Source of the DNA: Alloscardovia omnicolens DSM 21503
Lineage (GTDB): Bacteria > Actinomycetota > Actinomycetes > Actinomycetales > Bifidobacteriaceae
Length of the DNA: 64,000 nucleotides
Assembly (NCBI RefSeq): GCF_000420505.1
Contig: NZ_ATVB01000002.1
Span: 1 to 64,000, forward strand
Direction of reading: 5' to 3'
This document shows, piece after piece, positions 1 through 64,000 of this stretch. A model generated the notes under the pieces. That model was not told where the DNA came from and searched no databases. It saw only the letters and a list, made by a program, of their open reading frames with translations. Position 1 is the stretch's first letter. Each line of letters starts with the position of its first letter. Position numbers and translations under genes: made by a program.

Positions 1-716
1 ACCTGGAAACGAAAAAAGCTGATACGTGTCTGTAAAATCTCATTGACACGTGTAAGTTCCCTGCTTCCTCTATGTAACCGTTTGAGTTCTTCTTAAAGCC
101 TGCCACGCCGATAAAGAAGGAAATACTTGAGCATCAGTCGCGCGACTCCATCCACGCAATGTTTCATGTGATACTCCAAGCAAAGAAACAAACTCGAATA
201 ACTGCCTTATTACCCGGTTCTATATTAGTTCTTGTTTTCTTCAAGAGAGTTCTACAGCACGAGTTCTAAAATTCTTGTGAATACCCTTTACCCTGATCCA
301 CAACCCCTATCATCCCCCCTAAAAAAAGAGAATCCACCAGAAACAAAAACCAACCCACATCACTCAACGAGCTAGCCCTGTGTTACCCAAACAGATTCAA
401 CAAATAACCACAAACAAAAACCGCTTACACAAAAAATCTGACACGCTCCGATGACTCGCCAAGTTTCTTGACCTTTGAACCAATAAATACACGTGCATCC
501 AAATCAAGAAAAACTACTACTAACCCCAGCAACACATTTTGGTCAATAAGCCTATCCTTACTCTGGTGCTTAGCGCGAATATAAACGAAAACAATACAGC
601 CATAGCATCTACCGTCTTATATTGTGAATGACTTTATGACATTCCCTCTCATCCGTCTATACATAAGAGCAATATCACGCTAATCTCTCTAACAGTAGAG
701 AATGGAGGAGAGATCC
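1..716. other. Gene-free upstream region
   Basis: No reading frame of gene length is seen on either strand before brnQ, and no tRNA fold or T-box/riboswitch signature was recognised. The stretch is AT-rich. A small inverted repeat, ACGTGTC (24-30) and GACACGT (45-51), could form a 7-bp hairpin with a 14-nt loop. The brnQ promoter must lie in the last 150 bases, but I cannot assign -35/-10 boxes with confidence. It may be a decayed region whose original content is no longer readable. Confidence 0.6.
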
Positions 717-2081
717 ATGAAAAAGAAATTAACAGGCAAAGAATCCATTATTGTGGCATCCATGCTGTTTGGGTTGTTCTTTGGTGCTGGAAATCTTATT
801 TTCCCCGTAAGTATGGGGCAGAAGGCCGGTTCGCATGTATGGCCCGCAATTATTGGTTTTTGTATTACTGGTGTAGGTTTGCCTCTGCTGGGTATTGTGG
901 CGCTATCTGTGTCGCAGCGAAAAAGTCTGTTCGATATGACCAGTTTGGTGGGGAAAGGTTTTGCATATTTCTTCACTCTTGCTTTGTATCTGACCATTGG
1001 CCCATTCTTTGCAATTCCTCGTACAGCTACAGTGTCGTTCCAAGTGGGCGTAGCTCCATTGCTTAAGCCAGAATTACGTAGTATAGCTCTTTTCATCTTC
1101 TCTGTTTTATTCTTTGTTGTTGTTCTCTTTTTCAGCTTAAAACCTTCGCGTATTTTGGACTGGGTAGGTAAAATTCTCAACCCGCTCTTTCTTGTTGTTT
1201 TATCTGTTCTGGTTATTACAGCTCTGATTCATCCGATGGGTAATATTGGAGCTGTTGCTGCTCATGAGGATTACGTTCATCAAGCCTTCTTTACTGGCTT
1301 TTTAGAAGGCTATAACACGATGGATGCGCTGGCATCTGTAGCTTTCGGTGTTATTCTTGTGGATGTTATTCGCGGCTTAGGAGTGAAGGAATCGAGAGAC
1401 GCGGCAGTTGCTTCTGTTAAGTCAGGTGTGATGGCTGGTTTCTTTATGGTTCTTATTTATGGTCTGCTTACTATTATTGGTGCGCAGTCTGGTGCTGTGC
1501 TTGGCGTGAGTGAGGATGGCGGTTCTGCTCTGTTTGCAATTGCTCAGCATTATTTCGGTACTGCAGGTGGTGTGCTCTTGGGAACGGTGATTACCTTAGC
1601 TTGCTTGAAGACGGCAATCGGCTTGATTACTTCAATCAGTACCACGTTTACGGAGATTTTCCCTCGTTTGGCGAATTACAACCTTTTTGCGATTATCTTT
1701 ACTCTTATTTCATTTGTGATTGCGAATGCTGGTTTGAACGCTATTATTACCTTATCTGTTCCGGTGCTTATGTTCCTGTATCCGCTGACGATTATGCTCA
1801 TGATTTTGTGTGTGCTCGGATCGAGTTTTGCTTTTCATAAGAGCGTGTTTGTTAGTGCGATGACTTTAACGACTATCTCTGCTGCTATTACATTTGTGAG
1901 TACTTTGACTAAGATTCTCGTTGGTTCAGTGCCGTGGTTAGCTCCTGTACATCATGCAGCTGCTACTATTGATTCTGCTCTGCCATTATCGGGGATAGGT
2001 ATGAGCTGGATTGTGCCAGCCGTGATAGGCATAATCATTGGCTATATCTATTATTTTGCTCGTGTTGCGCACACAAAATAG
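717..2081 (+). CDS. brnQ: Branched-chain amino acid transporter, LIVCS family
   Basis: This is a cytoplasmic-membrane importer of leucine, isoleucine and valine driven by a cation gradient. The 454-residue protein is almost wholly hydrophobic with about 12 predicted membrane segments. It carries the conserved N-terminal FGAGNLIFP block (from about residue 19) and IGPFFAIPRTA (about residue 100), both typical of BrnQ. The start at 717 is preferred over an in-frame ATG at 702 because GGAGGAG (704-710) sits 6 nt upstream of it. Length matches the family (about 430-460). The acetyltransferase gene follows 32 nt after the stop, so the two may be co-transcribed. Family assignment is secure; substrate range is inferred from the family. 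Confidence 0.93.
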   Translation: MKKKLTGKESIIVASMLFGLFFGAGNLIFPVSMGQKAGSHVWPAIIGFCITGVGLPLLGIVALSVSQRKSLFDMTSLVGKGFAYFFTLALYLTIGPFFAIPRTATVSFQVGVAPLLKPELRSIALFIFSVLFFVVVLFFSLKPSRILDWVGKILNPLFLVVLSVLVITALIHPMGNIGAVAAHEDYVHQAFFTGFLEGYNTMDALASVAFGVILVDVIRGLGVKESRDAAVASVKSGVMAGFFMVLIYGLLTIIGAQSGAVLGVSEDGGSALFAIAQHYFGTAGGVLLGTVITLACLKTAIGLITSISTTFTEIFPRLANYNLFAIIFTLISFVIANAGLNAIITLSVPVLMFLYPLTIMLMILCVLGSSFAFHKSVFVSAMTLTTISAAITFVSTLTKILVGSVPWLAPVHHAAATIDSALPLSGIGMSWIVPAVIGIIIGYIYYFARVAHTK

Positions 2082-2113
2082 TACTGTTGAATACTCAATG
2101 CGGAGGAGATGAT

Positions 2114-2740
2114 ATGAATCGGCATGACATGAATCAGAAAGAACGTATGCTCAAAGCTTTGCCATATATAGCGGATATGGATGGTTTAGATAGCGAGCGT
2201 TTGGAATGCAGGAAAAAACTGTATGAGTTTAATAATTTGCATCCTGATGATTTAGGTCGTATGAATGAGTTGTTATCCGATATTTTGGGAGCGGGCGGAG
2301 ATACCGTGTATATTGAAGCTCCATTCCGTTGCGATTACGGGTCAAATATCCGTGTGGGTAAGAACTTCTTCGCCAATTACAATCTGACCATACTTGATCC
2401 TGGTGAAGTAGTTATTGGCGATAACGTGATGATTGCTCCTAATGTATCTATTTACACAGCTGGTCATCCTCTGCATCCGGATAGCCGTAATTCAGGATAC
2501 GAATATGGTATTCCTATTACGGTTGGAAATAATGTATGGATAGGCGGAAGTGCAACAATTTTACCTGGCGTAACTATTGGAGACAACGCTGTTATTGCTG
2601 GCGGAGCTGTTGTAGTGAAAGATGTTCCAGCGTGGAGCGTTGTGGCTGGTAATCCTGCTCGCGTTATTCGTCAGATTACTGAAGAAGATCGCGATTACTT
2701 CTTTAAAAATCAACGTTTTGATGTAGAAGATTACCGTTAA
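2114..2740 (+). CDS. Sugar O-acetyltransferase (maltose/galactoside acetyltransferase family)
   Basis: It is an acetyl-CoA dependent transferase acting on the hydroxyl of a sugar, of the Maa/LacA group. The 208-residue protein has an N-terminal Mac domain (about residues 10-60, starting KERMLKALPYIADMD) and then a left-handed beta-helix of hexapeptide repeats (IGDNVMIAPNVSIYTAGHP, WIGGSATILPGVTIGDNAVI). The catalytic histidine is in TAGHPLHP and the family signature VVAGNPARVIR is near the end. The start at 2114 is chosen for CGGAGGAG at 2101; an upstream in-frame ATG at 2087 lacks a good site. It follows brnQ closely and ends before a strong hairpin. The physiological acceptor is unknown; detoxification of non-metabolised sugars is the usual proposal. 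Confidence 0.9.
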   Translation: MNRHDMNQKERMLKALPYIADMDGLDSERLECRKKLYEFNNLHPDDLGRMNELLSDILGAGGDTVYIEAPFRCDYGSNIRVGKNFFANYNLTILDPGEVVIGDNVMIAPNVSIYTAGHPLHPDSRNSGYEYGIPITVGNNVWIGGSATILPGVTIGDNAVIAGGAVVVKDVPAWSVVAGNPARVIRQITEEDRDYFFKNQRFDVEDYR

Positions 2741-2772
2741 GCGACGGTGTTCATTCTCAGCTCAACATGCTC

Positions 2773-2809
2773 AGGGGTTGTAGACTTAATGATGTCTACA
2801 ATCCCTTTT
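2773..2809 (+). terminator. Rho-independent terminator after acetyltransferase gene
   Basis: AGGGGTTGTAGAC (2773-2785) pairs with GTCTACAATCCCT (2794-2806), with one G-U pair and an 8-nt loop, and runs into TTTT. It lies only 20 nt before the aldo/keto reductase start, so it may attenuate rather than fully separate the two transcripts. Confidence 0.75.
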
Positions 2810-2828
2810 CCTATCAAGGAGGCTTAGA

Positions 2829-3671
2829 ATGGATTTTGTTACTCTTCACAATGGTGTACGTATGCCTCAACTTGGTTTTGGCGTGTATCAAACTCCGCCA
2901 GATGAAACTGAACGTTGTGTGCGTGAAGCACTCGAAGTGGGATACCGTCATATCGATACTGCTCAAGCCTATAACAATGAAGAAGGCGTGGGAGCAGCTA
3001 TAGCAGCAAGTGGTCTCAATCGTTCAGATATTTTCCTTACCTCAAAGGTATGGTTCTATAAAGATGGGTATCAGGCTGCAAAAGCGTCCATTGATGAATC
3101 ATTGCGTAAGATTGGTTCGGATTATATTGATTTAATGCTGGTACATCAGCCTTTTGGAGATTACTATTCCACGTATCGTGCTTTAGAAGAAGCCTATGAT
3201 GCTGGTAAATTACGTGCAATTGGCGTCTCTAATTTCTATCCTGATAGATTAATTGATTTAGCTCATTTTGCACGCATTGTGCCAATGGTTAATCAAGTAG
3301 AAACGCACGTTTTCTTCCAACAGCAAGAAGCACGACCGTTTATGGATGAACTTAATGTTATTCATGAATCTTGGGCACCTTTTGCTGAAGGCGCGAATAA
3401 TTTCTTTGATAATCCTACGTTGAAGGCTATTGCTGAAGAACACGGTAAAACTGTGGCTCAGGTGGCATTACGTTATCTGCTTCAACGTGGAGTAGTGGTT
3501 ATTCCTAAGTCCACTCATAAAGAACGTATGGAAGAGAATTTCCGCGTCTTTGACTTTGAACTAACCGATGCGAATATGACTTCTCTTGAAACTTTGGATA
3601 CTCATCACAGTCTGTTCCTAGATCATCGTGGTGCTCAAGATGTAAAACGTTTCGTAGGTTTTGCACGCTAA
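2829..3671 (+). CDS. Aldo/keto reductase (2,5-diketo-D-gluconate reductase-like)
   Basis: This cytosolic NADPH-dependent reductase of carbonyl compounds folds as a TIM barrel. At 280 residues it has the full family length. The catalytic tetrad is visible: Asp43 and Tyr48 in HIDTAQAYNNEEGVG, Lys73 in LTSKVWF, and His106 in LMLVHQPFGDYY. The cofactor-binding IPKSTHKERMEENF lies near residue 225. AAGGAGG at 2816 precedes the ATG. The following old-yellow-enzyme gene has its ribosome binding site overlapping this stop codon, so the pair is translationally linked. Substrate cannot be told from sequence. Confidence 0.93.
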   Translation: MDFVTLHNGVRMPQLGFGVYQTPPDETERCVREALEVGYRHIDTAQAYNNEEGVGAAIAASGLNRSDIFLTSKVWFYKDGYQAAKASIDESLRKIGSDYIDLMLVHQPFGDYYSTYRALEEAYDAGKLRAIGVSNFYPDRLIDLAHFARIVPMVNQVETHVFFQQQEARPFMDELNVIHESWAPFAEGANNFFDNPTLKAIAEEHGKTVAQVALRYLLQRGVVVIPKSTHKERMEENFRVFDFELTDANMTSLETLDTHHSLFLDHRGAQDVKRFVGFAR

Positions 3672-3681
3672 GGAGAAAACC

Positions 3682-4716
3682 GTGTCGCAACTACTCTCTG
3701 GCGTAACACTCGGTAATCTTACACTCAAAAATCGAGTGGTTATGCCTCCAATGTGCATGTATGCTGTAGAACGGGAAGATGGCATTGCTACGAACTTCCA
3801 TTTCGCTCACTATGGTGCACGTGCTATCGGAGGCGTTGGACTCATTATTGTTGAAGCAACTGCTGTAGAACCTGATGGTCGAATTACGAACAAAGATTTG
3901 GGCCTGTGGAACGAAGAGCAAAAAGAAGTCTTACATAAACTCACAACGAGTGTGCATGAACTTGGCTCTCAAGTTGCTATTCAGCTCAATCATGCGGGAC
4001 GTAAAGCTGTTGATGCGCGTATTGCTTATGCTCCAAGTCCGCTTGCTTTTAATGAGGATTCTGCTGTTCCTCACGAGATGAGCAGTGAGGATATTGAGCG
4101 TGTAAAACAAGCTTTTGTTGATGCAGCAATCCGCGCTCGCGATGCCAAATTCGATGCCATTGAGATACATGCGGCTCACGGGTATTTGTTAAGTGAGTTC
4201 TTAGAACCATTAACTAATCAGCGTAGCGATAATTATGGAGGTAGTTTAGAAAATCGTTATCGTTTACTTCATGAAATTGTATGTGCAATACGCGCAATTT
4301 TTGATGACTCGTTGTGGGTGCGGCTGTCTTTGAGTGCTTATGATGATACGGAACGCCAAAATAGTCGTGAGGACTGGCAGCAGATTGGTCGATGGTTAGA
4401 AGCCGATGGTGTGGATTGCATTGATGTATCCACAGGCGCAGTCACTCCTGCTCGTCCTAATATTCCTATGCGCCCTGGTTACCAGGTGCCGTTTACTATT
4501 TTGATGAAACAAGCAGTGAATATTCCTGTGACAGCTGTGGGTTTAATAGATTCTGCGCAGTTAGCTGAACATATTGTTTCATCAGGGCAAGCAGATCTTG
4601 TTGAAATAGGTCGTGGATTATTGCGTAACCCACAATGGGTAGCCGATGCAGCACGAGTTTTGCATGAAAAAGACTTTGCTGTATATAACGCATCATATGA
4701 ACGTGCTTACCATTAG
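3682..4716 (+). CDS. NADH:flavin oxidoreductase, old yellow enzyme family (YqjM/NamA-like)
   Basis: It is an FMN-dependent ene-reductase that reduces activated C=C bonds with NAD(P)H. The 344-residue protein shows the YqjM-type active site: MPPMCMYA with Cys25 and Tyr27, the FMN/substrate histidine pair in EIHAAHGYLLSEF (about residues 163-168), and the NQRSDNYGGSLENR block. The C-terminal VEIGRGLLRNPQW binds the FMN phosphate. GTG at 3682 is chosen over a TTG at 3661 because AAGGAG (3670-3675) is correctly spaced and overlaps the upstream stop codon. With the preceding aldo/keto reductase it forms a two-gene redox unit, perhaps for electrophile or aldehyde stress; that role is inference. Confidence 0.93.
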   Translation: MSQLLSGVTLGNLTLKNRVVMPPMCMYAVEREDGIATNFHFAHYGARAIGGVGLIIVEATAVEPDGRITNKDLGLWNEEQKEVLHKLTTSVHELGSQVAIQLNHAGRKAVDARIAYAPSPLAFNEDSAVPHEMSSEDIERVKQAFVDAAIRARDAKFDAIEIHAAHGYLLSEFLEPLTNQRSDNYGGSLENRYRLLHEIVCAIRAIFDDSLWVRLSLSAYDDTERQNSREDWQQIGRWLEADGVDCIDVSTGAVTPARPNIPMRPGYQVPFTILMKQAVNIPVTAVGLIDSAQLAEHIVSSGQADLVEIGRGLLRNPQWVADAARVLHEKDFAVYNASYERAYH

Positions 4717-4752
4717 AAGAGAAGCGACGGGGATACTCGTCGCTTCTCTTAT
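4717..4752 (+). terminator. Rho-independent terminator
   Basis: AAGAGAAGCGACG (4717-4729) and CGTCGCTTCTCTT (4738-4750) form a perfect 13-bp stem with an 8-nt loop, ending in a short T-rich tract. It closes the transcript of the two oxidoreductases. Confidence 0.85.
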
Positions 4753-4771
4753 TAGAGTAAAGTGAGCTTGT

Positions 4772-4777
4772 TAGAAT
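4772..4777 (+). promoter_or_regulatory. -10 box of a likely leaderless transcript
   Basis: TAGAAT ends 7 nt before the ATG at 4784 and no ribosome binding site is seen between them. A transcript starting at or next to the ATG would therefore be leaderless. No convincing -35 box is seen. Confidence 0.5.
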
Positions 4778-4783
4778 AGGCGC

Positions 4784-5413
4784 ATGATGAAAAAGCATGC
4801 CGTTTATCGAATTGTGCACATAGCAGTTCTCCTGCTTGTTATAGCACTGCTTTCAGCTGCTGTTTTTGCATGCTCAGTTCCGCGAAAAACAGCAGTAGGG
4901 CATAGCTATACTTTAGCCTCAGCCTCACAGTATGTACCGCGAGACGATGATGGAGATGTTAAAGATATACGTGTAGATGTTATTGCATCCACACGTGATG
5001 AAGGCAGTCAAGCACAGCGTATCGCCCGAAGTATCGAAAAATCAGGTATTCGCGCCACGTATCGAGCAGCTAAAAACGCACAGCAGCAAAGAGAGCAAGT
5101 GCGCAATGCAGTCAACTCATATGCGCGTCTTATAGTCATACCTCAAGATGCTTTTACTCAACACAGTAATACCTTATGGGAGAGCGAGCTATCTTATGTC
5201 CGCTCTAAAGGTGTGCCTGTAATCATTAATGCGAGCGCAAACATGCAGCTCATAGACCTCAATATTCCTTCTCAGTATTGGGCAGCGTATTGGGATGTTC
5301 GTGCATCGCAGTCTGAGGCAAATACCAGTATCTTTGAAGCAGTCATGTGTGTGGTAGAAGATAGACCTCATAACAGTACTCTGCTCACTCATATAAGCGC
5401 TCAGGAGGAATAG
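4784..5413 (+). CDS. Membrane-anchored protein resembling one lobe of a periplasmic binding protein
   Basis: I do not recognise a named family. The 209-residue product has a basic N-terminus, one hydrophobic segment (about residues 9-29) and then Cys30 in the sequence AVFAC, so it is either a lipoprotein with a non-standard lipobox or anchored by that helix. The rest is extracytoplasmic and hydrophilic. Its pattern (a beta strand IRVDVIAST, then an Arg/Gln-rich helix, ARLIVIPQDAF, then KGVPVIINA) resembles the N-terminal lobe of sugar-binding proteins, but the second lobe is missing. The ribosome binding site of the following P-type ATPase lies inside its last codons, so the two are coupled. 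A role in metal or ligand sensing for the pump is only a guess. Confidence 0.6.
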   Translation: MMKKHAVYRIVHIAVLLLVIALLSAAVFACSVPRKTAVGHSYTLASASQYVPRDDDGDVKDIRVDVIASTRDEGSQAQRIARSIEKSGIRATYRAAKNAQQQREQVRNAVNSYARLIVIPQDAFTQHSNTLWESELSYVRSKGVPVIINASANMQLIDLNIPSQYWAAYWDVRASQSEANTSIFEAVMCVVEDRPHNSTLLTHISAQEE

Positions 5414-5414
5414 T

Positions 5415-7817
5415 ATGGATTACCGTGCAGGGCTGACGCAATCTGAAGTGAACAAACGGATAGAACGCGGCGAAGTAAACCGCATGAAAACAACGACATC
5501 GCGCTCTATCGCCGATATTATACGCGCAAATATTTTTACTCTTTTTAACGGTATTATTCTTTCTGCCATGGTACTCGTCTTACTTACAGGCAGTTGGAAA
5601 GACGCTGTTTTTGGCGTAGTTATTATTATTAATACTGCTATCGGTGTTTTTACTGAAGTTAAATCTAAAATTACTCTCGATAAACTTTCTATTCTGGTTG
5701 CTGCACAGCATACGGTACGCAGAGATGGTCAGGATGTGCAGATTAATCATGACGAAATTGTGCTCGATGACATTGTGATGATTCAATCAGGAGATCAAGT
5801 TCCCGCTGACGGTGAAGTTATTGAAGATTATGGGGTAGAGCTTGACGAATCCATGCTTACCGGTGAATCACGCACAGTGAAGAAAAAGCAGGGAGATACC
5901 GTTTATTCCGGAGCAACAGTTGTATCAGGTTCAGCACTGATGCGCGTTACAGCAGTTGGGGAGAAATCTTATGCTGCTAAACTGACTCAAGAAGCGAAAG
6001 TATATAAGCGCACTCATTCCGATATAAACGATGGTATTAATAAAATTTTACGTTTTATGATTATTATCGTTGTGCCTTTATGCGCTCTCCTTATATGGTC
6101 ACAAATGCGTGTAATGGGCGGGTGGAATACGGCTATCGCTAACGGCTCATGGCGTGAAGCTGTGGTACAAGCGGTAGCGGGTATTGTGGGATTAATTCCC
6201 GAAGGTCTTGTCTTATTGACTTCTCTGAATTTCGCGCTTGCTGCTTTGCGTTTAGCGCGACAAAATACTCTTGTTCAAGAGCTTGATGCTGTTGAAACGC
6301 TTGCTCGTGTTGATGCGCTTAACCTCGATAAAACTGGAACAATAACCGATGGTGGTATTGCCTTAGATGAAATTCATATTCTTGAGCACGCAAGCTATAG
6401 TGAAAAACAGATTCGTGAAGCTTTATGGCATGTGAGCAATGAGGAACATCCTAATGCTACAGCTACAGCAATTCTGGAAGGTTTACGGAACAATCATGCT
6501 GAAAATCAGCAAGTGAAAGCCCGTGTACCGTTTTCCTCTGCTCGAAAATGGAGTAGCGCAGTTCTCGATAATGGTCAGCAATGGTTTGTAGGAGCACCAG
6601 AGATTATTATGTCTGCTCTCTCCAGCGTGGCAGACGGAATCCGCGAACATGTAAACAGTTTTGCCAATTCAGGGGCACGAGTGCTTGTTCTGGCTGCAGC
6701 AGATGGGGCAGTAGAGAGCGAAACTATTAATGCGAATGCTGTTATTCAAGCTCTTGTGGTGTGCTCAGAATCTGTTCGATCAGATGCTGCTGAAACTCTC
6801 GCATGGTTTAGGGAGCAGGGTGTGCGCGCTCGCGTTATTTCAGGCGATAATCCGCGTACTGTTGCTGCTATTGCTCAGAAAGTGAAGCTGACAGGAGATG
6901 CAGAACCTCGTTTTATTGATGCGCGAGACTTGCCGCAAACAGCCGAGGAAGTTGCTCAAGTTTTGGAAGACGTGGATGTTGTGGGTCGTGTGTTGCCAGA
7001 ACAAAAGAAGTTGATTGTTCAGGCTTTGCATTCCCAAGGTCATACAGTGGCTATGACAGGAGATGGGGTAAATGATGCTTTAGCTTTGAAAGAGGCTGAT
7101 TTAGGCATTGCTATGGGCAATGCTGCTCCTGCTACAAAAGCTGTGGCTCAGGTGATTTTAGTGGATTCACTGTTTTCTCATTTGCCGAGTGTGGTTGCAC
7201 GTGGTCGTCAAGTTATGGCGAATATGGAACGTGTTGCCAGCTTGTTCTTGGTAAAAACTACGTATTCTGCGATTATCTCTGTGGGAGTTGTGCTCTTAGC
7301 CTTGAACTTCCCATATTTGCCACGTCATATGACATATATTGGATGGTTTACTATTGGAACTCCAGCCTTCTTGCTTGCTCTTGCTCCTAATACACGACGC
7401 TATATTCCTGGATTCTTGCAACGTGTAATTTATACAGCAGTCCCAGCGGGACTAGTAACAGGTGTTAGTGTTCTTGCATCCACATTTTTTGTGCCGAAAA
7501 TTATGGGATGGAACAATGTTGCAGAACATATGACCCAATTGCGCACTATTAACGTATGCGTACTATTTGTTTTGGGTATTTTGATGCTTGCCTCTATTGC
7601 TCAGCCATTGACATCCTGGCGAGGATGGTTAGTTGCCTTCTTCGCTGTAGCAGGAGTAGTAGGAGCATGTATTCCGTTCGTCGCTCAATTCTTCGAGCTA
7701 CATCTGCCTACTGGACAGCTTATTCCCGTAACCGCTCTTGTGGTTGTGTGTGCAATAGGATTGTGGTTTGTTGTGTGTTATGTGACTGATCTCTTGTGGC
7801 GTGCTCGAGGGGAGTAA
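5415..7817 (+). CDS. ctpE: Cation-transporting P-type ATPase, CtpE-like
   Basis: This ATP-driven cation pump of the cytoplasmic membrane is closest in layout to mycobacterial CtpE, which is described as a calcium transporter. The 800-residue protein shows the actuator motif LTGES (148-152), the transmembrane IPEGL (261-265), the phosphorylated DKTGT (305-309), and the hinge MTGDGVNDALAL (547-558). Membrane segments come in the usual 2+2+6 arrangement. The IPEGL membrane motif and absence of N-terminal CxxC metal-binding domains argue against a copper or zinc P1B pump. AGGAGGAA (5404-5411) overlaps the end of the upstream gene, 1 nt before this ATG's spacer. Ion specificity is inferred from family only. 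Confidence 0.88.
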   Translation: MDYRAGLTQSEVNKRIERGEVNRMKTTTSRSIADIIRANIFTLFNGIILSAMVLVLLTGSWKDAVFGVVIIINTAIGVFTEVKSKITLDKLSILVAAQHTVRRDGQDVQINHDEIVLDDIVMIQSGDQVPADGEVIEDYGVELDESMLTGESRTVKKKQGDTVYSGATVVSGSALMRVTAVGEKSYAAKLTQEAKVYKRTHSDINDGINKILRFMIIIVVPLCALLIWSQMRVMGGWNTAIANGSWREAVVQAVAGIVGLIPEGLVLLTSLNFALAALRLARQNTLVQELDAVETLARVDALNLDKTGTITDGGIALDEIHILEHASYSEKQIREALWHVSNEEHPNATATAILEGLRNNHAENQQVKARVPFSSARKWSSAVLDNGQQWFVGAPEIIMSALSSVADGIREHVNSFANSGARVLVLAAADGAVESETINANAVIQALVVCSESVRSDAAETLAWFREQGVRARVISGDNPRTVAAIAQKVKLTGDAEPRFIDARDLPQTAEEVAQVLEDVDVVGRVLPEQKKLIVQALHSQGHTVAMTGDGVNDALALKEADLGIAMGNAAPATKAVAQVILVDSLFSHLPSVVARGRQVMANMERVASLFLVKTTYSAIISVGVVLLALNFPYLPRHMTYIGWFTIGTPAFLLALAPNTRRYIPGFLQRVIYTAVPAGLVTGVSVLASTFFVPKIMGWNNVAEHMTQLRTINVCVLFVLGILMLASIAQPLTSWRGWLVAFFAVAGVVGACIPFVAQFFELHLPTGQLIPVTALVVVCAIGLWFVVCYVTDLLWRARGE

Positions 7818-7848
7818 TATTCAGTACATTTGGGTTGCAGTAGAAAAA

Positions 7849-7883
7849 ATTGTGGGTATGCTCATTACGAGCATACCCACAAT
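7849..7883 (-). terminator. Bidirectional terminator between convergent genes
   Basis: ATTGTGGGTATGCTC (7849-7863) and GAGCATACCCACAAT (7869-7883) form a perfect 15-bp stem with a 5-nt loop. On the minus strand the stem is followed by a run of six U residues, so it is strongest for the Bax-inhibitor-like gene, but it also stops the ctpE transcript. Confidence 0.88.
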
Positions 7884-7897
7884 TGATGTAGTTACTT

Positions 7898-8650
7898 TTA
7901 GTCTCTGCTAGTGAGCAGGTTCAGCATGGAAATAAAGAAGTTAATGAAATCTAAATACAAGTTTAAAGCGCATAAAATAGAAACGCGCTTAATCATAACT
8001 TCATCACCTGCATATTGTGCAAATAGTGCTCGAGCAACCTGCGCATCATAAGCGGTAAAACCTGCAAAAATCAACAGAGTAATAGCACTCAAAAACATGG
8101 TGTTCACGCCTACGTTCATGAACATCATAATAATTTCCGCAACAATCAAAACGATTAAAGCAACCATTAAAATTGGTCCGAGCTTCAGCAAATTCATCTT
8201 TGTTGTCAACGCAAACATAGTCAGTGTAAAGAAGAAAGCCGCAGTTAATCCTAAAGCAAATACAATATTGCCGATGTTATACACGAAGAAGATATAGCTT
8301 AATGTAAAGCCCATCAAAGCTGCATAAGCGTAAAAAGCGATACGTGCAGTTGCAGGGTTCATGCGCAAAGCGCGAGCAGACAAGAAAATAACTACGCCAA
8401 TTTGAACCACAGCCAAAGCAATCAAACCAAAACGTCCCGTTGCTTGAATGAAATTAACATATATGCCGCTGGCTGCACTTGCAAAGGCTACAACAGCAGT
8501 TACAGCCAAACCAAAAGCCATCTCAGCGTAAGTGCGAGCTACAGACACGCGCTGAGCGCGTTCATCAGTAACAACAGACTGTACATCAACATATGGCTGT
8601 TCATAAGCATTTTGATCGGTGGAACGAGGTGTTCCCATATAATCCGTCAT
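7898..8650 (-). CDS. Bax inhibitor-1/YccA family membrane protein
   Basis: It belongs to the BI-1 (TMBIM/YetJ) family, whose bacterial members include a pH-sensitive calcium leak channel. The 250-residue protein has an acidic N-terminal cytosolic segment of about 40 residues and then seven hydrophobic helices. Conserved family features include the segment TYAEMAFGLAVTAVVAF early on and GFTAYDAQ with the acidic residue in helix 6. AAGGAG lies 7 nt upstream of the ATG. The alarmone synthetase gene is 39 nt upstream on the same strand, so the two may share a transcript. A link between this putative Ca leak and the CtpE-type pump in the convergent operon is attractive but unproven. Confidence 0.88.
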   Translation of the reverse strand: MTDYMGTPRSTDQNAYEQPYVDVQSVVTDERAQRVSVARTYAEMAFGLAVTAVVAFASAASGIYVNFIQATGRFGLIALAVVQIGVVIFLSARALRMNPATARIAFYAYAALMGFTLSYIFFVYNIGNIVFALGLTAAFFFTLTMFALTTKMNLLKLGPILMVALIVLIVAEIIMMFMNVGVNTMFLSAITLLIFAGFTAYDAQVARALFAQYAGDEVMIKRVSILCALNLYLDFINFFISMLNLLTSRD

Positions 8651-8689
8651 CAGATCTCCTTAAAACAAAACGTGTTTATATTCTAACGG

Positions 8690-9439
8690 TTATTCGTCAT
8701 CAAAGTCAGTTTCGCGCGGAGCAGACACCAAATCTCTATGAACATTCTGCAAAGCTAAGTCAATAGTAAACAACTCTTGAGCTGCGTTTTGAAGAGTCTG
8801 CGCATGACGAGCTACTCGTTCGGGGTCATTCGTGCTCTTATAGCGCAAACGATGTTCCAGACTTGCCCAATAATCCATAGAAATCGTGCGGAACTGTACT
8901 TCCACAGGAATATCGCGAGCGCCAGTGGTTAAGAAAACGGGCACGCTATAGATAACATGCAAACTACGGTAGCCAGACGCTTTGGGATGCTTAATATAGT
9001 CCTTCACTTCCAAAATACGAATATCGCTTTGACGGCTAAGCATACTGGCAATGGCATAGACGTCATCGACGTAATTGCACATCACGCGAATACCGGCAAT
9101 ATCGAACACATTGTTTTCGATATTCTCAATCGTGAGAGATTTGCGGTGCGTCAAAAGCTTACCTGCAATGGAGCGAATCGACTTCATACGGCGTTCCATA
9201 TGATGAATAGGGTTGTGGCTGTAGCGGGTTTGATACTCGTCGTCGAGAATTTCCAACTTCGTACTAATCTCATGCATAGCACCGCGATACACCTGGAGCA
9301 GGTTTTCGAAGTCGCGGCCGAAAGTAATTAAATCGTCTGCATCGTACGGAGTTTCTAAATCTGGAAGAGATTCATTCACCGTCTGCAAAGCCTTCATAAT
9401 ATCGGCTACGCTTAACGGGTTCTGTCTGTCCAGAATCAT
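8690..9439 (-). CDS. relQ: Small alarmone synthetase, GTP pyrophosphokinase (RelQ/YjbM-like)
   Basis: It transfers pyrophosphate from ATP to GTP or GDP to make (p)ppGpp. The 249-residue protein holds only the synthetase domain (about residues 45-190), with NVFDIAGIRVMCNYVDDVYAI, the substrate-binding KASGYRSLHVIYSV, and VEVQFRT in the last part. There is no HD hydrolase, TGS or ACT domain, so it is a stand-alone enzyme, distinct from the long Rel encoded at 43 kb. The start at 9439 is chosen because AGAGGTGG lies just upstream; a longer frame to 9508 has no such site. It is divergent from miaB. Such enzymes are usually controlled transcriptionally by cell-envelope or alkaline stress. Confidence 0.88.
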   Translation of the reverse strand: MILDRQNPLSVADIMKALQTVNESLPDLETPYDADDLITFGRDFENLLQVYRGAMHEISTKLEILDDEYQTRYSHNPIHHMERRMKSIRSIAGKLLTHRKSLTIENIENNVFDIAGIRVMCNYVDDVYAIASMLSRQSDIRILEVKDYIKHPKASGYRSLHVIYSVPVFLTTGARDIPVEVQFRTISMDYWASLEHRLRYKSTNDPERVARHAQTLQNAAQELFTIDLALQNVHRDLVSAPRETDFDDE

Positions 9440-9566
9440 AATCCACCTCTCTTGTATTCTTAAGCGACTCAAGTATAAACCACGCACATGCCTAACGATC
9501 TCGTCCAACGCACTTGCTCAATACTCTCGCTCAACACTCTCGACCAAAAGGACGCATAATCTTCGC

Positions 9567-9572
9567 TAATAT
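9567..9572 (+). promoter_or_regulatory. -10 box upstream of miaB, likely leaderless
   Basis: TAATAT ends 8 nt before the miaB ATG at 9581, and no purine-rich ribosome binding site lies between them. No clear -35 box is visible. Confidence 0.45.
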
Positions 9573-9580
9573 CGATAAGT

Positions 9581-11119
9581 ATGAATGAAGATATGATGAC
9601 ACGCGCTGAGCGTCTTGGTATTGCGGCAGTTAACGGGGCAGATGGTTTGACCGTTGAGAGTGCAACGGAGCCTGTGGATAATTCTGTGGCTGATTCTGTG
9701 ACTGGTTCTGCAAAGGATTCCCTGACTAATTTAGCTCGCCGCGACAAGCCTGTATATTACGTACACACCTTGGGATGCCAAATGAACGCTCACGACTCGG
9801 AACGTATTGCCGGCGTGCTGGAGGCAGACGGATATGCCAAGGCAAGCGAAGAACAGATTAAGTCATCAGACGTAGATTTAATTGTTTTGAACACATGTGC
9901 GGTACGCGAAAACGCTACCTCACGAATGTACGGTACTTTAGGACAATACGCAGAACTGAAAAGAGCCAACCCGAACCTACAAATCGCTGTGGGCGGATGT
10001 ATGGCTCAAAAAGATCGCCAGCGCATTACTGAGCAAGCTCCATGGGTGGATGCAGTATTCGGAACGAAAAATATTGGTTCCCTCACCGCCTTACTCCATG
10101 AAGCTCGCCGCACACACGCGCCACAAGTAGAAGTAGCCACCGAGCTACAAGAATTCCCGAGCGAACTTCCTACAGTGCGTGCATCCAAAGCCAGCGCATG
10201 GGTATCTATTTCCGTAGGATGCAACAATACCTGCACTTTCTGTATTGTTCCCGCAGTACGAGGAAAAGAACGTGACCGCCGACCAGGAGAAATCCTGGCA
10301 GAAGTAGAAAACTGCGTGGCACGAGGCATAAAAGAAGTTACCTTGCTTGGACAAAACGTCAACTCCTATGGATATGCCACAGGAGACCGCTACGCATTTA
10401 GCAAACTCCTTCGAGCATGCGGACATATTGAAGGACTCGAACGTGTACGCTTCACGTCACCACACCCAGCGGCGTTCACTCCCGATGTTATTGAAGCCAT
10501 GGCCGCCACACCGAACGTGATGCCACAGCTACACATGCCTTTGCAATCAGGCTCCGATAAAATCTTGCGCGCTATGCGACGAAGCTATCGCATTGAAAAA
10601 TTTATGACCATTCTCGACAATGTGCGCGCAGCAATTCCGCACGCACAGATTACCACCGATATTATTGTGGGATTCCCCGGAGAAACTGAAGAAGACTTCC
10701 AAGCAACAATGGATGCTGTGCATCGCGCTCGCTTTACCTCCGCTTATATTTTCGAATATTCACCACGACCAGGAACGCCAGCAGCCACTATGGAACAAGT
10801 GCCTGCCGATGTGGCGCACGATCGCTTTACACGCTTGCACGCCTTACAAGAAGAAATCTCCCGCGAGATTATGGCAGAACACGTTGGTAAGAACGTGGAA
10901 ATTATGATTACAGAACTCAAAGGTGCAAAGGATGCTCGCACGCAACGTGTTTCTGGACGAGATCGCGGCGGAAACCTCGTGCATGTTCGCGTTCCAGACG
11001 GATATGAGCATCCACAGGTAGGTGATTTCGTAACATGCACTGTTACGGAAAGTGCATCGCACTACCTGATTGCTGACCCAAACCCAGCAAGCGGAGATAC
11101 GTATGAACTGCGACGATAG
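9581..11119 (+). CDS. miaB: tRNA-2-methylthio-N6-dimethylallyladenosine synthase
   Basis: MiaB adds the methylthio group to i6A37 of tRNAs reading UNN codons, using two 4Fe-4S clusters and S-adenosylmethionine. The 512-residue protein has an Ala/Ser/Thr-rich variable leader (1-57). The UPF0004 domain follows, with auxiliary cluster Cys66, Cys106 and Cys140, then the radical SAM domain with Cys214, Cys218 and Cys221 (CNNTCTFC), and a C-terminal TRAM domain ending near [12 protein letters not shown]. It overlaps miaA by 17 nt, so the enzymes making i6A and ms2i6A are made from one transcript. The leader is not needed for the fold and its true start could be one of several ATGs; 9581 is chosen because of the adjacent -10 box. 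Confidence 0.95.
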
Positions 11120-12350
11120 AACGGCTTTTAATCAGCGCAGTCCTCGAGATAATCAAAATTCTCAGGACGAGCAGTATTTGCCAAACGAGCGGTTTTCGCG
11201 AGACGAGCGTAAGACGTTAAATGAGAGGAAGGCGTTCAGCGAGCGTCAGACGCTATCAAACGAGCGGAAGGCGTTCCAAGATAGCAGAAAGCCTTTCGAG
11301 GATCGGGGAGCTTCCGACGAGAGGAATCATCAAAATAGCAGCAAAGCTCAGAGCAAAGTCGTCTCTATCATCGGTCCCACAGCCTCAGGCAAAACCGCGC
11401 TCGCGATTGCTCTCGCTCAAGCTTTGGAGCAAAAAACTGGTCAAGCATGCGAAATCGTAAATGCGGACGCTTACCAAATGTATCGCGGTATGGATATTGG
11501 CACAGCGAAGGCAAGCGCACAAGAGCAAGCTGAGGTTCGCCATCATCTTATCGATATTATCGAGCCAAGCGAAAGCATGTCTGTAGCACGTTTTCAAGAG
11601 CTGGCTCGAAACGCTATTGCTGAGATTCAATCGCGTGGTCTTCGTCCTATTCTTGTGGGTGGTTCGGGCTTATATGCGCGTGCAGCGATAGACGATATTA
11701 CTTTTCCTGGTACTGATGAGTCAGTTCGTGCTGCGATTGAACAGCGAGCTGAGCAGATAGGGGAGCAGGCTCTGTTTGAACAATTAAGGCTCAAAGATCC
11801 TGTGGCAGCTGAACGTATGGATGGTCGCAATATTCGCCGCACTATTCGTGCTTTGGAAGTCATAGAAATAACTGGACGACCATTTTCGGCTAGTTTGCCT
11901 CGTTATTCCTATGTTATTCCTAGCGTTCAAATTGGCTTAGACCTCGATCGCTGTGTTCTTGATGAACGTATTGACGCACGTACGCAAGCTATGCGTTCGG
12001 CAGGTTTCGTTGAGGAAGCGAAGGCTTTACGTGGTTCAATGTCTGTAACTGCAGAACGAGCCTTAGGATATTCCCAGATGATGGCTGTGCTCGATGGAAA
12101 CATGAACGAGGATGAGGCTTTTGCTGATATTGCTCAGAAAACAAAACGTCTAGCTCGTAAGCAAATGGGATGGTTTGGGCGCGATCCTCGCGTGCATTGG
12201 TTAGATGCTATGAGTAATGATGTGCTTGAACGTGCCGTGGATATTGTATGCGATGCAGACGCTGGTGCTTTTGAAGAACAGGATGCTCAGGCAGATGAGT
12301 ATGTGCAGCATCATCTAGGCAATATTGCTACGCGGGGAGAGGAAGGGTAG
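11103..12350 (+). CDS. miaA: tRNA dimethylallyltransferase with unusual N-terminal extension
   Basis: MiaA transfers the dimethylallyl group to A37 of tRNA, giving the substrate of MiaB. The core starts at about residue 86 with [17 protein letters not shown] (P-loop), followed by [34 protein letters not shown] and the tRNA-binding [16 protein letters not shown]. The core is about 310 residues, the normal family size. The first 85 residues are a charged, repetitive extension rich in Glu, Arg, Lys and Asp built from imperfect copies of [10 protein letters not shown] know of no such region in the family. ATG 11103 is preferred for GGAG at 11093 and overlap with miaB; no in-frame start codon sits immediately before the core. 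Confidence 0.93.
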
Positions 12351-12512
12351 CGCGAAGATATAGCAGAGAGGACGGGCGAGGCGAGGACTCGCGGGGCGAA
12401 GATGCGCATGAAGAAGAATAGAAGAGCTGGGGTGCGCGTATGTGGAGCAGTAGTGTTAGCTTTCTTCATCGGCAAGCGGAGGTCTCGTATTTTCGCTAAT
12501 CTATAAAGCGTT
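12351..12512 (+). promoter_or_regulatory. miaA-ftsK spacer with -10-like boxes beside the ftsK start
   Basis: TAATCT (12497-12502) and the overlapping TATAAA (12502-12507) lie 10 and 5 nt before the ftsK ATG at 12513. No Shine-Dalgarno sequence is seen, so ftsK may have its own promoter with a very short or absent leader. No terminator hairpin is obvious in the spacer. Confidence 0.4.
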
Positions 12513-15404
12513 ATGGCACGACCAACATCATCTTCACAGAGTCCGAGAGACAAGAAATCAACACGTACTACACAGAGTACGTCATCATTGCGTACCCAGA
12601 AGGGAGCGGCACGTTCTGCAGATAATAGAGAGCAGCAACGTGAACCTGAAACATGGTGGATGAAAGTCCTGTTGTTTATTCCTCGCGTTTTTGCGCAGCT
12701 TATTCGCGATATTTTTGGATCAAGCAGCGAAAACAGTGATTCGCGGCTTGATGCTTCATGTTTCCTTCTGATTATTTTTAGCGTTTTACTTATTGCGTCG
12801 GAATGGTTCCGAGTAGATGGGGTATTAGGACGTTATTTACATATTTTGGCTGCTGGTGCTTTCGGCATAATGAGCGTTATTTTGCCGATAGTTTTCCTCT
12901 TTATCGCGTTCCGATTGATTCGTAACTCTAATCTTGAGGCAGAAAATACGCGAGTGCTTTCAGGATGGTTCTTGCTTGTTTGGTCGATTAGTTCCGTTCT
13001 TGACGTGCTGATGGTTGCGGGCGAACCTCATTTTTCGTGGTCTGCACTTCGTTCGGCAGGCGGATTATTTGGGCATGTTTTAGGAACTCCGCTAGCTCTT
13101 GGCTTATCTAAACCGTTTGCTGTGGTTATTTTTGTTTTTATTGCAGCTTTTGCACTTCTTATGATTACAGGTCTGCATATTGCAGAAATACCGCGGTTGC
13201 TTGGTATGACGACTGCAGATAACAGCGCTAGCGATGATGATCAGTTCCCAGAAGATGTGCGCGTTGGAGATGAGACGCTTGCCTTTGCTCAGGGCGTTCC
13301 GGCACATGATGGAACGGATGAGGCTGAGCAGAGTGTGCGCCAGCCATGGTGGAAGAAACTCTTTAATCGCATGCGTCACGAAGAGACGGATACGAATCTC
13401 GATGAATATGAAGGTGATACGGCCTTCCAGAATCCTATGCGCGTGCAGGATGATTCTCAGACGAATCGTCAAAACGTGCGCAGCGCGCAGTCGGGGCGAT
13501 TTGAGCCTGACTTTGGTGAAGATGAGACTCGTGCGATTGGGCGCGAGGCTGGGGCGAATGCACCTGAGTTTAGCGGGGCGGCGCAGGCTGCTGCAGGTCG
13601 TATTGCCGGACATGTGCCAGCTACATCGAGTCCTCAGGATATTGCCGAAACCATGGCTGTAGCAGGAGCAGGTGCTGTTGGAGCTGTTGCAGGCGAGGTT
13701 GGGTCAACTCGTGCTGTGCCAACACATTCATCTGCCGTTGCTCCAGAACAATCGCCTTCTCAAGAAGATAATGAATCTCAAAGTGGTGGTTTTGAACAGC
13801 TTCCAGCTCCATCCGATAACGGTCAAACATATCAAAAGCCAAGCCTAGACTTATTAGTAGCTGGTAAACCCCATGCTGTACGTACAGAAGCTAATGAGCG
13901 TGTTATTCATGCTTTACGTGCTACATTCCAAGAATTTGGTGTAGATGCCGATGTTGTTGGCTTCTTGCGCGGCCCATCTGTAACCCAGTACGAAGTTGAA
14001 CTTGGACCTGGCGTGAAGGTAGAAAAAGTCACGAATTTGCAGCGCAATATTGCGTATGCTGTGGCAAGTTCAGATGTTCGTATACTTTCACCAATCCCAG
14101 GTAAAAGTGCTATCGGTATTGAAATTCCAAACATTGACCGTGAAATAGTTCATCTCGGTGATGTTTTGCGTTCCCCAGAAGCTCTTAACGACAATAACCC
14201 AATGACTGTTGGTCTGGGTAAAGATGTGGAGGGTAATTTCGTAACAGCAAACCTGACTGCTATGCCACACTTGCTTGTTGCTGGTGCTACGGGTTCTGGT
14301 AAATCAAGTTTTATTAATTCCATGCTCACATCCATTGTTATGCGAGCTACTCCTGAGCAAGTACGTCTTATTATGGTTGACCCTAAGCGTGTGGAATTAA
14401 CTGCATATGCTGGAATTCCTCATTTACTTACGCCAATCATTACTGATCCGAAGCGTGCAGCCCAAGCGCTCGAATGGGTCGTGAAAGAGATGGATGCTCG
14501 CTATGACGATTTGCAGTATTTCGGTTTCCGTCATGTCAAAGATTTTAATGAAGCGGTTCTTGCCGGAAAAGTTCATGCACCTGCCGGATCTAATCGAAAA
14601 GTAGCGCCATATCCATATCTGCTCGTTGTAGTAGATGAGATGGCAGATTTAATGATGGTTGCAAAGAATGATGTGGAAAGTTCTATCCAGCGTATTACCC
14701 AGCTGGCTCGTGCAGCAGGTATTCATCTGGTCTTAGCTACGCAGCGCCCATCTGTTGATGTGGTCACCGGTTTAATCAAGTCAAACGTGCCATCGCGTTT
14801 AGCTTTTGCAACTTCTTCGGCAACTGATTCTCGCGTTATCTTAGATTCTGTGGGTGCTGAAGCACTTATTGGCCAAGGTGATGCTCTGTTCCTACCGATG
14901 GGTAAGCCAAAACCAACTCGTGTGCAGGGTGCATGGGTATCTGAATCAGAAATACGATCTGCGGTTGATTTTGTAAAAACCCAGCGTAAGCCTCAGTATC
15001 GTCAAGATATTGAACAAATGGCTGCACAGCAAGATACCAAACAAGCTATCGATGAAGAAATCGGTAATGATATGGACGATCTGCTTCAGGCAGCTGAGCT
15101 TGTTGTGGGAGCACAGTTTGGTTCAACCTCCATGCTTCAGCGTAAGTTACGTATCGGTTTTGCTAAAGCAGGCCGCCTGATGGATTTGCTTGAATCGCGT
15201 GGAGTGGTCGGTCCTTCCGAAGGTTCTAAGGCTCGCGAAGTGCTTGTTCAGCCAAGCCAATTGCAAGAAGTTCTCGGCTTCATTCGCGGCGATGCTCCTT
15301 CGATCGATGCTGCAGCTCAAGCACAGGTAGAGGAACATCACAATGAAAACTCGTCATATCCATCTGATTATGATGGTGCAGATACTTACGATAACGAAGG
15401 ATAA
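12513..15404 (+). CDS. ftsK: DNA translocase FtsK/SpoIIIE
   Basis: It pumps double-stranded DNA through the closing septum during chromosome segregation. The 963-residue protein has a basic N-terminus (1-75), four or five membrane helices (about 80-230), and an acidic, Ala/Gly/Gln-rich low-complexity linker (about 235-440). The motor follows, with alpha/beta domains, Walker [10 protein letters not shown] near residue 592, Walker [13 protein letters not shown], and the motif [13 protein letters not shown]. The winged-helix gamma domain (about 855-930, ending near [18 protein letters not shown]) reads the orienting DNA sequences. It is two bases upstream of pgsA. Linker sequence is poorly conserved across the family, so its composition here is not by itself remarkable. 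Confidence 0.96.
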
Positions 15405-15406
15405 AA

Positions 15407-16045
15407 ATGTCTGAGAAGAAATCGCTCCTTGATGGATGGAATAGTATTCCAAATATTATTACTTACGTGCGCATCGTTATGATGTTCGCTTTTCTGTACT
15501 TCGCTGGTGTTGGCGGACCGTATGGACATACCGATACACGTAGCCGTTGGATTGCAGCTATTTTGTTCATCGTGGCTGCTTCTACAGATAAGCTCGACGG
15601 TTATTTAGCACGCCGCTACAATCAGGTTACTGAGCTGGGTAAGTTGATTGATCCGATTGCCGACAAACTTCTGATTTGTGGAGCGTTTATTGTTCTGTCT
15701 ATTCAGGGAGAAATCTGGTGGTGGGTGACCATTCTTTTCCTTGTGCGAGAAATAGGCATTACAGTTATGCGTTTCTTTGTTATCGACACAGGCGGATCGG
15801 TTATTGCTGCTTCCAGTGCCGGTAAACTTAAGACGCTCACGCAATGCATTGGTCTCGGTATGGTTTTGCTTCCTTTATGGGTTTTTCTCGGCGAAACGAG
15901 CACATGGTGGACATACTATAAATGGATAAGCATAGCTATTGTGCTTTTAGCTTTGTTCTTCTGCCTGTATTCGGGTGCAGAATACCTTATTAATACTTTT
16001 GGTAGGCCTCGCACCAAAGAAAATAAAACAGATCAAGAAAAGTAG
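15407..16045 (+). CDS. pgsA: CDP-diacylglycerol-glycerol-3-phosphate 3-phosphatidyltransferase
   Basis: This integral membrane enzyme makes phosphatidylglycerol phosphate, the committed step to phosphatidylglycerol and cardiolipin. The 212-residue protein carries the CDP-alcohol phosphotransferase motif: TDKLDGYLARR followed by GKLIDPIADK, giving D-x2-D-G-x2-A-R-x8-G-x3-D-x3-D. About six membrane helices follow the basic N-terminus. It starts 2 nt after the ftsK stop, with GAAGG upstream inside the ftsK coding end. The ftsK-pgsA-cinA order is a common actinobacterial arrangement. Confidence 0.94.
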   Translation: MSEKKSLLDGWNSIPNIITYVRIVMMFAFLYFAGVGGPYGHTDTRSRWIAAILFIVAASTDKLDGYLARRYNQVTELGKLIDPIADKLLICGAFIVLSIQGEIWWWVTILFLVREIGITVMRFFVIDTGGSVIAASSAGKLKTLTQCIGLGMVLLPLWVFLGETSTWWTYYKWISIAIVLLALFFCLYSGAEYLINTFGRPRTKENKTDQEK

Positions 16046-16057
16046 CATTACGCGGTT

Positions 16058-16564
16058 ATGACCTTAGCATCATTAGATCAGCAAGATACTCTGGCGAAGA
16101 CGCTGCTTAGTAGTTGCCGTGAAGGCCAACTATCCATCTGCTGTGCTGAATCTTTAACAGGTGGATTGCTTGCGGATGCTTTTGTGCGCGTTCCTGGAGC
16201 CTCTGATGTTTTTCTTGGTTCGGTCAATACCTATGCTGTGCGTACTAAAACACGTATCTTGGGAGTTGACGCAAATTTTTTGGAGGCGAACGGTCCGGTC
16301 AATGCTTATACAGCGGAGCAGATGGCGCTGGGTGCGTTGCGCGTATTTGGTTGTGATGGTATTGCATTGTCAACAACAGGTGTTGCAGGTCCTGGACCAG
16401 ATGGCGATATATCTGCGGGAACATTTTATGTAGCCTGCGCTCTCAGTGATGGGCGTGTGATGAGTGAGAAACATTATTGCGCTGATGCTGCTCGTGAAGA
16501 AGTGAGACGCTGTGCAGTTTCTTCCGCTTTACGTCTTGGATCTGCCCAATTTATGGTGCAATAA
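16058..16564 (+). CDS. cinA: Nicotinamide-nucleotide amidohydrolase (CinA C-terminal/PncC type)
   Basis: It deamidates nicotinamide mononucleotide to nicotinate mononucleotide, recycling the product of NAD-consuming enzymes. The 168-residue protein is only the CinA C-terminal domain: CCAESLTGGLLADAFVRVPGASDVFLGS near the N-terminus, the central STTGVAGPGPDGDISAGTFYVA (in two conserved blocks), and the closing R-rich helix. The N-terminal MoaB-like domain of full CinA is absent, which is normal for actinobacterial copies in this position. No ribosome binding site is visible; TAGCAT (16043-16048), overlapping the pgsA stop, could be a -10 box 9 nt before the ATG. CinA is often listed with competence genes, but the enzymatic role is better supported. 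Confidence 0.9.
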   Translation: MTLASLDQQDTLAKTLLSSCREGQLSICCAESLTGGLLADAFVRVPGASDVFLGSVNTYAVRTKTRILGVDANFLEANGPVNAYTAEQMALGALRVFGCDGIALSTTGVAGPGPDGDISAGTFYVACALSDGRVMSEKHYCADAAREEVRRCAVSSALRLGSAQFMVQ

Positions 16565-16597
16565 CGGGTGCAATACTTCAGATTTCGTGTATTTTCT

Positions 16598-16613
16598 TGT
16601 GAAGCATGTCACA
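16598..16613. promoter_or_regulatory. Palindromic operator upstream of ClgR-like gene
   Basis: TGTGAAGCATGTCACA matches the CRP/GlxR consensus TGTGA-N6-TCACA exactly. It also resembles a Rex site (TTGTGAA-N4-TTCACAA) with two mismatches. It lies 84 nt before the chosen start of the regulator gene. Which regulator binds cannot be told from this window. Confidence 0.5.
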
Positions 16614-16615
16614 TT

Positions 16616-16631
16616 TTCGCCAGTTGGGGAA
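16616..16631. promoter_or_regulatory. Possible ClgR-type palindrome (autoregulatory site)
   Basis: TTCGCCAGTTGGGGAA is an inverted repeat (TTCGCC/GGGGAA, one mismatch). ClgR operators in actinobacteria are built around CGC...GCG palindromes and clgR is commonly autoregulated. The fit is partial, so this is a weak call. Confidence 0.3.
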
Positions 16632-16681
16632 TAAAAAGAAGTTGAGTGAGGTTGGCTCAAGTAATACCAATGAAAAGAGGC

Positions 16682-17215
16682 ATGATGATTTCTACACCAG
16701 TACAGACATACGAGCAGGCAACCCCTAGTGTTGAAGAAATGAAGCGTGCTGCTAGTAAAGAAGCTATGGTACGCAATCTGACTCCTGCTCAGCTTCGTGC
16801 AGTTGCCATGGCTCAGCAGCAGGTACTTCGAGCACAGAAGGCTCGCGCGGCGAAGAATGAACGAGAAGCAGCACGTAGTCGCATGTGGGCAAACTCTGAA
16901 CTAGATGAGCGTACAGTAGAAACTCCATTAACTGCCACACGTCATGATGTTGTAGATGCAGATACTTTCTCTTTACGCAAAGTGCAGGGTAGCGTGTTGC
17001 GTTCCTTACGCACTCGTGATCGTAAAACTTTGCGAGAGGTTAGTCAGAAGGCTGGAGTGTCTTTGGGCTATCTGTCTGAGGTAGAGCGTGGACAGAAAGA
17101 AGCAAGCTCGGAACTCTTAGCATCTATTACTGATGCTTTAGACGTTAAATTATCGGATATGCTCGTTTTGGTGGCTGAACGTGTGCGTGAATATGAAAAT
17201 GCAGGTATGCGTTAA
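16682..17215 (+). CDS. clgR: ClgR-like XRE-family transcriptional regulator
   Basis: It is a helix-turn-helix DNA-binding protein of the ClgR group, which activates clp protease and other stress genes in actinobacteria. Of about 177 residues, the first 95 are an alpha-helical, Ala/Arg/Glu-rich region. The HTH occupies about residues 105-165 ([18 protein letters not shown], then [20 protein letters not shown] and [17 protein letters not shown]). The HTH sequence and the position between cinA and DUF3046-recA are typical of ClgR. The N-terminal half is longer than usual. The start is uncertain: ATG 16682 or 16685 (AAGAGG just upstream), with a further GTG at 16646. It would link proteolysis control to a cAMP- or redox-type operator upstream. 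Confidence 0.78.
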
Positions 17216-17277
17216 ACTTCTTTCATACCTAACCTCGCTTATGATAGTTTTCGGATTATGATGAGCGAGGTATTTTT

Positions 17278-17517
17278 ATGTCTATGAGAGAACGAGAATT
17301 TTGGGAATTACTTGAAGAGGTGTTCGGTCGTGCCTATGGTCGTTCGTTAGCACATGATCAAGCGCTCGATGCTCTCGATAATATGACAGTAGAACAAGCA
17401 TTAGAAGCAGGTGTGGAACCGCGCACGGTATGGAATATATTGTGCAATCAGATGGATATTCCCGATAGCAGGCGGTGGGGTCGAGATCATAATGCACCAC
17501 CTTTACCTGCAGACTAA
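17278..17517 (+). CDS. DUF3046 family protein
   Basis: This small actinobacterial protein of unknown function is nearly always encoded directly upstream of recA. The 79-residue product is acidic and helical; recognisable features are FWELLEEVFG near the N-terminus, ALDALDNMTVEQALEAG in the middle and VWNILCNQMDIPDSRRWG near the end. GCGAGG (17265-17270) lies 7 nt before the ATG at 17278; a second ATG two codons later is possible. It is probably not in the SOS regulon itself because the LexA box lies downstream of it. Its conserved linkage suggests a RecA-related role, but none is established. Confidence 0.88.
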   Translation: MSMREREFWELLEEVFGRAYGRSLAHDQALDALDNMTVEQALEAGVEPRTVWNILCNQMDIPDSRRWGRDHNAPPLPAD

Positions 17518-17537
17518 CGGGACACGCACTCAATTTT

Positions 17538-17567
17538 CGAACAAATGTTCGATTAATCTGCTATAGT
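17538..17567 (+). promoter_or_regulatory. LexA (SOS) box and -10 of the recA promoter
   Basis: CGAACAAATGTTCG (17538-17551) is a perfect palindrome and matches the actinobacterial/Gram-positive SOS consensus CGAAC-N4-GTTCG. TATAGT at 17562-17567 is a good -10 box placed so that LexA would cover the promoter. The resulting leader before recA would be roughly 85 nt. Confidence 0.88.
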
Positions 17568-17571
17568 TATT

Positions 17572-17586
17572 CACATTGGTTCACAT
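17572..17586. repeat. 15-bp motif shared with the idsA/DUF4192 spacer (copy 1)
   Basis: CACATTGGTTCACAT here, in the recA leader, recurs exactly at 29174-29188. Counting one base upstream it reads as two TTCACAT units spaced 10 bp apart, one helical turn, which would suit a regulator binding tandem half-sites. The protein is unknown. Confidence 0.4.
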
Positions 17587-17659
17587 GTATAAAATAACTT
17601 GAGAAGCATAGACAGAGCTAACTACAGTGAAGGTATCTTCACGTCAAAAAGGAGAAGTT

Positions 17660-18748
17660 ATGGCAACTGCAAAGAAGGATGCGGCCACTACTAAAGATCG
17701 TCGTCAAGAAGCTCTCGACGCCGCACTGGCGCAGGTAGAAAAGAGCTTCGGTAAAGGCTCTGCTATGCGCTTGGGAGATAAACCGATAGAGAATATTGAG
17801 GTTATTCCTACAGGGTCTTTGGCCTTAGATATGGCTTTGGGTATTGGAGGATTGCCACGTGGTCGCATTGTAGAAATTTATGGACCAGAATCCTCTGGTA
17901 AAACAACAATTGCTCTCCAAGCTGTTGCAAGCGCGCAACGTCGAGGGGGAGTAGCAGCATTTATTGATGCTGAGCATGCTCTTGATCCGGAATATGCGCG
18001 TCATTTAGGTGTAGATACAGATTCTCTTATTGTGTCTCAGCCAGATAATGGTGAACAAGCATTGGAAATTGCCGATATGCTCATTCGTTCTGGTGCTTTA
18101 GACATTATTGTTGTCGACTCAGTGGCAGCTCTTGTTCCTAAGGCTGAAATTGAAGGTGAAATGGGAGATAGTCATGTGGGCTTACAAGCTCGACTGATGA
18201 GCCAAGCATTACGTAAAATGACTGGTGCATTAAACCAAGCTAATACCACAGCTATCTTTATTAACCAGTTGCGTGAAAAGATTGGTGTGTTCTTCGGTAG
18301 TCCAGAAACAACAACTGGTGGTAAAGCTCTGAAGTTCTATGCCTCTGTGCGCATGGATATTCGCCGTATTCAAACATTGAAGAATGGTGAGGACGCTGTG
18401 GGCAACCGCACCCGTGTGAAAGTCGTTAAAAACAAGATGGCTCCACCATTTAAGTCTGCTGAATTCGACATTCTCTATGGTGAGGGAGTGTCGCGTGAAG
18501 GTTCGGTTATCGATATGGGCCTTCAAATAGGCATTGTGAAGAAGTCGGGTTCTTGGTTCACCTACGATGGAGACCAGTTAGGTCAGGGTCGTGAGAAAGT
18601 TCGTCAGTTCTTGATTGATAATCCAGAATTAACTGAGGAAATCGAAAACCGAGTGAAGATGGAATACGGTTTAATACCACGCCCTGAAGCAGACAATGCA
18701 GAAGGAACTGGTGAAGCTTCTCAAGATGCTCCAACAGAAACAAAGTAA
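17660..18748 (+). CDS. recA: Recombinase RecA
   Basis: RecA forms filaments on single-stranded DNA, drives homologous pairing and triggers LexA self-cleavage. The 362-residue protein carries the Walker [10 protein letters not shown] (75-83), Walker [15 protein letters not shown], the L1 region [19 protein letters not shown] (split by normal variation), and the L2 block with [18 protein letters not shown]. The acidic C-terminal tail (from about 335) is typical. ATG 17660 follows AAAGGAG with correct spacing; an upstream in-frame ATG at 17627 lacks one. The LexA box above places it under SOS control, and recX follows 13 nt after the stop. Confidence 0.98.
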
Positions 18749-18761
18749 GTGGTGACAATCA

Positions 18762-19397
18762 GTGATTTCAGCAGAGGATTTTCTGCAGAATAATCCTGCT
18801 TCAGTTGTTGATAATCCGGATACTTCCGATGGTGTTGACGACACACATACTTCAATAGACATGCTGCATCATGCGGTGCAGCATGTCGAAGTGAAGGGAA
18901 TTTTTCAGCGCAGTGATGCGGAAGATAAATGCCAAGAAGCGGCATTACGTTTACTTGATGCAGCTCAACGACCTTCAGGTGCTCTACGTGAACGTTTGAT
19001 TGCCAAAGAATTCTCAGTAGAAACTGTGGATACAGTTGTAAACAGACTGATGAATTTAGGTTTGGTTGATGACGAGGCATACGCGCGCAGTGCTGTACGC
19101 TATTGCGTGTCGCGAAGTTTAGGGCAAAGCGGAACCCTCATGGAGCTTAAACGCAAAGGTGTTGACGCATCCTTAGCAATGCAAGCCGTTCAAGAAGCTC
19201 AGGAAGAGGGCGCTTTTATAGAATCTGCGTATGCTCTAGTGGAGCGCGTTGCAAAGCGCACACGTGGTTTAGATAAAAACGTGCGTTTACGACGATTATG
19301 GTCTGCAGCAGGACGTAAAGGACATTCTCCTGAGCTTATTCGCCAAGCGCAGTATGAGGTTTTCAATGCAGAAACTAGCGAAGAAGAAGCTGAATAA
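18762..19397 (+). CDS. recX: Regulatory protein RecX
   Basis: RecX binds RecA filaments and limits their activity. The 211-residue protein has a nonconserved acidic leader (about 1-60), then tandem three-helix RecX repeats: ALRLLDAAQRPSGALRERL, then VVNRLMNLGLVDDEAYARS, and a Lys/Arg-rich end KNVRLRRLWSAAGRKGHS. Start is weakly supported: GTG 18762 has only a GGTGA-like site, and shorter starts are possible because the first 50 residues lack family similarity. It lies directly after recA and is presumably read from the same SOS transcript. Its 3' end faces the 3' end of rnpB with only a 6-nt gap. Confidence 0.88.
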   Translation: MISAEDFLQNNPASVVDNPDTSDGVDDTHTSIDMLHHAVQHVEVKGIFQRSDAEDKCQEAALRLLDAAQRPSGALRERLIAKEFSVETVDTVVNRLMNLGLVDDEAYARSAVRYCVSRSLGQSGTLMELKRKGVDASLAMQAVQEAQEEGAFIESAYALVERVAKRTRGLDKNVRLRRLWSAAGRKGHSPELIRQAQYEVFNAETSEEEAE

Positions 19398-19403
19398 AAA
19401 TTA

Positions 19404-19795
19404 GTGTGAGACCTCATATACCCCGGGTTCTGTCCTCGTATGTAAAAGACATACAAGGGGTGACCATCCATCTCGACTTAATATTGCTATTAAGCTCTAG
19501 CAGCCTACCCGAATACCAAACAAGCGAGCAGCTTAGATATTCTACTTGACCTTGCTCCCGATGAGGCTTGCCATGCGACTTCTGTTACCAGTCGTCCGGT
19601 GGTCTCTTACACCACCGTTTCACCCTTACCTTATACAGCTACGCCATATAAGGCGGTCTATTCTCTGTTGCGCTATCTCTCAGGTTGCCCTGGGCGGACG
19701 TTATCCGCCATCGTGCTCTATGGAGCCCGGAAGTTCCTCAGTTATTCTGGAGATTTCTCCCCATGTGGATAACCGCGGTCACCCAGAGGTCTCAC
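19404..19795 (-). ncRNA. rnpB: RNase P RNA, bacterial type A
   Basis: This is the catalytic RNA that matures the 5' end of tRNAs. On the minus strand the conserved core is clear: GAGGAACTTCCGGGCTCC, GATAACGTCCGCCCAGGGCA, GCGCAACAGAGAATAGACCG, then AAGGGTGAAACGGTGGTG and AAGAGACCACCGG, and a late GACAGAACCCGGGGTATA that closes the long-range P4. The ends pair as P1: GTGAGACCTC at the 5' end (19786-19795) with GAGGTCTCAC at the 3' end (19404-19413). Length, 392 nt, is typical of actinobacterial molecules. TATAAA lies just upstream on the minus strand. Confidence 0.97.
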
Positions 19796-19799
19796 AATC

Positions 19800-19805
19800 T
19801 TTATA
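19800..19805 (-). promoter_or_regulatory. -10 box of the rnpB promoter
   Basis: Read on the minus strand this is TATAAA, ending 4 nt before the mapped 5' end of RNase P RNA. A weak -35 candidate, TTCAAC, lies 17 nt further upstream. Confidence 0.6.
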
Positions 19806-19929
19806 TGCTACCACGCTTTCTTGTTGAATTCTATTGCAAAATGCCATGAAGTTTTATTGTAAATGAGTTAAGATTAAGTCACGTTAGCAAAGATGTTAAC
19901 GTCTTGCGATTCATTTCAAGGAGGTCACC

Positions 19930-20580
19930 ATGGAAATCGTGGTAACTGGTCGTCATACGCAAATTAAGCAAAAGTTCCGTGACGTAGTTGAAAGCAAGAT
20001 GAATCGAGTGACTAATATTGCACCGGATGCACAACGTGTTCAAGTTATGCTCTCTCATGAGGGGAATCCTCGCCTTGCTGATACTGCAATGCGTGTGGAA
20101 CTCACCGTGATCGCTGGTCGTACAGTTGTTCGCGCTGAAGCTTCCAGCAGCGATGATTTGAGTGCATTGGATTTAGCACTCGACAAGCTCACATTACGTC
20201 TGCGTAGAACTCGTGACCGTCGTAAGGATCACCGTCGTGGTTATGAGTCTGTGCAAGCAGTTGATCTCGGTGTTGTAGAACCAGAAGAAGAGCCAGCTGT
20301 AGCAGAGTATGAACCTGTTACCCCATCTCAAGCTGTTGCAGGGGATTTGGAACCAGGTGAATCGGTAGAAGTTCGCGTTGGTGATTCGCCAATAGTCATT
20401 CGTCGCAAGCTCCATATTGCAGAACCAATGTCAATTGATGAAGCTTTGTACGAAATGGAATTGGTTGGACACGATTTCTTCCTCTTCGTAAATAGCGAAA
20501 CTCATCGCCCGTCGGTAGTGTACCGTCGTCATGGATGGAGCTACGGTGTATTTGAAATCGAAAGTGCTAAGAACATCTAA
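19930..20580 (+). CDS. hpf: Ribosome hibernation promoting factor, long form
   Basis: It binds the 30S decoding site in slow growth and dimerises ribosomes into inactive 100S particles. The 216-residue protein has the N-terminal S30AE/RaiA domain (about 1-105, MEIVVTGRHTQIKQKF through LRLRRTRDRRKDHRRG). An acidic linker follows, then the C-terminal dimerisation domain (about 155-213: KLHIAEPMSIDEALYEMEL, GHDFFLFVNSETHRPSVVYR). Two domains identify it as long HPF rather than short HPF/YfiA. AAGGAGGT at 19919 is a near-perfect ribosome binding site. It precedes secA, a standard actinobacterial neighbour, but a strong hairpin separates them. Confidence 0.95.
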   Translation: MEIVVTGRHTQIKQKFRDVVESKMNRVTNIAPDAQRVQVMLSHEGNPRLADTAMRVELTVIAGRTVVRAEASSSDDLSALDLALDKLTLRLRRTRDRRKDHRRGYESVQAVDLGVVEPEEEPAVAEYEPVTPSQAVAGDLEPGESVEVRVGDSPIVIRRKLHIAEPMSIDEALYEMELVGHDFFLFVNSETHRPSVVYRRHGWSYGVFEIESAKNI

Positions 20581-20595
20581 CTTTAAAACACTGTA

Positions 20596-20643
20596 GGTAT
20601 GGGGCTACCTATCTAGAAATCTCTAGATAGGTAGCCCCATACC
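20596..20643 (+). terminator. Perfect 22-bp inverted repeat between hpf and secA
   Basis: Arms at 20596-20617 and 20622-20643 are exact complements around a 4-nt loop (AATC). The arm includes GGGGCTACCTATCTAGA. There is no U-tract on the plus strand. It probably ends the hpf transcript but is longer than most terminators here; see findings. Confidence 0.6.
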
Positions 20644-20736
20644 CATGTGTGCACTGTGTTTGCGTTATCTGTGCATTGTCGTAGTATGGGAGCAGTTTGT
20701 AAAAACCACTTGTGTGGAAAAAGTAGGAGAATGCAC

Positions 20737-23592
20737 GTGGGAATTCTTGACAAAGCTTTGCGTATGGGTGAAGGCGCGCAGCTTCGTAAGCTGAAGTCTG
20801 TGGCAGATCAGGTCAATGCTCTTGAAGATGAGATTAGCGCATTAACAGACGCTGAACTCAAGGAGCAAACCTCAAAATTTAAGGCACGTTTAGCCCAGGG
20901 CGAGAGTCTTGATGATTTGATGCCAGAAGCATTTGCTACAGTACGTGAAGCTGCTAAGCGAGTTCTCGGTCAGCGTCACTTCGATGTGCAGCTTATGGGT
21001 GGTGCAGCATTGCACTGGGGCAATATTGCAGAAATGCGTACTGGTGAAGGTAAGACGTTGGTTGCAACCTTGCCAAGCTATTTGAATGCATTAAGTGGTA
21101 AGGGTGTTCACGTGGTAACCGTGAACGATTACTTGGCTAACTACCAGTCCGAATTGATGGGACGTGTATTCCGTGCTCTGGATATGAAGGTTGGTTGCAT
21201 CTTAACGGATCAGTCTCCAGCAGAGCGCCGCAAGCAGTACAATGCCGACATTACCTATGGTACGAATAATGAATTCGGCTTCGATTATCTGCGAGATAAC
21301 ATGGCATGGAATAAGTCTGACCTTGTTCAGCGTGAACACCACTTTGCTATTGTCGATGAAGTCGATTCCATTTTGATTGATGAGGCTCGAACTCCTCTGA
21401 TTATTTCTGGACCAGCTGAGGGAGATGTGACCCGCTGGTATCGCCAGTTTGCTAGGCTCGTGCTCAAGCTCAACCGAGACGAAGACTATGACGTGGACGA
21501 GAAGAAGAAAGTTATTGGTATTCTCGACTCCGGTATTGCGAAGATTGAAGATTTCTTAGGAATCGATAATCTGTATGAGCCAGCAAATACTGCGCTTATT
21601 GGCTATCTGAATAATGCTATCCGTGCGAAGGAACTCTTCGTGCGTGATAAGGATTATGTTGTTCAGGGGGGCGAAGTTCTCATTGTTGACGAACACACCG
21701 GACGTATGCTTCATGGTCGTCGTTACAACGAAGGTTTGCATCAGGCCATCGAAGCTAAAGAAGGTGTAGAGGTTCAGGCAGAAAACCAAACTTTCGCTAC
21801 AATTACTTTGCAGAACTATTTCCGCATGTACGATAAGTTAGCTGGTATGACGGGTACTGCAGAAACTGAAGCTGCAGAATTTATGAATACTTATAAGCTC
21901 GGTGTTATCCCAATCCCAACTAACCGACCTATGATTCGTATGGATCAGGATGACTTGATTTTCCGCACTCAGAAGGAAAAGCTTGTTGCCATTGTTAAGG
22001 ATGTAGCAGCACGTCACGAAAAGGGTCAGCCTATTTTGCTGGGTACCTCGTCTGTGGAATCCTCTGAGTTGGTGTCTACCTTGCTTGATCAGGTGAATAT
22101 TCCTCACAAGGTACTCAATGCTAAGCACAACGAAGCAGAAGCTGCTGTTGTTGCTGTTGCTGGTCGTAAAGGTGCTGTAACTGTGGCAACCAATATGGCT
22201 GGTCGTGGTACAGATATTATGCTCGGCGGTAACGTTGAGTTCCTTGCTGATGCAAAGTTGAAGGCTCAGGGATATTCTCCAGAAGACACTCCAGAAGAGT
22301 ATGAGCGCTTATGGCCTGCAGCTTTGGATGAGATGAAGCAGCAGGCAAAGGATGAGCATGAAGAAGTGAAGGAACTGGGCGGTTTGTATGTGCTCGGTAC
22401 TGAACGTCATGAATCTCGCCGTATTGATAATCAGTTGCGTGGTCGTTCTGGTCGTCAGGGTGATCCTGGTGAATCTCGCTTCTACCTGTCTTTGGAAGAC
22501 AATTTGATGCGTCTGTTCAACACTCAGCTTGTTGCTCGTGTTATGGCTAAGGGCATGCCAGAAGGCGAGCCTATTGAGCATAAGAGCGTATCGAATGGTG
22601 TGCGTAATGCTCAGAAGTCTGTTGAATCTCGTAATTTCGAAACACGTAAGAATGTGTTGAAGTACGACGATGTTATGAATAAGCAGCGTACTGTTGTCTA
22701 TTCGGAACGCCAGGCTGTGCTGCAGGGTGCTGATATCTCCTCCGACATTACGAAGTTTATTCACGATGTTGTTGCATCCTATGTTCAGGGTGCAACAAAG
22801 GGCGTAGATGTTCCTGCTAAGTGGGATCTTAGCGAACTGTGGAAGGCTCTTGAATCTATTGTTGCTCTTGAGTTTGATGAAGAACAGCTCAAGAGTGAAC
22901 TTGGTAAGCTTAAGGGTGATAAGGCACGTGCAAAGCTTACAGATCTGGTTGCCGATAAGCTGACAGAAAAGTACGCAGCCAACGAGAAGATTGTAGGCGA
23001 TGAAGCGATGCGTACTATTGAGCGTCGCGTTGTTTTGGCAGTTATGGATCGTAAGTGGCGTGAACACCTCTACGAGATGGATTATCTCAAGGACGGTATC
23101 GGTTTGCGCGGTATGGGTCAGCGCGACCCTCTGGTGGAATACCAGCGAGAAGGCTACCAGATGTACAACTCTATGGTTGATTCTATTAAGGAAGAGGTTG
23201 TACAGTTACTCTTCAATATTGATTTGGAGTTGATTGCTCGCGAAGCCGAAGAGAATGAAGCTGTTGAGAATCAGGAAGTTCCTGAAGAATCCTTAAGTTA
23301 CTCTGCTCCAACTGAAGACGCTGCAAGCGATGAAGAAATTGAAGAAGACGAAGATTCCGAAGATACTGAGTCTTCTGAGCGTGTGTCTCATTCTTATGAA
23401 GGCCATGTAACTGGTGCTGCTCCTATCAGCCATGCTGAAGGAAAAGTACCTGCTAGCAAGCGTCCAAAGAGTGAAGAGCTGCACAGCCCATGGTCTGATG
23501 GTCGCGTATTTGAAGGTACTCCAAAGAATGCGCCATGCCCATGCGGTTCAGGACGCAAATATAAGATGTGCCACGGTAAGAATGAGAAGTAA
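20737..23592 (+). CDS. secA: Preprotein translocase ATPase SecA
   Basis: SecA pushes secretory proteins through the SecYEG channel using ATP. The protein (about 951 residues) has Walker [10 protein letters not shown] near residue 100, DEAD-like [17 protein letters not shown], the preprotein cross-linking region, the helicase motifs [14 protein letters not shown] and [19 protein letters not shown], and scaffold and wing domains. After an acidic linker (about 860-930) it ends in the zinc-binding [18 protein letters not shown] 20737 is preferred because AGGAG (20725-20729) is 7 nt away; the ATG at 20731 would have a 1-nt spacer. It is the only secA in the window and looks like the housekeeping SecA1. 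Confidence 0.96.
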
Positions 23593-23607
23593 AAGCTCAT
23601 AGGCAGA

Positions 23608-23639
23608 AAAGTCGGAAGAAGATTTCTTCCGACTTTTTT
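23608..23639 (+). terminator. Rho-independent terminator after secA
   Basis: AAAGTCGGAAGAA (23608-23620) pairs with TTCTTCCGACTTT (23624-23636) around a 3-nt loop and continues into a run of T. A textbook intrinsic terminator. Confidence 0.92.
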
Positions 23640-23747
23640 ATATGCATTTTATGCAACTTAGATGTCCCACTCGCACATCATGCATGTTCGCCTAGTGTTC
23701 GTGATAGAGTGACAGGGTATGGCGGGAGCTACATAAATGGAGGAATA

Positions 23748-24719
23748 ATGCACTCGTTAGCAGTTGATATTGGTGGTACTAAGATTGCCGTTGGCTTGTG
23801 TGATGAAAACGATGTCATCGTACGCCAGTGGACGTCTCCAACACCAGAAGAAGCAGAGCTCATCGATGAGCATATTGCAAATCTTTACCTGGAAGCATCT
23901 AAGTCTTTCGAAGACATTGTTGCCATTGGAATTTCTGCAGCAGGTAATGTAAAGGAAGATCGTCGCACTATTAGCTTCGCAGCTAATATTAGCGGCTGGG
24001 TGAACTACCCATTAGCAGATCGCATCGAAGCACTTATTGATCACAAAGTTCCAGTCGTTGTAGAAAACGATGCAAACTGTGCTGGTTGGGGTGAATTCGT
24101 TCATGGCGCAGGTAAGGGTCACAAGAACATGGTTGCCCTCACTGTGGGTACTGGTTTAGGTGGAGCTATCGTTATCGATGGTAAGCTTTTCCGTGGATCC
24201 TACGGTATGGCTGCAGAATTTGGCCACTTGCCAATGGTGTCTGATGGCGATACCTGTGGTTGCGGTTTGCGAGGTTGTGCAGAACGCTATACCTCAGGAA
24301 ACGCATTAGAGCGTTTTGCACGTTCCGCAATTCGTCGTCGTCCACAAGATGCAGATCGTCTGCTGGAGATGTGCGGTGGAGATATTGCAGAATTGCGTGG
24401 CAAGATGGTTTCTCGTGCTGCCGATGAAGGCGATGCCATCAGCTTATATGCGTTCAACAAGATTGGTGAGTGGTTGGGTCGTACTATGGCTGCTATTTCT
24501 GCCGTATTGGATCCTGATGTGTATGTTATCGGCGGTGGCGTAGTTGCTGTTGGCGATATTCTTCTCGATCCTGCGCGCTACAACTATTCTCGCTTCTTGC
24601 AGGCAAGCGCATATCGCCCACATCCACCAATTCTAGCTGCAACAGCTGGTCAGGACGCTGGTTTGATTGGTGCCGCGAACTTAGCATTGCGCTTCTACTT
24701 AGAAGAATATAAGAAGTGA
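23748..24719 (+). CDS. glk: ROK-family glucokinase
   Basis: It phosphorylates glucose, and possibly other hexoses, with ATP in the cytosol. The 323-residue protein begins with the phosphate-binding DIGGTKIAVGL, then VVENDANCAGWGE with the catalytic Asp, LTVGTGLGGAIVIDGKLF, and the ROK zinc motif CGCGLRGCAERYTSG; GGGVVAVGD lies near the C-terminus. No N-terminal DNA-binding domain is present, so it is an enzyme and not an NagC/Mlc-type repressor. ATG 23748 is chosen for GGAGG at 23739-23743. Glucokinase activity is the likeliest, but ROK kinases for fructose or mannose look similar. Confidence 0.88.
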   Translation: MHSLAVDIGGTKIAVGLCDENDVIVRQWTSPTPEEAELIDEHIANLYLEASKSFEDIVAIGISAAGNVKEDRRTISFAANISGWVNYPLADRIEALIDHKVPVVVENDANCAGWGEFVHGAGKGHKNMVALTVGTGLGGAIVIDGKLFRGSYGMAAEFGHLPMVSDGDTCGCGLRGCAERYTSGNALERFARSAIRRRPQDADRLLEMCGGDIAELRGKMVSRAADEGDAISLYAFNKIGEWLGRTMAAISAVLDPDVYVIGGGVVAVGDILLDPARYNYSRFLQASAYRPHPPILAATAGQDAGLIGAANLALRFYLEEYKK

Positions 24720-24730
24720 TTTATCCGCTC

Positions 24731-24776
24731 ATACATAAAGCCATGGTGACAACGGTATCGCCATGGCTTTATGTAT
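24731..24776. terminator. Bidirectional terminator between convergent genes
   Basis: ATACATAAAGCCATGG (24731-24746) and CCATGGCTTTATGTAT (24761-24776) form a perfect 16-bp stem with a 14-nt loop. The right arm touches the stop codon of the minus-strand membrane protein. Confidence 0.75.
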
Positions 24777-25270
24777 TAAATGCGAGCCCCATCATTGTGC
24801 CTATTCGAGGCAGAATTTGTGCGTGAACGGTGCATCGTCCCCAGAATACCAAAGGCAAGAATTAAACTGATACCTGCAATAAGAGCACACAGGCTACGTA
24901 CTGCAGGGAAAGCCGCTGCTACAAAAATAGATCCAAAACCGATGATGACAAGAACGGCCGCAATAACCGAACTTGTTGTTACAGATGACCAGCTTGGATT
25001 CGGTGCATGAAAGTGATCATCATCTGCATCCAGCCATGACGTAGAGTAACCGCGCGGTGTAGTCGTGTTATTCACGAAAACATCATCATTAATGCTTTTT
25101 ATGTGCAAAGTTGGTCGTTTCGTACTCTTCTGTTCGTCAATACGAGAGGCTTTTTTCTCAAATTTTTTGGCTGTACGAGATTTTTCTATGGATTCTAGCT
25201 CTTCACTATGAGCGTTGACAAAGTCTGCCCACGTGTCATCTGTAGAGCTCTTATGGTTATCATTAGTCAT
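24776..25270 (-). CDS. Hypothetical membrane protein with two helices
   Basis: I do not recognise the family. The 164-residue protein has a long hydrophilic, Lys/Asp/Ser-rich cytosolic N-terminus (1-95) with the segment TWADFVNAHSEELESIEKSR. Two membrane helices follow (about 98-118 and 122-145), then a short basic tail. The order N-in, helix hairpin, tail-in is inferred from the positive residues. It starts back-to-back with plsC across a 41-bp spacer, so the two may share regulation. Its base composition is like its neighbours and nothing suggests recent acquisition. Confidence 0.65.
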   Translation of the reverse strand: MTNDNHKSSTDDTWADFVNAHSEELESIEKSRTAKKFEKKASRIDEQKSTKRPTLHIKSINDDVFVNNTTTPRGYSTSWLDADDDHFHAPNPSWSSVTTSSVIAAVLVIIGFGSIFVAAAFPAVRSLCALIAGISLILAFGILGTMHRSRTNSASNRHNDGARI

Positions 25271-25292
25271 AGGACTATTTTAGGACTATTTT
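25271..25292. repeat. Tandem 11-bp repeat in divergent promoter region
   Basis: AGGACTATTTT occurs twice in direct succession (25271-25281 and 25282-25292), starting immediately upstream of the minus-strand gene's ATG and 20 bp before plsC. Confidence 0.7.
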
Positions 25293-25311
25293 ACGAAATG
25301 GGGAGCCGAGA

Positions 25312-26004
25312 ATGTATTGGTTTTTTGTCAAGACTTTAGGACGTCTTGCTCAAATGCGATTCCATGTGGATGCGGTGGGAGTAGATAATATTCCACGCAC
25401 AGGTGGCGCTATTATTGCGGCGAACCATCTGTCTGTTATTGATGATGGAGTTATTCCTATTACATGCCCGCGTATGGTTCATTTTATGGGCAAAGCTGAA
25501 TATTTTACTGGTAAAGGTTTCAAAGGATGGTTTAAGAAGTGGTGGTTCACTTCTGTGGGTGTTTTTCCTGTAGACCGTTCAGGAGGAAGTAAATCTGCTG
25601 GTGCTATGGATACGGCACGAAAGATTTTAGAAGATGGTAAACTTTTCGGCATTCATCCAGAAGGCACGCGCAGTCCTGATGGAAAGCTATATAAAGGTCA
25701 TACAGGTTTTGCACGCCTTGCTTTAGAAACTGGATGTCCTATAGTTCCTACAGCTTTAATTGGTACGCGCGAAGTACAAAAACCAGGGCAAAACTTACCA
25801 GGAAAAGGTCAAGTAACCTGCGTATATGGTGAGCCTATACAGGTCCAGAAAAAAGATACAGCAGATATTACGCACGACGATATTCGAAACCTGACTGATG
25901 AACTTATGCGGCGTATCCAAAAATTAAGCGGGCAAGAATATGTAGATATCTATGCTCAAGAAGCTAAAAAGCTTATAGCAGAAAAAGCTGAGAGTAACGA
26001 ATAA
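25312..26004 (+). CDS. plsC: 1-acyl-sn-glycerol-3-phosphate acyltransferase
   Basis: It adds the second acyl chain to lysophosphatidic acid at the membrane, giving phosphatidic acid. The 230-residue protein shows the acyltransferase motifs in order: NHLSVIDD (H-x4-D), PVDRSGGSKSAGAMD, HPEGTRSPDG, and VPTALIGTREV. A hydrophobic N-terminal helix is short. GGGGAG at 25300 is the likely ribosome binding site. In some Bifidobacterium genomes this gene lies near the Ser/Thr kinase genes, as here. The exact acyl donor and position are inferred from the family. Confidence 0.9.
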   Translation: MYWFFVKTLGRLAQMRFHVDAVGVDNIPRTGGAIIAANHLSVIDDGVIPITCPRMVHFMGKAEYFTGKGFKGWFKKWWFTSVGVFPVDRSGGSKSAGAMDTARKILEDGKLFGIHPEGTRSPDGKLYKGHTGFARLALETGCPIVPTALIGTREVQKPGQNLPGKGQVTCVYGEPIQVQKKDTADITHDDIRNLTDELMRRIQKLSGQEYVDIYAQEAKKLIAEKAESNE

Positions 26005-26013
26005 AATCAACAT

Positions 26014-26050
26014 AAGCCGCATACCTTTTAACTTCGGTATGCGGCTTTTT
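26014..26050 (+). terminator. Rho-independent terminator after plsC
   Basis: AAGCCGCATACC (26014-26025) pairs with GGTATGCGGCTT (26036-26047) and is followed by TTT. It also lies directly downstream of the convergent kinase gene. Confidence 0.88.
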
Positions 26051-26053
26051 GTA

Positions 26054-28021
26054 TTAGTTCTTCGTACTGGTGAGGGTAACACTACGCGCTTTACCCGAGT
26101 CATCGGTTACAGAAACAATCTCGCCAGGGGAAATCGATTGTTTGGCTACCGTATCTCCGCCCTTTCGGGAAATCTTCACGTTGAGACCCAAATCTTCAAG
26201 AACTGTTTGCGCGCGCGGCAAGGTCATACCTCGAACATTAGGCATGGTTATAGTATGTGCTCCCTTAGATACAGTTAGCGTTACGGTATCGTTCCATTTC
26301 AGCTTAGAATCAGCTTGAACGGATTGATTGATGACTTCTCCGGCATCAGCAGTAGCAGAATACTCTTCTTTGACGTTTGCAGTAATTTTGAGCTGGGCGA
26401 GTGCTGCTAGAGCGTCACCACGGCTCATTCCCACAAGATTAGGCATAGTTACTGTTTTCAATCCCTTAGATAGCACAACAGTAATTGCAGTATTATGGTT
26501 TACCTTAGTTCCAGCTCGTGGAGAGATGGATATAACTGCGCCTTTTGGAACTGATAGAGAATACTCATCTGTATGACTGTCGTGTTTAATATTGGTAAAA
26601 CCAGCTTTTTTGAGTGCTTTCAGAGGGTTTTTACCATTACTTGACTGCGGGTTCGTAATATCGGATGGAATAGTTATTTGTTCGATTCCTGTAGAAACGA
26701 TAAGAGATACTGTTTCGTTTTTCTTTGAAATATGGCTGCCAACAGTCGATGGGGTGGAGGAAATTATTTTTCCTGATTTAATAGTATCGCTATGTTTCTT
26801 GCTGACCGTATAGGAAATACCTTGGTCTTTTAATAATTTTTGATAGCTGGCAGCATCTGCCCCTGACAGAGTGCACGATGTTTGAGCAGTGCATGTGCTG
26901 TCATGGGCTGCAGGAAGAGTGTAATAACTACCAGGACCCCAGTTATCCCACCACATAACAAGTCCAGCAATAAGCAAAATAACGCTTATTAAGCCAATAA
27001 CCGCTGAAGTCATGCGATACTTTTTTGTCCATACAATGAGGCGACCAAGATATGAGGTCTGTTTTTGCGGTAATCGCGTGTTAATAGCAGGAAGAGACGG
27101 TTTTTTCGTGGAAATAACGCGCGTTGAGCTGGCTGAAGAAGTTGAGAGACGAAGATTAAAATCTTTGCTGCTGAGCGATTGTATAACTTTATCGAGTTGA
27201 CCGGCAGCAATACTGGCATTATTCGGTCTATTTTCGAGATTACGGCTGACCAGAGAAGCCACGAAAGAACATAGAGACGTTGGAAGAGCAGAAGATATAA
27301 CACGTAAATTGGGAACATCTTCGTGCACATGTTTATATACAACAGTAACAGGATTATCTGATTCAAAAGGTGGACGGCCTACGAGCATTTCCCATGCCAT
27401 CAAACCCACAGCGTACAAATCAGAGGCAGGAAGAGAAAGATTTTTTTCAGCAGTTTCTGGAGCAATATACGTTGTTGTGCCCAAAACCATACCGGTAGGA
27501 GCTAAAGTTGCATTCGATGTACGTTTAGCCAAGCCAAAATCAGCAATTTGCACATTACCATGTGCATTAATCATAATATTTTCTGGTTTAATATCGCGAT
27601 GAATAATATCTTGCTCATGAGCTGCGGATAGACCCGAAAGAATCTGACGTAGAATACTGACAGTTTCGCGCACGCTCAAGGTATGTTTACTGCGCAGAAG
27701 CGAACGTAAATTGGCTCCTTCAATGTATTCCATAACAATATAGCCCACGCCATCAATACTTCCAGCATCAAATACATGAACAATATGAGGATTATCTAAA
27801 GCTGCTGCAGATAGAGCCTCACGGTGGAAACGTTGGGTATATTGGTCGCCTTGTTCGGATAAAGCGAGAGATGTATGCATGATTTTAATTGCCACACGCT
27901 TATCGAGACGTTGATCGGTAGCTTCATACACACTAGCCATGCCGCCTTCAGCAATTTTGCGCGAAATCAAGTAACGGTTGTCAATAAGTTGGTTGATATA
28001 TCGTGCAGATGCTGTTGTCAT
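26054..28021 (-). CDS. pknB: Serine/threonine protein kinase with PASTA domains (PknB-like)
   Basis: This transmembrane kinase senses peptidoglycan fragments or lipid II and phosphorylates growth and division proteins. The 655-residue protein has an intracellular kinase domain (about 14-275) with the glycine loop IAEGGMASVY, Lys46, HRDIKPEN (catalytic Asp143) and DFG (161-163). A Ser/Thr/Pro juxtamembrane linker follows, then one membrane helix (about 335-358) and an extracellular part. The extracellular part holds a divergent first PASTA-like segment (about 365-435) and three clear PASTA repeats (from ITIPSDITNPQ, VTMPNLVGMSRGDA and ITMPNVRGMTLPRA). A -10-like TAGACT ends 7 nt before the ATG with no ribosome binding site, suggesting a leaderless transcript even though idsA ends only 16 nt upstream. 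Confidence 0.93.
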   Translation of the reverse strand: MTTASARYINQLIDNRYLISRKIAEGGMASVYEATDQRLDKRVAIKIMHTSLALSEQGDQYTQRFHREALSAAALDNPHIVHVFDAGSIDGVGYIVMEYIEGANLRSLLRSKHTLSVRETVSILRQILSGLSAAHEQDIIHRDIKPENIMINAHGNVQIADFGLAKRTSNATLAPTGMVLGTTTYIAPETAEKNLSLPASDLYAVGLMAWEMLVGRPPFESDNPVTVVYKHVHEDVPNLRVISSALPTSLCSFVASLVSRNLENRPNNASIAAGQLDKVIQSLSSKDFNLRLSTSSASSTRVISTKKPSLPAINTRLPQKQTSYLGRLIVWTKKYRMTSAVIGLISVILLIAGLVMWWDNWGPGSYYTLPAAHDSTCTAQTSCTLSGADAASYQKLLKDQGISYTVSKKHSDTIKSGKIISSTPSTVGSHISKKNETVSLIVSTGIEQITIPSDITNPQSSNGKNPLKALKKAGFTNIKHDSHTDEYSLSVPKGAVISISPRAGTKVNHNTAITVVLSKGLKTVTMPNLVGMSRGDALAALAQLKITANVKEEYSATADAGEVINQSVQADSKLKWNDTVTLTVSKGAHTITMPNVRGMTLPRAQTVLEDLGLNVKISRKGGDTVAKQSISPGEIVSVTDDSGKARSVTLTSTKN

Positions 28022-28028
28022 AATTGCT

Positions 28029-28034
28029 AGTCTA
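28029..28034 (-). promoter_or_regulatory. -10 box at the pknB start, likely leaderless
   Basis: On the minus strand this reads TAGACT, 7 nt before the ATG whose first base is at 28021. It overlaps the short idsA-pknB gap, so pknB may be transcribed independently of idsA. Confidence 0.4.
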
Positions 28035-28037
28035 ACC

Positions 28038-29132
28038 TTAACCTACGAAACGAGAGCAGAAAGATATGAAGTTTTGCGTATCCTGAGCAGATACGTTCAT
28101 ACTCATACATGCTGCGAGTATCTCTTGAGCTGCGTGAGTCCATAAGTTTTCTACATCGGTAATACTCGCCTCAATAGCACCGCATGAGATGAAAAGAGAA
28201 CGAATCTGTTCTACGTCCTGTTCGGAACGAGTTTCGCGCATATAGGCATCAATCAGAAAAGCTCTGTCAGAAGGCTGAGCGAGACGCAAAGCATGAGAAA
28301 GAACCCAGGTGCGCTTTGCTTCTCGAATATCTCCTCCCACAGGTTTGCCCGTTTTTTGGGGAGTAGACATAAGATCGAGCAAATCATCATGAATTTGGAA
28401 AGCTATACCGAGCTTTTCTCCTACAGAATGAGCAAAACTACGGGCCAGAGTAGCAGCTTGGGGATGACCAGAAGCAAGCATTCCCATAAAAAGAGGCGCA
28501 ATAGTTGTGTAGCTAGCTGTTTTATTAATATAAGTAGCTCGTATTGATGAATGTAATTCATCGGTGTGCGTTAAATCGAGACTTTCCATAGAAATATCCA
28601 TGATTTGACCAAGTTCTACCTGATCGTGCATGTCAAGAAAAGCGTGAAAGATATCCGACGAATGCGCTAAAACTGAACTGCTCGTATGCGCTGTACGGAT
28701 GCTGAGCGTTGCGAGTAAATCTCCCAGCATAAGCGCTAAACCGGAACCTTGATCTGCGTTCTGAGTAAATTGCGAAAGAGCACGATGCGCTGATGGTTGC
28801 CCACGACGAGTATCTGCTGCATCAATAATATCGTCATGAATTAGAGCTGCTGTTTGGAAAATTTCAATAGCGCAACCTAAATCGATAATCTCATCTGAGT
28901 GTTTAGCAGGTGAGTTATCTGGAGTGAAAGTAGCTACTGTGTTGTGCAGCAATAAGGCGCGTAAACGTTTGCCTCCACGACTTGAAGAAGCTGCCTGACC
29001 GCCTACCTGATTCAACAAATGCATAACATCGGGAGCATCAATAGCAGGGAAGTGCTGCATTTTATCGTGCCATGCACGTGTTATTAAGCTTTCCAGACGC
29101 TCATCAATGTCGTATTGAGTCAGTTCTTTCAC
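28038..29132 (-). CDS. idsA: Polyprenyl diphosphate synthase (geranylgeranyl-type)
   Basis: It condenses isopentenyl diphosphate with an allylic diphosphate to make C15-C20 or longer prenyl chains. The 364-residue protein holds both aspartate-rich motifs: DDIID (100-104) in ALIHDDIIDAADTRRG and DDLLD (249-253) in FQIHDDLLDL. It also has the GGKRLRALLL segment that binds diphosphate. Chain length cannot be set from the residues before the first motif with certainty. The start is GTG 29132, with no ribosome binding site but TACACT 6 nt upstream. It precedes pknB on the same strand; prenyl chains feed the lipid carrier for the peptidoglycan that PknB monitors, a plausible but unproven link. Confidence 0.88.
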   Translation of the reverse strand: MKELTQYDIDERLESLITRAWHDKMQHFPAIDAPDVMHLLNQVGGQAASSSRGGKRLRALLLHNTVATFTPDNSPAKHSDEIIDLGCAIEIFQTAALIHDDIIDAADTRRGQPSAHRALSQFTQNADQGSGLALMLGDLLATLSIRTAHTSSSVLAHSSDIFHAFLDMHDQVELGQIMDISMESLDLTHTDELHSSIRATYINKTASYTTIAPLFMGMLASGHPQAATLARSFAHSVGEKLGIAFQIHDDLLDLMSTPQKTGKPVGGDIREAKRTWVLSHALRLAQPSDRAFLIDAYMRETRSEQDVEQIRSLFISCGAIEASITDVENLWTHAAQEILAACMSMNVSAQDTQNFISFCSRFVG

Positions 29133-29138
29133 ACTTCT

Positions 29139-29144
29139 AGTGTA
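29139..29144 (-). promoter_or_regulatory. -10 box at the idsA start, likely leaderless
   Basis: On the minus strand TACACT ends 6 nt before the GTG start whose first base is at 29132, which is ideal for transcription starting on the start codon. Confidence 0.5.
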
Positions 29145-29173
29145 AAGGAGAATGTCTAAAAAGGCGTGTTATC

Positions 29174-29188
29174 CACATTGGTTCACAT
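29174..29188. repeat. 15-bp motif shared with the recA leader (copy 2)
   Basis: CACATTGGTTCACAT, identical to 17572-17586, lies in the divergent spacer between idsA and the DUF4192 gene. Confidence 0.4.
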
Positions 29189-29236
29189 ATTCATTTCAAT
29201 ATCTCGAATTGAAGCTTGCTGGTGAACAATAGAAAT

Positions 29237-29908
29237 ATGAGTACACAAAGATATTTTAAAACGCAGGTAATTGCGCAACGTCAAGCAGATTTTATGTCTG
29301 AACGAATGACTAACCCAAACAGTGAACCAGAGATTATTCATCGATGGCTCAGCGATGTTTGCCTTGAATGGATGCATATGATGAATGCGCCATATAACGA
29401 GGTTCAAGAAAAGGTAGAAACATCGGTTGAAGCACCACAATGGAGCGAGGATGAATATTATCGTTTTATTGTGGGCATAACCAAGTATCTAGCTTTTAGA
29501 GATGCCATTATTTTAACTGCTATGAGAAATTTACCGGAAGCGACGACTCTCGATTTTCTTAAGTATCCTACGCACAGGCGCAGCACCATGTTGGTGCACG
29601 AAATTTTGGCGTCCCTGATTAATGATGTGAATGCGCAGCCAGATTCTGAGCGTTTAAGTAGATGCATGGATATTCTTGATGCAATCAAAATTCTTGTTCC
29701 CGAGAAATATCATGCACCGTTTTACGGTATTCAGGCGTATCTGCTGTGGGCAAGCGGGGAATTCTCGAAAGCTCTTACTGCTAATAAGCATGCCTTAAAT
29801 CAAGATAGAAACTATACGTTATCTCTGATTACTGGTAAAGCTCTCGATAAGAAAATCTATCCTGCATGGTGTGTTCACGCTCAATGTGCGAAAAATACTG
29901 AAACATGA
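29237..29908 (+). CDS. DUF4192 family protein
   Basis: This is an actinobacterial protein of unknown function usually encoded beside the primary sigma factor, as here. The 223-residue product is helical. The diagnostic C-terminal part reads YHAPFYGIQAYLLWASGEFS followed by ALNQDRNYTLSLI, matching the DUF4192 pattern of a Trp/Gly-containing helix, an AL..D.. motif and a leucine-rich end. The N-terminal half of typical DUF4192 proteins is shortened or diverged. Start is uncertain: ATG 29237 is chosen over an upstream TTG at 29216, neither with a strong ribosome binding site. Confidence 0.68.
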   Translation: MSTQRYFKTQVIAQRQADFMSERMTNPNSEPEIIHRWLSDVCLEWMHMMNAPYNEVQEKVETSVEAPQWSEDEYYRFIVGITKYLAFRDAIILTAMRNLPEATTLDFLKYPTHRRSTMLVHEILASLINDVNAQPDSERLSRCMDILDAIKILVPEKYHAPFYGIQAYLLWASGEFSKALTANKHALNQDRNYTLSLITGKALDKKIYPAWCVHAQCAKNTET

Positions 29909-30019
29909 TGGAATAAAAGTCTTGGCTTTTTGGTTATCTTGTGGTATACACATACTTGCACTTGCCATAAGTGCGTCCTTTTTGCGCCTTTCTGCGTAAA
30001 AAGTACCAAGGAGGATAGG

Positions 30020-31570
30020 TTGGCTACAGCGAAAAAAACTGCAACAGCACAGGATACTGAGCAGGAGAAAGCTACGAAGGCGACATCGCGAAAGAAAACT
30101 ACAGCTAAGAAAAAAGCTGTGGACGTAGCAGAAGTTGCTCAGGACGCGGTAATCGATATGGAGGCTGCTGCAGAGGATAAGCCAGCAAAGAAAACTCGCT
30201 CAACCAAGAAATCAGCAGCATCTCAGAGTAGTTCTTCACGCAGTACGAAGAAAAAAGCTGACGATAAAGAGGACACTTCTGCACAACCAGCAAAGAGAAC
30301 ACGTCGTAAGAGCACAGCCAAAGCCGAGGCTGAAGTTAGTGACGATGTAACGTCTGAAACACAGGACGATGAATTGGTAGATGATTTGTCTGATGATAAT
30401 GCAGACGATACCGATGATCTCGATTCTATTGAATTAGACGAGAACGGTGACCCTATTACTCATGATGATGACGATGATTTAGGTAAGGAACGTACAGACG
30501 ATCCTGAACCAGAAAACGATGATGAGGAAGAAGAGGAGCCACAGGAGGAACCTCAAGGTGAGGGTGCCTTTATTCTCAACGAGTCTAAAGAGGATGACGA
30601 TACTCTCATTCCTTCAGGTAACCCGAAGCGCCGTGTTGTAGCAACAGGTGCAACAGCCGACCCTGTGAAAGATTACCTCAAGCAGATTGGTCGAGTAAAC
30701 TTGCTGACTGCTGATCAGGAAGTGGACTTATCTGAACGCATTGAGGCAGGTTTGTACGCTCAGCATATTTTGGATACCGAAAATATTGATGAGATGACCT
30801 TCAAGCAAAAGCGTGAGCTCAAGTGGGCTGCTAGTGACGGTAAGAAAGCTAAAGATCACTTGCTTGAGGCGAACTTACGTCTGGTTGTGTCTTTAGCTAA
30901 GCGTTATACAGGTCGAGGCATGCTCTTCTTGGATTTGATTCAGGAAGGTAATTTAGGCCTGATTCGTGCTGTAGAAAAGTTTGACTGGAAGAAGGGCTTT
31001 AAGTTCTCCACATATGCAACATGGTGGATTCGTCAGGCTATTACTCGTGCAATGGCTGATCAGGCACGCACTATTCGTGTTCCTGTGCATATGGTGGAAG
31101 TTATTAACAAGCTTTCGCGCGTGCAGCGTCAAATGTTACAGGATTTGGGTCGTGAACCAACTCTTGATGAGCTTGCTCGCGAGCTCGATATGCCTGTAGA
31201 AAAGGTTCAGGAAGTCCAGAAATATGGTCGTGAACCAATTTCTCTTCACACACCATTGGGTGAAGATGGCGATTCTGAGTTCGGTGATTTGATTGAAGAT
31301 TCCGATGCTATTGCACCATCTGAATCCGTTGCATTCTCGCTGCTTCAGGACCAGTTCAAGCAGGTTCTTGAAACCCTGAGCCCACGAGAAGCTGGCGTTA
31401 TTAAGATGCGTTACGGTTTGGAAGATGGCCAGCCAAAAACTTTGGACGATATTGGTCATGTATATGGCGTAACACGTGAACGTATTCGACAGATTGAGTC
31501 GAAAACAATGGCGAAGTTACGTCATCCATCACGTTCTCAGACTTTGCGAGACTTCCTTGATCAGGAATAA
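30020..31570 (+). CDS. sigA: Primary RNA polymerase sigma factor (SigA/HrdB/RpoD)
   Basis: It directs RNA polymerase to housekeeping promoters. The 516-residue protein has a long N-terminal region (1-205), first Lys/Ala/Thr-rich then strongly acidic. Region 1.2 follows ([18 protein letters not shown]), then region 2 with the -10 recognition helix ([40 protein letters not shown]), region 3 ([19 protein letters not shown]) and region 4.2 ([20 protein letters not shown]) for -35 contact. Start TTG 30020 is set by AAGGAGGA (30008-30015); starting further upstream would add residues unlike any sigma factor. A TTG start implies modest translation. Confidence 0.96.
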
Positions 31571-31648
31571 TAAGGAGTAATCAGGAATAACGGGAAGCTG
31601 CCAGAAGTAGCTACCAGAAGTAAGAGAGTGTGCGAACTGGTTATGTGC

Positions 31649-31687
31649 GGGCAGGTCTGTTTTCTCTAGACCTGCCCAGACATTTTA
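31649..31687 (+). terminator. Hairpin terminator after sigA
   Basis: GGGCAGGTCT (31649-31658) and AGACCTGCCC (31668-31677) form a 10-bp stem with a 9-nt loop, followed by AGACATTTT. The U-tract is short and displaced. Confidence 0.65.
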
Positions 31688-31764
31688 GCGGGGTATGAGC
31701 GATACTAAGCTGACCAAAAGGTTGTATGCATTCGTAACCGTGTGTGTGAAAGAGGCATTTTTTC

Positions 31765-33972
31765 ATGGCTGCTAAGAAAACAGCACAAGAAGAATATAAT
31801 GCAGATAGTCTGTCCGTTTTGGAGGGACTCGATGCAGTACGTAAACGTCCGGGTATGTATATCGGAACTACCGATAGTCAAGGACTTATGCACTGCTTAT
31901 GGGAAATTATTGATAATTCTGTGGATGAAGCCTTAGCGGGTGTATGCACACAGATTACTGTTACTCTTCATACAGATGGATCTATTACTGTAGAAGATAA
32001 TGGTCGCGGTATTCCAATTGACAAAGAATCAAAGACAGGGTTATCGGGCGTAGAAGTCGTGCTGACGAAGCTACACGCAGGTGCTAAATTTGGTAGTTCC
32101 TCCTATAATGCTGTGGGTGGTTTGCACGGTGTGGGCTCATCTGTGGTTAATGCTTTGAGTGAGCGTTTAGATGTTGAAGTTGACCGTGATGGTCAAACAT
32201 ATCGCATGGAATTCCATAAGGGCCATCCTGGAGTGTATACGGATGCAAATCCTAATCAGCCATCTCCTCAATCACCGTTTAAAGCAACGGCTAAGCGTAA
32301 AGCAACAGAATTGCGCGTTGTAGGCACATATGAAGGCAAGCATACAGGAACACGTATTCGTTATTGGCTTGATCCTGAAATATTTAACGCCACAGCTCAA
32401 TTCAACTATGAGCAATTGGTAAATCGAGTACGCCAGACGTCCTTCTTAGTGCCAGGACTGAAGATTACCGTGGTCGATGAATCTGTTGAAGAGCCAGTCG
32501 AGACCGTTGTAGTTGACGAGTCGAGCGATGTACCAAACGATAGCGCCAAGGATGCTGAACAGCTGCACCAGCCACAGCAGGCGCACCCTCGCGTGCAAAG
32601 TTTCCACCACGAGGGCGGAATTGTTGATTATGTTGACTTCTTAACCAGTGGCGAAGCAGTTAGCGATATTTGGCATATTACAGGACAAGATACATACGAG
32701 GAAGAAACTCAGATTGTGTCTGCTCAAGGTGATTTGCATGCTGAGATGATTGAACGTTCATGTGATGTTGATATTGCTTTGCGTTGGGTTAATGATTACG
32801 AAACCACTGTGCGCAGCTTCGTCAACGTAGTGGAGACTCCTGGCGGCGGTATGCATGTGGATGGTTTCTTAAACTCCATAACCAAACAGGTGCGCAAAAA
32901 TGTGGAAGCTAATGCGCGCAAACTCAAATACAATACTAAAGATTCCAGTATGAAAGTGGAACGCGATGACGTTGTTGCAGGCCTCGTGGCTGTAGTAACT
33001 GTGCGCATTGCTGAACCACAATTCCAAGGTCAAACTAAGGACGTGCTGGGAACAGCTCCAGTGAAGCCTATTGTGACGAAAATGTCCGATAAACAGTTCG
33101 GAGAGATGATATCTGGTTCGCGTCGCGGTTTTAAAGAGCAGTCGATGCGTGTGCTTGAAAAAATTGTGGGAGAAATGCATGCACGCATTCAGGCGCGTAA
33201 AACGAAGGAAGTAACGCGACGTAAAAATGCGTTGGAGTCAGCTTCAATGCCTTCAAAGCTGTCGGATTGCCAGCCAGGAAATGATGACATCGCTGAACTG
33301 TTCATTGTTGAGGGTGATTCCGCTTTAGGCACTGCTAAGGCGGCTCGTAACTCAATGTTCCAAGCTCTGCTACCAATTCGTGGAAAAATTTTGAATGTGC
33401 AGAAGGCTTCTACTGCGCAAATTTTAGCGAATAAAGAATGTTCATCTATTATTCAAGTTGTTGGAGCAGGCTCAGGCTCGACATTCGATGTGAGCCAATC
33501 TCGCTACAACAAAGTTGTTATGATGACCGATGCAGACGTCGACGGAGCGCATATTCGCACTCTGCTGCTCACCTTATTCTATCGTTATATGCGCCCGCTT
33601 ATTGCTGAAGGACATGTCTATGCAGCTGTGCCGCCTTTGCATCGTATTGCTTTAACAGGCAAACGTAAGGGTGAATATATCTACACGTATTCTGAGGAAG
33701 AGCTGGGTATTAAGCTTGCTCAGCTGCGTGAACAAGGTATTGCGTATAACGAAGATATTCAGCGTTATAAGGGTTTGGGTGAGATGGATGCAGATCAGCT
33801 TGCCGATACCACTATGGATCCGCGTACGCGCATGCTTCGTCGTATTCGCTTAGAAGATGCTGCGCATGCCTCAGATATTTTCAGCCTCTTGATGGGTGAT
33901 GAAGTTCCTCCTCGTAAGCAGTTTATTATTGATAACGCAGATGATTTCGATCGTTCGAAGATTGACGCCTAG
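31765..33972 (+). CDS. parE: DNA topoisomerase IV subunit B
   Basis: It is the ATPase subunit of a type IIA topoisomerase that decatenates daughter chromosomes. The 735-residue protein has the GHKL ATPase domain (WEIIDNSVDEALAG, EDNGRGIPID, GGLHGVGSSVVNAL) and the transducer with QTKDVLG. The Toprim domain has EGDSALGTAKAARNSMFQ, PIRGKILNV and MMTDADVDGAHI. An acidic insertion of about 40 residues rich in Val, Glu, Asp and Gln lies near residue 240. It is assigned as ParE rather than GyrB because its partner gene downstream lacks the GyrA-box; both could be named gyrase-like without context. GAGG upstream of the ATG at 31765 is a weak ribosome binding site. Confidence 0.9.
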   Translation: MAAKKTAQEEYNADSLSVLEGLDAVRKRPGMYIGTTDSQGLMHCLWEIIDNSVDEALAGVCTQITVTLHTDGSITVEDNGRGIPIDKESKTGLSGVEVVLTKLHAGAKFGSSSYNAVGGLHGVGSSVVNALSERLDVEVDRDGQTYRMEFHKGHPGVYTDANPNQPSPQSPFKATAKRKATELRVVGTYEGKHTGTRIRYWLDPEIFNATAQFNYEQLVNRVRQTSFLVPGLKITVVDESVEEPVETVVVDESSDVPNDSAKDAEQLHQPQQAHPRVQSFHHEGGIVDYVDFLTSGEAVSDIWHITGQDTYEEETQIVSAQGDLHAEMIERSCDVDIALRWVNDYETTVRSFVNVVETPGGGMHVDGFLNSITKQVRKNVEANARKLKYNTKDSSMKVERDDVVAGLVAVVTVRIAEPQFQGQTKDVLGTAPVKPIVTKMSDKQFGEMISGSRRGFKEQSMRVLEKIVGEMHARIQARKTKEVTRRKNALESASMPSKLSDCQPGNDDIAELFIVEGDSALGTAKAARNSMFQALLPIRGKILNVQKASTAQILANKECSSIIQVVGAGSGSTFDVSQSRYNKVVMMTDADVDGAHIRTLLLTLFYRYMRPLIAEGHVYAAVPPLHRIALTGKRKGEYIYTYSEEELGIKLAQLREQGIAYNEDIQRYKGLGEMDADQLADTTMDPRTRMLRRIRLEDAAHASDIFSLLMGDEVPPRKQFIIDNADDFDRSKIDA

Positions 33973-33981
33973 TATCTGTGG

Positions 33982-34020
33982 AAAGCGAATGATTCGCTTG
34001 ACGTGAATCATTCGCTTTTT
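33982..34020 (+). terminator. Rho-independent terminator after parE
   Basis: AAAGCGAATGATTC (33982-33995) pairs with GAATCATTCGCTTT (34005-34018), a perfect 14-bp stem with a 9-nt loop ending in a T-run. Confidence 0.92.
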
Positions 34021-34092
34021 CTTAAGTTTTACGCGAAAAACCACAATTCTTTCGCTCGGAATGTAAATCCCCTACGCTAGTATTTTCCTTGA

Positions 34093-34108
34093 TGTGAACG
34101 TTGTCATA
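34093..34108. promoter_or_regulatory. Operator-like 16-mer upstream of MFS transporter
   Basis: TGTGAACGTTGTCATA matches TGTGA-N6-TCACA at nine of ten fixed positions and shares the same form as sites at 16598 and 58325. It ends 59 nt before the transporter start. Confidence 0.4.
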
Positions 34109-34167
34109 CATGCTCTTGGTGGCAGGGCAGCCACAGCAATGAGGCATAAACATAGAAAAGGAGTGCA

Positions 34168-35352
34168 ATGGCGAACTTACTTTTGGGCGTCATTTATTTA
34201 GCTTTTATTTCGCTCGGTCTTCCTGATTCTTTAATGGGATCAGCATGGCCATCTATGTATCCTGCTTTCCATGTGCCCGTATCATATGCAGGTATTGTTA
34301 CTTTTATTATTACTTTGGGCACTATTATTTCTGCTCTGCTCAGTGACCGTTTAACCTATAAGTTAGGTGCTGGCAAGGTTACAGCATTTTCAGTGGCTGC
34401 AACTGCTATAGCGCTTCTGGGATTTTCTCTTGCTCCAAGCTTTTGGATTGTGTGCTTATGGGCTATACCGTATGGTTTAGGAGCCGGAGCTATTGATGCA
34501 GCTCTGAATAATTACGTGGCGTTACATTATAGTAATCGTCATATGAGTTGGCTGCATGCCATGTGGGGAGTGGGCACTGTTATTAGCCCATATATTATGG
34601 CGTATGCTATTGCTCAGCAGCATCAATGGCAGTTGGGATATCGCTATATTTCCTTTATTCAGATTGGTATTACCTGTATTGTTTTTGCTTCTCTTCCATG
34701 GTGGGCAAAAAGAGGTGCACAATCAGAACATAGCTCGGAAACTGAGCAGAGCGACAAGGCGGACTCTGCTCCTCTTGGTCTTATAGCAACTTTGCGTTTG
34801 CCTATGGCTAAAGAGATTTTATTTATGTTCTTAGCTTACTGTGGTATTGAAGGAACAGCAGGATTATGGGCAAGTACTTTTGCCATGCAAGCGCGCGGTA
34901 TTACTGCTGAAGATGCAGCTACTTGGGCAAGCTACTTCTTTATTGGTATTACAGCCGGTCGTTTAGCCTGCGGTTTTATTGCAGAGAGATTTACTGATTC
35001 ACAGATGATTCGTTTGGGGTGCATAGTGCTTGGAGCGGGTATTGTAGTCACTATGATTCCTACGCCATGGAATCCGTTGACGATGATTGGTTTAATTGTT
35101 ATTGGAGTCGGTTGTGCTCCGATTTATCCAAGTATTATTCATTCCACTCCTGCTATTTTTGGCGAACAACATTCTCAAGCCATGATTGGTGTTGAAATGG
35201 CGAGCGCTTATACAGGAAATCTTGTATTGCCTCCACTATTCGGTATTATAGCGCGTAATATTTCAGCAGTGTATTTACCTGTTTATTTGCTGATTTTGTT
35301 TATTATTTTGTGCGGTATGCATGAACTGATTGTGCGCAAAATGAGTAAATAA
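34168..35352 (+). CDS. MFS transporter, FucP-like
   Basis: It is a 394-residue major facilitator protein with 12 predicted membrane helices and a hydrophilic central loop (about residues 180-210) between the halves. The first half contains LGLPDSLMGSAWPSMYPAF and SDRLTYKLGAGKVTA (MFS loop 2-3 motif). The second half contains FIGITAGRLACGFIAERF. The layout resembles fucose/sugar permeases of the FHS family, but the transported compound is not identifiable. AAAAGGAG lies 5 nt before the ATG. It sits alone between the two topoisomerase IV genes, with terminators on both sides and a possible operator in its promoter, so it is a monocistronic, separately regulated unit. Confidence 0.83.
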   Translation: MANLLLGVIYLAFISLGLPDSLMGSAWPSMYPAFHVPVSYAGIVTFIITLGTIISALLSDRLTYKLGAGKVTAFSVAATAIALLGFSLAPSFWIVCLWAIPYGLGAGAIDAALNNYVALHYSNRHMSWLHAMWGVGTVISPYIMAYAIAQQHQWQLGYRYISFIQIGITCIVFASLPWWAKRGAQSEHSSETEQSDKADSAPLGLIATLRLPMAKEILFMFLAYCGIEGTAGLWASTFAMQARGITAEDAATWASYFFIGITAGRLACGFIAERFTDSQMIRLGCIVLGAGIVVTMIPTPWNPLTMIGLIVIGVGCAPIYPSIIHSTPAIFGEQHSQAMIGVEMASAYTGNLVLPPLFGIIARNISAVYLPVYLLILFIILCGMHELIVRKMSK

Positions 35353-35387
35353 ATTAATGGTCAGTGCTTAGGCGCTGACCATTAATT
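35352..35387. terminator. Bidirectional terminator between MFS gene and parC
   Basis: AATTAATGGTCAGTGC (35352-35367) and GCGCTGACCATTAATT (35372-35387) pair over 16 bp with one G-U around the loop TTAG. It fills the whole gap between the two convergent stop codons. Confidence 0.85.
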
Positions 35388-38075
35388 TTATACGCGGGAG
35401 AAATAGGTTATTGGAGCACTTAATTCCGTACCTGAACCGTCTCGACGCATATCTACTGCAGGAAGATCCACCGGGTGGCCACTCTGCGTTGCAGCAAAGA
35501 CTGGTACGTCCGCGACTGTAGCAGCAATTAGCGTGTTTTGACCGCGCAGGAAGCGTTGTGAGCGCACGCCACCTGTTGCACGACCCTTCGTAGGGTACTG
35601 CTCCAATGGTGTTACCTTGCAAGCGCCGTTATCTGTGCCTGGCAGAGCATCAGCATCTCCAGCAACGGTTACGACTACTGCGCCTGACTGAGCAGTATTT
35701 CCTTCTTCGTTATCGTCATACGTCCATGCCACCTTACCGGCAGGAACAACAGCAAAGCAGACAATATGCTGACCTTCAGATAGTTTCATACCAGTCATAC
35801 CGCCAGCTGTGCGACCTTGGGCGCGTACCGCGGAAGCTGCAAAAGTTAGAAGAGATGAATCAGAAGAAATAAAGACGAGACGATCATCATCATCCGCTTG
35901 AGCAGCATGGAGAACTTCGTCATTATCCTTCAAATCGATAACACTCCATGAATCCATGGTTGTTGGTGATTCTCTATTCCATCTCTTAACAACGCCGTTA
36001 CGTGTTCCCAAAGCCAAAGGCGTAGAATCATCGTCATTCATAGAAATAACAGCAACAGTATGTTCACCCTCAACAGGGTCGGTACTTTCTGTGCTCATGA
36101 GTAACTCATCGGCTGGAACGCCAGCGCTTAAGCTCAAGTACTCCGAAACAGGTAGCTGAGGTAAATCGGAGGTATGTGCTGTCACTAAACGACCTGCTGA
36201 CGTAATGAGCGCATACGTTGAACGTGTAGATGATTGAATAAGAGAGAGAAGAGTATCATCAGCGTAGCGTGGGGTAGCGGCATTACGAGAGTGATACACA
36301 TCCCAAGCAGTTGCAGATAATCGTGCAATACGCCCTGAAGCACTCAGAGCAATAACACACGGCACATCTTCTACTTCCAGCGCGGACGATGGGGCTGCAC
36401 CACGTACTGAGCCTAAAGCAGCACTAGCCTGCATTTGTGCATTAACCTGAGCTAAGGCTTGAGCATGTGAAGAACCTCCACCAACACCCAACGCAGTTGA
36501 TGTCTGCTCAGATGGGGTAGACGAGCTAGAAGACGATACAGCAGACTGTACAGGAGTAAAGCCGTTTTCTCCTTCATCGAGCAAAATACTGCGACGATCA
36601 TCTCCCCATTGCTCAACAGCCTTATTCATGGAATCAATAACAACCCCATCTAAGACCTGAGCAGAACCGAGAATTTCATTGAGCTCTTCGATAGCACGCT
36701 TCAAATCATCGCGTTCTGTTTCCAACTCAATACGGCTCATTTTTGTTAAACGACGCAAACGCAAATCTAAAATATACTGCGCCTGAATCTCGTCTAAATC
36801 AAAAACAGCCATTAAACGGTGTTTAGCGGAATCAGCGTCATCCGAAGAACGAATAACTTCAATAACCTCATCAATATCGATAAGGGCAAGCAATAAACCT
36901 TCTACCAAGTGCAGACGTTCTTCAGCTTTACGCTTACGATAAATAGAGCGTTTTCGAATAACATCGCGACGATGAGCAATCCATACATTCAGTAGCTCAA
37001 GCAAACCCATAGTACGCGGACGTCCATCGACCAGAGCCACGTTATTAATAGTGAAGTTATCTTCCAAAGGAGTGTACTTAAATAACTGAGTAAGCACGGC
37101 CTGAGGATCGAAACCTGATTTAATTTCAATAACTATGCGCGTTCCGTTATGACGGTCTGTTAAATCAATCGCGCCGGAAATACCGTCAAGTTTTTTATTT
37201 TTAACGCTTTCAGATATGCGCTCCAAAACCTTTTCTGGACCAACCATAAAAGGAAGTTCAGTAACAATAATTGCTTTCTTACGCGCCGTCACATTCTCAA
37301 TATGCGTTTGTGAACGCGTGGTAAATGTTCCGCGTCCCGTCTCATAGGCCTCACGAATGCCATCTCGCCCCATAATAATGCCACCACCGGGCAGATCTGG
37401 TCCTGGAATATAGCGCATCACATCCTCGAGTGTTGCCTCGGGATGCTTCATCAAATATTGTGCTCCCGCCACAACCTCACGCAAATTATGAGTGACCATA
37501 TTTGTGGCCATACCCACCGCAATACCCGAAGCTCCATTAACCAGCAAATTAGGGAATGCCGCTGGAAGCACAGTCGGCTCTTCTAGCTTATTATCGTAAT
37601 TTGGTGTGAAATCAACGGTTTCTTCGCCAATAGAATCAATCATACCGAAAGCTGAAGGAGCTAAACGGGCTTCAGTATAACGTGAAGCAGCAGGACCGTC
37701 ATCCAACGAACCAAAATTACCGTGACCGTCCACCAAAGGTAATCGCATAGCAAAAGGCTGAGCCAAACGCACCATGGCTTCATAAATAGCAGAATCGCCG
37801 TGAGGATGAAGTTTACCCATCACTTCACCCACAACACGTGCTGACTTCATATATGGTTTCTCAGGAGTCAAACCCATCTGACCCATCTGATAAATAATAC
37901 GTCGCTGAACAGGCTTCATGCCGTCGCGCGCATCAGGCAAAGCGCGCGCATAAATAACGGAATACGCGTACTCCAAGAAGGACTTGCTCATTTCCTCCTG
38001 AAGCGGCGTGTCTACGATATTTTCCTTAATCTCGCGAGGATCGTAAGTAGCGGCGTGTGTGCGTTTGCGTGCCAT
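35388..38075 (-). CDS. parC: DNA topoisomerase IV subunit A
   Basis: It is the DNA-cleaving subunit that pairs with ParE. The 895-residue protein has the winged-helix/tower core ([30 protein letters not shown]) with catalytic Tyr133 in [10 protein letters not shown]. The quinolone-determining positions carry Ser95 and Glu99, a drug-sensitive pattern. The coiled coil (about 380-480) is followed by a Ser/Ala/Gln-rich linker (about 500-580) and a C-terminal beta-pinwheel. No QRRGGKG GyrA-box is seen, only the degenerate [12 protein letters not shown], which favours ParC over GyrA. AAGGAG precedes ATG 38075; a start at 38102 has no site. It converges on the MFS gene. Confidence 0.9.
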
Positions 38076-38381
38076 GTATCTCCTTATATAACACAGTCCC
38101 ACTTATTATATACGTCCGCTCTACGTTCGCGACCATGCGCGCTCGGTTTTTGTTTATCTGTTTTGTTTATCTGTTTTGTTTTGATGAGAATTGAGCATAT
38201 GGGGGAGTATGCAGGTTATTTGGGGTGCCGTGCATGGCGGGTGTGCGCGTAAATAAATAATGAGTGTGTGAATAAATAGTGCGCGCTAGGATGAGGGATG
38301 CGGTCGGTTAGCAGTAATAAACGATGCGGTCTGCTAGGAGTACGGAGTCTAGATATGCAAGCCGTATGATTAAATAACACT
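38076..38381. other. Spacer between divergent parC and phosphodiesterase genes
   Basis: No gene is supported here. It contains a 13-bp tandem repeat, TTTTGTTTATCTG-like, with copies of GTTTATCTG at 38152-38160 and 38165-38173. At the right end TATGAT (38365-38370) and TTAAAT (38370-38375) lie just before the ATG at 38382 with no ribosome binding site, another candidate leaderless start. Confidence 0.55.
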
Positions 38382-39599
38382 ATGTCCGATGTGTACAGTG
38401 GTGCAGAACTTTTGTCGTTACAAGATGTAGTTAACTATGATGCCATAAATTCTCAAGGTCGCGGTGGTGCACGTCATTTAAGCGCTGTTTTACCTGCTTT
38501 ATCCGCCGCATTGGGAACGCCAGTTTCTACTGCAATTCATAATGATGCTGAGCGCTTACGAGTAGATTTAGGCGTTCCTCATGCATCCTCTGTTATTGTT
38601 GTGCTTATCGATGGTCTGGGTTTTTGGAATCTCATGGAACGTAAAGGTCATGCTCCTTACTTGCGTTCTTTAGTCAATCAAAGTCATAATCAACAGCCAA
38701 TTTCTTCAAGTTTTCCTACCACTACTGTTGCAGCGCTCAGCGTTTTCGGTACGGGAACGTGCCCAGGTTTAACGGGAATGACTGGTTATTCTCAAATCAA
38801 TCCAGACAACGGTCAGCTTTCCCAAATGATTCAATTTTCTAACGGCGCTAATCCTGAACTTATTCAGCGTGAGCCAACTATTTTTGAGCAGTTAAGTGCT
38901 CAGGATGTGCGCGTTACGACTTCAGGATTCCCTAAATTTGCTAATTCTGCTTTAACGCGCGCTGCTTTACGAGGTTCGAACTATATTTCTGGAGCAAATC
39001 CATCTCAGCGTATTACTACTGCCGCTCGCTCGTCGTTTGAGCCAGGTTTAACATACGTATATATTCGCGATGCAGATAAAATGGGGCATCAATATGGGTG
39101 GGATAATGAGCGTTGGATAGGAACTTTTGAACGTGTCGATGCTCAGCTGAAAAGTTTGGCTAAAAAAGCGGCGCCAGGCACGCTGATTGCTATTACTGCC
39201 GATCATGGCATGATTGCGTCTGACAGTTCGACGCGCATTGATATTGCTGAGCGTCCTGAACTGCAGGAAGGCGTTGTCCTCGTTGGCGGTGAACCGAGAG
39301 CAGTGTCCTTATATGTTGAAGAGGGAATGAATCCGAACGATGTTGCGCAACGGTGGCGTCGTGTTCTTGAAGATAAAGCACGTGTCTATACAAAAGATGA
39401 AGCTATTGCTGCCGGATTATATGGTCCTGTGCATGATCGCGTTCTTCCGTATATCGGTGATGTTATTGCTATGGCGTCCTCAAATGTGACGATAGTAGAT
39501 TCTCGCACTCAAAGCGATGTAGCGACGCATTTGCCGGCTGTGCACGGGTCCTTAACACGTGCTGAGCTTGATATTCCGTTCCTTCTGGACGTTGTGTAA
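38382..39599 (+). CDS. Alkaline phosphatase superfamily phosphodiesterase/nucleotide pyrophosphatase
   Basis: It hydrolyses a phosphodiester or pyrophosphate bond with two metal ions. The 405-residue protein has the metal-binding and nucleophile region VIVVLIDGLGFWNLMERKG and SSFPTTTVAALSVFGTG (Thr nucleophile within PTTT). It also has ITADHGMIASD for the second metal and VHGSLTRAELDIPFLL near the end. No signal peptide or membrane helix is visible, so it is probably cytosolic. Actinobacterial homologues are often annotated as nucleotide pyrophosphatases; substrate is unknown. The start at 38382 is set by position after a -10-like box. Confidence 0.85.
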   Translation: MSDVYSGAELLSLQDVVNYDAINSQGRGGARHLSAVLPALSAALGTPVSTAIHNDAERLRVDLGVPHASSVIVVLIDGLGFWNLMERKGHAPYLRSLVNQSHNQQPISSSFPTTTVAALSVFGTGTCPGLTGMTGYSQINPDNGQLSQMIQFSNGANPELIQREPTIFEQLSAQDVRVTTSGFPKFANSALTRAALRGSNYISGANPSQRITTAARSSFEPGLTYVYIRDADKMGHQYGWDNERWIGTFERVDAQLKSLAKKAAPGTLIAITADHGMIASDSSTRIDIAERPELQEGVVLVGGEPRAVSLYVEEGMNPNDVAQRWRRVLEDKARVYTKDEAIAAGLYGPVHDRVLPYIGDVIAMASSNVTIVDSRTQSDVATHLPAVHGSLTRAELDIPFLLDVV

Positions 39600-39660
39600 G
39601 ACCTTCGTACGAAGAGATTATTGTAGCGCCTGATAAAGGCTCATATCTCAACAGAAAAAT

Positions 39661-39759
39661 AACGAGAGGACTACTGTCAGTTACCGCACAGTAAAAGTTG
39701 TGCTATGAAAATAGCAACTCAACTTTTACTAATAAGTAAGATGATCAGTAGTCCTCGTT
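39661..39759. repeat. Nested 99-bp inverted-repeat element
   Basis: Outer arms AACGAGAGGACTACTG (39661-39676) and CAGTAGTCCTCGTT (39746-39759) pair except for a 2-base gap. Inside them AGTAAAAGTTG (39690-39700) pairs perfectly with CAACTTTTACT (39720-39730). Innermost, TGCTAT (39701-39706) pairs with ATAGCA (39711-39716) across a GAAA loop. No open reading frame lies inside. Confidence 0.7.
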
Positions 39760-39771
39760 GTTACTCAGCTT

Positions 39772-40305
39772 TTACTGCTTAATAAGTTTATGAGTTTTTG
39801 AAATCGTTGTTCCAGGTGCAGTTACATCAAATGAAATCTGACCATTACTATAAGTAAATTTCTTCGTTGATTCTTGTGCTGTCAATCCAACTGCTTTGCT
39901 CATGGCATCGCTGTCTGCTTGCGAGGTCCATGTGTAATCACCAGCTGTTGTTGGAGGCGTAAAAGTTCCCTTCCAATACAAACTAGATTCTTCTGATGCT
40001 TGAGGCTGTGCCCACGTAATAGTAATAGTGTCGTTTGTAATCTTGGCTATTAAATCCGAGCCTTCGTTGGCATCTGTTTTCCATGTGTCGGTTAAATCGG
40101 CAGGTTTTTCTGTAGATTCTTCTTGACTATTTTGAGATTTTTCTTTTGTTGAGTCTTCGGAGGTATCTACTTTTTTCTGCTGACTTGCGTTGTTATCGCT
40201 CGTTGTATTACTCGGCAGACTAAGGTTTACTGAACATGTACTCAGTGTTCCTATTCCTAAAACAGTTGCAAGTAGTCCAGCAGCAATCTTTGTGAATCAG
40301 GGCAT
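39772..40305 (-). pseudogene. Lipoprotein gene interrupted by an in-frame stop at codon 3
   Basis: Reading the minus strand from ATG 40305, with AAGGTGAT 7-14 nt upstream, gives Met-Pro and then TGA (40297-40299). The same frame then runs open for 174 codons to TAA at 39772. After the stop it continues as a typical lipoprotein signal (FTKIAAGLLATVLGIGTLS then TC with the lipobox Cys at about codon 24). A Ser/Asn/Lys/Glu linker follows, then a beta-rich domain (TITITWAQPQASE, LYWKGTFTPPTTAGDYTWTS, FTYSNGQISFDVTA). No ATG, GTG or TTG lies in the signal region after the stop. I recall similar small secreted domains in bifidobacteria, but they have no known role. A single base change would restore it. 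Confidence 0.75.
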
Positions 40306-40586
40306 AACATAATCACCTTGAATATAATTCAACTTACTTTACTATTATTAAAAATGTTAAAAGATTACATAAAATTTGAAGAAAATCAAAAAATGTTCAA
40401 TATTCTTTATAAGAATCGTGATAATTCCAAAAGTTTAGCGCGATTTATGCGTACCATAGACTGCTCATTATATGAGCAGAAAGCAGATGAGTAATTGAGA
40501 AATTAATCTGATTAAAAACGCGCGTAAACCACGTGAATATTTGAAGAAATGACTAAATTTAACAGTTTCGCCGAGTTAATTGTATA
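40306..40586. other. AT-rich spacer with a small hairpin
   Basis: No gene is supported. CTGCTCAT (40461-40468) and ATGAGCAG (40472-40479) form an 8-bp hairpin. The promoter of the broken lipoprotein gene must lie at its left end. The stretch is visibly richer in A and T than the flanking genes. Confidence 0.5.
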
Positions 40587-40616
40587 GCCCTTTACATAGT
40601 TGGTCTACATAAAGGG
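40587..40616 (-). terminator. Hairpin downstream of sepH
   Basis: On the minus strand GCCCTTTATGTAG pairs with CTATGTAAAGGGC over 13 bp including two G-U pairs around a 5-nt loop. The U-tract is weak. Confidence 0.6.
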
Positions 40617-40641
40617 CAATATCTATAAGCTCAAATGCCAT

Positions 40642-41781
40642 CTAGGACTGCGAACCGAAAAGAATATCGTCCCAAGCTGGGATAGCTGAACGCTTACGCT
40701 TAGGAGGCTGAGAAGTTCGGTTGCTATTGGCGCTTCCGTTTTCGTCTTCTTCTTTGTTGCTGCCGGCATTGGAAGACTGATCAGAGCCAGAGATATGAGA
40801 GTCCTCTTGATTGATAACCGGAGCTGAATCTTCAGTATCATCCATATCGAGTGGAACATCTGCGGCCTGAAGTCGTGATGCCTTCTTTCCTGATTGGAAA
40901 TCTGATGGATCAGCCAAAGTACGGCGTACAGCAGGTAACTGTGTGCTACTTTGTGACTGTTCTTCGTGTTGCGAACCTGCTGATTGAGGCGACTGACCAG
41001 AAACAATAGCATTAAAAGCGCCTGTGCTCATATGCGTATTATCTCGCATAGAACTCATAGAAACAGTTTCGAAGGTGCCTGTGCTGGTAGACACAGCTTG
41101 ATTAGAAAATGGAGGAGAGGAGTGCGTAGCACCTACAGCTGGAATAGCATCTGTGCTGAATAGCTCTTTATCTACAGGTGAGGTTGCTGCAGACATTTCG
41201 CGCAGTAAACGCTTTGCAGGTGTGTTGACGCTCACCACAGAATGGTTGCGTGAATTAAACATCCATTCAGCGCTTTCTTTGTGTTCTCCTAAACTGTAAT
41301 TCGCCTGAATGCGCCATGGATTATGCCCCTGACGTGATGCGCTCCACTGTACATCAGCGTAATCACCGCCCATAGAAGCAAGCGAAAAAGCAATAATATC
41401 TTTAACTTTCGAAGTATTTCCTTCTGTGCCAACAACAGTTTCTAAGAACTGAGAAGTAATGAAAACCTTTTCTTTTTCTACTGGAATAGCAAAACGGTTT
41501 ACAGCAGAAACGGATACACCGTATTCTTGAGCGATGGTCTGTGGGCTCTGTCCGGAACGGATAAGTGACTGAATAGTGGACAGCGGAAGAATTTTTTCTG
41601 GCTGTTTTTCTTCCTGTTGAGTAACTGTCTGTGCTTTATTGCGAGCAGAAGCAATAGCACGTTCAAGTTCCGAGGTAATTTCTAAAGAAAAAAGATCTCC
41701 AGTCAGTGGGTCTTTTACTATAAGGTCACCGTTAGCGTCAACGCGAACGAAAGTTACCGGAATACTTGAATTCTCAGCCAT
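40642..41781 (-). CDS. sepH: Septation protein SepH (DUF3071)
   Basis: SepH is an actinobacterial cell-division protein that binds FtsZ and promotes its assembly. The 379-residue product has the conserved N-terminal DUF3071 region (1-190) with DANGDLIVKDPLTGDLFSLEI and a helix-turn-helix-like stretch LIRSGQSPQTIAQEYGVSVS. The WSASRQGHNPWRIQANY block follows, and then a long Ser/Gln/Asp-rich disordered part ending in the basic PPKRKRSAIPAWDDILFG, typical of the FtsZ-binding end. AAGGGG precedes the ATG at 41781. It is divergent from the DUF4193-dut operon, the neighbourhood known from Streptomyces. Identification rests on the N-terminal domain and context. Confidence 0.88.
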   Translation of the reverse strand: MAENSSIPVTFVRVDANGDLIVKDPLTGDLFSLEITSELERAIASARNKAQTVTQQEEKQPEKILPLSTIQSLIRSGQSPQTIAQEYGVSVSAVNRFAIPVEKEKVFITSQFLETVVGTEGNTSKVKDIIAFSLASMGGDYADVQWSASRQGHNPWRIQANYSLGEHKESAEWMFNSRNHSVVSVNTPAKRLLREMSAATSPVDKELFSTDAIPAVGATHSSPPFSNQAVSTSTGTFETVSMSSMRDNTHMSTGAFNAIVSGQSPQSAGSQHEEQSQSSTQLPAVRRTLADPSDFQSGKKASRLQAADVPLDMDDTEDSAPVINQEDSHISGSDQSSNAGSNKEEDENGSANSNRTSQPPKRKRSAIPAWDDILFGSQS

Positions 41782-42149
41782 ATTAAACCCCTTGCGTCTA
41801 TGAATACTTCCATATTATGGGTAGGTGGTCACATATACGTAAAATGGATAGGACACATGTGAGATTTCTTCATACAGGTGTGTTCCGCACACGTATCTCG
41901 CGCTATGACATTGAAGAAAACCTTCAAATATTGCTCTGCAGAAAGCGTATTTTTCAAGAGAAGTACGGTCTGTGTTACGTAAAATTTATGTGATTTTACT
42001 CTGTTTTTCACACAATTCAACGTGCCGTAGTTTGTGCCATAGAAAAATTGTAGTATCCTCTTTCGCATAGGACACGTGTCGTTTTATATCGCGTGACGGA
42101 TGTATCGTCTGCGCGACTCAGTATAAAGACTCAGTGAAAGGAGTGGGCT
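41782..42149. promoter_or_regulatory. Divergent sepH/DUF4193 control region with repeated motifs
   Basis: No gene is supported in these 368 bases. ATAGGACAC occurs at 41848-41856 and 42067-42075, the second copy running into the perfect palindrome GACACGTGTC (42071-42080). GTGTG-TTCCG-CACAC (41878-41892) is a further inverted repeat. GACTCAGT is repeated at 42116-42123 and 42129-42136, immediately before the DUF4193 ribosome binding site. These could be operators, but no regulator is known. Confidence 0.45.
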
Positions 42150-42446
42150 ATGGCACAGGATTACGATACTCCACGGTCCAAGGACGAAGACGAGGAATCC
42201 ATCGAAGCTCTGGGCACCAGCTCCCGTCAGAATCAGAATAATGATTTGGATGATGATGAGAACGCATTGGCTGAGGGGTACGAACTTCCTGGTAGCGATT
42301 TGAGTAATGAGGACTCAAGCGTAACTGTTGTTCCTATGCAGGGCGACGAGTTTGTATGCTCTGAGTGCTTCTTGGTAAAGCATCGCTCACAGTTGGCTTA
42401 TACAGATGACGATGGTCAGCCAGTGTGCAAGGAGTGTGCAGCGTAA
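42150..42446 (+). CDS. DUF4193 family zinc-ribbon protein
   Basis: It is a 98-residue actinobacterial protein of unknown function. The first 65 residues are acidic and Asn/Gln-rich; the conserved part is the C-terminal zinc ribbon with CSEC and CKEC (CxxC pairs about 33 residues apart) in [17 protein letters not shown] and [17 protein letters not shown] is well placed. Its stop overlaps the dut start (TAATG), so the two are translationally coupled, and it is conserved in this place near sepH and dut in actinobacteria. Resemblance to RNA-polymerase-binding zinc proteins has been suggested by its shape only; I make no functional claim. Confidence 0.9.
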
Positions 42447-42925
42447 TGGCCTATGATGAGATGTATAACGAGCCAGAAAATATTGAAGTTCTTATTTCTT
42501 ACCTCAACGAGGATGTGAATAAGGCTGGCTTGTATTATGCTCATGCGGGTGATGCTGGCGTAGATTTACGCACAACGGTCGCTTTTGATTTGAAGCCTTT
42601 CCAACGATTTTTAGCACCTACAGGCATTGCTATTGCTCTGCCTGCAGGCTACGTTGGTTTAGTTCATCCTCGTTCCGGTTTAGCTGTGAAGCGGGGTATT
42701 AGCGTTGTTAATGCTCCAGGAACTATTGATGCGGGTTATCGCGGCGAGATTAAAGTTCCTATGATTAACCTCGACCCTGAGAACACTGCTCATTTTGAGC
42801 CAGGAGACCGTATTGCTCAGTTAGTTATTCAGCGCTATGTGGAAGCTCGCTTTGTTGAAGCGGAAACATTGCCTGATTCAGATCGTTCTGACCGTGGCTT
42901 TGGCTCAACCGGTGTGGCACAATAA
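42446..42925 (+). CDS. dut: dUTP diphosphatase
   Basis: It hydrolyses dUTP to dUMP, keeping uracil out of DNA and feeding thymidylate synthesis. The 159-residue protein has all five trimeric dUTPase motifs: [46 protein letters not shown] and RGFGSTG. ATG 42446 shares a base with the DUF4193 stop codon, and AAGGAG lies 10 nt upstream inside that gene. It is followed 45 nt later by rel, so nucleotide hygiene and stringent response may be co-transcribed. Confidence 0.96.
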
Positions 42926-42970
42926 GGCATAATAAAAGCGATAGAGAGCTGGGAGAAGTAGGAGGTACAC

Positions 42971-45328
42971 ATGGCTGACACAAATTTTACACAGCATGAC
43001 GCAAACGCGCCTACTTCACGCATTCTAGGTGCAGAAATTAGTTCGGATCCGCTCAATCCGTTACTTCCTATTATTCAAGTGTGCACCTTCCATCACCCAG
43101 ATGCTGATACGGATTTGCTGCAGCGTGCCTATGAACGTGCTGTTGTACAACATGCTCCACAGCGCAGACGCTCAGGTGAACCGTATATTATTCATCCAAT
43201 TGCAGTTGCTCAGATTTTAGCTGATTTGGGCATGAGTCCTAAAGTTATTGCTGCTGGATTATTACATGACACGGTAGAAGATACTGATTTCACCTTGGAT
43301 CAGTGTCGTGAGGAGTTTGGCGACACTATTGCAGGTTTGGTTGATGGTGTAACGAAGTTAACCAAGATGGATGTGGGAGATTCTGCCCAAGCTGAAACTA
43401 TTCGCAAAATGATTGTGGCAATGAGTCGTGATGTGCGCGTGCTCGTTATTAAGCTATCTGACCGTGTACACAACGCGCGTACATGGCGTTATGTGAAACC
43501 AAAAAGTGCGTATAAGAAGGCACAAGAAACTATTGACGTATATGCTCCTTTGGCGAATCGCCTGGGTATGAACGCCATTAAAACTGAATTAGAAGAGCTG
43601 AGCTTCAAAACTCTTCAACCAAAGATTTATGACGAAATAGTGGAGTTGGTTCGTCATCGTGCCGGTCAACGCGAACTGTATTTGCAACAGATTATTGCCG
43701 ATATTCGCGAAGACCTCGACGAACAGAATGTGCATGCTAATATAAATGGTCGTCCAAAAGACTATTACAGCATTTATCAGAAAATGATTGTGCGTGGTCA
43801 TGATTTTGGCGATATTTACGATTTGATGGGTGTGCGCATTATCGTGGATTCTATTCGCGACTGTTACGCTGCTCTCGGTGCCGTGCATGCTCGATGGAAT
43901 CCAGTTCCTGGCCGTTTTAAGGACTATATTGCCACGCCAAAGATGAACATGTATCAATCTTTGCACACAACAGTGGTAGGTCCTGGCGGTAAGCCAGTAG
44001 AAATTCAAATCCGTACCTGGGATATGCATCGTCGCGCTGAGTACGGCATTGCTGCGCACTGGAAATATAAAGAAAACGGTCGAGCAGGTCGCGCTTTATC
44101 TGCTCCCGATAAACAGGACGCTGAGCGCGGTAAGAAGATAGACGCTGAGAGTAGCGATTTCTTTGAACACGATAACCTTCAGTGGATTAAACAGCTTGCT
44201 GATTGGCAAAGTGAGGTTCCTGATTCAGATGAGTTCCTCGGCTTCTTAAAAGATGATTTAGGAGCCAGCCAAGTTTATGTGTTTACTCCTAAAGGAAAGA
44301 TTGTTTCAGTTCCGCAAGAGGGAACACCGGTAGACTTTGCGTATGCTGTTCATACAGAAGTTGGACACCATACGATGGGTGCGCGTATTAATGGGCGTCT
44401 GATGCCATTAGATACGAAGCTGCAAAACGGTGATACGGTTGAAATTATTACCTCGCGCGGAGAAAATGCTGGTCCTTCTCATGACTGGTTGAACTTTGTT
44501 AAGTCGCCAAAGGCGCGCAATAAAATTCGTCAGTGGTTCACGAAAGAACGTCGAACTGAAAACATGGAAGAAGGTCGTGACGAACTGACACGTGCTTTGC
44601 GTAAGCGTAATCTGTTTACGCAAAATTACACCAGACTTGAAGTTTTCGTAGCTGTAGCAGACGATTTGGGTTATCCAGATGTTGATTCCCTGTATACAGC
44701 TATTGGTGAGGGTCAAGTCTCCACGCAGAACGTTATTACTCATATTCTTAAGTTCGTGGACGATGATGCTGACGAGAGTCCTGAGCAAAATATTGTTCCT
44801 TTGCGTAGGCGCTCCGGTAGCGGACCTCGTCGCACGAAATCTGTTGGCGTATCCGTTAAAGGCGTGGACGATGTGTGGGTTAAGCTTGCAAAATGCTGTA
44901 CTCCTGTGCCAGGAGATCAGATTGTGGGTTTTGTTACCCGTGGAGCAGGAGTATCTGTTCACCGCGAAGATTGCGTGAACGTAGCAAGTTTGAAGAAAAA
45001 TCAGCCAGAGCGCCTTGTTGATGTGAGTTGGACGAGTGCTCAAGGTGTGTTCCTAGTAAAAATCCAAGTAGAAGCTTTGGATCGAGGGCGTCTGCTCTCG
45101 GATATTGCGCGTGTGCTTTCTGATGCGGGCGTCAATATTGTTGCAGGAACTATTTCTACCGGTGATGATCGTGTAGCTATTAGCCAATACAGTTTTGAAA
45201 TGGCTGATATGAGCCATTTGAACCAGCTGTTGGCATCAATCCGTAAAATTGATGGTGTTTTCGATGTTTATCGTTTAACTGGCACTAAGGATGACTCCAA
45301 GCTACGCATACGTCATATTGATAAGTAG
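42971..45328 (+). CDS. relA: Bifunctional (p)ppGpp synthetase/hydrolase
   Basis: It makes and degrades the alarmone (p)ppGpp in response to uncharged tRNA on the ribosome. The 785-residue protein has the HD hydrolase domain (about 75-225; LLHDTVEDTDF near residue 98), the synthetase domain (about 260-390; GRFKDYIATPKMNMYQSLHT with the RFKD motif of bifunctional enzymes), TGS (about 440-500; VYVFTPKGKIVSVPQEGTP), and a conserved Cys-containing helical part (KLAKCCTPVPGDQIVGFVT). A C-terminal ACT domain completes it. GGAGGT precedes the ATG. With the small synthetase at 8.7-9.4 kb this genome has at least two alarmone makers. Confidence 0.95.
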   Translation: MADTNFTQHDANAPTSRILGAEISSDPLNPLLPIIQVCTFHHPDADTDLLQRAYERAVVQHAPQRRRSGEPYIIHPIAVAQILADLGMSPKVIAAGLLHDTVEDTDFTLDQCREEFGDTIAGLVDGVTKLTKMDVGDSAQAETIRKMIVAMSRDVRVLVIKLSDRVHNARTWRYVKPKSAYKKAQETIDVYAPLANRLGMNAIKTELEELSFKTLQPKIYDEIVELVRHRAGQRELYLQQIIADIREDLDEQNVHANINGRPKDYYSIYQKMIVRGHDFGDIYDLMGVRIIVDSIRDCYAALGAVHARWNPVPGRFKDYIATPKMNMYQSLHTTVVGPGGKPVEIQIRTWDMHRRAEYGIAAHWKYKENGRAGRALSAPDKQDAERGKKIDAESSDFFEHDNLQWIKQLADWQSEVPDSDEFLGFLKDDLGASQVYVFTPKGKIVSVPQEGTPVDFAYAVHTEVGHHTMGARINGRLMPLDTKLQNGDTVEIITSRGENAGPSHDWLNFVKSPKARNKIRQWFTKERRTENMEEGRDELTRALRKRNLFTQNYTRLEVFVAVADDLGYPDVDSLYTAIGEGQVSTQNVITHILKFVDDDADESPEQNIVPLRRRSGSGPRRTKSVGVSVKGVDDVWVKLAKCCTPVPGDQIVGFVTRGAGVSVHREDCVNVASLKKNQPERLVDVSWTSAQGVFLVKIQVEALDRGRLLSDIARVLSDAGVNIVAGTISTGDDRVAISQYSFEMADMSHLNQLLASIRKIDGVFDVYRLTGTKDDSKLRIRHIDK

Positions 45329-45811
45329 ATTGATGCGTGCATACTTGTGCACGGATTTTGTGAGTATGGTGTCTGTTGCAGTTAGGATGCATCCGAATTT
45401 TTCGTGTTGTTGAATGCGTACTCATGTTGTATTGATTTTTACCGACTCTTGGGACTTCGCGGGGTTAGGGGCGGATGTTGTCTAGTAGGTATCAGTTGAT
45501 TTCTCTGGCAGTCATGCGTCAAGGCATCGTTTCGGAGTGAATGTGGTTTTACTTCATGCGTGAAGTCGATACGCGCAACCGATATGCCAGTTTTGAAGCC
45601 ATTTTTGTGCATCAAAACTGGCATAACAGGTGTGTTAATCGGTTAAGCAGAATGTGTGAGAGTAAGAGCACTTCGAATTTACCGTGTTTTGAAGCCTGAT
45701 TGCGCATAACAGCTACAAGCCACGCACCTGCAACCTCAAAAATCCCACTATAAAATCCGATGAAACCAGCTAATCAAAGCACAACACCGCTTAGTCCGAA
45801 GACCCAATAAA
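45329..45811. other. Long intergenic region with a cluster of hairpins
   Basis: No protein gene or tRNA is supported. CGTGCA...TGCACG near 45336-45357 may be a weak rel terminator. ACTTCA-TGCG-TGAAGT (45551-45566) is a perfect small hairpin. TATGCCAGTTTTGA (45583-45596) and TCAAAACTGGCATA (45612-45625) form a perfect 14-bp stem, framed by AACCGAT (45578-45584) and ATCGGTT (45638-45644). This could be a structured RNA or an eroded mobile element. Confidence 0.5.
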
Positions 45812-45846
45812 AATGAAGGTTCGGATTCAAAACCCGAACCTTCATT
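45812..45846 (-). terminator. Terminator downstream of DUF349 gene
   Basis: AATGAAGGTTCGG (45812-45824) and CCGAACCTTCATT (45834-45846) form a perfect 13-bp stem with a 9-nt loop. On the minus strand it is followed by TTTTATT. Confidence 0.85.
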
Positions 45847-45861
45847 AATCAGACCTAAGGC

Positions 45862-47235
45862 TTACTGTACTGCGTTCAACCACTGAGCCTTAGTATCGCG
45901 CTCAGCCTGCAACTGAGAACGCTTAGCATCATCAGTTTCGGCAGCAATACGCTCGTCCAGATCTGCCAATTGAGCTTCCAACTGAGCTGTGAAAGATGAC
46001 TTACGAGCATGAGCTTCAGGATCGGTACGGTTCCATTCGCTCTCTTCGACGGTCTTAATCTGCTTTTCCACAGCATCCAAACGAGCTTCAATGCGACCCA
46101 AATCAGCGCGAGGAACGCGACCAATCGCATCCCATTCGTCTTGAATCTTACCTAATGCTGCACGAGCTGCCTTCGCAGCCTTTACGTCTGCAACTGGTAC
46201 AAGAGCTTCAGCCTTGGCAAGCAAAGCTTCCTTAGCAGCCAGATTTTCTTTCTCAGAATCGTTCAAACGGTTGCGATCTGCCTGACGTGCATCAAAGAAA
46301 ACATCTGCAGCAGCACGGAACTGCTTCCACAAGTTGTCGTCTTCAGTGCGACCCACACGTCCAGCCTTCTTCCAGTCATTCATTAACTGGTTGAATTTGC
46401 GAGAAGTTTCGCCCCACTCAGTAGAATTTTTCAGCTCTTCTGCCTGCGCAATAATGTTCTGCTTGGCTTCACGAGCAGAATTTCGAGCAGCGTCACGAGC
46501 GGCAACCCACTTGCGGTGCTGAGTGTTAAAAGTGCTACGTGCCTTGGAGAAACGTCCCCACAATTCATCAGCTACAGACTTTTCAATTCGAGCTGAATGC
46601 TTCTGAACATCCTGCCACTTGGCGAATAATTCCGAGAACTTCTCACTTGTATTGCGCCAATTGGTCGAATCGCCGAGAGAAGCTGCAAGAGCTTCAGCTT
46701 CTTCAACAATAGCGGTACGCTTTTCTACTGAAACTTTCACAGCCTGAGCATGAGCTTGAGCAATCTTCTCCTTTGCTGCTTCGCCCAAAGACTTCAATTC
46801 CTCGACGTCAGCGCACAAAGCAGGAATATCGCCCACAACAGCAGGCTGAGTAATCTCTTCAGCTAGAGATTTCAAAGTTTCGTCAATCTCACGAGTCTTA
46901 ATAGTGTGAGACTCAAAGCGAGCGCGAGCGTGATCAATCTTCGCTTTAAGATCGAGGTAGCGACGTGCATAGAAGGAGAGTGCTTCATCGCTGTTTGCAT
47001 TGGTGTACTGGCCAATTTCGCGTTCAGTATTGTTCTCGGAAACAAAAACAGTGCCGTCCTCAGCGACGCGACCAAAAGTCTTTGCTTTTTCTAATTCTGC
47101 TTCACCATACACAGTTGCGCTGTGCGTCGTCGCGGACGCTGCAGGAGCTGCAGGCTTAGCCTTAGCAGCGAAAGCTGCTGGTGTTGCAGGGGTTGCGGAT
47201 GCGTTTTCGGATGTGGTGGATGCGTCTTGAGACAT
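45862..47235 (-). CDS. DUF349 repeat protein
   Basis: It is a 457-residue, highly charged helical protein with an Ala/Pro-rich leader (1-40) and several DUF349 repeats. Examples of repeat cores are STNWRNTSEKFSELFAKWQD, STEWGETSRKFNQLMNDWKK and KAARAALGKIQDEWDAIGR, each ending in a Trp-containing helix. The C-terminus is coiled coil. DUF349 proteins are widespread in actinobacteria; their function is unsettled, although some have been linked to RNA or envelope processes. AAGGAG is 5 nt from ATG 47235, whereas GTG 47241 would have no spacer. It is divergent from hisS across 66 bp. Confidence 0.88.
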   Translation of the reverse strand: MSQDASTTSENASATPATPAAFAAKAKPAAPAASATTHSATVYGEAELEKAKTFGRVAEDGTVFVSENNTEREIGQYTNANSDEALSFYARRYLDLKAKIDHARARFESHTIKTREIDETLKSLAEEITQPAVVGDIPALCADVEELKSLGEAAKEKIAQAHAQAVKVSVEKRTAIVEEAEALAASLGDSTNWRNTSEKFSELFAKWQDVQKHSARIEKSVADELWGRFSKARSTFNTQHRKWVAARDAARNSAREAKQNIIAQAEELKNSTEWGETSRKFNQLMNDWKKAGRVGRTEDDNLWKQFRAAADVFFDARQADRNRLNDSEKENLAAKEALLAKAEALVPVADVKAAKAARAALGKIQDEWDAIGRVPRADLGRIEARLDAVEKQIKTVEESEWNRTDPEAHARKSSFTAQLEAQLADLDERIAAETDDAKRSQLQAERDTKAQWLNAVQ

Positions 47236-47301
47236 ATGCACTCCTTCAGTAAGCAGGGGAAAATCTAATATTTTCCGTGACCTAACCTATTATAAGGAAT
47301 T

Positions 47302-48705
47302 ATGGCTAAAGGTGCATCATTATCAGGTTTTCCAGAGTGGCTTCCACAAGAACGTGTTGTAGAACAGCAGGTTATGGACACTCTTCGTTCGATATTTGAG
47401 CTTCACGGTTTCTTGGGGATTGAAACTCGTGCCGTGGAAAAAGGCTCAAGTTTGTTGAAAAAAGGCGAAACAAGTAAGGAAATTTACTTGTTGTCACGTT
47501 TGCAAGATCTCGGCAACGAGAATGACGAGCCTGTTGAGGAACGTCTCGGTTTGCATTTCGATTTAACTGTTCCTCTGTCTCGATATGTGGTTGAAAATTC
47601 AGGAGCAATCGCTTTTCCTTTCAAACGCTGGCAGATTCAGAAGGTGTGGCGTGGTGAACGTCCTCAAGAAGGTCGTTTCCGTGAGTTTGTTCAGGCAGAT
47701 ATCGACGTGGTGGGTAATGGCGATTTGCCAAGCCACTATGAGGTGGATGTTCCACTGATTATGGTGGAAGCTCTTGAACAGTTACGTGCTTATGGTTTGC
47801 CAAAGGCAACGGTTCATGCGAATAATCGTAAGCTGTCTGAAGGCTTCTACCGCGGTGTTGGTTTAACCGATATTGAAGGCGTATTGCGCGAAATTGATAA
47901 GCTCGACAAGATTGGTGCCGATGAAGTATCGCGTCTGCTACAAGAAGAGTGTGGAGCATCAGCAGACCAAGCTTCCGCATGCTTGCAGTTGGCTGAACTG
48001 AGCGCTGCCAATGGTAGTGAGTTGCGTGAAAAGTTTGATGCTTTGTGCGAAGCTCAAGGTGTAGATAAAGATGGAGAGGCATACGCTTTGGCTCTCGATG
48101 GTCTGAATACTTTGGGCATGATTGTTGATGAAGCAGCCGCTATCCGTCCTGGTGCAGTTATTGCTGATTTGAAGATTGCCCGCGGTTTGGATTATTACAC
48201 TGGCTCTGTATATGAAACCTTCTTAGAGGGCGTGTCTTCCTTAGGTTCTGTCTGCTCGGGTGGTCGTTACGATAATTTGGCTACGCAGGGTAAGAAGACT
48301 TATCCAGGTGTGGGTTTGTCTATTGGTTTGTCACGTTTAGTTTCACACATGTTGGGGTCTGCTCAGGCTAGTGCATCTCGTATTTCTCCAGCAGCCGTCT
48401 TGGTAGCCGTATGGGATGAAGAACATCGTGCACAGTCAAACGCTATTGCCCGCGCTTTGCGTTCTCGCGGTATTGCAACCGATGTAGCTCCAATCGCTGC
48501 AAAACTTGGTAAGCAGATTAAGTACGCCGATAAGTTGGGTATTCCGTATGTATGGATTCCTTCGACGCTTGACGATAATGGCGAGAATACTGCTGAAGAA
48601 GTTAAAAATATTATTACTGGTGAGCAGATTCCTGCTGATGCGTCTGTGTGGGCGCCGCAAGAGGAGTTTGCTAAGCGTCATGTTGAGGTGAAGAACGCTG
48701 ACTAA
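47302..48705 (+). CDS. hisS: Histidyl-tRNA synthetase
   Basis: It charges tRNA-His. The 467-residue class II synthetase has motif 2 in WQIQKVWRGERPQEGRFREF, the histidine-binding loop KIARGLDYYTGSVYE, motif 3 GVGLSIGLSRLVSHML, and the C-terminal anticodon-binding domain (about 360-450: VLVAVWDEEHRAQSNAIAR). Length is usual for actinobacteria. AAGGAA lies just before ATG 47302. aspS follows 224 bp later, as in many bacteria, but a hairpin lies between. No T-box leader is present. Confidence 0.95.
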   Translation: MAKGASLSGFPEWLPQERVVEQQVMDTLRSIFELHGFLGIETRAVEKGSSLLKKGETSKEIYLLSRLQDLGNENDEPVEERLGLHFDLTVPLSRYVVENSGAIAFPFKRWQIQKVWRGERPQEGRFREFVQADIDVVGNGDLPSHYEVDVPLIMVEALEQLRAYGLPKATVHANNRKLSEGFYRGVGLTDIEGVLREIDKLDKIGADEVSRLLQEECGASADQASACLQLAELSAANGSELREKFDALCEAQGVDKDGEAYALALDGLNTLGMIVDEAAAIRPGAVIADLKIARGLDYYTGSVYETFLEGVSSLGSVCSGGRYDNLATQGKKTYPGVGLSIGLSRLVSHMLGSAQASASRISPAAVLVAVWDEEHRAQSNAIARALRSRGIATDVAPIAAKLGKQIKYADKLGIPYVWIPSTLDDNGENTAEEVKNIITGEQIPADASVWAPQEEFAKRHVEVKNAD

Positions 48706-48749
48706 AAGCGCATACCGAAACAGCTGATACAAACTGATATAAACAGGGG

Positions 48750-48782
48750 AGTGCAGGCATACAGATATGGTGTGTCTGCACT
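48750..48782 (+). terminator. Hairpin after hisS
   Basis: AGTGCAG (48750-48756) pairs with CTGCACT (48776-48782), with an inner CATACA/TGTGT helix. There is no strong U-tract, so termination is probable but weak. Confidence 0.45.
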
Positions 48783-48929
48783 TAATCTTCTGCAAGTCCA
48801 TAGCCGTTCTGCTGTTTTGCTCGGTTTGAAGCTATATATGGCTCGTAGATGGTCTGTGTGATTTGGCTTCTTGTAGAGCGGTTTTGATATTCTTACCCCT
48901 GAAAATTACTAGCATAAATGAGGAAAAAA

Positions 48930-50726
48930 GTGTCTCAGACAGCGTATAGAACACATCATGCTCATGATGTAACTGAAGAACTTATTGGCTCCACCGTTAC
49001 CATTTCTGGTTGGGTTGATCGTCGTCGTGATCACGGCGGTGTAGCTTTTATTGATTTGCGCGATGCCTCTGGTTTAGTGCAGGTTGTGATCAATGACGAA
49101 GATATGGCACGCCCATTGCGTAGCGAATTCGTTGTTTCTGTTACCGGTGCTGTGCGTTTGCGTCCAGAAGGTAACGAAAACGATCACTTATCCACAGGTA
49201 AGGTAGAAATTGTTGCTGACACTATCGATATTCTTGCTAAGTCTGCAGCACTTCCTTTCCAGGTGTCTACTTCTTTGGAAAATGAGTCTGAAACGCAGCT
49301 TCCTAGTGATGAAGTGCGTTTGAAGTATCGCTATTTGGATTTACGTCGTCCTCAGATGCATAACAATCTTCTGATGCGTTCTGCTATGTCTAAGGCTGCT
49401 CGCGCTGTTTTGGATGAGATGGGCTTTACTGAGGTGGAAACTCCAACCTTTATTAAGTCCACTCCAGAAGGTGCTCGAGACTTCCTCGTGCCTTCGCGCT
49501 TGAATCCAGGCTCATGGTACGCTTTGCCGCAGTCTCCACAATTGCTTAAGCAGCTACTTATGGTCTCTGGTATTGAGCGTTACTACCAGTTGGCTCGTTG
49601 CTATCGCGATGAAGACTTCCGTGCAGACCGTCAGCCTGAATTCACTCAGCTCGATATGGAAATGGCTTTCGTTGGTCAAGAAGACGTGATTGCTATGGCT
49701 GAGCGTGTGTTAAAGGATGTGTGGGCTGCGGCAGGTCACGATATTCAGATTCCATTCAACCGTATTAGCTACAAAGATGCGATGGATAAGTACGGTTCCG
49801 ATAAGCCAGACTTACGTTTCGGCAATGAGATTGTGGAACTGACTGACTACTTTAAGAACACTCCATTTCGCGTATTCCAAGCAGACTATGTGGGTGCAGT
49901 AGTATATTCCGGTGCTGCTGATTTGCCTCGCCGACAGTTTGATGGCTGGCAAGAATGGGCTCGTCAGCGTGGTGCTAAGGGCTTAGCTTATGTTCAGTTT
50001 GGTGTTGACGGCGAACTGAAGGGTCCTGTGGCAAAGAACCTGTCTGATGAAGAGCGTGCAGGATTGAAGGCAGCTACTGGTGCACAAGACGGTGACGCTG
50101 TATTCTTCGCCGCAGGTGCTCGTGAAGCATCTCAGACTCTTCTCGGTGCTGCTCGCGTTGAGATTGCTAAACGCGAAGGTATTTTGAAGAAGGATGAGTT
50201 CGCTTTTACGTGGGTTGTGGACTTCCCATTGTTCAAGCCAGTAGATGCCGATGATGACGATGTGGCAGTTGGTCATTCCAAGTGGACATCGGTACATCAC
50301 CCATTTACCATGCCAAGTGCAGATTGGTTGGATACTTTCGATAAGGATCCAGGTAACGCTATGTCTGATTCTTACGACATTGTGTGCAACGGTAATGAAA
50401 TTGGTGGCGGCTCTGTTCGTATTCATCGCGATGATATTCAAGACCGTGTGCTTAACGTTTTGGGTATTAGCGAAGAAGAAGCGAACGACAAGTTTGGCTT
50501 CCTGCTCGAAGCATTCAAGTATGGTGCTCCACCACACGCAGGTATTGCTTTCGGTTGGGATCGTTGCGCATCTATTTTGGCTGGCGAAGATTCTATTCGC
50601 GACGTTATTGCTTTCCCTAAGGCAGGTGGCGGTACCGATCCATTAACTGGTGCTCCAGCTCCTATCTCTGAGGAACAGCGCGCTGAAACAGGCGTAGATT
50701 ACGATCCTGATGAGGACGAAGAATAA
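48930..50726 (+). CDS. aspS: Aspartyl-tRNA synthetase
   Basis: It charges tRNA-Asp. The 598-residue protein is of bacterial type: the anticodon-binding OB-fold (about 1-110; [20 protein letters not shown]), class II catalytic core with motif 2 in [20 protein letters not shown] and TQLDMEMAF, and the GAD insertion (about 290-420). Motif 3 lies in [15 protein letters not shown] 48930 is chosen over ATG 48918: AGGA sits 6 nt before it and the resulting start [11 protein letters not shown] fits bifidobacterial homologues as I remember them. The C-terminal 10 residues are an acidic tail. Confidence 0.95.
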
Positions 50727-50746
50727 AATTTAAGTTCTGATTCTTG

Positions 50747-50785
50747 TTTATGGGTGCATACTGCATAGCGGTATGCACCCATAAA
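50747..50785 (+). terminator. Perfect 15-bp hairpin after aspS
   Basis: TTTATGGGTGCATAC (50747-50761) and GTATGCACCCATAAA (50771-50785) pair perfectly around a 9-nt loop. A U-tract is lacking. Confidence 0.65.
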
Positions 50786-50974
50786 CTTGTTATGCAACAC
50801 CAGGAAATGCTCAGCGTGTGGGGATGAAAATAATCATATAATGAGGTATCCGTGTAAACTTGCATGAAAGATACTTCACTGTATCTAGCATGAGCTGTAT
50901 TTGTACGTTTTGTACGATTCCTTTATCACTACAAATTCAATTATTTATTGTTTATCCTCAAAGGAGAGGGAATA

Positions 50975-51597
50975 ATGAAAAAGGTAAGTTTTAGTTTTTT
51001 GCCCTAATTTTTATAGTCCTATCATTGGTATTGGTTCCAACAGTTGTCCAAGCGCAGCCTGTTCATGATGGAAATTTTATTGATAATGTCCAAATTGCTC
51101 TCTTAAATGAAGCTAAGGGACGTGGATATTCTGTCAACACTATTTCTGATTTAACTGTAGGCACTGGCATACTAGAAAATACTTCCACTAGTCCAGAAGC
51201 ACTTGCTCAGGAAATAGCAGATGTATTTTTCCCCGTACGGAATACTAGTAGTGATTCATTAGAGATCTCGGAAAGAAGTTTTAGACAATACACTGCAAAA
51301 GTTTTTGCTGGTGTTCCATTGTCGGGAGCGTGCAATATCTATCAAGATTTTGAAGCTACCGTCTCTCAATATAAGGTGAGAAGCTATAAACTTCTTGGCG
51401 GATCTTATGTCAGTGGTGTATGTTTATTTGCTTGGTCTCATAATAGAAATTGGGCTGAAAAAGTAGGTAGAGAGTTTCATATAAATATGAAAGGTACTGC
51501 GAGTGCTGTTGTAAAGGGAGCACCTGTGTCTTTTAACCCTACTTTTATGGCAATTTTTGATGTGCGGGAGAATGACTTACAGCAGCATGTTCAGTAA
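50975..51597 (+). pseudogene. Secreted protein gene, frameshifted in the signal-peptide T-run
   Basis: AAAGGAGAGGG (50960-50970) and ATG 50975 start a frame that reads MKKVSFSFLP and stops at TAA 51005-51007. From the T-run TTTTTT (50995-51000) onward a second frame, open from after TAG 50992, runs to 51597. Adding one T joins them into MKKVSFSFFALIFIVLS then LVLVPTVVQAQ, a textbook signal peptide with cleavage after AQ, giving a 207-residue precursor. The mature part matches no family I know. It has two Cys (SGACNIY, GVCLFAW) that could form a disulfide. As written it cannot be made except by slippage. It is 9 nt upstream of a 3-TM protein and shares its AT-rich composition. Confidence 0.72.
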
Positions 51598-51606
51598 GGA
51601 GAGACG

Positions 51607-51891
51607 ATGAATATTCATAAAATGGACTTTCCAATCTATTCTCTAGCATTATGGTGCATAATAACTCTCACACTATTTTTTGTGCCTATGCTGTTTTTCG
51701 ATGTGAATAATACTGTTGTGCGCATCGTGAGCAATATAGGTATTTTATGTTCGTCTGTGTGGGGATTATGGTTATCGTGGATTTTACGTCATAAAAATTA
51801 CATCATGCTTTCGCGAGTAATTTTTGTTATTAATATTGTTTTATTGATTGCTTTAGTTAACGCTTTCATGAATAATTTCTTCATGACGTAA
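51607..51891 (+). CDS. Small integral membrane protein with three helices
   Basis: I do not recognise the family. The 94-residue protein is almost all hydrophobic: helices at about 11-32, 38-60 and 68-90. The basic RHKN loop between helices 2 and 3 suggests that this loop is cytosolic. AAGGAGAG lies 4 nt before the ATG, and the gene follows the broken secreted-protein gene by 9 nt, so they form one unit closed by a perfect hairpin. Bacteriocin immunity proteins are often of this size and topology, but nothing in the sequence proves that role. Confidence 0.68.
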   Translation: MNIHKMDFPIYSLALWCIITLTLFFVPMLFFDVNNTVVRIVSNIGILCSSVWGLWLSWILRHKNYIMLSRVIFVINIVLLIALVNAFMNNFFMT

Positions 51892-51906
51892 GACCTACAT
51901 TTTTAA

Positions 51907-51954
51907 TATGGGGTATGTTGTTTTCATGTGATATGAGCAACAACATACCCCATA
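51907..51954 (+). terminator. Perfect 16-bp hairpin closing the small two-gene unit
   Basis: TATGGGGTATGTTGTT (51907-51922) and AACAACATACCCCATA (51939-51954) pair perfectly around a 16-nt loop. No U-tract follows. Confidence 0.65.
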
Positions 51955-52057
51955 AGTATGCTGGCTCTAGAACAGGTGCGCTACAATCAGGGGGAACAAC
52001 AGAAGTAAATGGAATACCTCACATATTCGAAGAACGCAAAAGGGTGAAGGAAATCTC

Positions 52058-54676
52058 ATGACCGTGGATGACTTACTTAGTAATACTGACTGGACACATA
52101 CTCCTGCAAGTTTAGGCTACGCGGCACAGGTAATTCGTGAGGATGCGAGCAACGGTCATGATTATGATGTCACTGTTCTTTTCGATATTTTCGTCGTATG
52201 GGCGCGCAACGCTCGTGGGGTTGATTTATGGCCTCATCAAGAAGAATCCTTACTGGAGATCTTGTCGGGTCATCATGCCATCGTCAACACGCCCACAGGC
52301 TCAGGTAAATCTTTAATTGCGTTAGGAATGCATTTTGTGGCTTTAGCGCAGCAGAAGCGTTCCTACTATACGGCTCCTTTGAAAGCCCTCGTATCGGAGA
52401 AATTCTTTGAGCTCGTATCTGTTTTTGGCGCACACAATGTGGGCATGATTACTGGGGATTCTCAAATAAATTCTCAAGCTCTGGTTGTGTGTTGTACTGC
52501 TGAAATCCTCGCCAACCAAGCTTTACGTGAGGGCGAGCGTGCAGATGTGAGTTGCGTAGCAGTGGATGAATTCCATTTTTATGCTGATCCTCACCGCGGC
52601 TGGGCGTGGCAAGTTCCGCTCATTACTTTGCCTCACACACAATTTGTGCTTATGAGCGCCACTTTAGGCGATACCGACAAGATTGCGCAGTCTTTGGAGG
52701 AGACGAGCGGTCGAGAAGTTAGCATTATTTCAAGTGTTGAGCGTCCCGTTCCTTTACAGTATGGATATGTTCTCGACGATGTGCACAGTGTGATTAGCAC
52801 ACAGATTCAGCAAGGTCATGGTCCGGTTTATGTGGTGCATTTTGCTCAAGAAGCTGCTGTGGAAACCGCTCAACAGTTAGCTAATCTGGGCGTTTCGACA
52901 CGTGAACAGCGCGATAAAATCAAAGAAGCTTTACGAGATACGCGCTTTACTACTGTTTTTGGTAAAACTTTGAAGCGTTTACTGCTTACTGGTGTTGGTG
53001 TTCATCATGCAGGCATGTTACCGCGTTACCGCCGTTTAGTAGAAAACCTTGCTCAAGATGGTTTACTTCCTGTTATTTGCGGTACTGATACGTTGGGCGT
53101 AGGTATTAATGTGCCTATTCATACCGTTGTATTTACTATGTTGACCAAATATGACGGTTTTAAGCAGCGTCGTTTGCGGACGCGTGAATTCCATCAGATT
53201 GCTGGTCGAGCTGGACGAAGCGGTTTTGATTCTGAAGGATTAGTTATTGCTCTTGCTCCTGAACATGAGATTGAAAATGCGAAGGCTCTAGCTAAAGCGG
53301 GTAATGATCCTAAGAAGCTTAAAAAAGTCAAGAAGAAAAAGGCTCCTGAGGGTTTCGTGAATTGGACGGAAGCAACCTTTACGAAGCTTATTGAATCGCA
53401 GCCTGAAGTTCTTGTACCGCATATGCAGATTACTCATTCCATGGTGCTTAATGTTATTTCTCATGGAGGAGATGCGTGGGCGCGAGTGGTGAATCTTATT
53501 AAAAAATCTCAGGTGGGAGCTGAGGAGCAGAATAAACTGCGTGAACGTGCTGCCGAGATTTTCCGCACTCTCTTTGACTCTCATATTGTGGAGAAATGGG
53601 AGTTAGATGATGGGTCTATGGATTATACGTTAACGATTGATATGCCAGAAGATTTGGCATTGGATCAGCCGTTATCTCCGTTCCTTATTGCTGCTTTAGA
53701 GTTACTCGACCCTGAGTCTGATTCATATGCGCTTGACGTTGTCTCTGCTGTAGAGGCGACTTTGGAGAACCCGTTTGCTGTGTTACGTGTGCAAGAACGT
53801 AGAGCACGTGACGAGGCTATGCGAGTTATGAAAGATGAAGGCTTAGAGTATGACGAGCGTATGGATCGTTTGCAGGAGATTACGTATCCGCAACCATTAA
53901 AAGATCTGCTTGTTCCTGCTTTCTTGCGGTATTGCACAGATGTTCCGTGGGCAGCCGATTATTCTTTGCAGTGTAAATCGGTTGTACGCAATATGTTAGA
54001 GACAGCTAGTTCATTTAGTGAGTACACATCGTCGATGGGCTTAGCGCGCAGTGAAGGAACTTTGTTGCGCTATCTGTCTGACGCTTATCGAGCATTAAGC
54101 CGTACCGTTCCGCGCGATAAAAGAGACGAACAGTTAGATACTATTATTGACTGGTTGGATGTGGTTGTCCGCAGTGTTGATTCGTCTTTGGTGGATGAAT
54201 GGGAAGCTGCTGCAGGATTAACTCAAGAAAAGAACGAAGACACGCAGACGGCTCCACCAGTTATAGATGTTATTGCCGCGCATAAGAAAGGCTTGACTAC
54301 TCTTGTGCGTAACGCTTTATTTAAGCGAGTGCAGTATATAGATCTCGATGATGCGTCCGCTCTGGGGGAATTAGATAGTGCTTGGGGAATGTCTGTGCAT
54401 GAATGGGAAGATGCTTTAGATGATTTCTATGATGAGCATGATGGCTTGCTGACTACTGCTGATGCACGTTCATCAAAGTTCTTTATGATTGATGATAAGC
54501 AGGAAAAAACGCATCATCGATGGCATGTGCGTCAGATTCTGTGTGACATCGAGGGCGACTATGATTGGGCGATAGACGGTATTGTTGACCTTGATTCCAC
54601 ACGTGAACAAGGAGACGTGGTCTTCGAAAGCTACGATGTGAATGTGATTGAAGATTTACCTGCGTGGGGAGACTAA
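52058..54676 (+). CDS. Ski2-like DEAH helicase with DUF3516
   Basis: It is a superfamily 2 nucleic-acid helicase, likely acting on RNA. The 872-residue protein has Walker A NTPTGSGKS (77-85), motif II DEFH (170-173), motif III LMSATLGD, motif V ICGTDTLGVGINVPIHT and motif VI HQIAGRAGRSGFD. A Lys-rich loop, KKLKKVKKKKAPEGF, comes after the helicase core, and the C-terminal half is the actinobacterial DUF3516 region, ending in an acidic stretch. GAAGGAAA precedes the ATG. rarA begins 2 nt after its stop. Actinobacterial homologues are poorly studied; the RNA-processing role is taken from Ski2/Mtr4 relatives. Confidence 0.9.
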   Translation: MTVDDLLSNTDWTHTPASLGYAAQVIREDASNGHDYDVTVLFDIFVVWARNARGVDLWPHQEESLLEILSGHHAIVNTPTGSGKSLIALGMHFVALAQQKRSYYTAPLKALVSEKFFELVSVFGAHNVGMITGDSQINSQALVVCCTAEILANQALREGERADVSCVAVDEFHFYADPHRGWAWQVPLITLPHTQFVLMSATLGDTDKIAQSLEETSGREVSIISSVERPVPLQYGYVLDDVHSVISTQIQQGHGPVYVVHFAQEAAVETAQQLANLGVSTREQRDKIKEALRDTRFTTVFGKTLKRLLLTGVGVHHAGMLPRYRRLVENLAQDGLLPVICGTDTLGVGINVPIHTVVFTMLTKYDGFKQRRLRTREFHQIAGRAGRSGFDSEGLVIALAPEHEIENAKALAKAGNDPKKLKKVKKKKAPEGFVNWTEATFTKLIESQPEVLVPHMQITHSMVLNVISHGGDAWARVVNLIKKSQVGAEEQNKLRERAAEIFRTLFDSHIVEKWELDDGSMDYTLTIDMPEDLALDQPLSPFLIAALELLDPESDSYALDVVSAVEATLENPFAVLRVQERRARDEAMRVMKDEGLEYDERMDRLQEITYPQPLKDLLVPAFLRYCTDVPWAADYSLQCKSVVRNMLETASSFSEYTSSMGLARSEGTLLRYLSDAYRALSRTVPRDKRDEQLDTIIDWLDVVVRSVDSSLVDEWEAAAGLTQEKNEDTQTAPPVIDVIAAHKKGLTTLVRNALFKRVQYIDLDDASALGELDSAWGMSVHEWEDALDDFYDEHDGLLTTADARSSKFFMIDDKQEKTHHRWHVRQILCDIEGDYDWAIDGIVDLDSTREQGDVVFESYDVNVIEDLPAWGD

Positions 54677-54677
54677 T

Positions 54678-56297
54678 ATGGATGATTTATTTTCAGCAGC
54701 ATCAGCTGATGAGGCTCTTGTGCGCCCCCTCGCCGTGCGCATGCGCCCCACAATTCTCGACGACGTTATTGGACAAGATCATGTTCTCGGTGCCGGATCT
54801 CCACTACGCCGCGTGGCAGCGCCAGTCACACAATCGAGAACAGCTCCCACCTCCATTATTCTGTTCGGACCTCCCGGAGTAGGCAAAACCACATTAGCCT
54901 ACATTGTGGCGCAACAATCAGGTCGAGCTTTCGAAGAACTCTCAGCAGTCACTTCCGGAGTCAAAGATATTAGGGAAGTGCTTAAGCGCGCGCATGAACG
55001 CCTGGTTACCACACATCAAGAAACCGTTCTATTCATCGACGAGGTTCATCGCTTCTCTAAATCGCAGCAGGATGCTCTCTTACCGAGCGTCGAGAATCGT
55101 GACATCACTTTCATCGCTGCAACCACAGAAAATCCAAGCTTTTCTATTATCTCTCCGCTCATCTCGCGGTCAGTAGTCGTCAAACTCAACGCGCTCACAG
55201 AAAACGACATCAAAAACGTTATACAGCGTGCTATCGAAGCGCCTGATGGTCTTAATAACGAAATACGAGTAACCGAACAAGCTATTGCAGATATCGCACG
55301 TCTGGCAGGCGGAGACGCGCGCAAATCTCTTACTATCCTAGAAGCAGCAGCCGGTTCAGTAGCCATAGAGCGGCAACGCGAAAAAGGAGAGCGTCGCCCA
55401 GTAGTCGATCCGCAGGTTATTAGCTCCGTGCTCGATGTAGCACAATTGCGCTACGACAAAACAGGAGACAATCACTACGATGTAGCCAGCGCTTTCATTA
55501 AATCCATGCGCGGATCCGATCCTGATGCAGCATTGCATTATCTGGCACGCATGCTTACCGCTGGAGAAGACCCACGTTTCATTGCTCGACGCATTATGAT
55601 CGCTGCCGCAGAAGAAGTGGGAATGGCCGCACCTCAAATATTGCAAGTAACCGTAGCAGCCGCTCAAGCAGTAGCTCTTGTCGGCATGCCTGAAGCACGC
55701 ATTATTTTGGGCGAAGCAGTTCTCGCTGTAGCAACCGCTCCCAAATCGAATGCTAGTTACAATGCCATCAACGCCGCACTCGCTGACGTGAAAGCAGGAC
55801 GCATCGGTGAAGTGCCTCTACATTTACGTAACGCACCAACCAAGCTTATGGAAGAATTTGGCAATCACAAAGGCTATATTTATGCGCATGATGTGCCAGG
55901 AGCAGTCGCCACTCAAGAATACTTACCAGAAGAATTACGTGGACGAGAATATTACCATCCCACAGACCGCGGGTATGAACGTGAAGTAGGCTCCCGTATG
56001 GAACGTATTCGTGCTATATTGCACGGAAACAAGAGCAGTCATGCGCACAGTGGTGATGGGAACAGTAGCAATATTTCGAGTAAGAGAAGCGACGCGCATA
56101 ATGGTGACGGACACAGCGCTAATACTCAAGCGCGCAATAGTAGTGATGTGAAGAGCGTAGATAAACAGTCTCGTCAGAGTCAGTCAGCGCGAACCGAGCA
56201 CAAGGACAAAGAAACTACAGTGAACGAAAAAACCGTATCGGAGACCAATCAGAGTAATAACAAGAGTACAAACAATCAAGCTGAAACAAACAAGTAG
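54678..56297 (+). CDS. rarA: Replication-associated recombination protein RarA/MgsA
   Basis: This AAA+ ATPase is related to clamp loaders and acts at stalled replication forks. The 539-residue protein has Walker A LFGPPGVGKTTLAYIVA, Walker B VLFIDEVHRFSKSQQDALLP, sensor ATTENPSFSIISPLISR, and the C-terminal tetramerisation region (about 250-440, AEEVGMAAPQILQ, RNAPTKLMEEFGN, YLPEELRGREYYHPTDRG). The last ~88 residues (about 452-539) are a low-complexity tail rich in Ser, Asn, His, Asp and Lys, which the family (usually 430-460 residues) lacks. ATG 54678 is chosen for GGGGAG at 54666 and because it starts 1 nt after the helicase stop. Confidence 0.93.
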   Translation: MDDLFSAASADEALVRPLAVRMRPTILDDVIGQDHVLGAGSPLRRVAAPVTQSRTAPTSIILFGPPGVGKTTLAYIVAQQSGRAFEELSAVTSGVKDIREVLKRAHERLVTTHQETVLFIDEVHRFSKSQQDALLPSVENRDITFIAATTENPSFSIISPLISRSVVVKLNALTENDIKNVIQRAIEAPDGLNNEIRVTEQAIADIARLAGGDARKSLTILEAAAGSVAIERQREKGERRPVVDPQVISSVLDVAQLRYDKTGDNHYDVASAFIKSMRGSDPDAALHYLARMLTAGEDPRFIARRIMIAAAEEVGMAAPQILQVTVAAAQAVALVGMPEARIILGEAVLAVATAPKSNASYNAINAALADVKAGRIGEVPLHLRNAPTKLMEEFGNHKGYIYAHDVPGAVATQEYLPEELRGREYYHPTDRGYEREVGSRMERIRAILHGNKSSHAHSGDGNSSNISSKRSDAHNGDGHSANTQARNSSDVKSVDKQSRQSQSARTEHKDKETTVNEKTVSETNQSNNKSTNNQAETNK

Positions 56298-56412
56298 CTC
56301 TCTTACAGCTCTTAGCGGACTTTTAGAGCTCTCTTAGTGGTATCTTAAATCGTAAACCGACGCAATAAAATCAAACCTACACAACCACCCAACTCAGACA
56401 GGAAGAAGAACA

Positions 56413-58266
56413 ATGACACAAACAGCACAATTACCTATTGCTATGGCACAAATCAATACAAGCGTAGGCGATATACAGTCAAACTGCGAGAAAATTATGC
56501 ACGGTGCTCAGCGTGCATATGAACAGGGAGCGCGTGTTGTTGTATTCCCAGAAATGACGATTACTGGTTACCCTATTGAAGATCTCGCTTTACGTGCCAC
56601 ATTCCGCCGAGCATCAGACAATGCAGTAAACGCGCTCGCTAAGCGTTTAGAGGAAAGCGGTTATGGCGACCTATACGTGGTTATAGGAACGGTGGGAAGC
56701 GTTCACAAGGAAGAGCGAGGTGCTTACAAGCTGGTGGACACAAGCGCGTCTCCGACAGGCGAGCCTAGGACAAGTGAGCCTACGACAATCGCGCGCCCAA
56801 CAGGCACATCTTCAACCAATGTACGCCCAACTAACGCGCAGAGCGGTGCCACAGAGACAGCAGACACAGACAAACACCCAACGAGCACATCTCCAACAGA
56901 GCCAGGCGCATCTCCAATAGGCGAACACCCAACTAACAGCCTGCTCGTTCTTCACAAGGGGCGCATTGCCTACTCCTACGATAAACAGTTCCTGCCAAAT
57001 TACGGAGTTTTCGACGAATTCCGTATTTTCACACCAGGACACAATAATCTCGTCATCGATATCGATGGATACCGCGCGGGCTTCGCAATCTGTGAGGATA
57101 TTTGGCAAGACAACGGTCCCGCATCGCAATTAAAGGATGCTCGCCTTGATGTGCTCATCACCATTAATGGCTCACCATTCGAAGAAAATAAAGATCACAC
57201 ACGCTATGACTTGTGTGTTCAGCGCGCTCGCGAGGTGCATGCACCGGTTATGTACGTCAATCAAGTGGGTGGGCAAGATGACTTGGTTTTTGATGGTGGA
57301 AGTTTTGTTGTCAACGAGTCTGGGGAAGTTTTAGCGCGTCTGCAGCAATTCGATGAGGATTTTGCTGTGTGGACTCTGCGCGCTGATGGTTCAAGCAGTT
57401 GCGATAGCATGGCAGAACAGATGGACTCTGACGAGAAAATGTATCGTGCTTGTGTGTTGGGTTTGCGTGACTATATGCGCAAAACAGGTTTTAGTGGGGT
57501 AGTGCTCGGTTTGTCGGGCGGTATTGACTCCGCCTTAGTGGCTGCTATGGCGGCAGATGCTTGCGGTGGCGAAAACGTATGGGGTATTTCTATGCCAAGT
57601 ATGTATTCGTCGGATGGTTCCAAAGATGATGCTGCGGTGTTAGCCGAAAATATTGGTGCGCACTATGAAACTCAGCCGATTGAGCCATTGTTCGATGCTT
57701 ATCAACAGCAACTTCATTTGGACGGTGTTGCCCAAGAGAACCTGCAAGCTAGGCTGCGTGGTGTTATTGTGATGGCGTATTCGAATGCGCATGGGTTGCT
57801 GGCACTGGCCACGGGAAATAAGTCGGAGTGCGCGTGTGGATATTCGACTATTTATGGTGACGCAGTGGGGGGATATGCGCCGATTAAGGATGTGTTGAAG
57901 ACGCGCGTATGGCAGCTGTCGCGTTGGCGTAATGCATGGGCGCTGCAGCATGGTGAAGTGCCACCAATTCCAGAAAATTCTATTATTAAGCCTCCAAGTG
58001 CGGAGCTACGTCCAGGTCAGAAAGATTCAGATTCGCTACCAGAATATGAGCTTCTTGATGCCGTGCTCGAAGCCTATATCGAGAAAGCTCATGGTCGTGC
58101 AGACTTACTTGCCGATGGTTTTGATGAAAAAACTGTTGATACAGTCATGCGTTTGGTAGACCGTGCAGAATGGAAACGACGTCAATATCCTCTCGGCCCA
58201 AAAGTTACGGCTTTAGCTTTCGGCCGCGACCGTCGTCTGCCTGTTACCAGCGCTTTCCGCGAATAA
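56413..58266 (+). CDS. nadE: NAD synthetase, glutamine-hydrolysing, with a low-complexity insertion
   Basis: It makes NAD from deamido-NAD, ATP and glutamine-derived ammonia. The N-terminal glutaminase domain carries Glu in FPEMTITGYPIEDL, Lys in YDKQFLPNYGVFDE and the nucleophile Cys in GFAICEDIWQD. The synthetase domain carries the P-loop LGLSGGIDSALVA and ATGNKSECACGYSTIYGD. Total length is 617. An insertion of about 65 residues (about 108-173), almost entirely Thr, Ser, Pro, Gly, Ala and Glu, splits the glutaminase domain between a strand and the catalytic Lys. I know of no counterpart in the family. AGGAAGAAG precedes the ATG. A terminator follows. Confidence 0.94.
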   Translation: MTQTAQLPIAMAQINTSVGDIQSNCEKIMHGAQRAYEQGARVVVFPEMTITGYPIEDLALRATFRRASDNAVNALAKRLEESGYGDLYVVIGTVGSVHKEERGAYKLVDTSASPTGEPRTSEPTTIARPTGTSSTNVRPTNAQSGATETADTDKHPTSTSPTEPGASPIGEHPTNSLLVLHKGRIAYSYDKQFLPNYGVFDEFRIFTPGHNNLVIDIDGYRAGFAICEDIWQDNGPASQLKDARLDVLITINGSPFEENKDHTRYDLCVQRAREVHAPVMYVNQVGGQDDLVFDGGSFVVNESGEVLARLQQFDEDFAVWTLRADGSSSCDSMAEQMDSDEKMYRACVLGLRDYMRKTGFSGVVLGLSGGIDSALVAAMAADACGGENVWGISMPSMYSSDGSKDDAAVLAENIGAHYETQPIEPLFDAYQQQLHLDGVAQENLQARLRGVIVMAYSNAHGLLALATGNKSECACGYSTIYGDAVGGYAPIKDVLKTRVWQLSRWRNAWALQHGEVPPIPENSIIKPPSAELRPGQKDSDSLPEYELLDAVLEAYIEKAHGRADLLADGFDEKTVDTVMRLVDRAEWKRRQYPLGPKVTALAFGRDRRLPVTSAFRE

Positions 58267-58305
58267 AATACATATATTCGCTGTTAGTACCGTTACTATA
58301 TTTTC

Positions 58306-58358
58306 TTTCGCGTGACTATGCAAATGTGAGCAAGGTCACGCGAAAATGGTATTTTTTT
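58306..58358 (+). terminator. Terminator after nadE overlapping the pflB control region
   Basis: TTTCGCGTGAC (58306-58316) pairs perfectly with GTCACGCGAAA (58335-58345), and a run of seven T follows at about 58352. The loop is 18 nt. The hairpin sits within 130 bp of pflB. Confidence 0.75.
58325..58340. promoter_or_regulatory. Operator-like 16-mer upstream of pflB
   Basis: TGTGAGCAAGGTCACG matches TGTGA-N6-TCACA except the last base. It overlaps the right arm and loop of the hairpin above. CRP/FNR-like or Rex-like control of formate lyase would make sense for a fermenter, but the regulator is not identified. Confidence 0.45.
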
Positions 58359-58436
58359 CTGATTACGCAGTCTAAAATGGATGGTGTTCGGCGTTGAACA
58401 TATACATCGCCGTAGATGCAACCACAAGGAGACATA

Positions 58437-60794
58437 ATGGCAGCTGTAGAAGCTAATGCTATTTCCGTTGAAGAACTCCAAGCACAGGCTTGGGAAGGCT
58501 TTGTAGACGGTAATTGGAAGTCCGACATTGATGTACGCGACTTCATTCAGAAGAACTATACCCCATATGAAGGTGACGAATCCTTCCTTGCAGATGCAAC
58601 AGATAAGACCAAGCATTTGTGGAAGAAGCTCGATGACGAGTACCTCGCTGTAGAACGTAAGCAGCGTGTTTATGACGTAGACACACATACTCCAGCAGAT
58701 ATCGACGCATTCCCAGCTGGATATATCGATGACCAAGATGACGTTGTTGTCGGTTTGCAAACTGATGTGCCATGTAAGCGTGCCATGATGCCTAACGGCG
58801 GTTGGCGCATGGTTGAGCAGGCTATTAAGGAAGCTGGCAAGGAGCCAGATCCGGAAGTGAAGAAGATCTTCACTAAGTACCGCAAGACACACAACGATGG
58901 CGTATTCGGCGTATACACACCTCGTATTAAGCGCGCACGTCACGCAAAGATTCTCACCGGTTTGCCAGATGCATACGGTCGCGGTCGCATTATCGGCGAC
59001 TATCGTCGTGTAGCTCTGTACGGTGTAAATACTTTGATTGAATTCAAGAAGCGCGATAAGGATTCCGTTCCTTACCGTAACGACTTCACCGAGACTGAAA
59101 TTGAACATTGGATTCGTTTCCGTGAAGAGCATGATGAGCAGATTAAGGCATTAAAGAAGCTCATCATTCTCGGCAATGAATATGGTTTGGACTTGGGTCG
59201 TCCAGCTATGAACGCTAAGGAAGCAGTACAGTGGACCTACATGGGCTACTTGGCATCTATTAAGAGCCAGGATGGCGCAGCAATGTCTATCGGTCGTTTG
59301 TCCGGCTTCTTCGATGCATACTTCGAGCGTGACTTCAAACGCGGTATCCTCACCGAAACCGAAGCTCAGGAAATTATCGATAACATCGTTATGAAGCTTC
59401 GTATCGTACGCTTCTTGCGTACCAAGGATTACGACAACATCTTCTCCGGCGATCCATACTGGGCAACATGGTCCGATGCAGGTTTCGGCGATGATGGTCG
59501 TACTTTGGTAACCAAGACCTCCTTCCGTCTGCTCAACACGTTGACTTTGGAGCACCTCGGACCTGGTCCAGAACCAAACATCACCATTTTCTGGGATCCA
59601 AAGCTTCCAGAAGGCTACAAGCGTTTCTGCGCTCGTATCTCCATCGACACCTCCGCAATCCAGTACGAATCCGATAAGGATATTCGTTCCCACTGGGGCG
59701 ACGATGCAGCAATCGCATGCTGCGTATCCCCAATGCGTGTAGGTAAGCAGATGCAGTTCTTCGCAGCTCGCGTAAACACTGCAAAGGCATTCCTCTACGC
59801 TTTGAACGATGGTCGCGATGAGATGACCGGTATGCGCGTTATCGACTCCGGTGTTATCGAGCCAGTCAAGTTTAACGACGATGGTTCCCTCAATTTCGAG
59901 TCCGTTCGTGCAAACTACGAAAAGGCTCTCGAATGGTTGTCTGAGACCTACGTTGAAGCTTTGAACATCATTCACTACATGCACGATAAGTATGCATACG
60001 AATCCATCGAAATGGCTCTGCATGACAAGGAAGTGTACCGTACCCTTGGTTGCGGTATGTCCGGTTTGTCTATTGCAGCAGACTCCTTGGCAGCCGTAAA
60101 GTACGCAAAGGTCTTCCCAATCTACAATAAGGACGCTCAGGGCACCGAAGAATATGTAGAAGGCGCACCAGACGATCTTATCGTTAACTTCCGTACTGAA
60201 GGTGAATTCCCAGTATACGGTAACGATGATGATCGTGCAGATGACTTGGCAAAGTGGGTTGTATCCACTGTTATGGGTCAGGTTCGTCGCCTGCCTGTAT
60301 ACCGTGGTGCAGTTCCAACCCAGTCCATTCTGACCATCACCTCTAATGTGGAATATGGTAAGAACACTGGTTCCTTCCCATCTGGTCATAAGAAGGGCAC
60401 CCCATTCTCCCCAGGTGCAAACCCAGAGAATGGTATGGATTCTCATGGTATGTTGCCTTCCATGTTCTCTGTTGGAAAGATTGACTACGATGATGCTCTC
60501 GACGGTATCTCTCTAACCAATACCATCACTCCTGATGGTTTGGGTCGTGATGAGGACGAGCGTATCGGCAACCTTGTGGGCATTCTCGACGCAGGTAATG
60601 GTCATGGTTTGTATCATGCAAACATCAATGTTCTGCGTAAGGAACAGCTTGAAGATGCAGTAGAGAATCCAGATAAGTACCCACATTTGACTGTGCGTGT
60701 ATCTGGTTATGCTGTGAACTTCGTGAAGCTCACTAAGGAACAGCAGCTCGATGTTATTTCTCGTACCTTCCACGCAGGCGCCGTGTCTGACTAA
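58437..60794 (+). CDS. pflB: Formate C-acetyltransferase (pyruvate formate-lyase)
   Basis: It splits pyruvate with CoA into acetyl-CoA and formate without oxygen, giving bifidobacteria extra ATP. The 785-residue glycyl-radical enzyme carries the adjacent catalytic Cys428-Cys429 in [12 protein letters not shown] and the radical Gly757 in RVSGYAV. AAGGAGA lies 3 nt before ATG 58437. Codon choice is visibly biased toward C-ending triplets compared with neighbours, consistent with very high expression. The activase gene follows after a terminator hairpin. Confidence 0.97.
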
Positions 60795-60811
60795 AAAATA
60801 AGAAAATATGC

Positions 60812-60843
60812 AAGGGCGGGGTGTTTCTACCTCGCCCTTTTAT
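60812..60843 (+). terminator. Terminator between pflB and pflA
   Basis: AAGGGCGGGGT (60812-60822) pairs with ACCTCGCCCTT (60829-60839), one G-U pair, then TTTTAT. It would let pflB be made in excess of its activase, since partial read-through would be enough for pflA. Confidence 0.8.
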
Positions 60844-60904
60844 ATAATCAACACGGTAACTTTGAGTGATAGCTTTGAGCACGATATAGTCAAAGGAGAC
60901 TAGC

Positions 60905-61777
60905 ATGGCAGCCTTTCGTAGCACAACAGCACATATGCTTCGTGAATCGAAGGAGTATGCTCGCCAAACACTGATGGGCGGTCTTTCTGGTTTTGAATCT
61001 CCAGTAGGTTTAGATCGCCGCGATCGTCTGCAAGCATTAAAAAGCGGTGATATTGGTTTTGTACATTCTTGGGATATCAATACTTCTGTTGATGGACCAG
61101 GCACACGCATGACCGTTTTTATGAGCGGATGTCCTTTACGTTGCCAGTACTGTCAGAATCCTGATACGTGGAAAATGCGTGACGGTCAGCCAGTGTATTT
61201 AGACGATATGATTAAAAAAGTTGACCGCTACAAGGATCTTTTCAAAGCTACAGGAGGAGGCATAACCTTCTCTGGTGGAGAATCTATGATGCAGCCAGCT
61301 TTCGTTTCGCGTGTTTTCCGCGCAGCGAGAGAAATGGGTGTGCACACCTGTTTAGATACGTCAGGCTTTTTAGGCCGTAACTATTCAGACGAACAGATTG
61401 ACGACATTGATTTATGTTTGCTCGATGTGAAATCAGGAAACGAAGAAACCTATAAAAAGGTAACAGGTGGAACTCTCGCGCCAACTATTGAGTTCGGTAA
61501 ACGTTTAGCAGATCATGGTAAGAAAATCTGGGTACGTTTCGTGCTCGTTCCTGGCTTAACCGATGATTACGAAAACGTGGAACAGGTTGCTCGTATATGT
61601 GAAGAATTTGGCGATGCTGTTGAACATATTGATGTGTTAGGATTCCATCAGCTTGGTCGCCCAAAATGGCATGAAATGCGTATTCCTTATCCACTAGAAG
61701 ATGCAAAAGGTCCTTCAGCAGCTTTGCGCACACGTGTTAAAGAGCAGTTTGAAAATCATGGTTTCAAAGTGTATTAA
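60905..61777 (+). CDS. pflA: Pyruvate formate-lyase activating enzyme
   Basis: This radical SAM enzyme installs the glycyl radical in PflB. The 290-residue protein has the cluster motif Cys76, Cys80, Cys83 (GCPLRCQYCQNPDTW), then GGGITFSGGESMMQP for SAM binding, and DLCLLDVKSGNEETY. The HSWDINTSVDGPGTRMTVFM segment precedes the cluster as usual. The first 55 residues are a basic leader longer than in Escherichia coli PflA. AAAGGAGA precedes the ATG. Its place after pflB and the match of both specificity regions make the assignment firm. Confidence 0.96.
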   Translation: MAAFRSTTAHMLRESKEYARQTLMGGLSGFESPVGLDRRDRLQALKSGDIGFVHSWDINTSVDGPGTRMTVFMSGCPLRCQYCQNPDTWKMRDGQPVYLDDMIKKVDRYKDLFKATGGGITFSGGESMMQPAFVSRVFRAAREMGVHTCLDTSGFLGRNYSDEQIDDIDLCLLDVKSGNEETYKKVTGGTLAPTIEFGKRLADHGKKIWVRFVLVPGLTDDYENVEQVARICEEFGDAVEHIDVLGFHQLGRPKWHEMRIPYPLEDAKGPSAALRTRVKEQFENHGFKVY

Positions 61778-61809
61778 TCACATGTCTGCACGTTTTACTC
61801 GTACAGTGC

Positions 61810-61815
61810 TAAACT
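61810..61815 (+). promoter_or_regulatory. Extended -10 box of rnd
   Basis: TAAACT preceded by TGC (an extended -10, TGN-TANNNT) lies 10 nt before the ATG at 61826 with no ribosome binding site between them; the transcript would have a leader of only a few bases. Confidence 0.4.
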
Positions 61816-61825
61816 CATGCCTATT

Positions 61826-63124
61826 ATGAGCTTAAGTAGCACAGATATTCAATTACTTGCCGAACCAGCTGGGGGAGTTCCTGAGGTTATTAACACCCGG
61901 CAGCAATTTGATACTTTTGTGCACGCCTATACCACAGCGTCTGGTCCTTTAGCTGCAGACGCGGAACGTGCCTCGAGTTTCCGTTATTTTAAAGGCAATT
62001 ATCTTATTCAATTTAAGCGTTCTGGTGCGCCCATTGCGTTGCTCGATCCTATAGCTTTGGATGAACAGCGTGTGGATTGGAATGCTTTTAATCGAGCAGT
62101 ACAAGGTGCTGCGTGGATTATTCACGACTGCGAGCAAGATATTCCTGCTTTTGTAGCCAATGGTTTGCAGATAGACGCTGTTTTCGATACGGAACATGCA
62201 GCACGATTATTAGGACGAAAACGTTTCGGTTTGTCAGCAATTACAGAACATTATTTAGGTCTAACTTTAGCGAAAGAACATTCGGCTGCAGATTGGTCTT
62301 ACCGACCACTGAACCGTGATTTACGCAATTATGCTGCTTTAGATGTAGAAGTGCTTATTGAGCTAGATAATGCTTTGACTGCGGAGCTAAAAAAGACCGG
62401 TAAGTGGCAGTGGGCTTTAGAAGACTTTGAACATTTGCGTCAGCATGGTTTAGAGGAGAAAGCTGTGCATCCGCAACCGTGGCGTCGCGTTTCGCATATA
62501 ACCGACCTGCGAGGTGACGTTCGCTCGCTGGCAGTTGTACGCGAACTATGGATGACTCGCGAACACTATGCACAACAGCTCGATATCGCTCCTAATCTCT
62601 TGCTCAGCGATGAGGCTATTATTGTTGCTGCTCAACGGAAACCGCGCAATTCTAAACAGTTCAAAGCAATTCGTTTGCTCAATGAACGTGTGCGTATTCG
62701 CACGGGCGATGAACGCGAAAAAATGTTCGAGCGTTATGCATCAGTGCAGCGCCAAATAAAACCACAAGTATGGAAAGAAGCTATTGGGCGTGCACTTGAA
62801 ACGAAATATGCTGAGATTCGTGAACTAACCCAGCCTGTTGAAAAACCAGGAAATTCAGCGCCTCGGTCTATGAAATATTGGCGTGAACATCACCCGGAAC
62901 GCTATGCGAGATTGCATCGCGTGAAGGAACTGATCGGTCAGGTTAGTCAAGATACGCATACGCCTGTAGAAGTGCTACTGAAACCACAATATGTGCGTAA
63001 TTTATGCTGGCGCGACGATATTGCGTATACGCCGAACGATATTGCAGAGTTTTTAACCTTACAAGGAGCACGAAATTGGCAGGTAGAACTGCTAGCTCCG
63101 TCCCTGAGTAAGGTTATTATATAA
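61826..63124 (+). CDS. rnd: Ribonuclease D
   Basis: It is a 3' to 5' exoribonuclease that trims tRNA and other small RNA precursors. The 432-residue protein has a DEDD exonuclease domain (about 20-205) with Asp-Ala-Glu in LAADAERASSFRYF, DCEQDIP, and LRNYAALDVEVLIEL. An HRDC domain follows (about 225-300; VVRELWMTREHYAQQLD) and then a second, diverged HRDC-like helical region. Start at 61826 is preferred over ATG 61817, which would begin 1 nt after a -10 box; the two differ by three residues. tig follows 64 nt after the stop. Confidence 0.9.
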   Translation: MSLSSTDIQLLAEPAGGVPEVINTRQQFDTFVHAYTTASGPLAADAERASSFRYFKGNYLIQFKRSGAPIALLDPIALDEQRVDWNAFNRAVQGAAWIIHDCEQDIPAFVANGLQIDAVFDTEHAARLLGRKRFGLSAITEHYLGLTLAKEHSAADWSYRPLNRDLRNYAALDVEVLIELDNALTAELKKTGKWQWALEDFEHLRQHGLEEKAVHPQPWRRVSHITDLRGDVRSLAVVRELWMTREHYAQQLDIAPNLLLSDEAIIVAAQRKPRNSKQFKAIRLLNERVRIRTGDEREKMFERYASVQRQIKPQVWKEAIGRALETKYAEIRELTQPVEKPGNSAPRSMKYWREHHPERYARLHRVKELIGQVSQDTHTPVEVLLKPQYVRNLCWRDDIAYTPNDIAEFLTLQGARNWQVELLAPSLSKVII

Positions 63125-63129
63125 AGGTT

Positions 63130-63157
63130 GCCTAGTCTCACTGCGTCAGAGATAGGC
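63130..63157 (+). terminator. Weak hairpin after rnd
   Basis: GCCTAGTCTC (63130-63139) pairs imperfectly with GAGATAGGC (63149-63157); one base is bulged and no U-tract follows directly. Termination is uncertain. Confidence 0.4.
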
Positions 63158-63188
63158 TAGATTTGACGATTATGAATGGGAGTGCCAC

Positions 63189-64000
63189 GTGAAGATTAGC
63201 GTGAGGAACCTCGAGCCAACTAAGGTAAGGCTCACCATCACTGTAGACCAGGAAGAACTTGAGCCACACTTGAACACGGCTCGTAAGGCTATCGCAGACC
63301 AGATTAACGTACCTGGTTTCCGTAAGGGTCATGTTCCAGGCAAGATTGTAGACCAGCGCGTAGGCTATGCAGCTGTTGTTGGTGAAGCAGTAAACGAAGC
63401 TGTTCCAGAGTTCTACAACGATGCAATCGAGCAGAAGAACCTGCGTCCAATGGATCAGCCAGAGCTCGATCTTAAGGATGTGCCACAGGAGAAGAACGAC
63501 GGCGTTAAGCTTAAGTTCACTGCAGAAGTAGAAGTACGTCCACAGTTCGAATTGCCAGCATTAGACGGCATGACTGTAGAAGTAGAGAAGCAGACTGTAT
63601 CTGATGACGACATTAACGCTCGTCTTGAAGCTTTGCAGCAGCGCTTCGGTACTCTCGTAGGCGTTGACCGCCCAGCAGATAAGGGTGACTACGCAAACAT
63701 TAGCCTTGAAGCTGTGATTAACGATGAAACTGTTGACTCCCAGGATGGCGTAAGCTACCAGATTGGCGCAGGCAACATGCTCGACGGCATTGACGAAGCT
63801 TTGATTGGCTTGTCTGCTGGAGAAAAGACCACCTTCAAGTCGGCTCTCGCAGCAGGTGAACATGAAGGCGAAGAAGCAGAAGTTAAGGTTACCCTGAACT
63901 CTGTAAAGACCATGGAACTTCCAGCATTGGATGATGACTTTGCTCAGGATGCTTCTGAATTCGACACTTTGGACGAATTGAAGGAAGACATTAAGAAGCA
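63189..64000 (+). CDS. tig: Trigger factor, 5' part (runs off the window)
   Basis: It is a ribosome-bound chaperone and peptidyl-prolyl isomerase that meets nascent chains. GTG 63189 follows GGGAG (63178-63182). The visible 270 codons hold the ribosome-binding domain with the signature GFRKGHVPGKIVDQRVG (about residues 43-59) and then the FKBP-like domain (from about 145: VGVDRPADKGDYANI, YQIGAGNMLDGIDEALIGL). The reading frame is open to the edge; the C-terminal substrate-binding arm lies beyond. Strong C-ending codon bias suggests high expression, as for pflB. Confidence 0.95.
   Translation, partial: MKISVRNLEPTKVRLTITVDQEELEPHLNTARKAIADQINVPGFRKGHVPGKIVDQRVGYAAVVGEAVNEAVPEFYNDAIEQKNLRPMDQPELDLKDVPQEKNDGVKLKFTAEVEVRPQFELPALDGMTVEVEKQTVSDDDINARLEALQQRFGTLVGVDRPADKGDYANISLEAVINDETVDSQDGVSYQIGAGNMLDGIDEALIGLSAGEKTTFKSALAAGEHEGEEAEVKVTLNSVKTMELPALDDDFAQDASEFDTLDELKEDIKK

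Follow-up and report, generated by a model that had tools for sequence, protein, structure and literature searches.

A phage-type lipoprotein gene of Alloscardovia omnicolens, probably acquired laterally and recently inactivated by a nonsense mutation at codon 3

Results

An otherwise open lipoprotein gene with TGA as its third codon

The window analysed here is a stretch of 64,000 nucleotides of Alloscardovia omnicolens DSM 21503 (contig NZ_ATVB01000002.1, positions 1 to 64,000). A lipoprotein gene lies on its minus strand between a sepH-like gene and a gene of the phosphodiesterase family, with the following features:

38382..39599, plus strand: flanking phosphodiesterase/nucleotide pyrophosphatase-family gene (PF01663, by Pfam)
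39666..39756, no strand assigned: inverted repeat in the interval between the lipoprotein and phosphodiesterase genes, likely a shared terminator
39772..40305, minus strand: disrupted lipoprotein gene, ATG to TAA (sequence reading and homologues)
39775..40104, minus strand: conserved beta-barrel-like domain, PADLT.TW ... SLYWKG ... WTSQ ... KKFTY (alignment A1 and structure model/comparison)
40111..40233, minus strand: low-complexity Ser/Lys/Glu-rich linker with low model confidence (sequence and structure model)
40234..40245, minus strand: lipobox LSTC, its Cys invariant in alignment A1
40297..40299, minus strand: in-frame TGA, codon 3 (sequence reading)
40312..40319, minus strand: Shine-Dalgarno-like AAGGTGAT, 6 nt before ATG 40305 and 1 nt before the out-of-frame ATG 40310
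40642..41781, minus strand: flanking sepH-like gene (PF11268, DUF3071, by Pfam)

Read on the minus strand, the gene begins with ATG (40305-40303), CCC, and TGA (40299-40297), after which 174 sense codons (40296-39775) run to a TAA at 39774-39772, in agreement with a preliminary description of this DNA. The same description held that no alternative start precedes the lipobox, and reading of the in-frame codons from the TGA to the lipobox Cys (40236-40234) did not reveal any ATG, GTG, or TTG. None of 2000 base shuffles was open over 174 codons and homologues of the frame reached a best E-value of 7e-27 in the family genome search, so the frame is not a product of chance; it is a real gene. As in a pseudogene, the frame is interrupted relative to intact homologues and the usual rescue start is absent. 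The genome contains no second copy of the gene, and a promoter scan yielded no more sites than shuffled sequence. Divergence of the N-terminus from those of relatives is too high for the ancestral codon at the TGA site to be recovered.

A second nearby ATG (40310-40308) opens another frame of just 17 codons, and AAGGTGAT, which presumably pairs with the anti-Shine-Dalgarno sequence, lies close to it. This arrangement would suit a start lost by a frame change from ATG 40310, or on/off switching by slippage, but we consider both very improbable. The distance from ATG 40305 to the lipobox Cys is 24 codons (Cys counted), near the 20-23 of intact relatives, and there is no tract of at least 4 identical bases from the two ATGs to codon 7, leaving reversible slippage without a substrate. 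We also rejected a programmed frameshift from ATG 40310, for which no slippery site was seen and whose product would have no charged N-region, and repeat-driven switching, given that no tract lies near codon 3.

Homologues in the bacterial family

We searched 189 genomes of the bacterial family, its own included, with a strict limit of E<=1e-10 and a loose limit of 0.1. Relatives at the strict limit were present in 20 of the 188 other genomes; the loose limit was passed by 37 of the 189, and the majority of rows weaker than 1e-10 look like chance matches. Intact start, signal peptide, and lipobox were found in 18 of the 20 strict relatives. At the same limit, L022 has an open but diverged frame, and L019, assigned to Bombiscardovia coagulans through its match with L046, has no signal peptide and carries an in-frame TGA ahead of the domain. 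Among weaker matches, L023 is divided between frames and L024 is a fragment. The window gene has the family domain and lacks a translatable start and a charged N-region before the lipobox. It carries a TGA at codon 3, whereas 18 of the 20 strict relatives have such a start and N-region; we therefore regard it as belonging to the family by ancestry, as a broken rather than a functional copy.

Alignment A1 comprises the window protein and 13 of the 18 intact copies, with five near-duplicates excluded. It contains 20 invariant columns over 14 sequences (SLYW.G, WTS, K.F.Y, and G.T), which are kept in the window protein by construction, since that protein is one of the 14. We also made a leave-one-out conservation count with 26 sequences, namely the 18 intact copies, 7 of 10 viral loci, and the window. 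The window protein departed from 9 of 42 conserved columns, as did that of the lone lineage L018, while the Scardovia wiggsiae copy (L004) departed from 4 of 43. As the departures of the window copy equal those of L018, selection probably acted on it until lately. In 11 of 12 within-group pairs of close intact copies dN/dS was 0.06-0.35, values that show purifying selection; it was 0.88 in the twelfth pair, the nearly identical L012 and L014. Between the window copy and L004 or L009 synonymous sites are saturated, hence no dN/dS is given.

The lipobox and the predicted fold

Downstream of the stop, the preliminary description had recognised a perfect lipoprotein signal, a disordered linker, and a beta-rich domain. 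The signal is good but falls short of perfect: the lipobox Cys is kept, while LSTC places Thr at -1, where Ala or Ser stands in 13 of 13 A1 relatives, so some of the departure from conserved positions bears on lipidation. Lipoboxes usually have G, A, or S at this position. The other two elements agree with our results, the linker being the low-complexity stretch listed above and the domain being modelled as eight beta strands. With A1 as the alignment, the window protein model had a mean pLDDT of 73.8, with 74-95 in the domain blocks and below 50 in the first 60 residues.

Foldseek returned no PDB match to this model at E<=0.001, and two nameless BFVD entries matched it at E about 1e-6. Using VIA-align, we observed similarity to avidin (Z 8.3, rmsd 3.2, 100 aligned residues), a Z that can mean a mere common arrangement, and to a lipocalin-family protein (Z 8.3, rmsd 4.2, 102 aligned residues), which may likewise reflect common arrangement only. 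Searches by sequence gave a best E of 0.071 among solved structures, regarded as chance, no Pfam family above cut-off, and at most weak matches in NCBIfam, PHROGs, and PADLOC, with PADLOC giving none for the window protein itself. The profile of the SP_0198 family lipoprotein (NF040528) matched weakly, with E=0.004 and a score of 17 bits where the cut-off is 100. Structures of the SP_0198 lipoprotein (PDB 3ge2 and 5cyb) aligned to the window model with Z of 6.9 and 6.8, rmsd 3.5, and 21-22% identity over 82 residues, a match to the predicted structure that carries no sign of a common function.

A species-specific gene at a variable chromosomal site

Each of the four genus relatives has a gap without the lipoprotein between the sepH-like gene (a name that we take to apply to the flanking PF11268 gene) and the phosphodiesterase gene. 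The lipoprotein gene was found in none of the four other genus genomes, and the same spot held no relics of it in any of them. No other gene was noticed in the gap of three relatives; in the fourth, G002, it contains a RelB/YafQ-type toxin-antitoxin pair (L057:3957-4570), indicating that this spot takes inserts. The window lipoprotein gene is a stray, species-specific gene, present in one species of the genus. On its phosphodiesterase side, the inverted repeat contains a second hairpin, occurs once in the genome, and has converging genes on either side; it is probably a two-way terminator. The preliminary description did not recognise the gene as a lipoprotein of phage or prophage type, and it mentions neither that the insert is specific to this species and occupies a site that varies nor that the lipobox differs from those of the family.

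TGA acts as a stop in this host

Among the 42 main window genes, 30 stop with TAA, 10 with TAG, and 2 with TGA, a rarity that made recoding worth testing. RF2 (TIGR00020) scored above cut-off in all five genus genomes, and SelA was not found. A tRNA-Sec search gave twelve tRNA-like matches, none above cut-off; the eight that were inspected are ordinary tRNAs, including tRNA-Trp CCA, the one tRNA-Trp seen among the inspected tRNA loci. TGA acts as a stop in this host, and we rejected its recoding to Sec or Trp on the basis of these results. Read-through by recoding is also made unlikely by the window copies of genes shared with the nearest relative, which contain no internal stop except at the end of one doubtful small ORF.

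The lipoprotein might nonetheless still be made, either by read-through of the TGA or from a start other than ATG, GTG, or TTG. The frame and the majority of conserved residues are retained, and an ATT lies four codons past the TGA. A start at this ATT would provide no charged N-region, however, and the Shine-Dalgarno-like site is positioned for the ATG ahead of the stop. Together with the presence of RF2, the CCA tRNA-Trp, the lack of SelA, and the departures at conserved positions, these points make continued production distinctly unlikely.

Mutation or sequence error

The TGA was read from a single draft assembly of 43 contigs. Base-calling or assembly error could have introduced it, in which case the gene would be intact in the living strain. 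We compared the window with its nearest relative, G003, for which 58 ORFs in 72 kb were considered: 44 matched the window at >=80 bits, 1 matched weakly, and 13 did not match, several of these lying beyond the window ends. Among the 44 shared ORFs, 35 aligned over >=80% of their length and were unflagged. The nine flagged ORFs comprised two with partial coverage (one at the window edge), six stop-to-stop ORFs in which stops or pieces in other frames lay close to the start, upstream of the listed starts of the window ORFs, and one doubtful small ORF that is stopped at column 96 of its 104. Over the 54,510 aligned bases of the 44 ORFs, the window side had no internal stop or frame break, save at the end of the doubtful small ORF.

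According to the preliminary description, another gene of the window is likewise broken just inside the signal peptide, and this is correct. The gene, at 50975-51597 (+), would encode an exported protein; the frame of its ATG ends at a TAA (51005-51007), and the remainder continues open in a different frame, beginning at a T6 run. It belongs to no Pfam family, and the four other genomes of the genus contain no homologue. The two lesions thus both affect species-specific genes, which account for about 4% of the compared coding bases (arithmetic made after seeing the data).

Some sequencing methods are prone to mistakes at sites such as a T6 run, and the break there, like the draft state of the assembly, speaks for error. 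The TGA in the lipoprotein gene, in contrast, is outside any homopolymer, and the shared ORFs are free of internal breaks apart from the exception given above. Two broken species-specific genes suit the decay of dispensable genes and fit it better than random error, a pattern that was noticed after the fact. Error at the TGA is unlikely, but less so than continued production of the protein. The preliminary description had offered a very recent mutation, read-through, or a sequence error. This was the right trio; mutation is best supported, recoding read-through is unlikely for the reasons given, and error keeps a small share.

We also considered how old a mutational loss might be, using an assumed model of neutral decay in which transitions were weighted fourfold and indels amounted to 5% of substitutions. 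Under this model, the chance of no second lesion was 0.68 if neutral divergence was 1%, falling to 0.14 for 5% and to 0.02 for 10%. As this chance drops with divergence, the loss, if real, would be recent.

Separate observations were made while comparing these two genomes. In the topoisomerase-A-like gene of G003, a TGA (C1, about 1247084-1247086; L074) stands opposite a Trp codon of the window, and in its sepH-like gene the reading frame shifts at a run of A (about 1242700; L054); these lesions are either errors in the G003 assembly or real. The window also carries an FMN oxidoreductase-family gene (PF00724) at 3661-4716 (+) that has no match in the 72 kb of G003 used for comparison.

The lipoprotein family in phages and prophages

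Matches to the family were found in 16 of 50,697 phage records, among them Bifidobacterium phage PMBT6 and Streptomyces phages. The PMBT6 lipoprotein, QDF14842, is encoded between HTH/regulator-like genes on one side and a peptidase and an integrase on the other. In the two Streptomyces phages that were inspected, no integrase or repressor was annotated in the stretch viewed. Ten IMG/VR loci matched, with a PMBT6-like M78-type peptidase (M78 being its Pfam name) in 9 of 10 and a PMBT6-like integrase in 7 of 10. Of 15 named bacterial loci, five (L040, L041, L042, L044, and L045) had a PMBT6-like integrase and 9 or 10 had no PMBT6-like neighbours. The integrase and peptidase of the phage lysogeny region, a feature of some members, are absent beside the window gene, and no PMBT6 neighbour protein was detected anywhere in the 64 kb window at E<=1e-4. 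Because PMBT6-like genes are lacking both in the window and at these 9 or 10 bacterial loci, a household role of the lipoprotein in its hosts is possible.

QDF14842 of PMBT6 (MK932884), whose family also occurs in Bifidobacterium prophages, is 39.9% identical to the window protein, with 95% of the protein covered, and the two have in common a signal peptide, a Ser/Lys-rich linker, and the barrel domain. The PMBT6 copy is intact and lies in a lysogeny region, whereas that of the window has the stop at codon 3 and stands alone in the chromosome. The copy of Scardovia wiggsiae F0424 (L035/L004) is, like that of the window, a single chromosomal gene with no PMBT6-like phage genes within 6 kb, and has 47-51% identity to it in the domain; unlike the window copy, it is intact and in another neighbourhood, with no sepH or phosphodiesterase match nearby. 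The copy of Bombiscardovia coagulans DSM 22924 (L019/L046) is likewise broken on its N-terminal side, an in-frame TGA directly preceding a domain that is open apart from this, but its signal peptide and linker are wholly missing and conserved positions are changed.

Discussion

We propose that the window contains a laterally acquired phage-type lipoprotein gene that was probably inactivated recently by a nonsense mutation. The lesion and the open frame are observed directly, and the homology, the connection of relatives with phages, the restriction of the gene to this species within its genus, and the use of TGA as a stop are likewise shown; we infer the function, the acquisition from a phage, the recency, and the loss by point mutation. 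The gene would be a stray chromosomal copy of a lipoprotein family found in temperate bifidobacterial phages, where it sits close to the integrase in the lysogeny region. When intact, the protein would have been exported and lipid-anchored at the Cys, with a small beta barrel resembling lipocalins and avidin on the outer side of the membrane. Its gene position and protein type suggest that it would most likely have blocked DNA entry of related phages, resulting in superinfection exclusion. A nonsense change would then have created the TGA at codon 3. As no usable start stands ahead of the lipobox, no lipoprotein would be produced, and the remaining frame would be intact because the loss was recent and the gene dispensable.

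The proposed function draws on an analogy. Ltp of Streptococcus thermophilus phage TP-J34 is reported to be a small lipoprotein that is encoded in the lysogeny module of this temperate phage and keeps DNA from being injected (PMC3952083); the present family resembles it in protein type and gene position. For a protein of a C. acnes phage, a comparable role has been proposed (PMC11480721). No Ltp-type family appeared among the six Pfam hits that A1 members gave at E<=0.1. The predicted fold of the window protein is beta, unlike that of Ltp, which we take to be helical. By analogy, superinfection exclusion may thus be the function of the family, without any claim of membership in the Ltp family. 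The literature, at the level of titles and abstract openings, yielded no description of this bifidobacterial lipoprotein family.

A broader reading, which we put forward tentatively, is that the intact family is an uncharacterised type of lipoprotein, lipocalin/avidin-like in fold, with which temperate phages of actinobacteria exclude superinfection. Chromosomes of the bifidobacterial family would have captured it as stand-alone anti-phage genes and lost it again by N-terminal breaks, and the window gene would be seen just after such a loss.

The broken lipoprotein gene of A. omnicolens would itself be a case of ordinary decay, in which accessory phage-type genes come and go. A by-product of its analysis is an unnamed bifidobacterial lipoprotein family tied to phage lysogeny regions, and this link, which can be tested, points towards a possible phage-exclusion protein of the bifidobacterial family.
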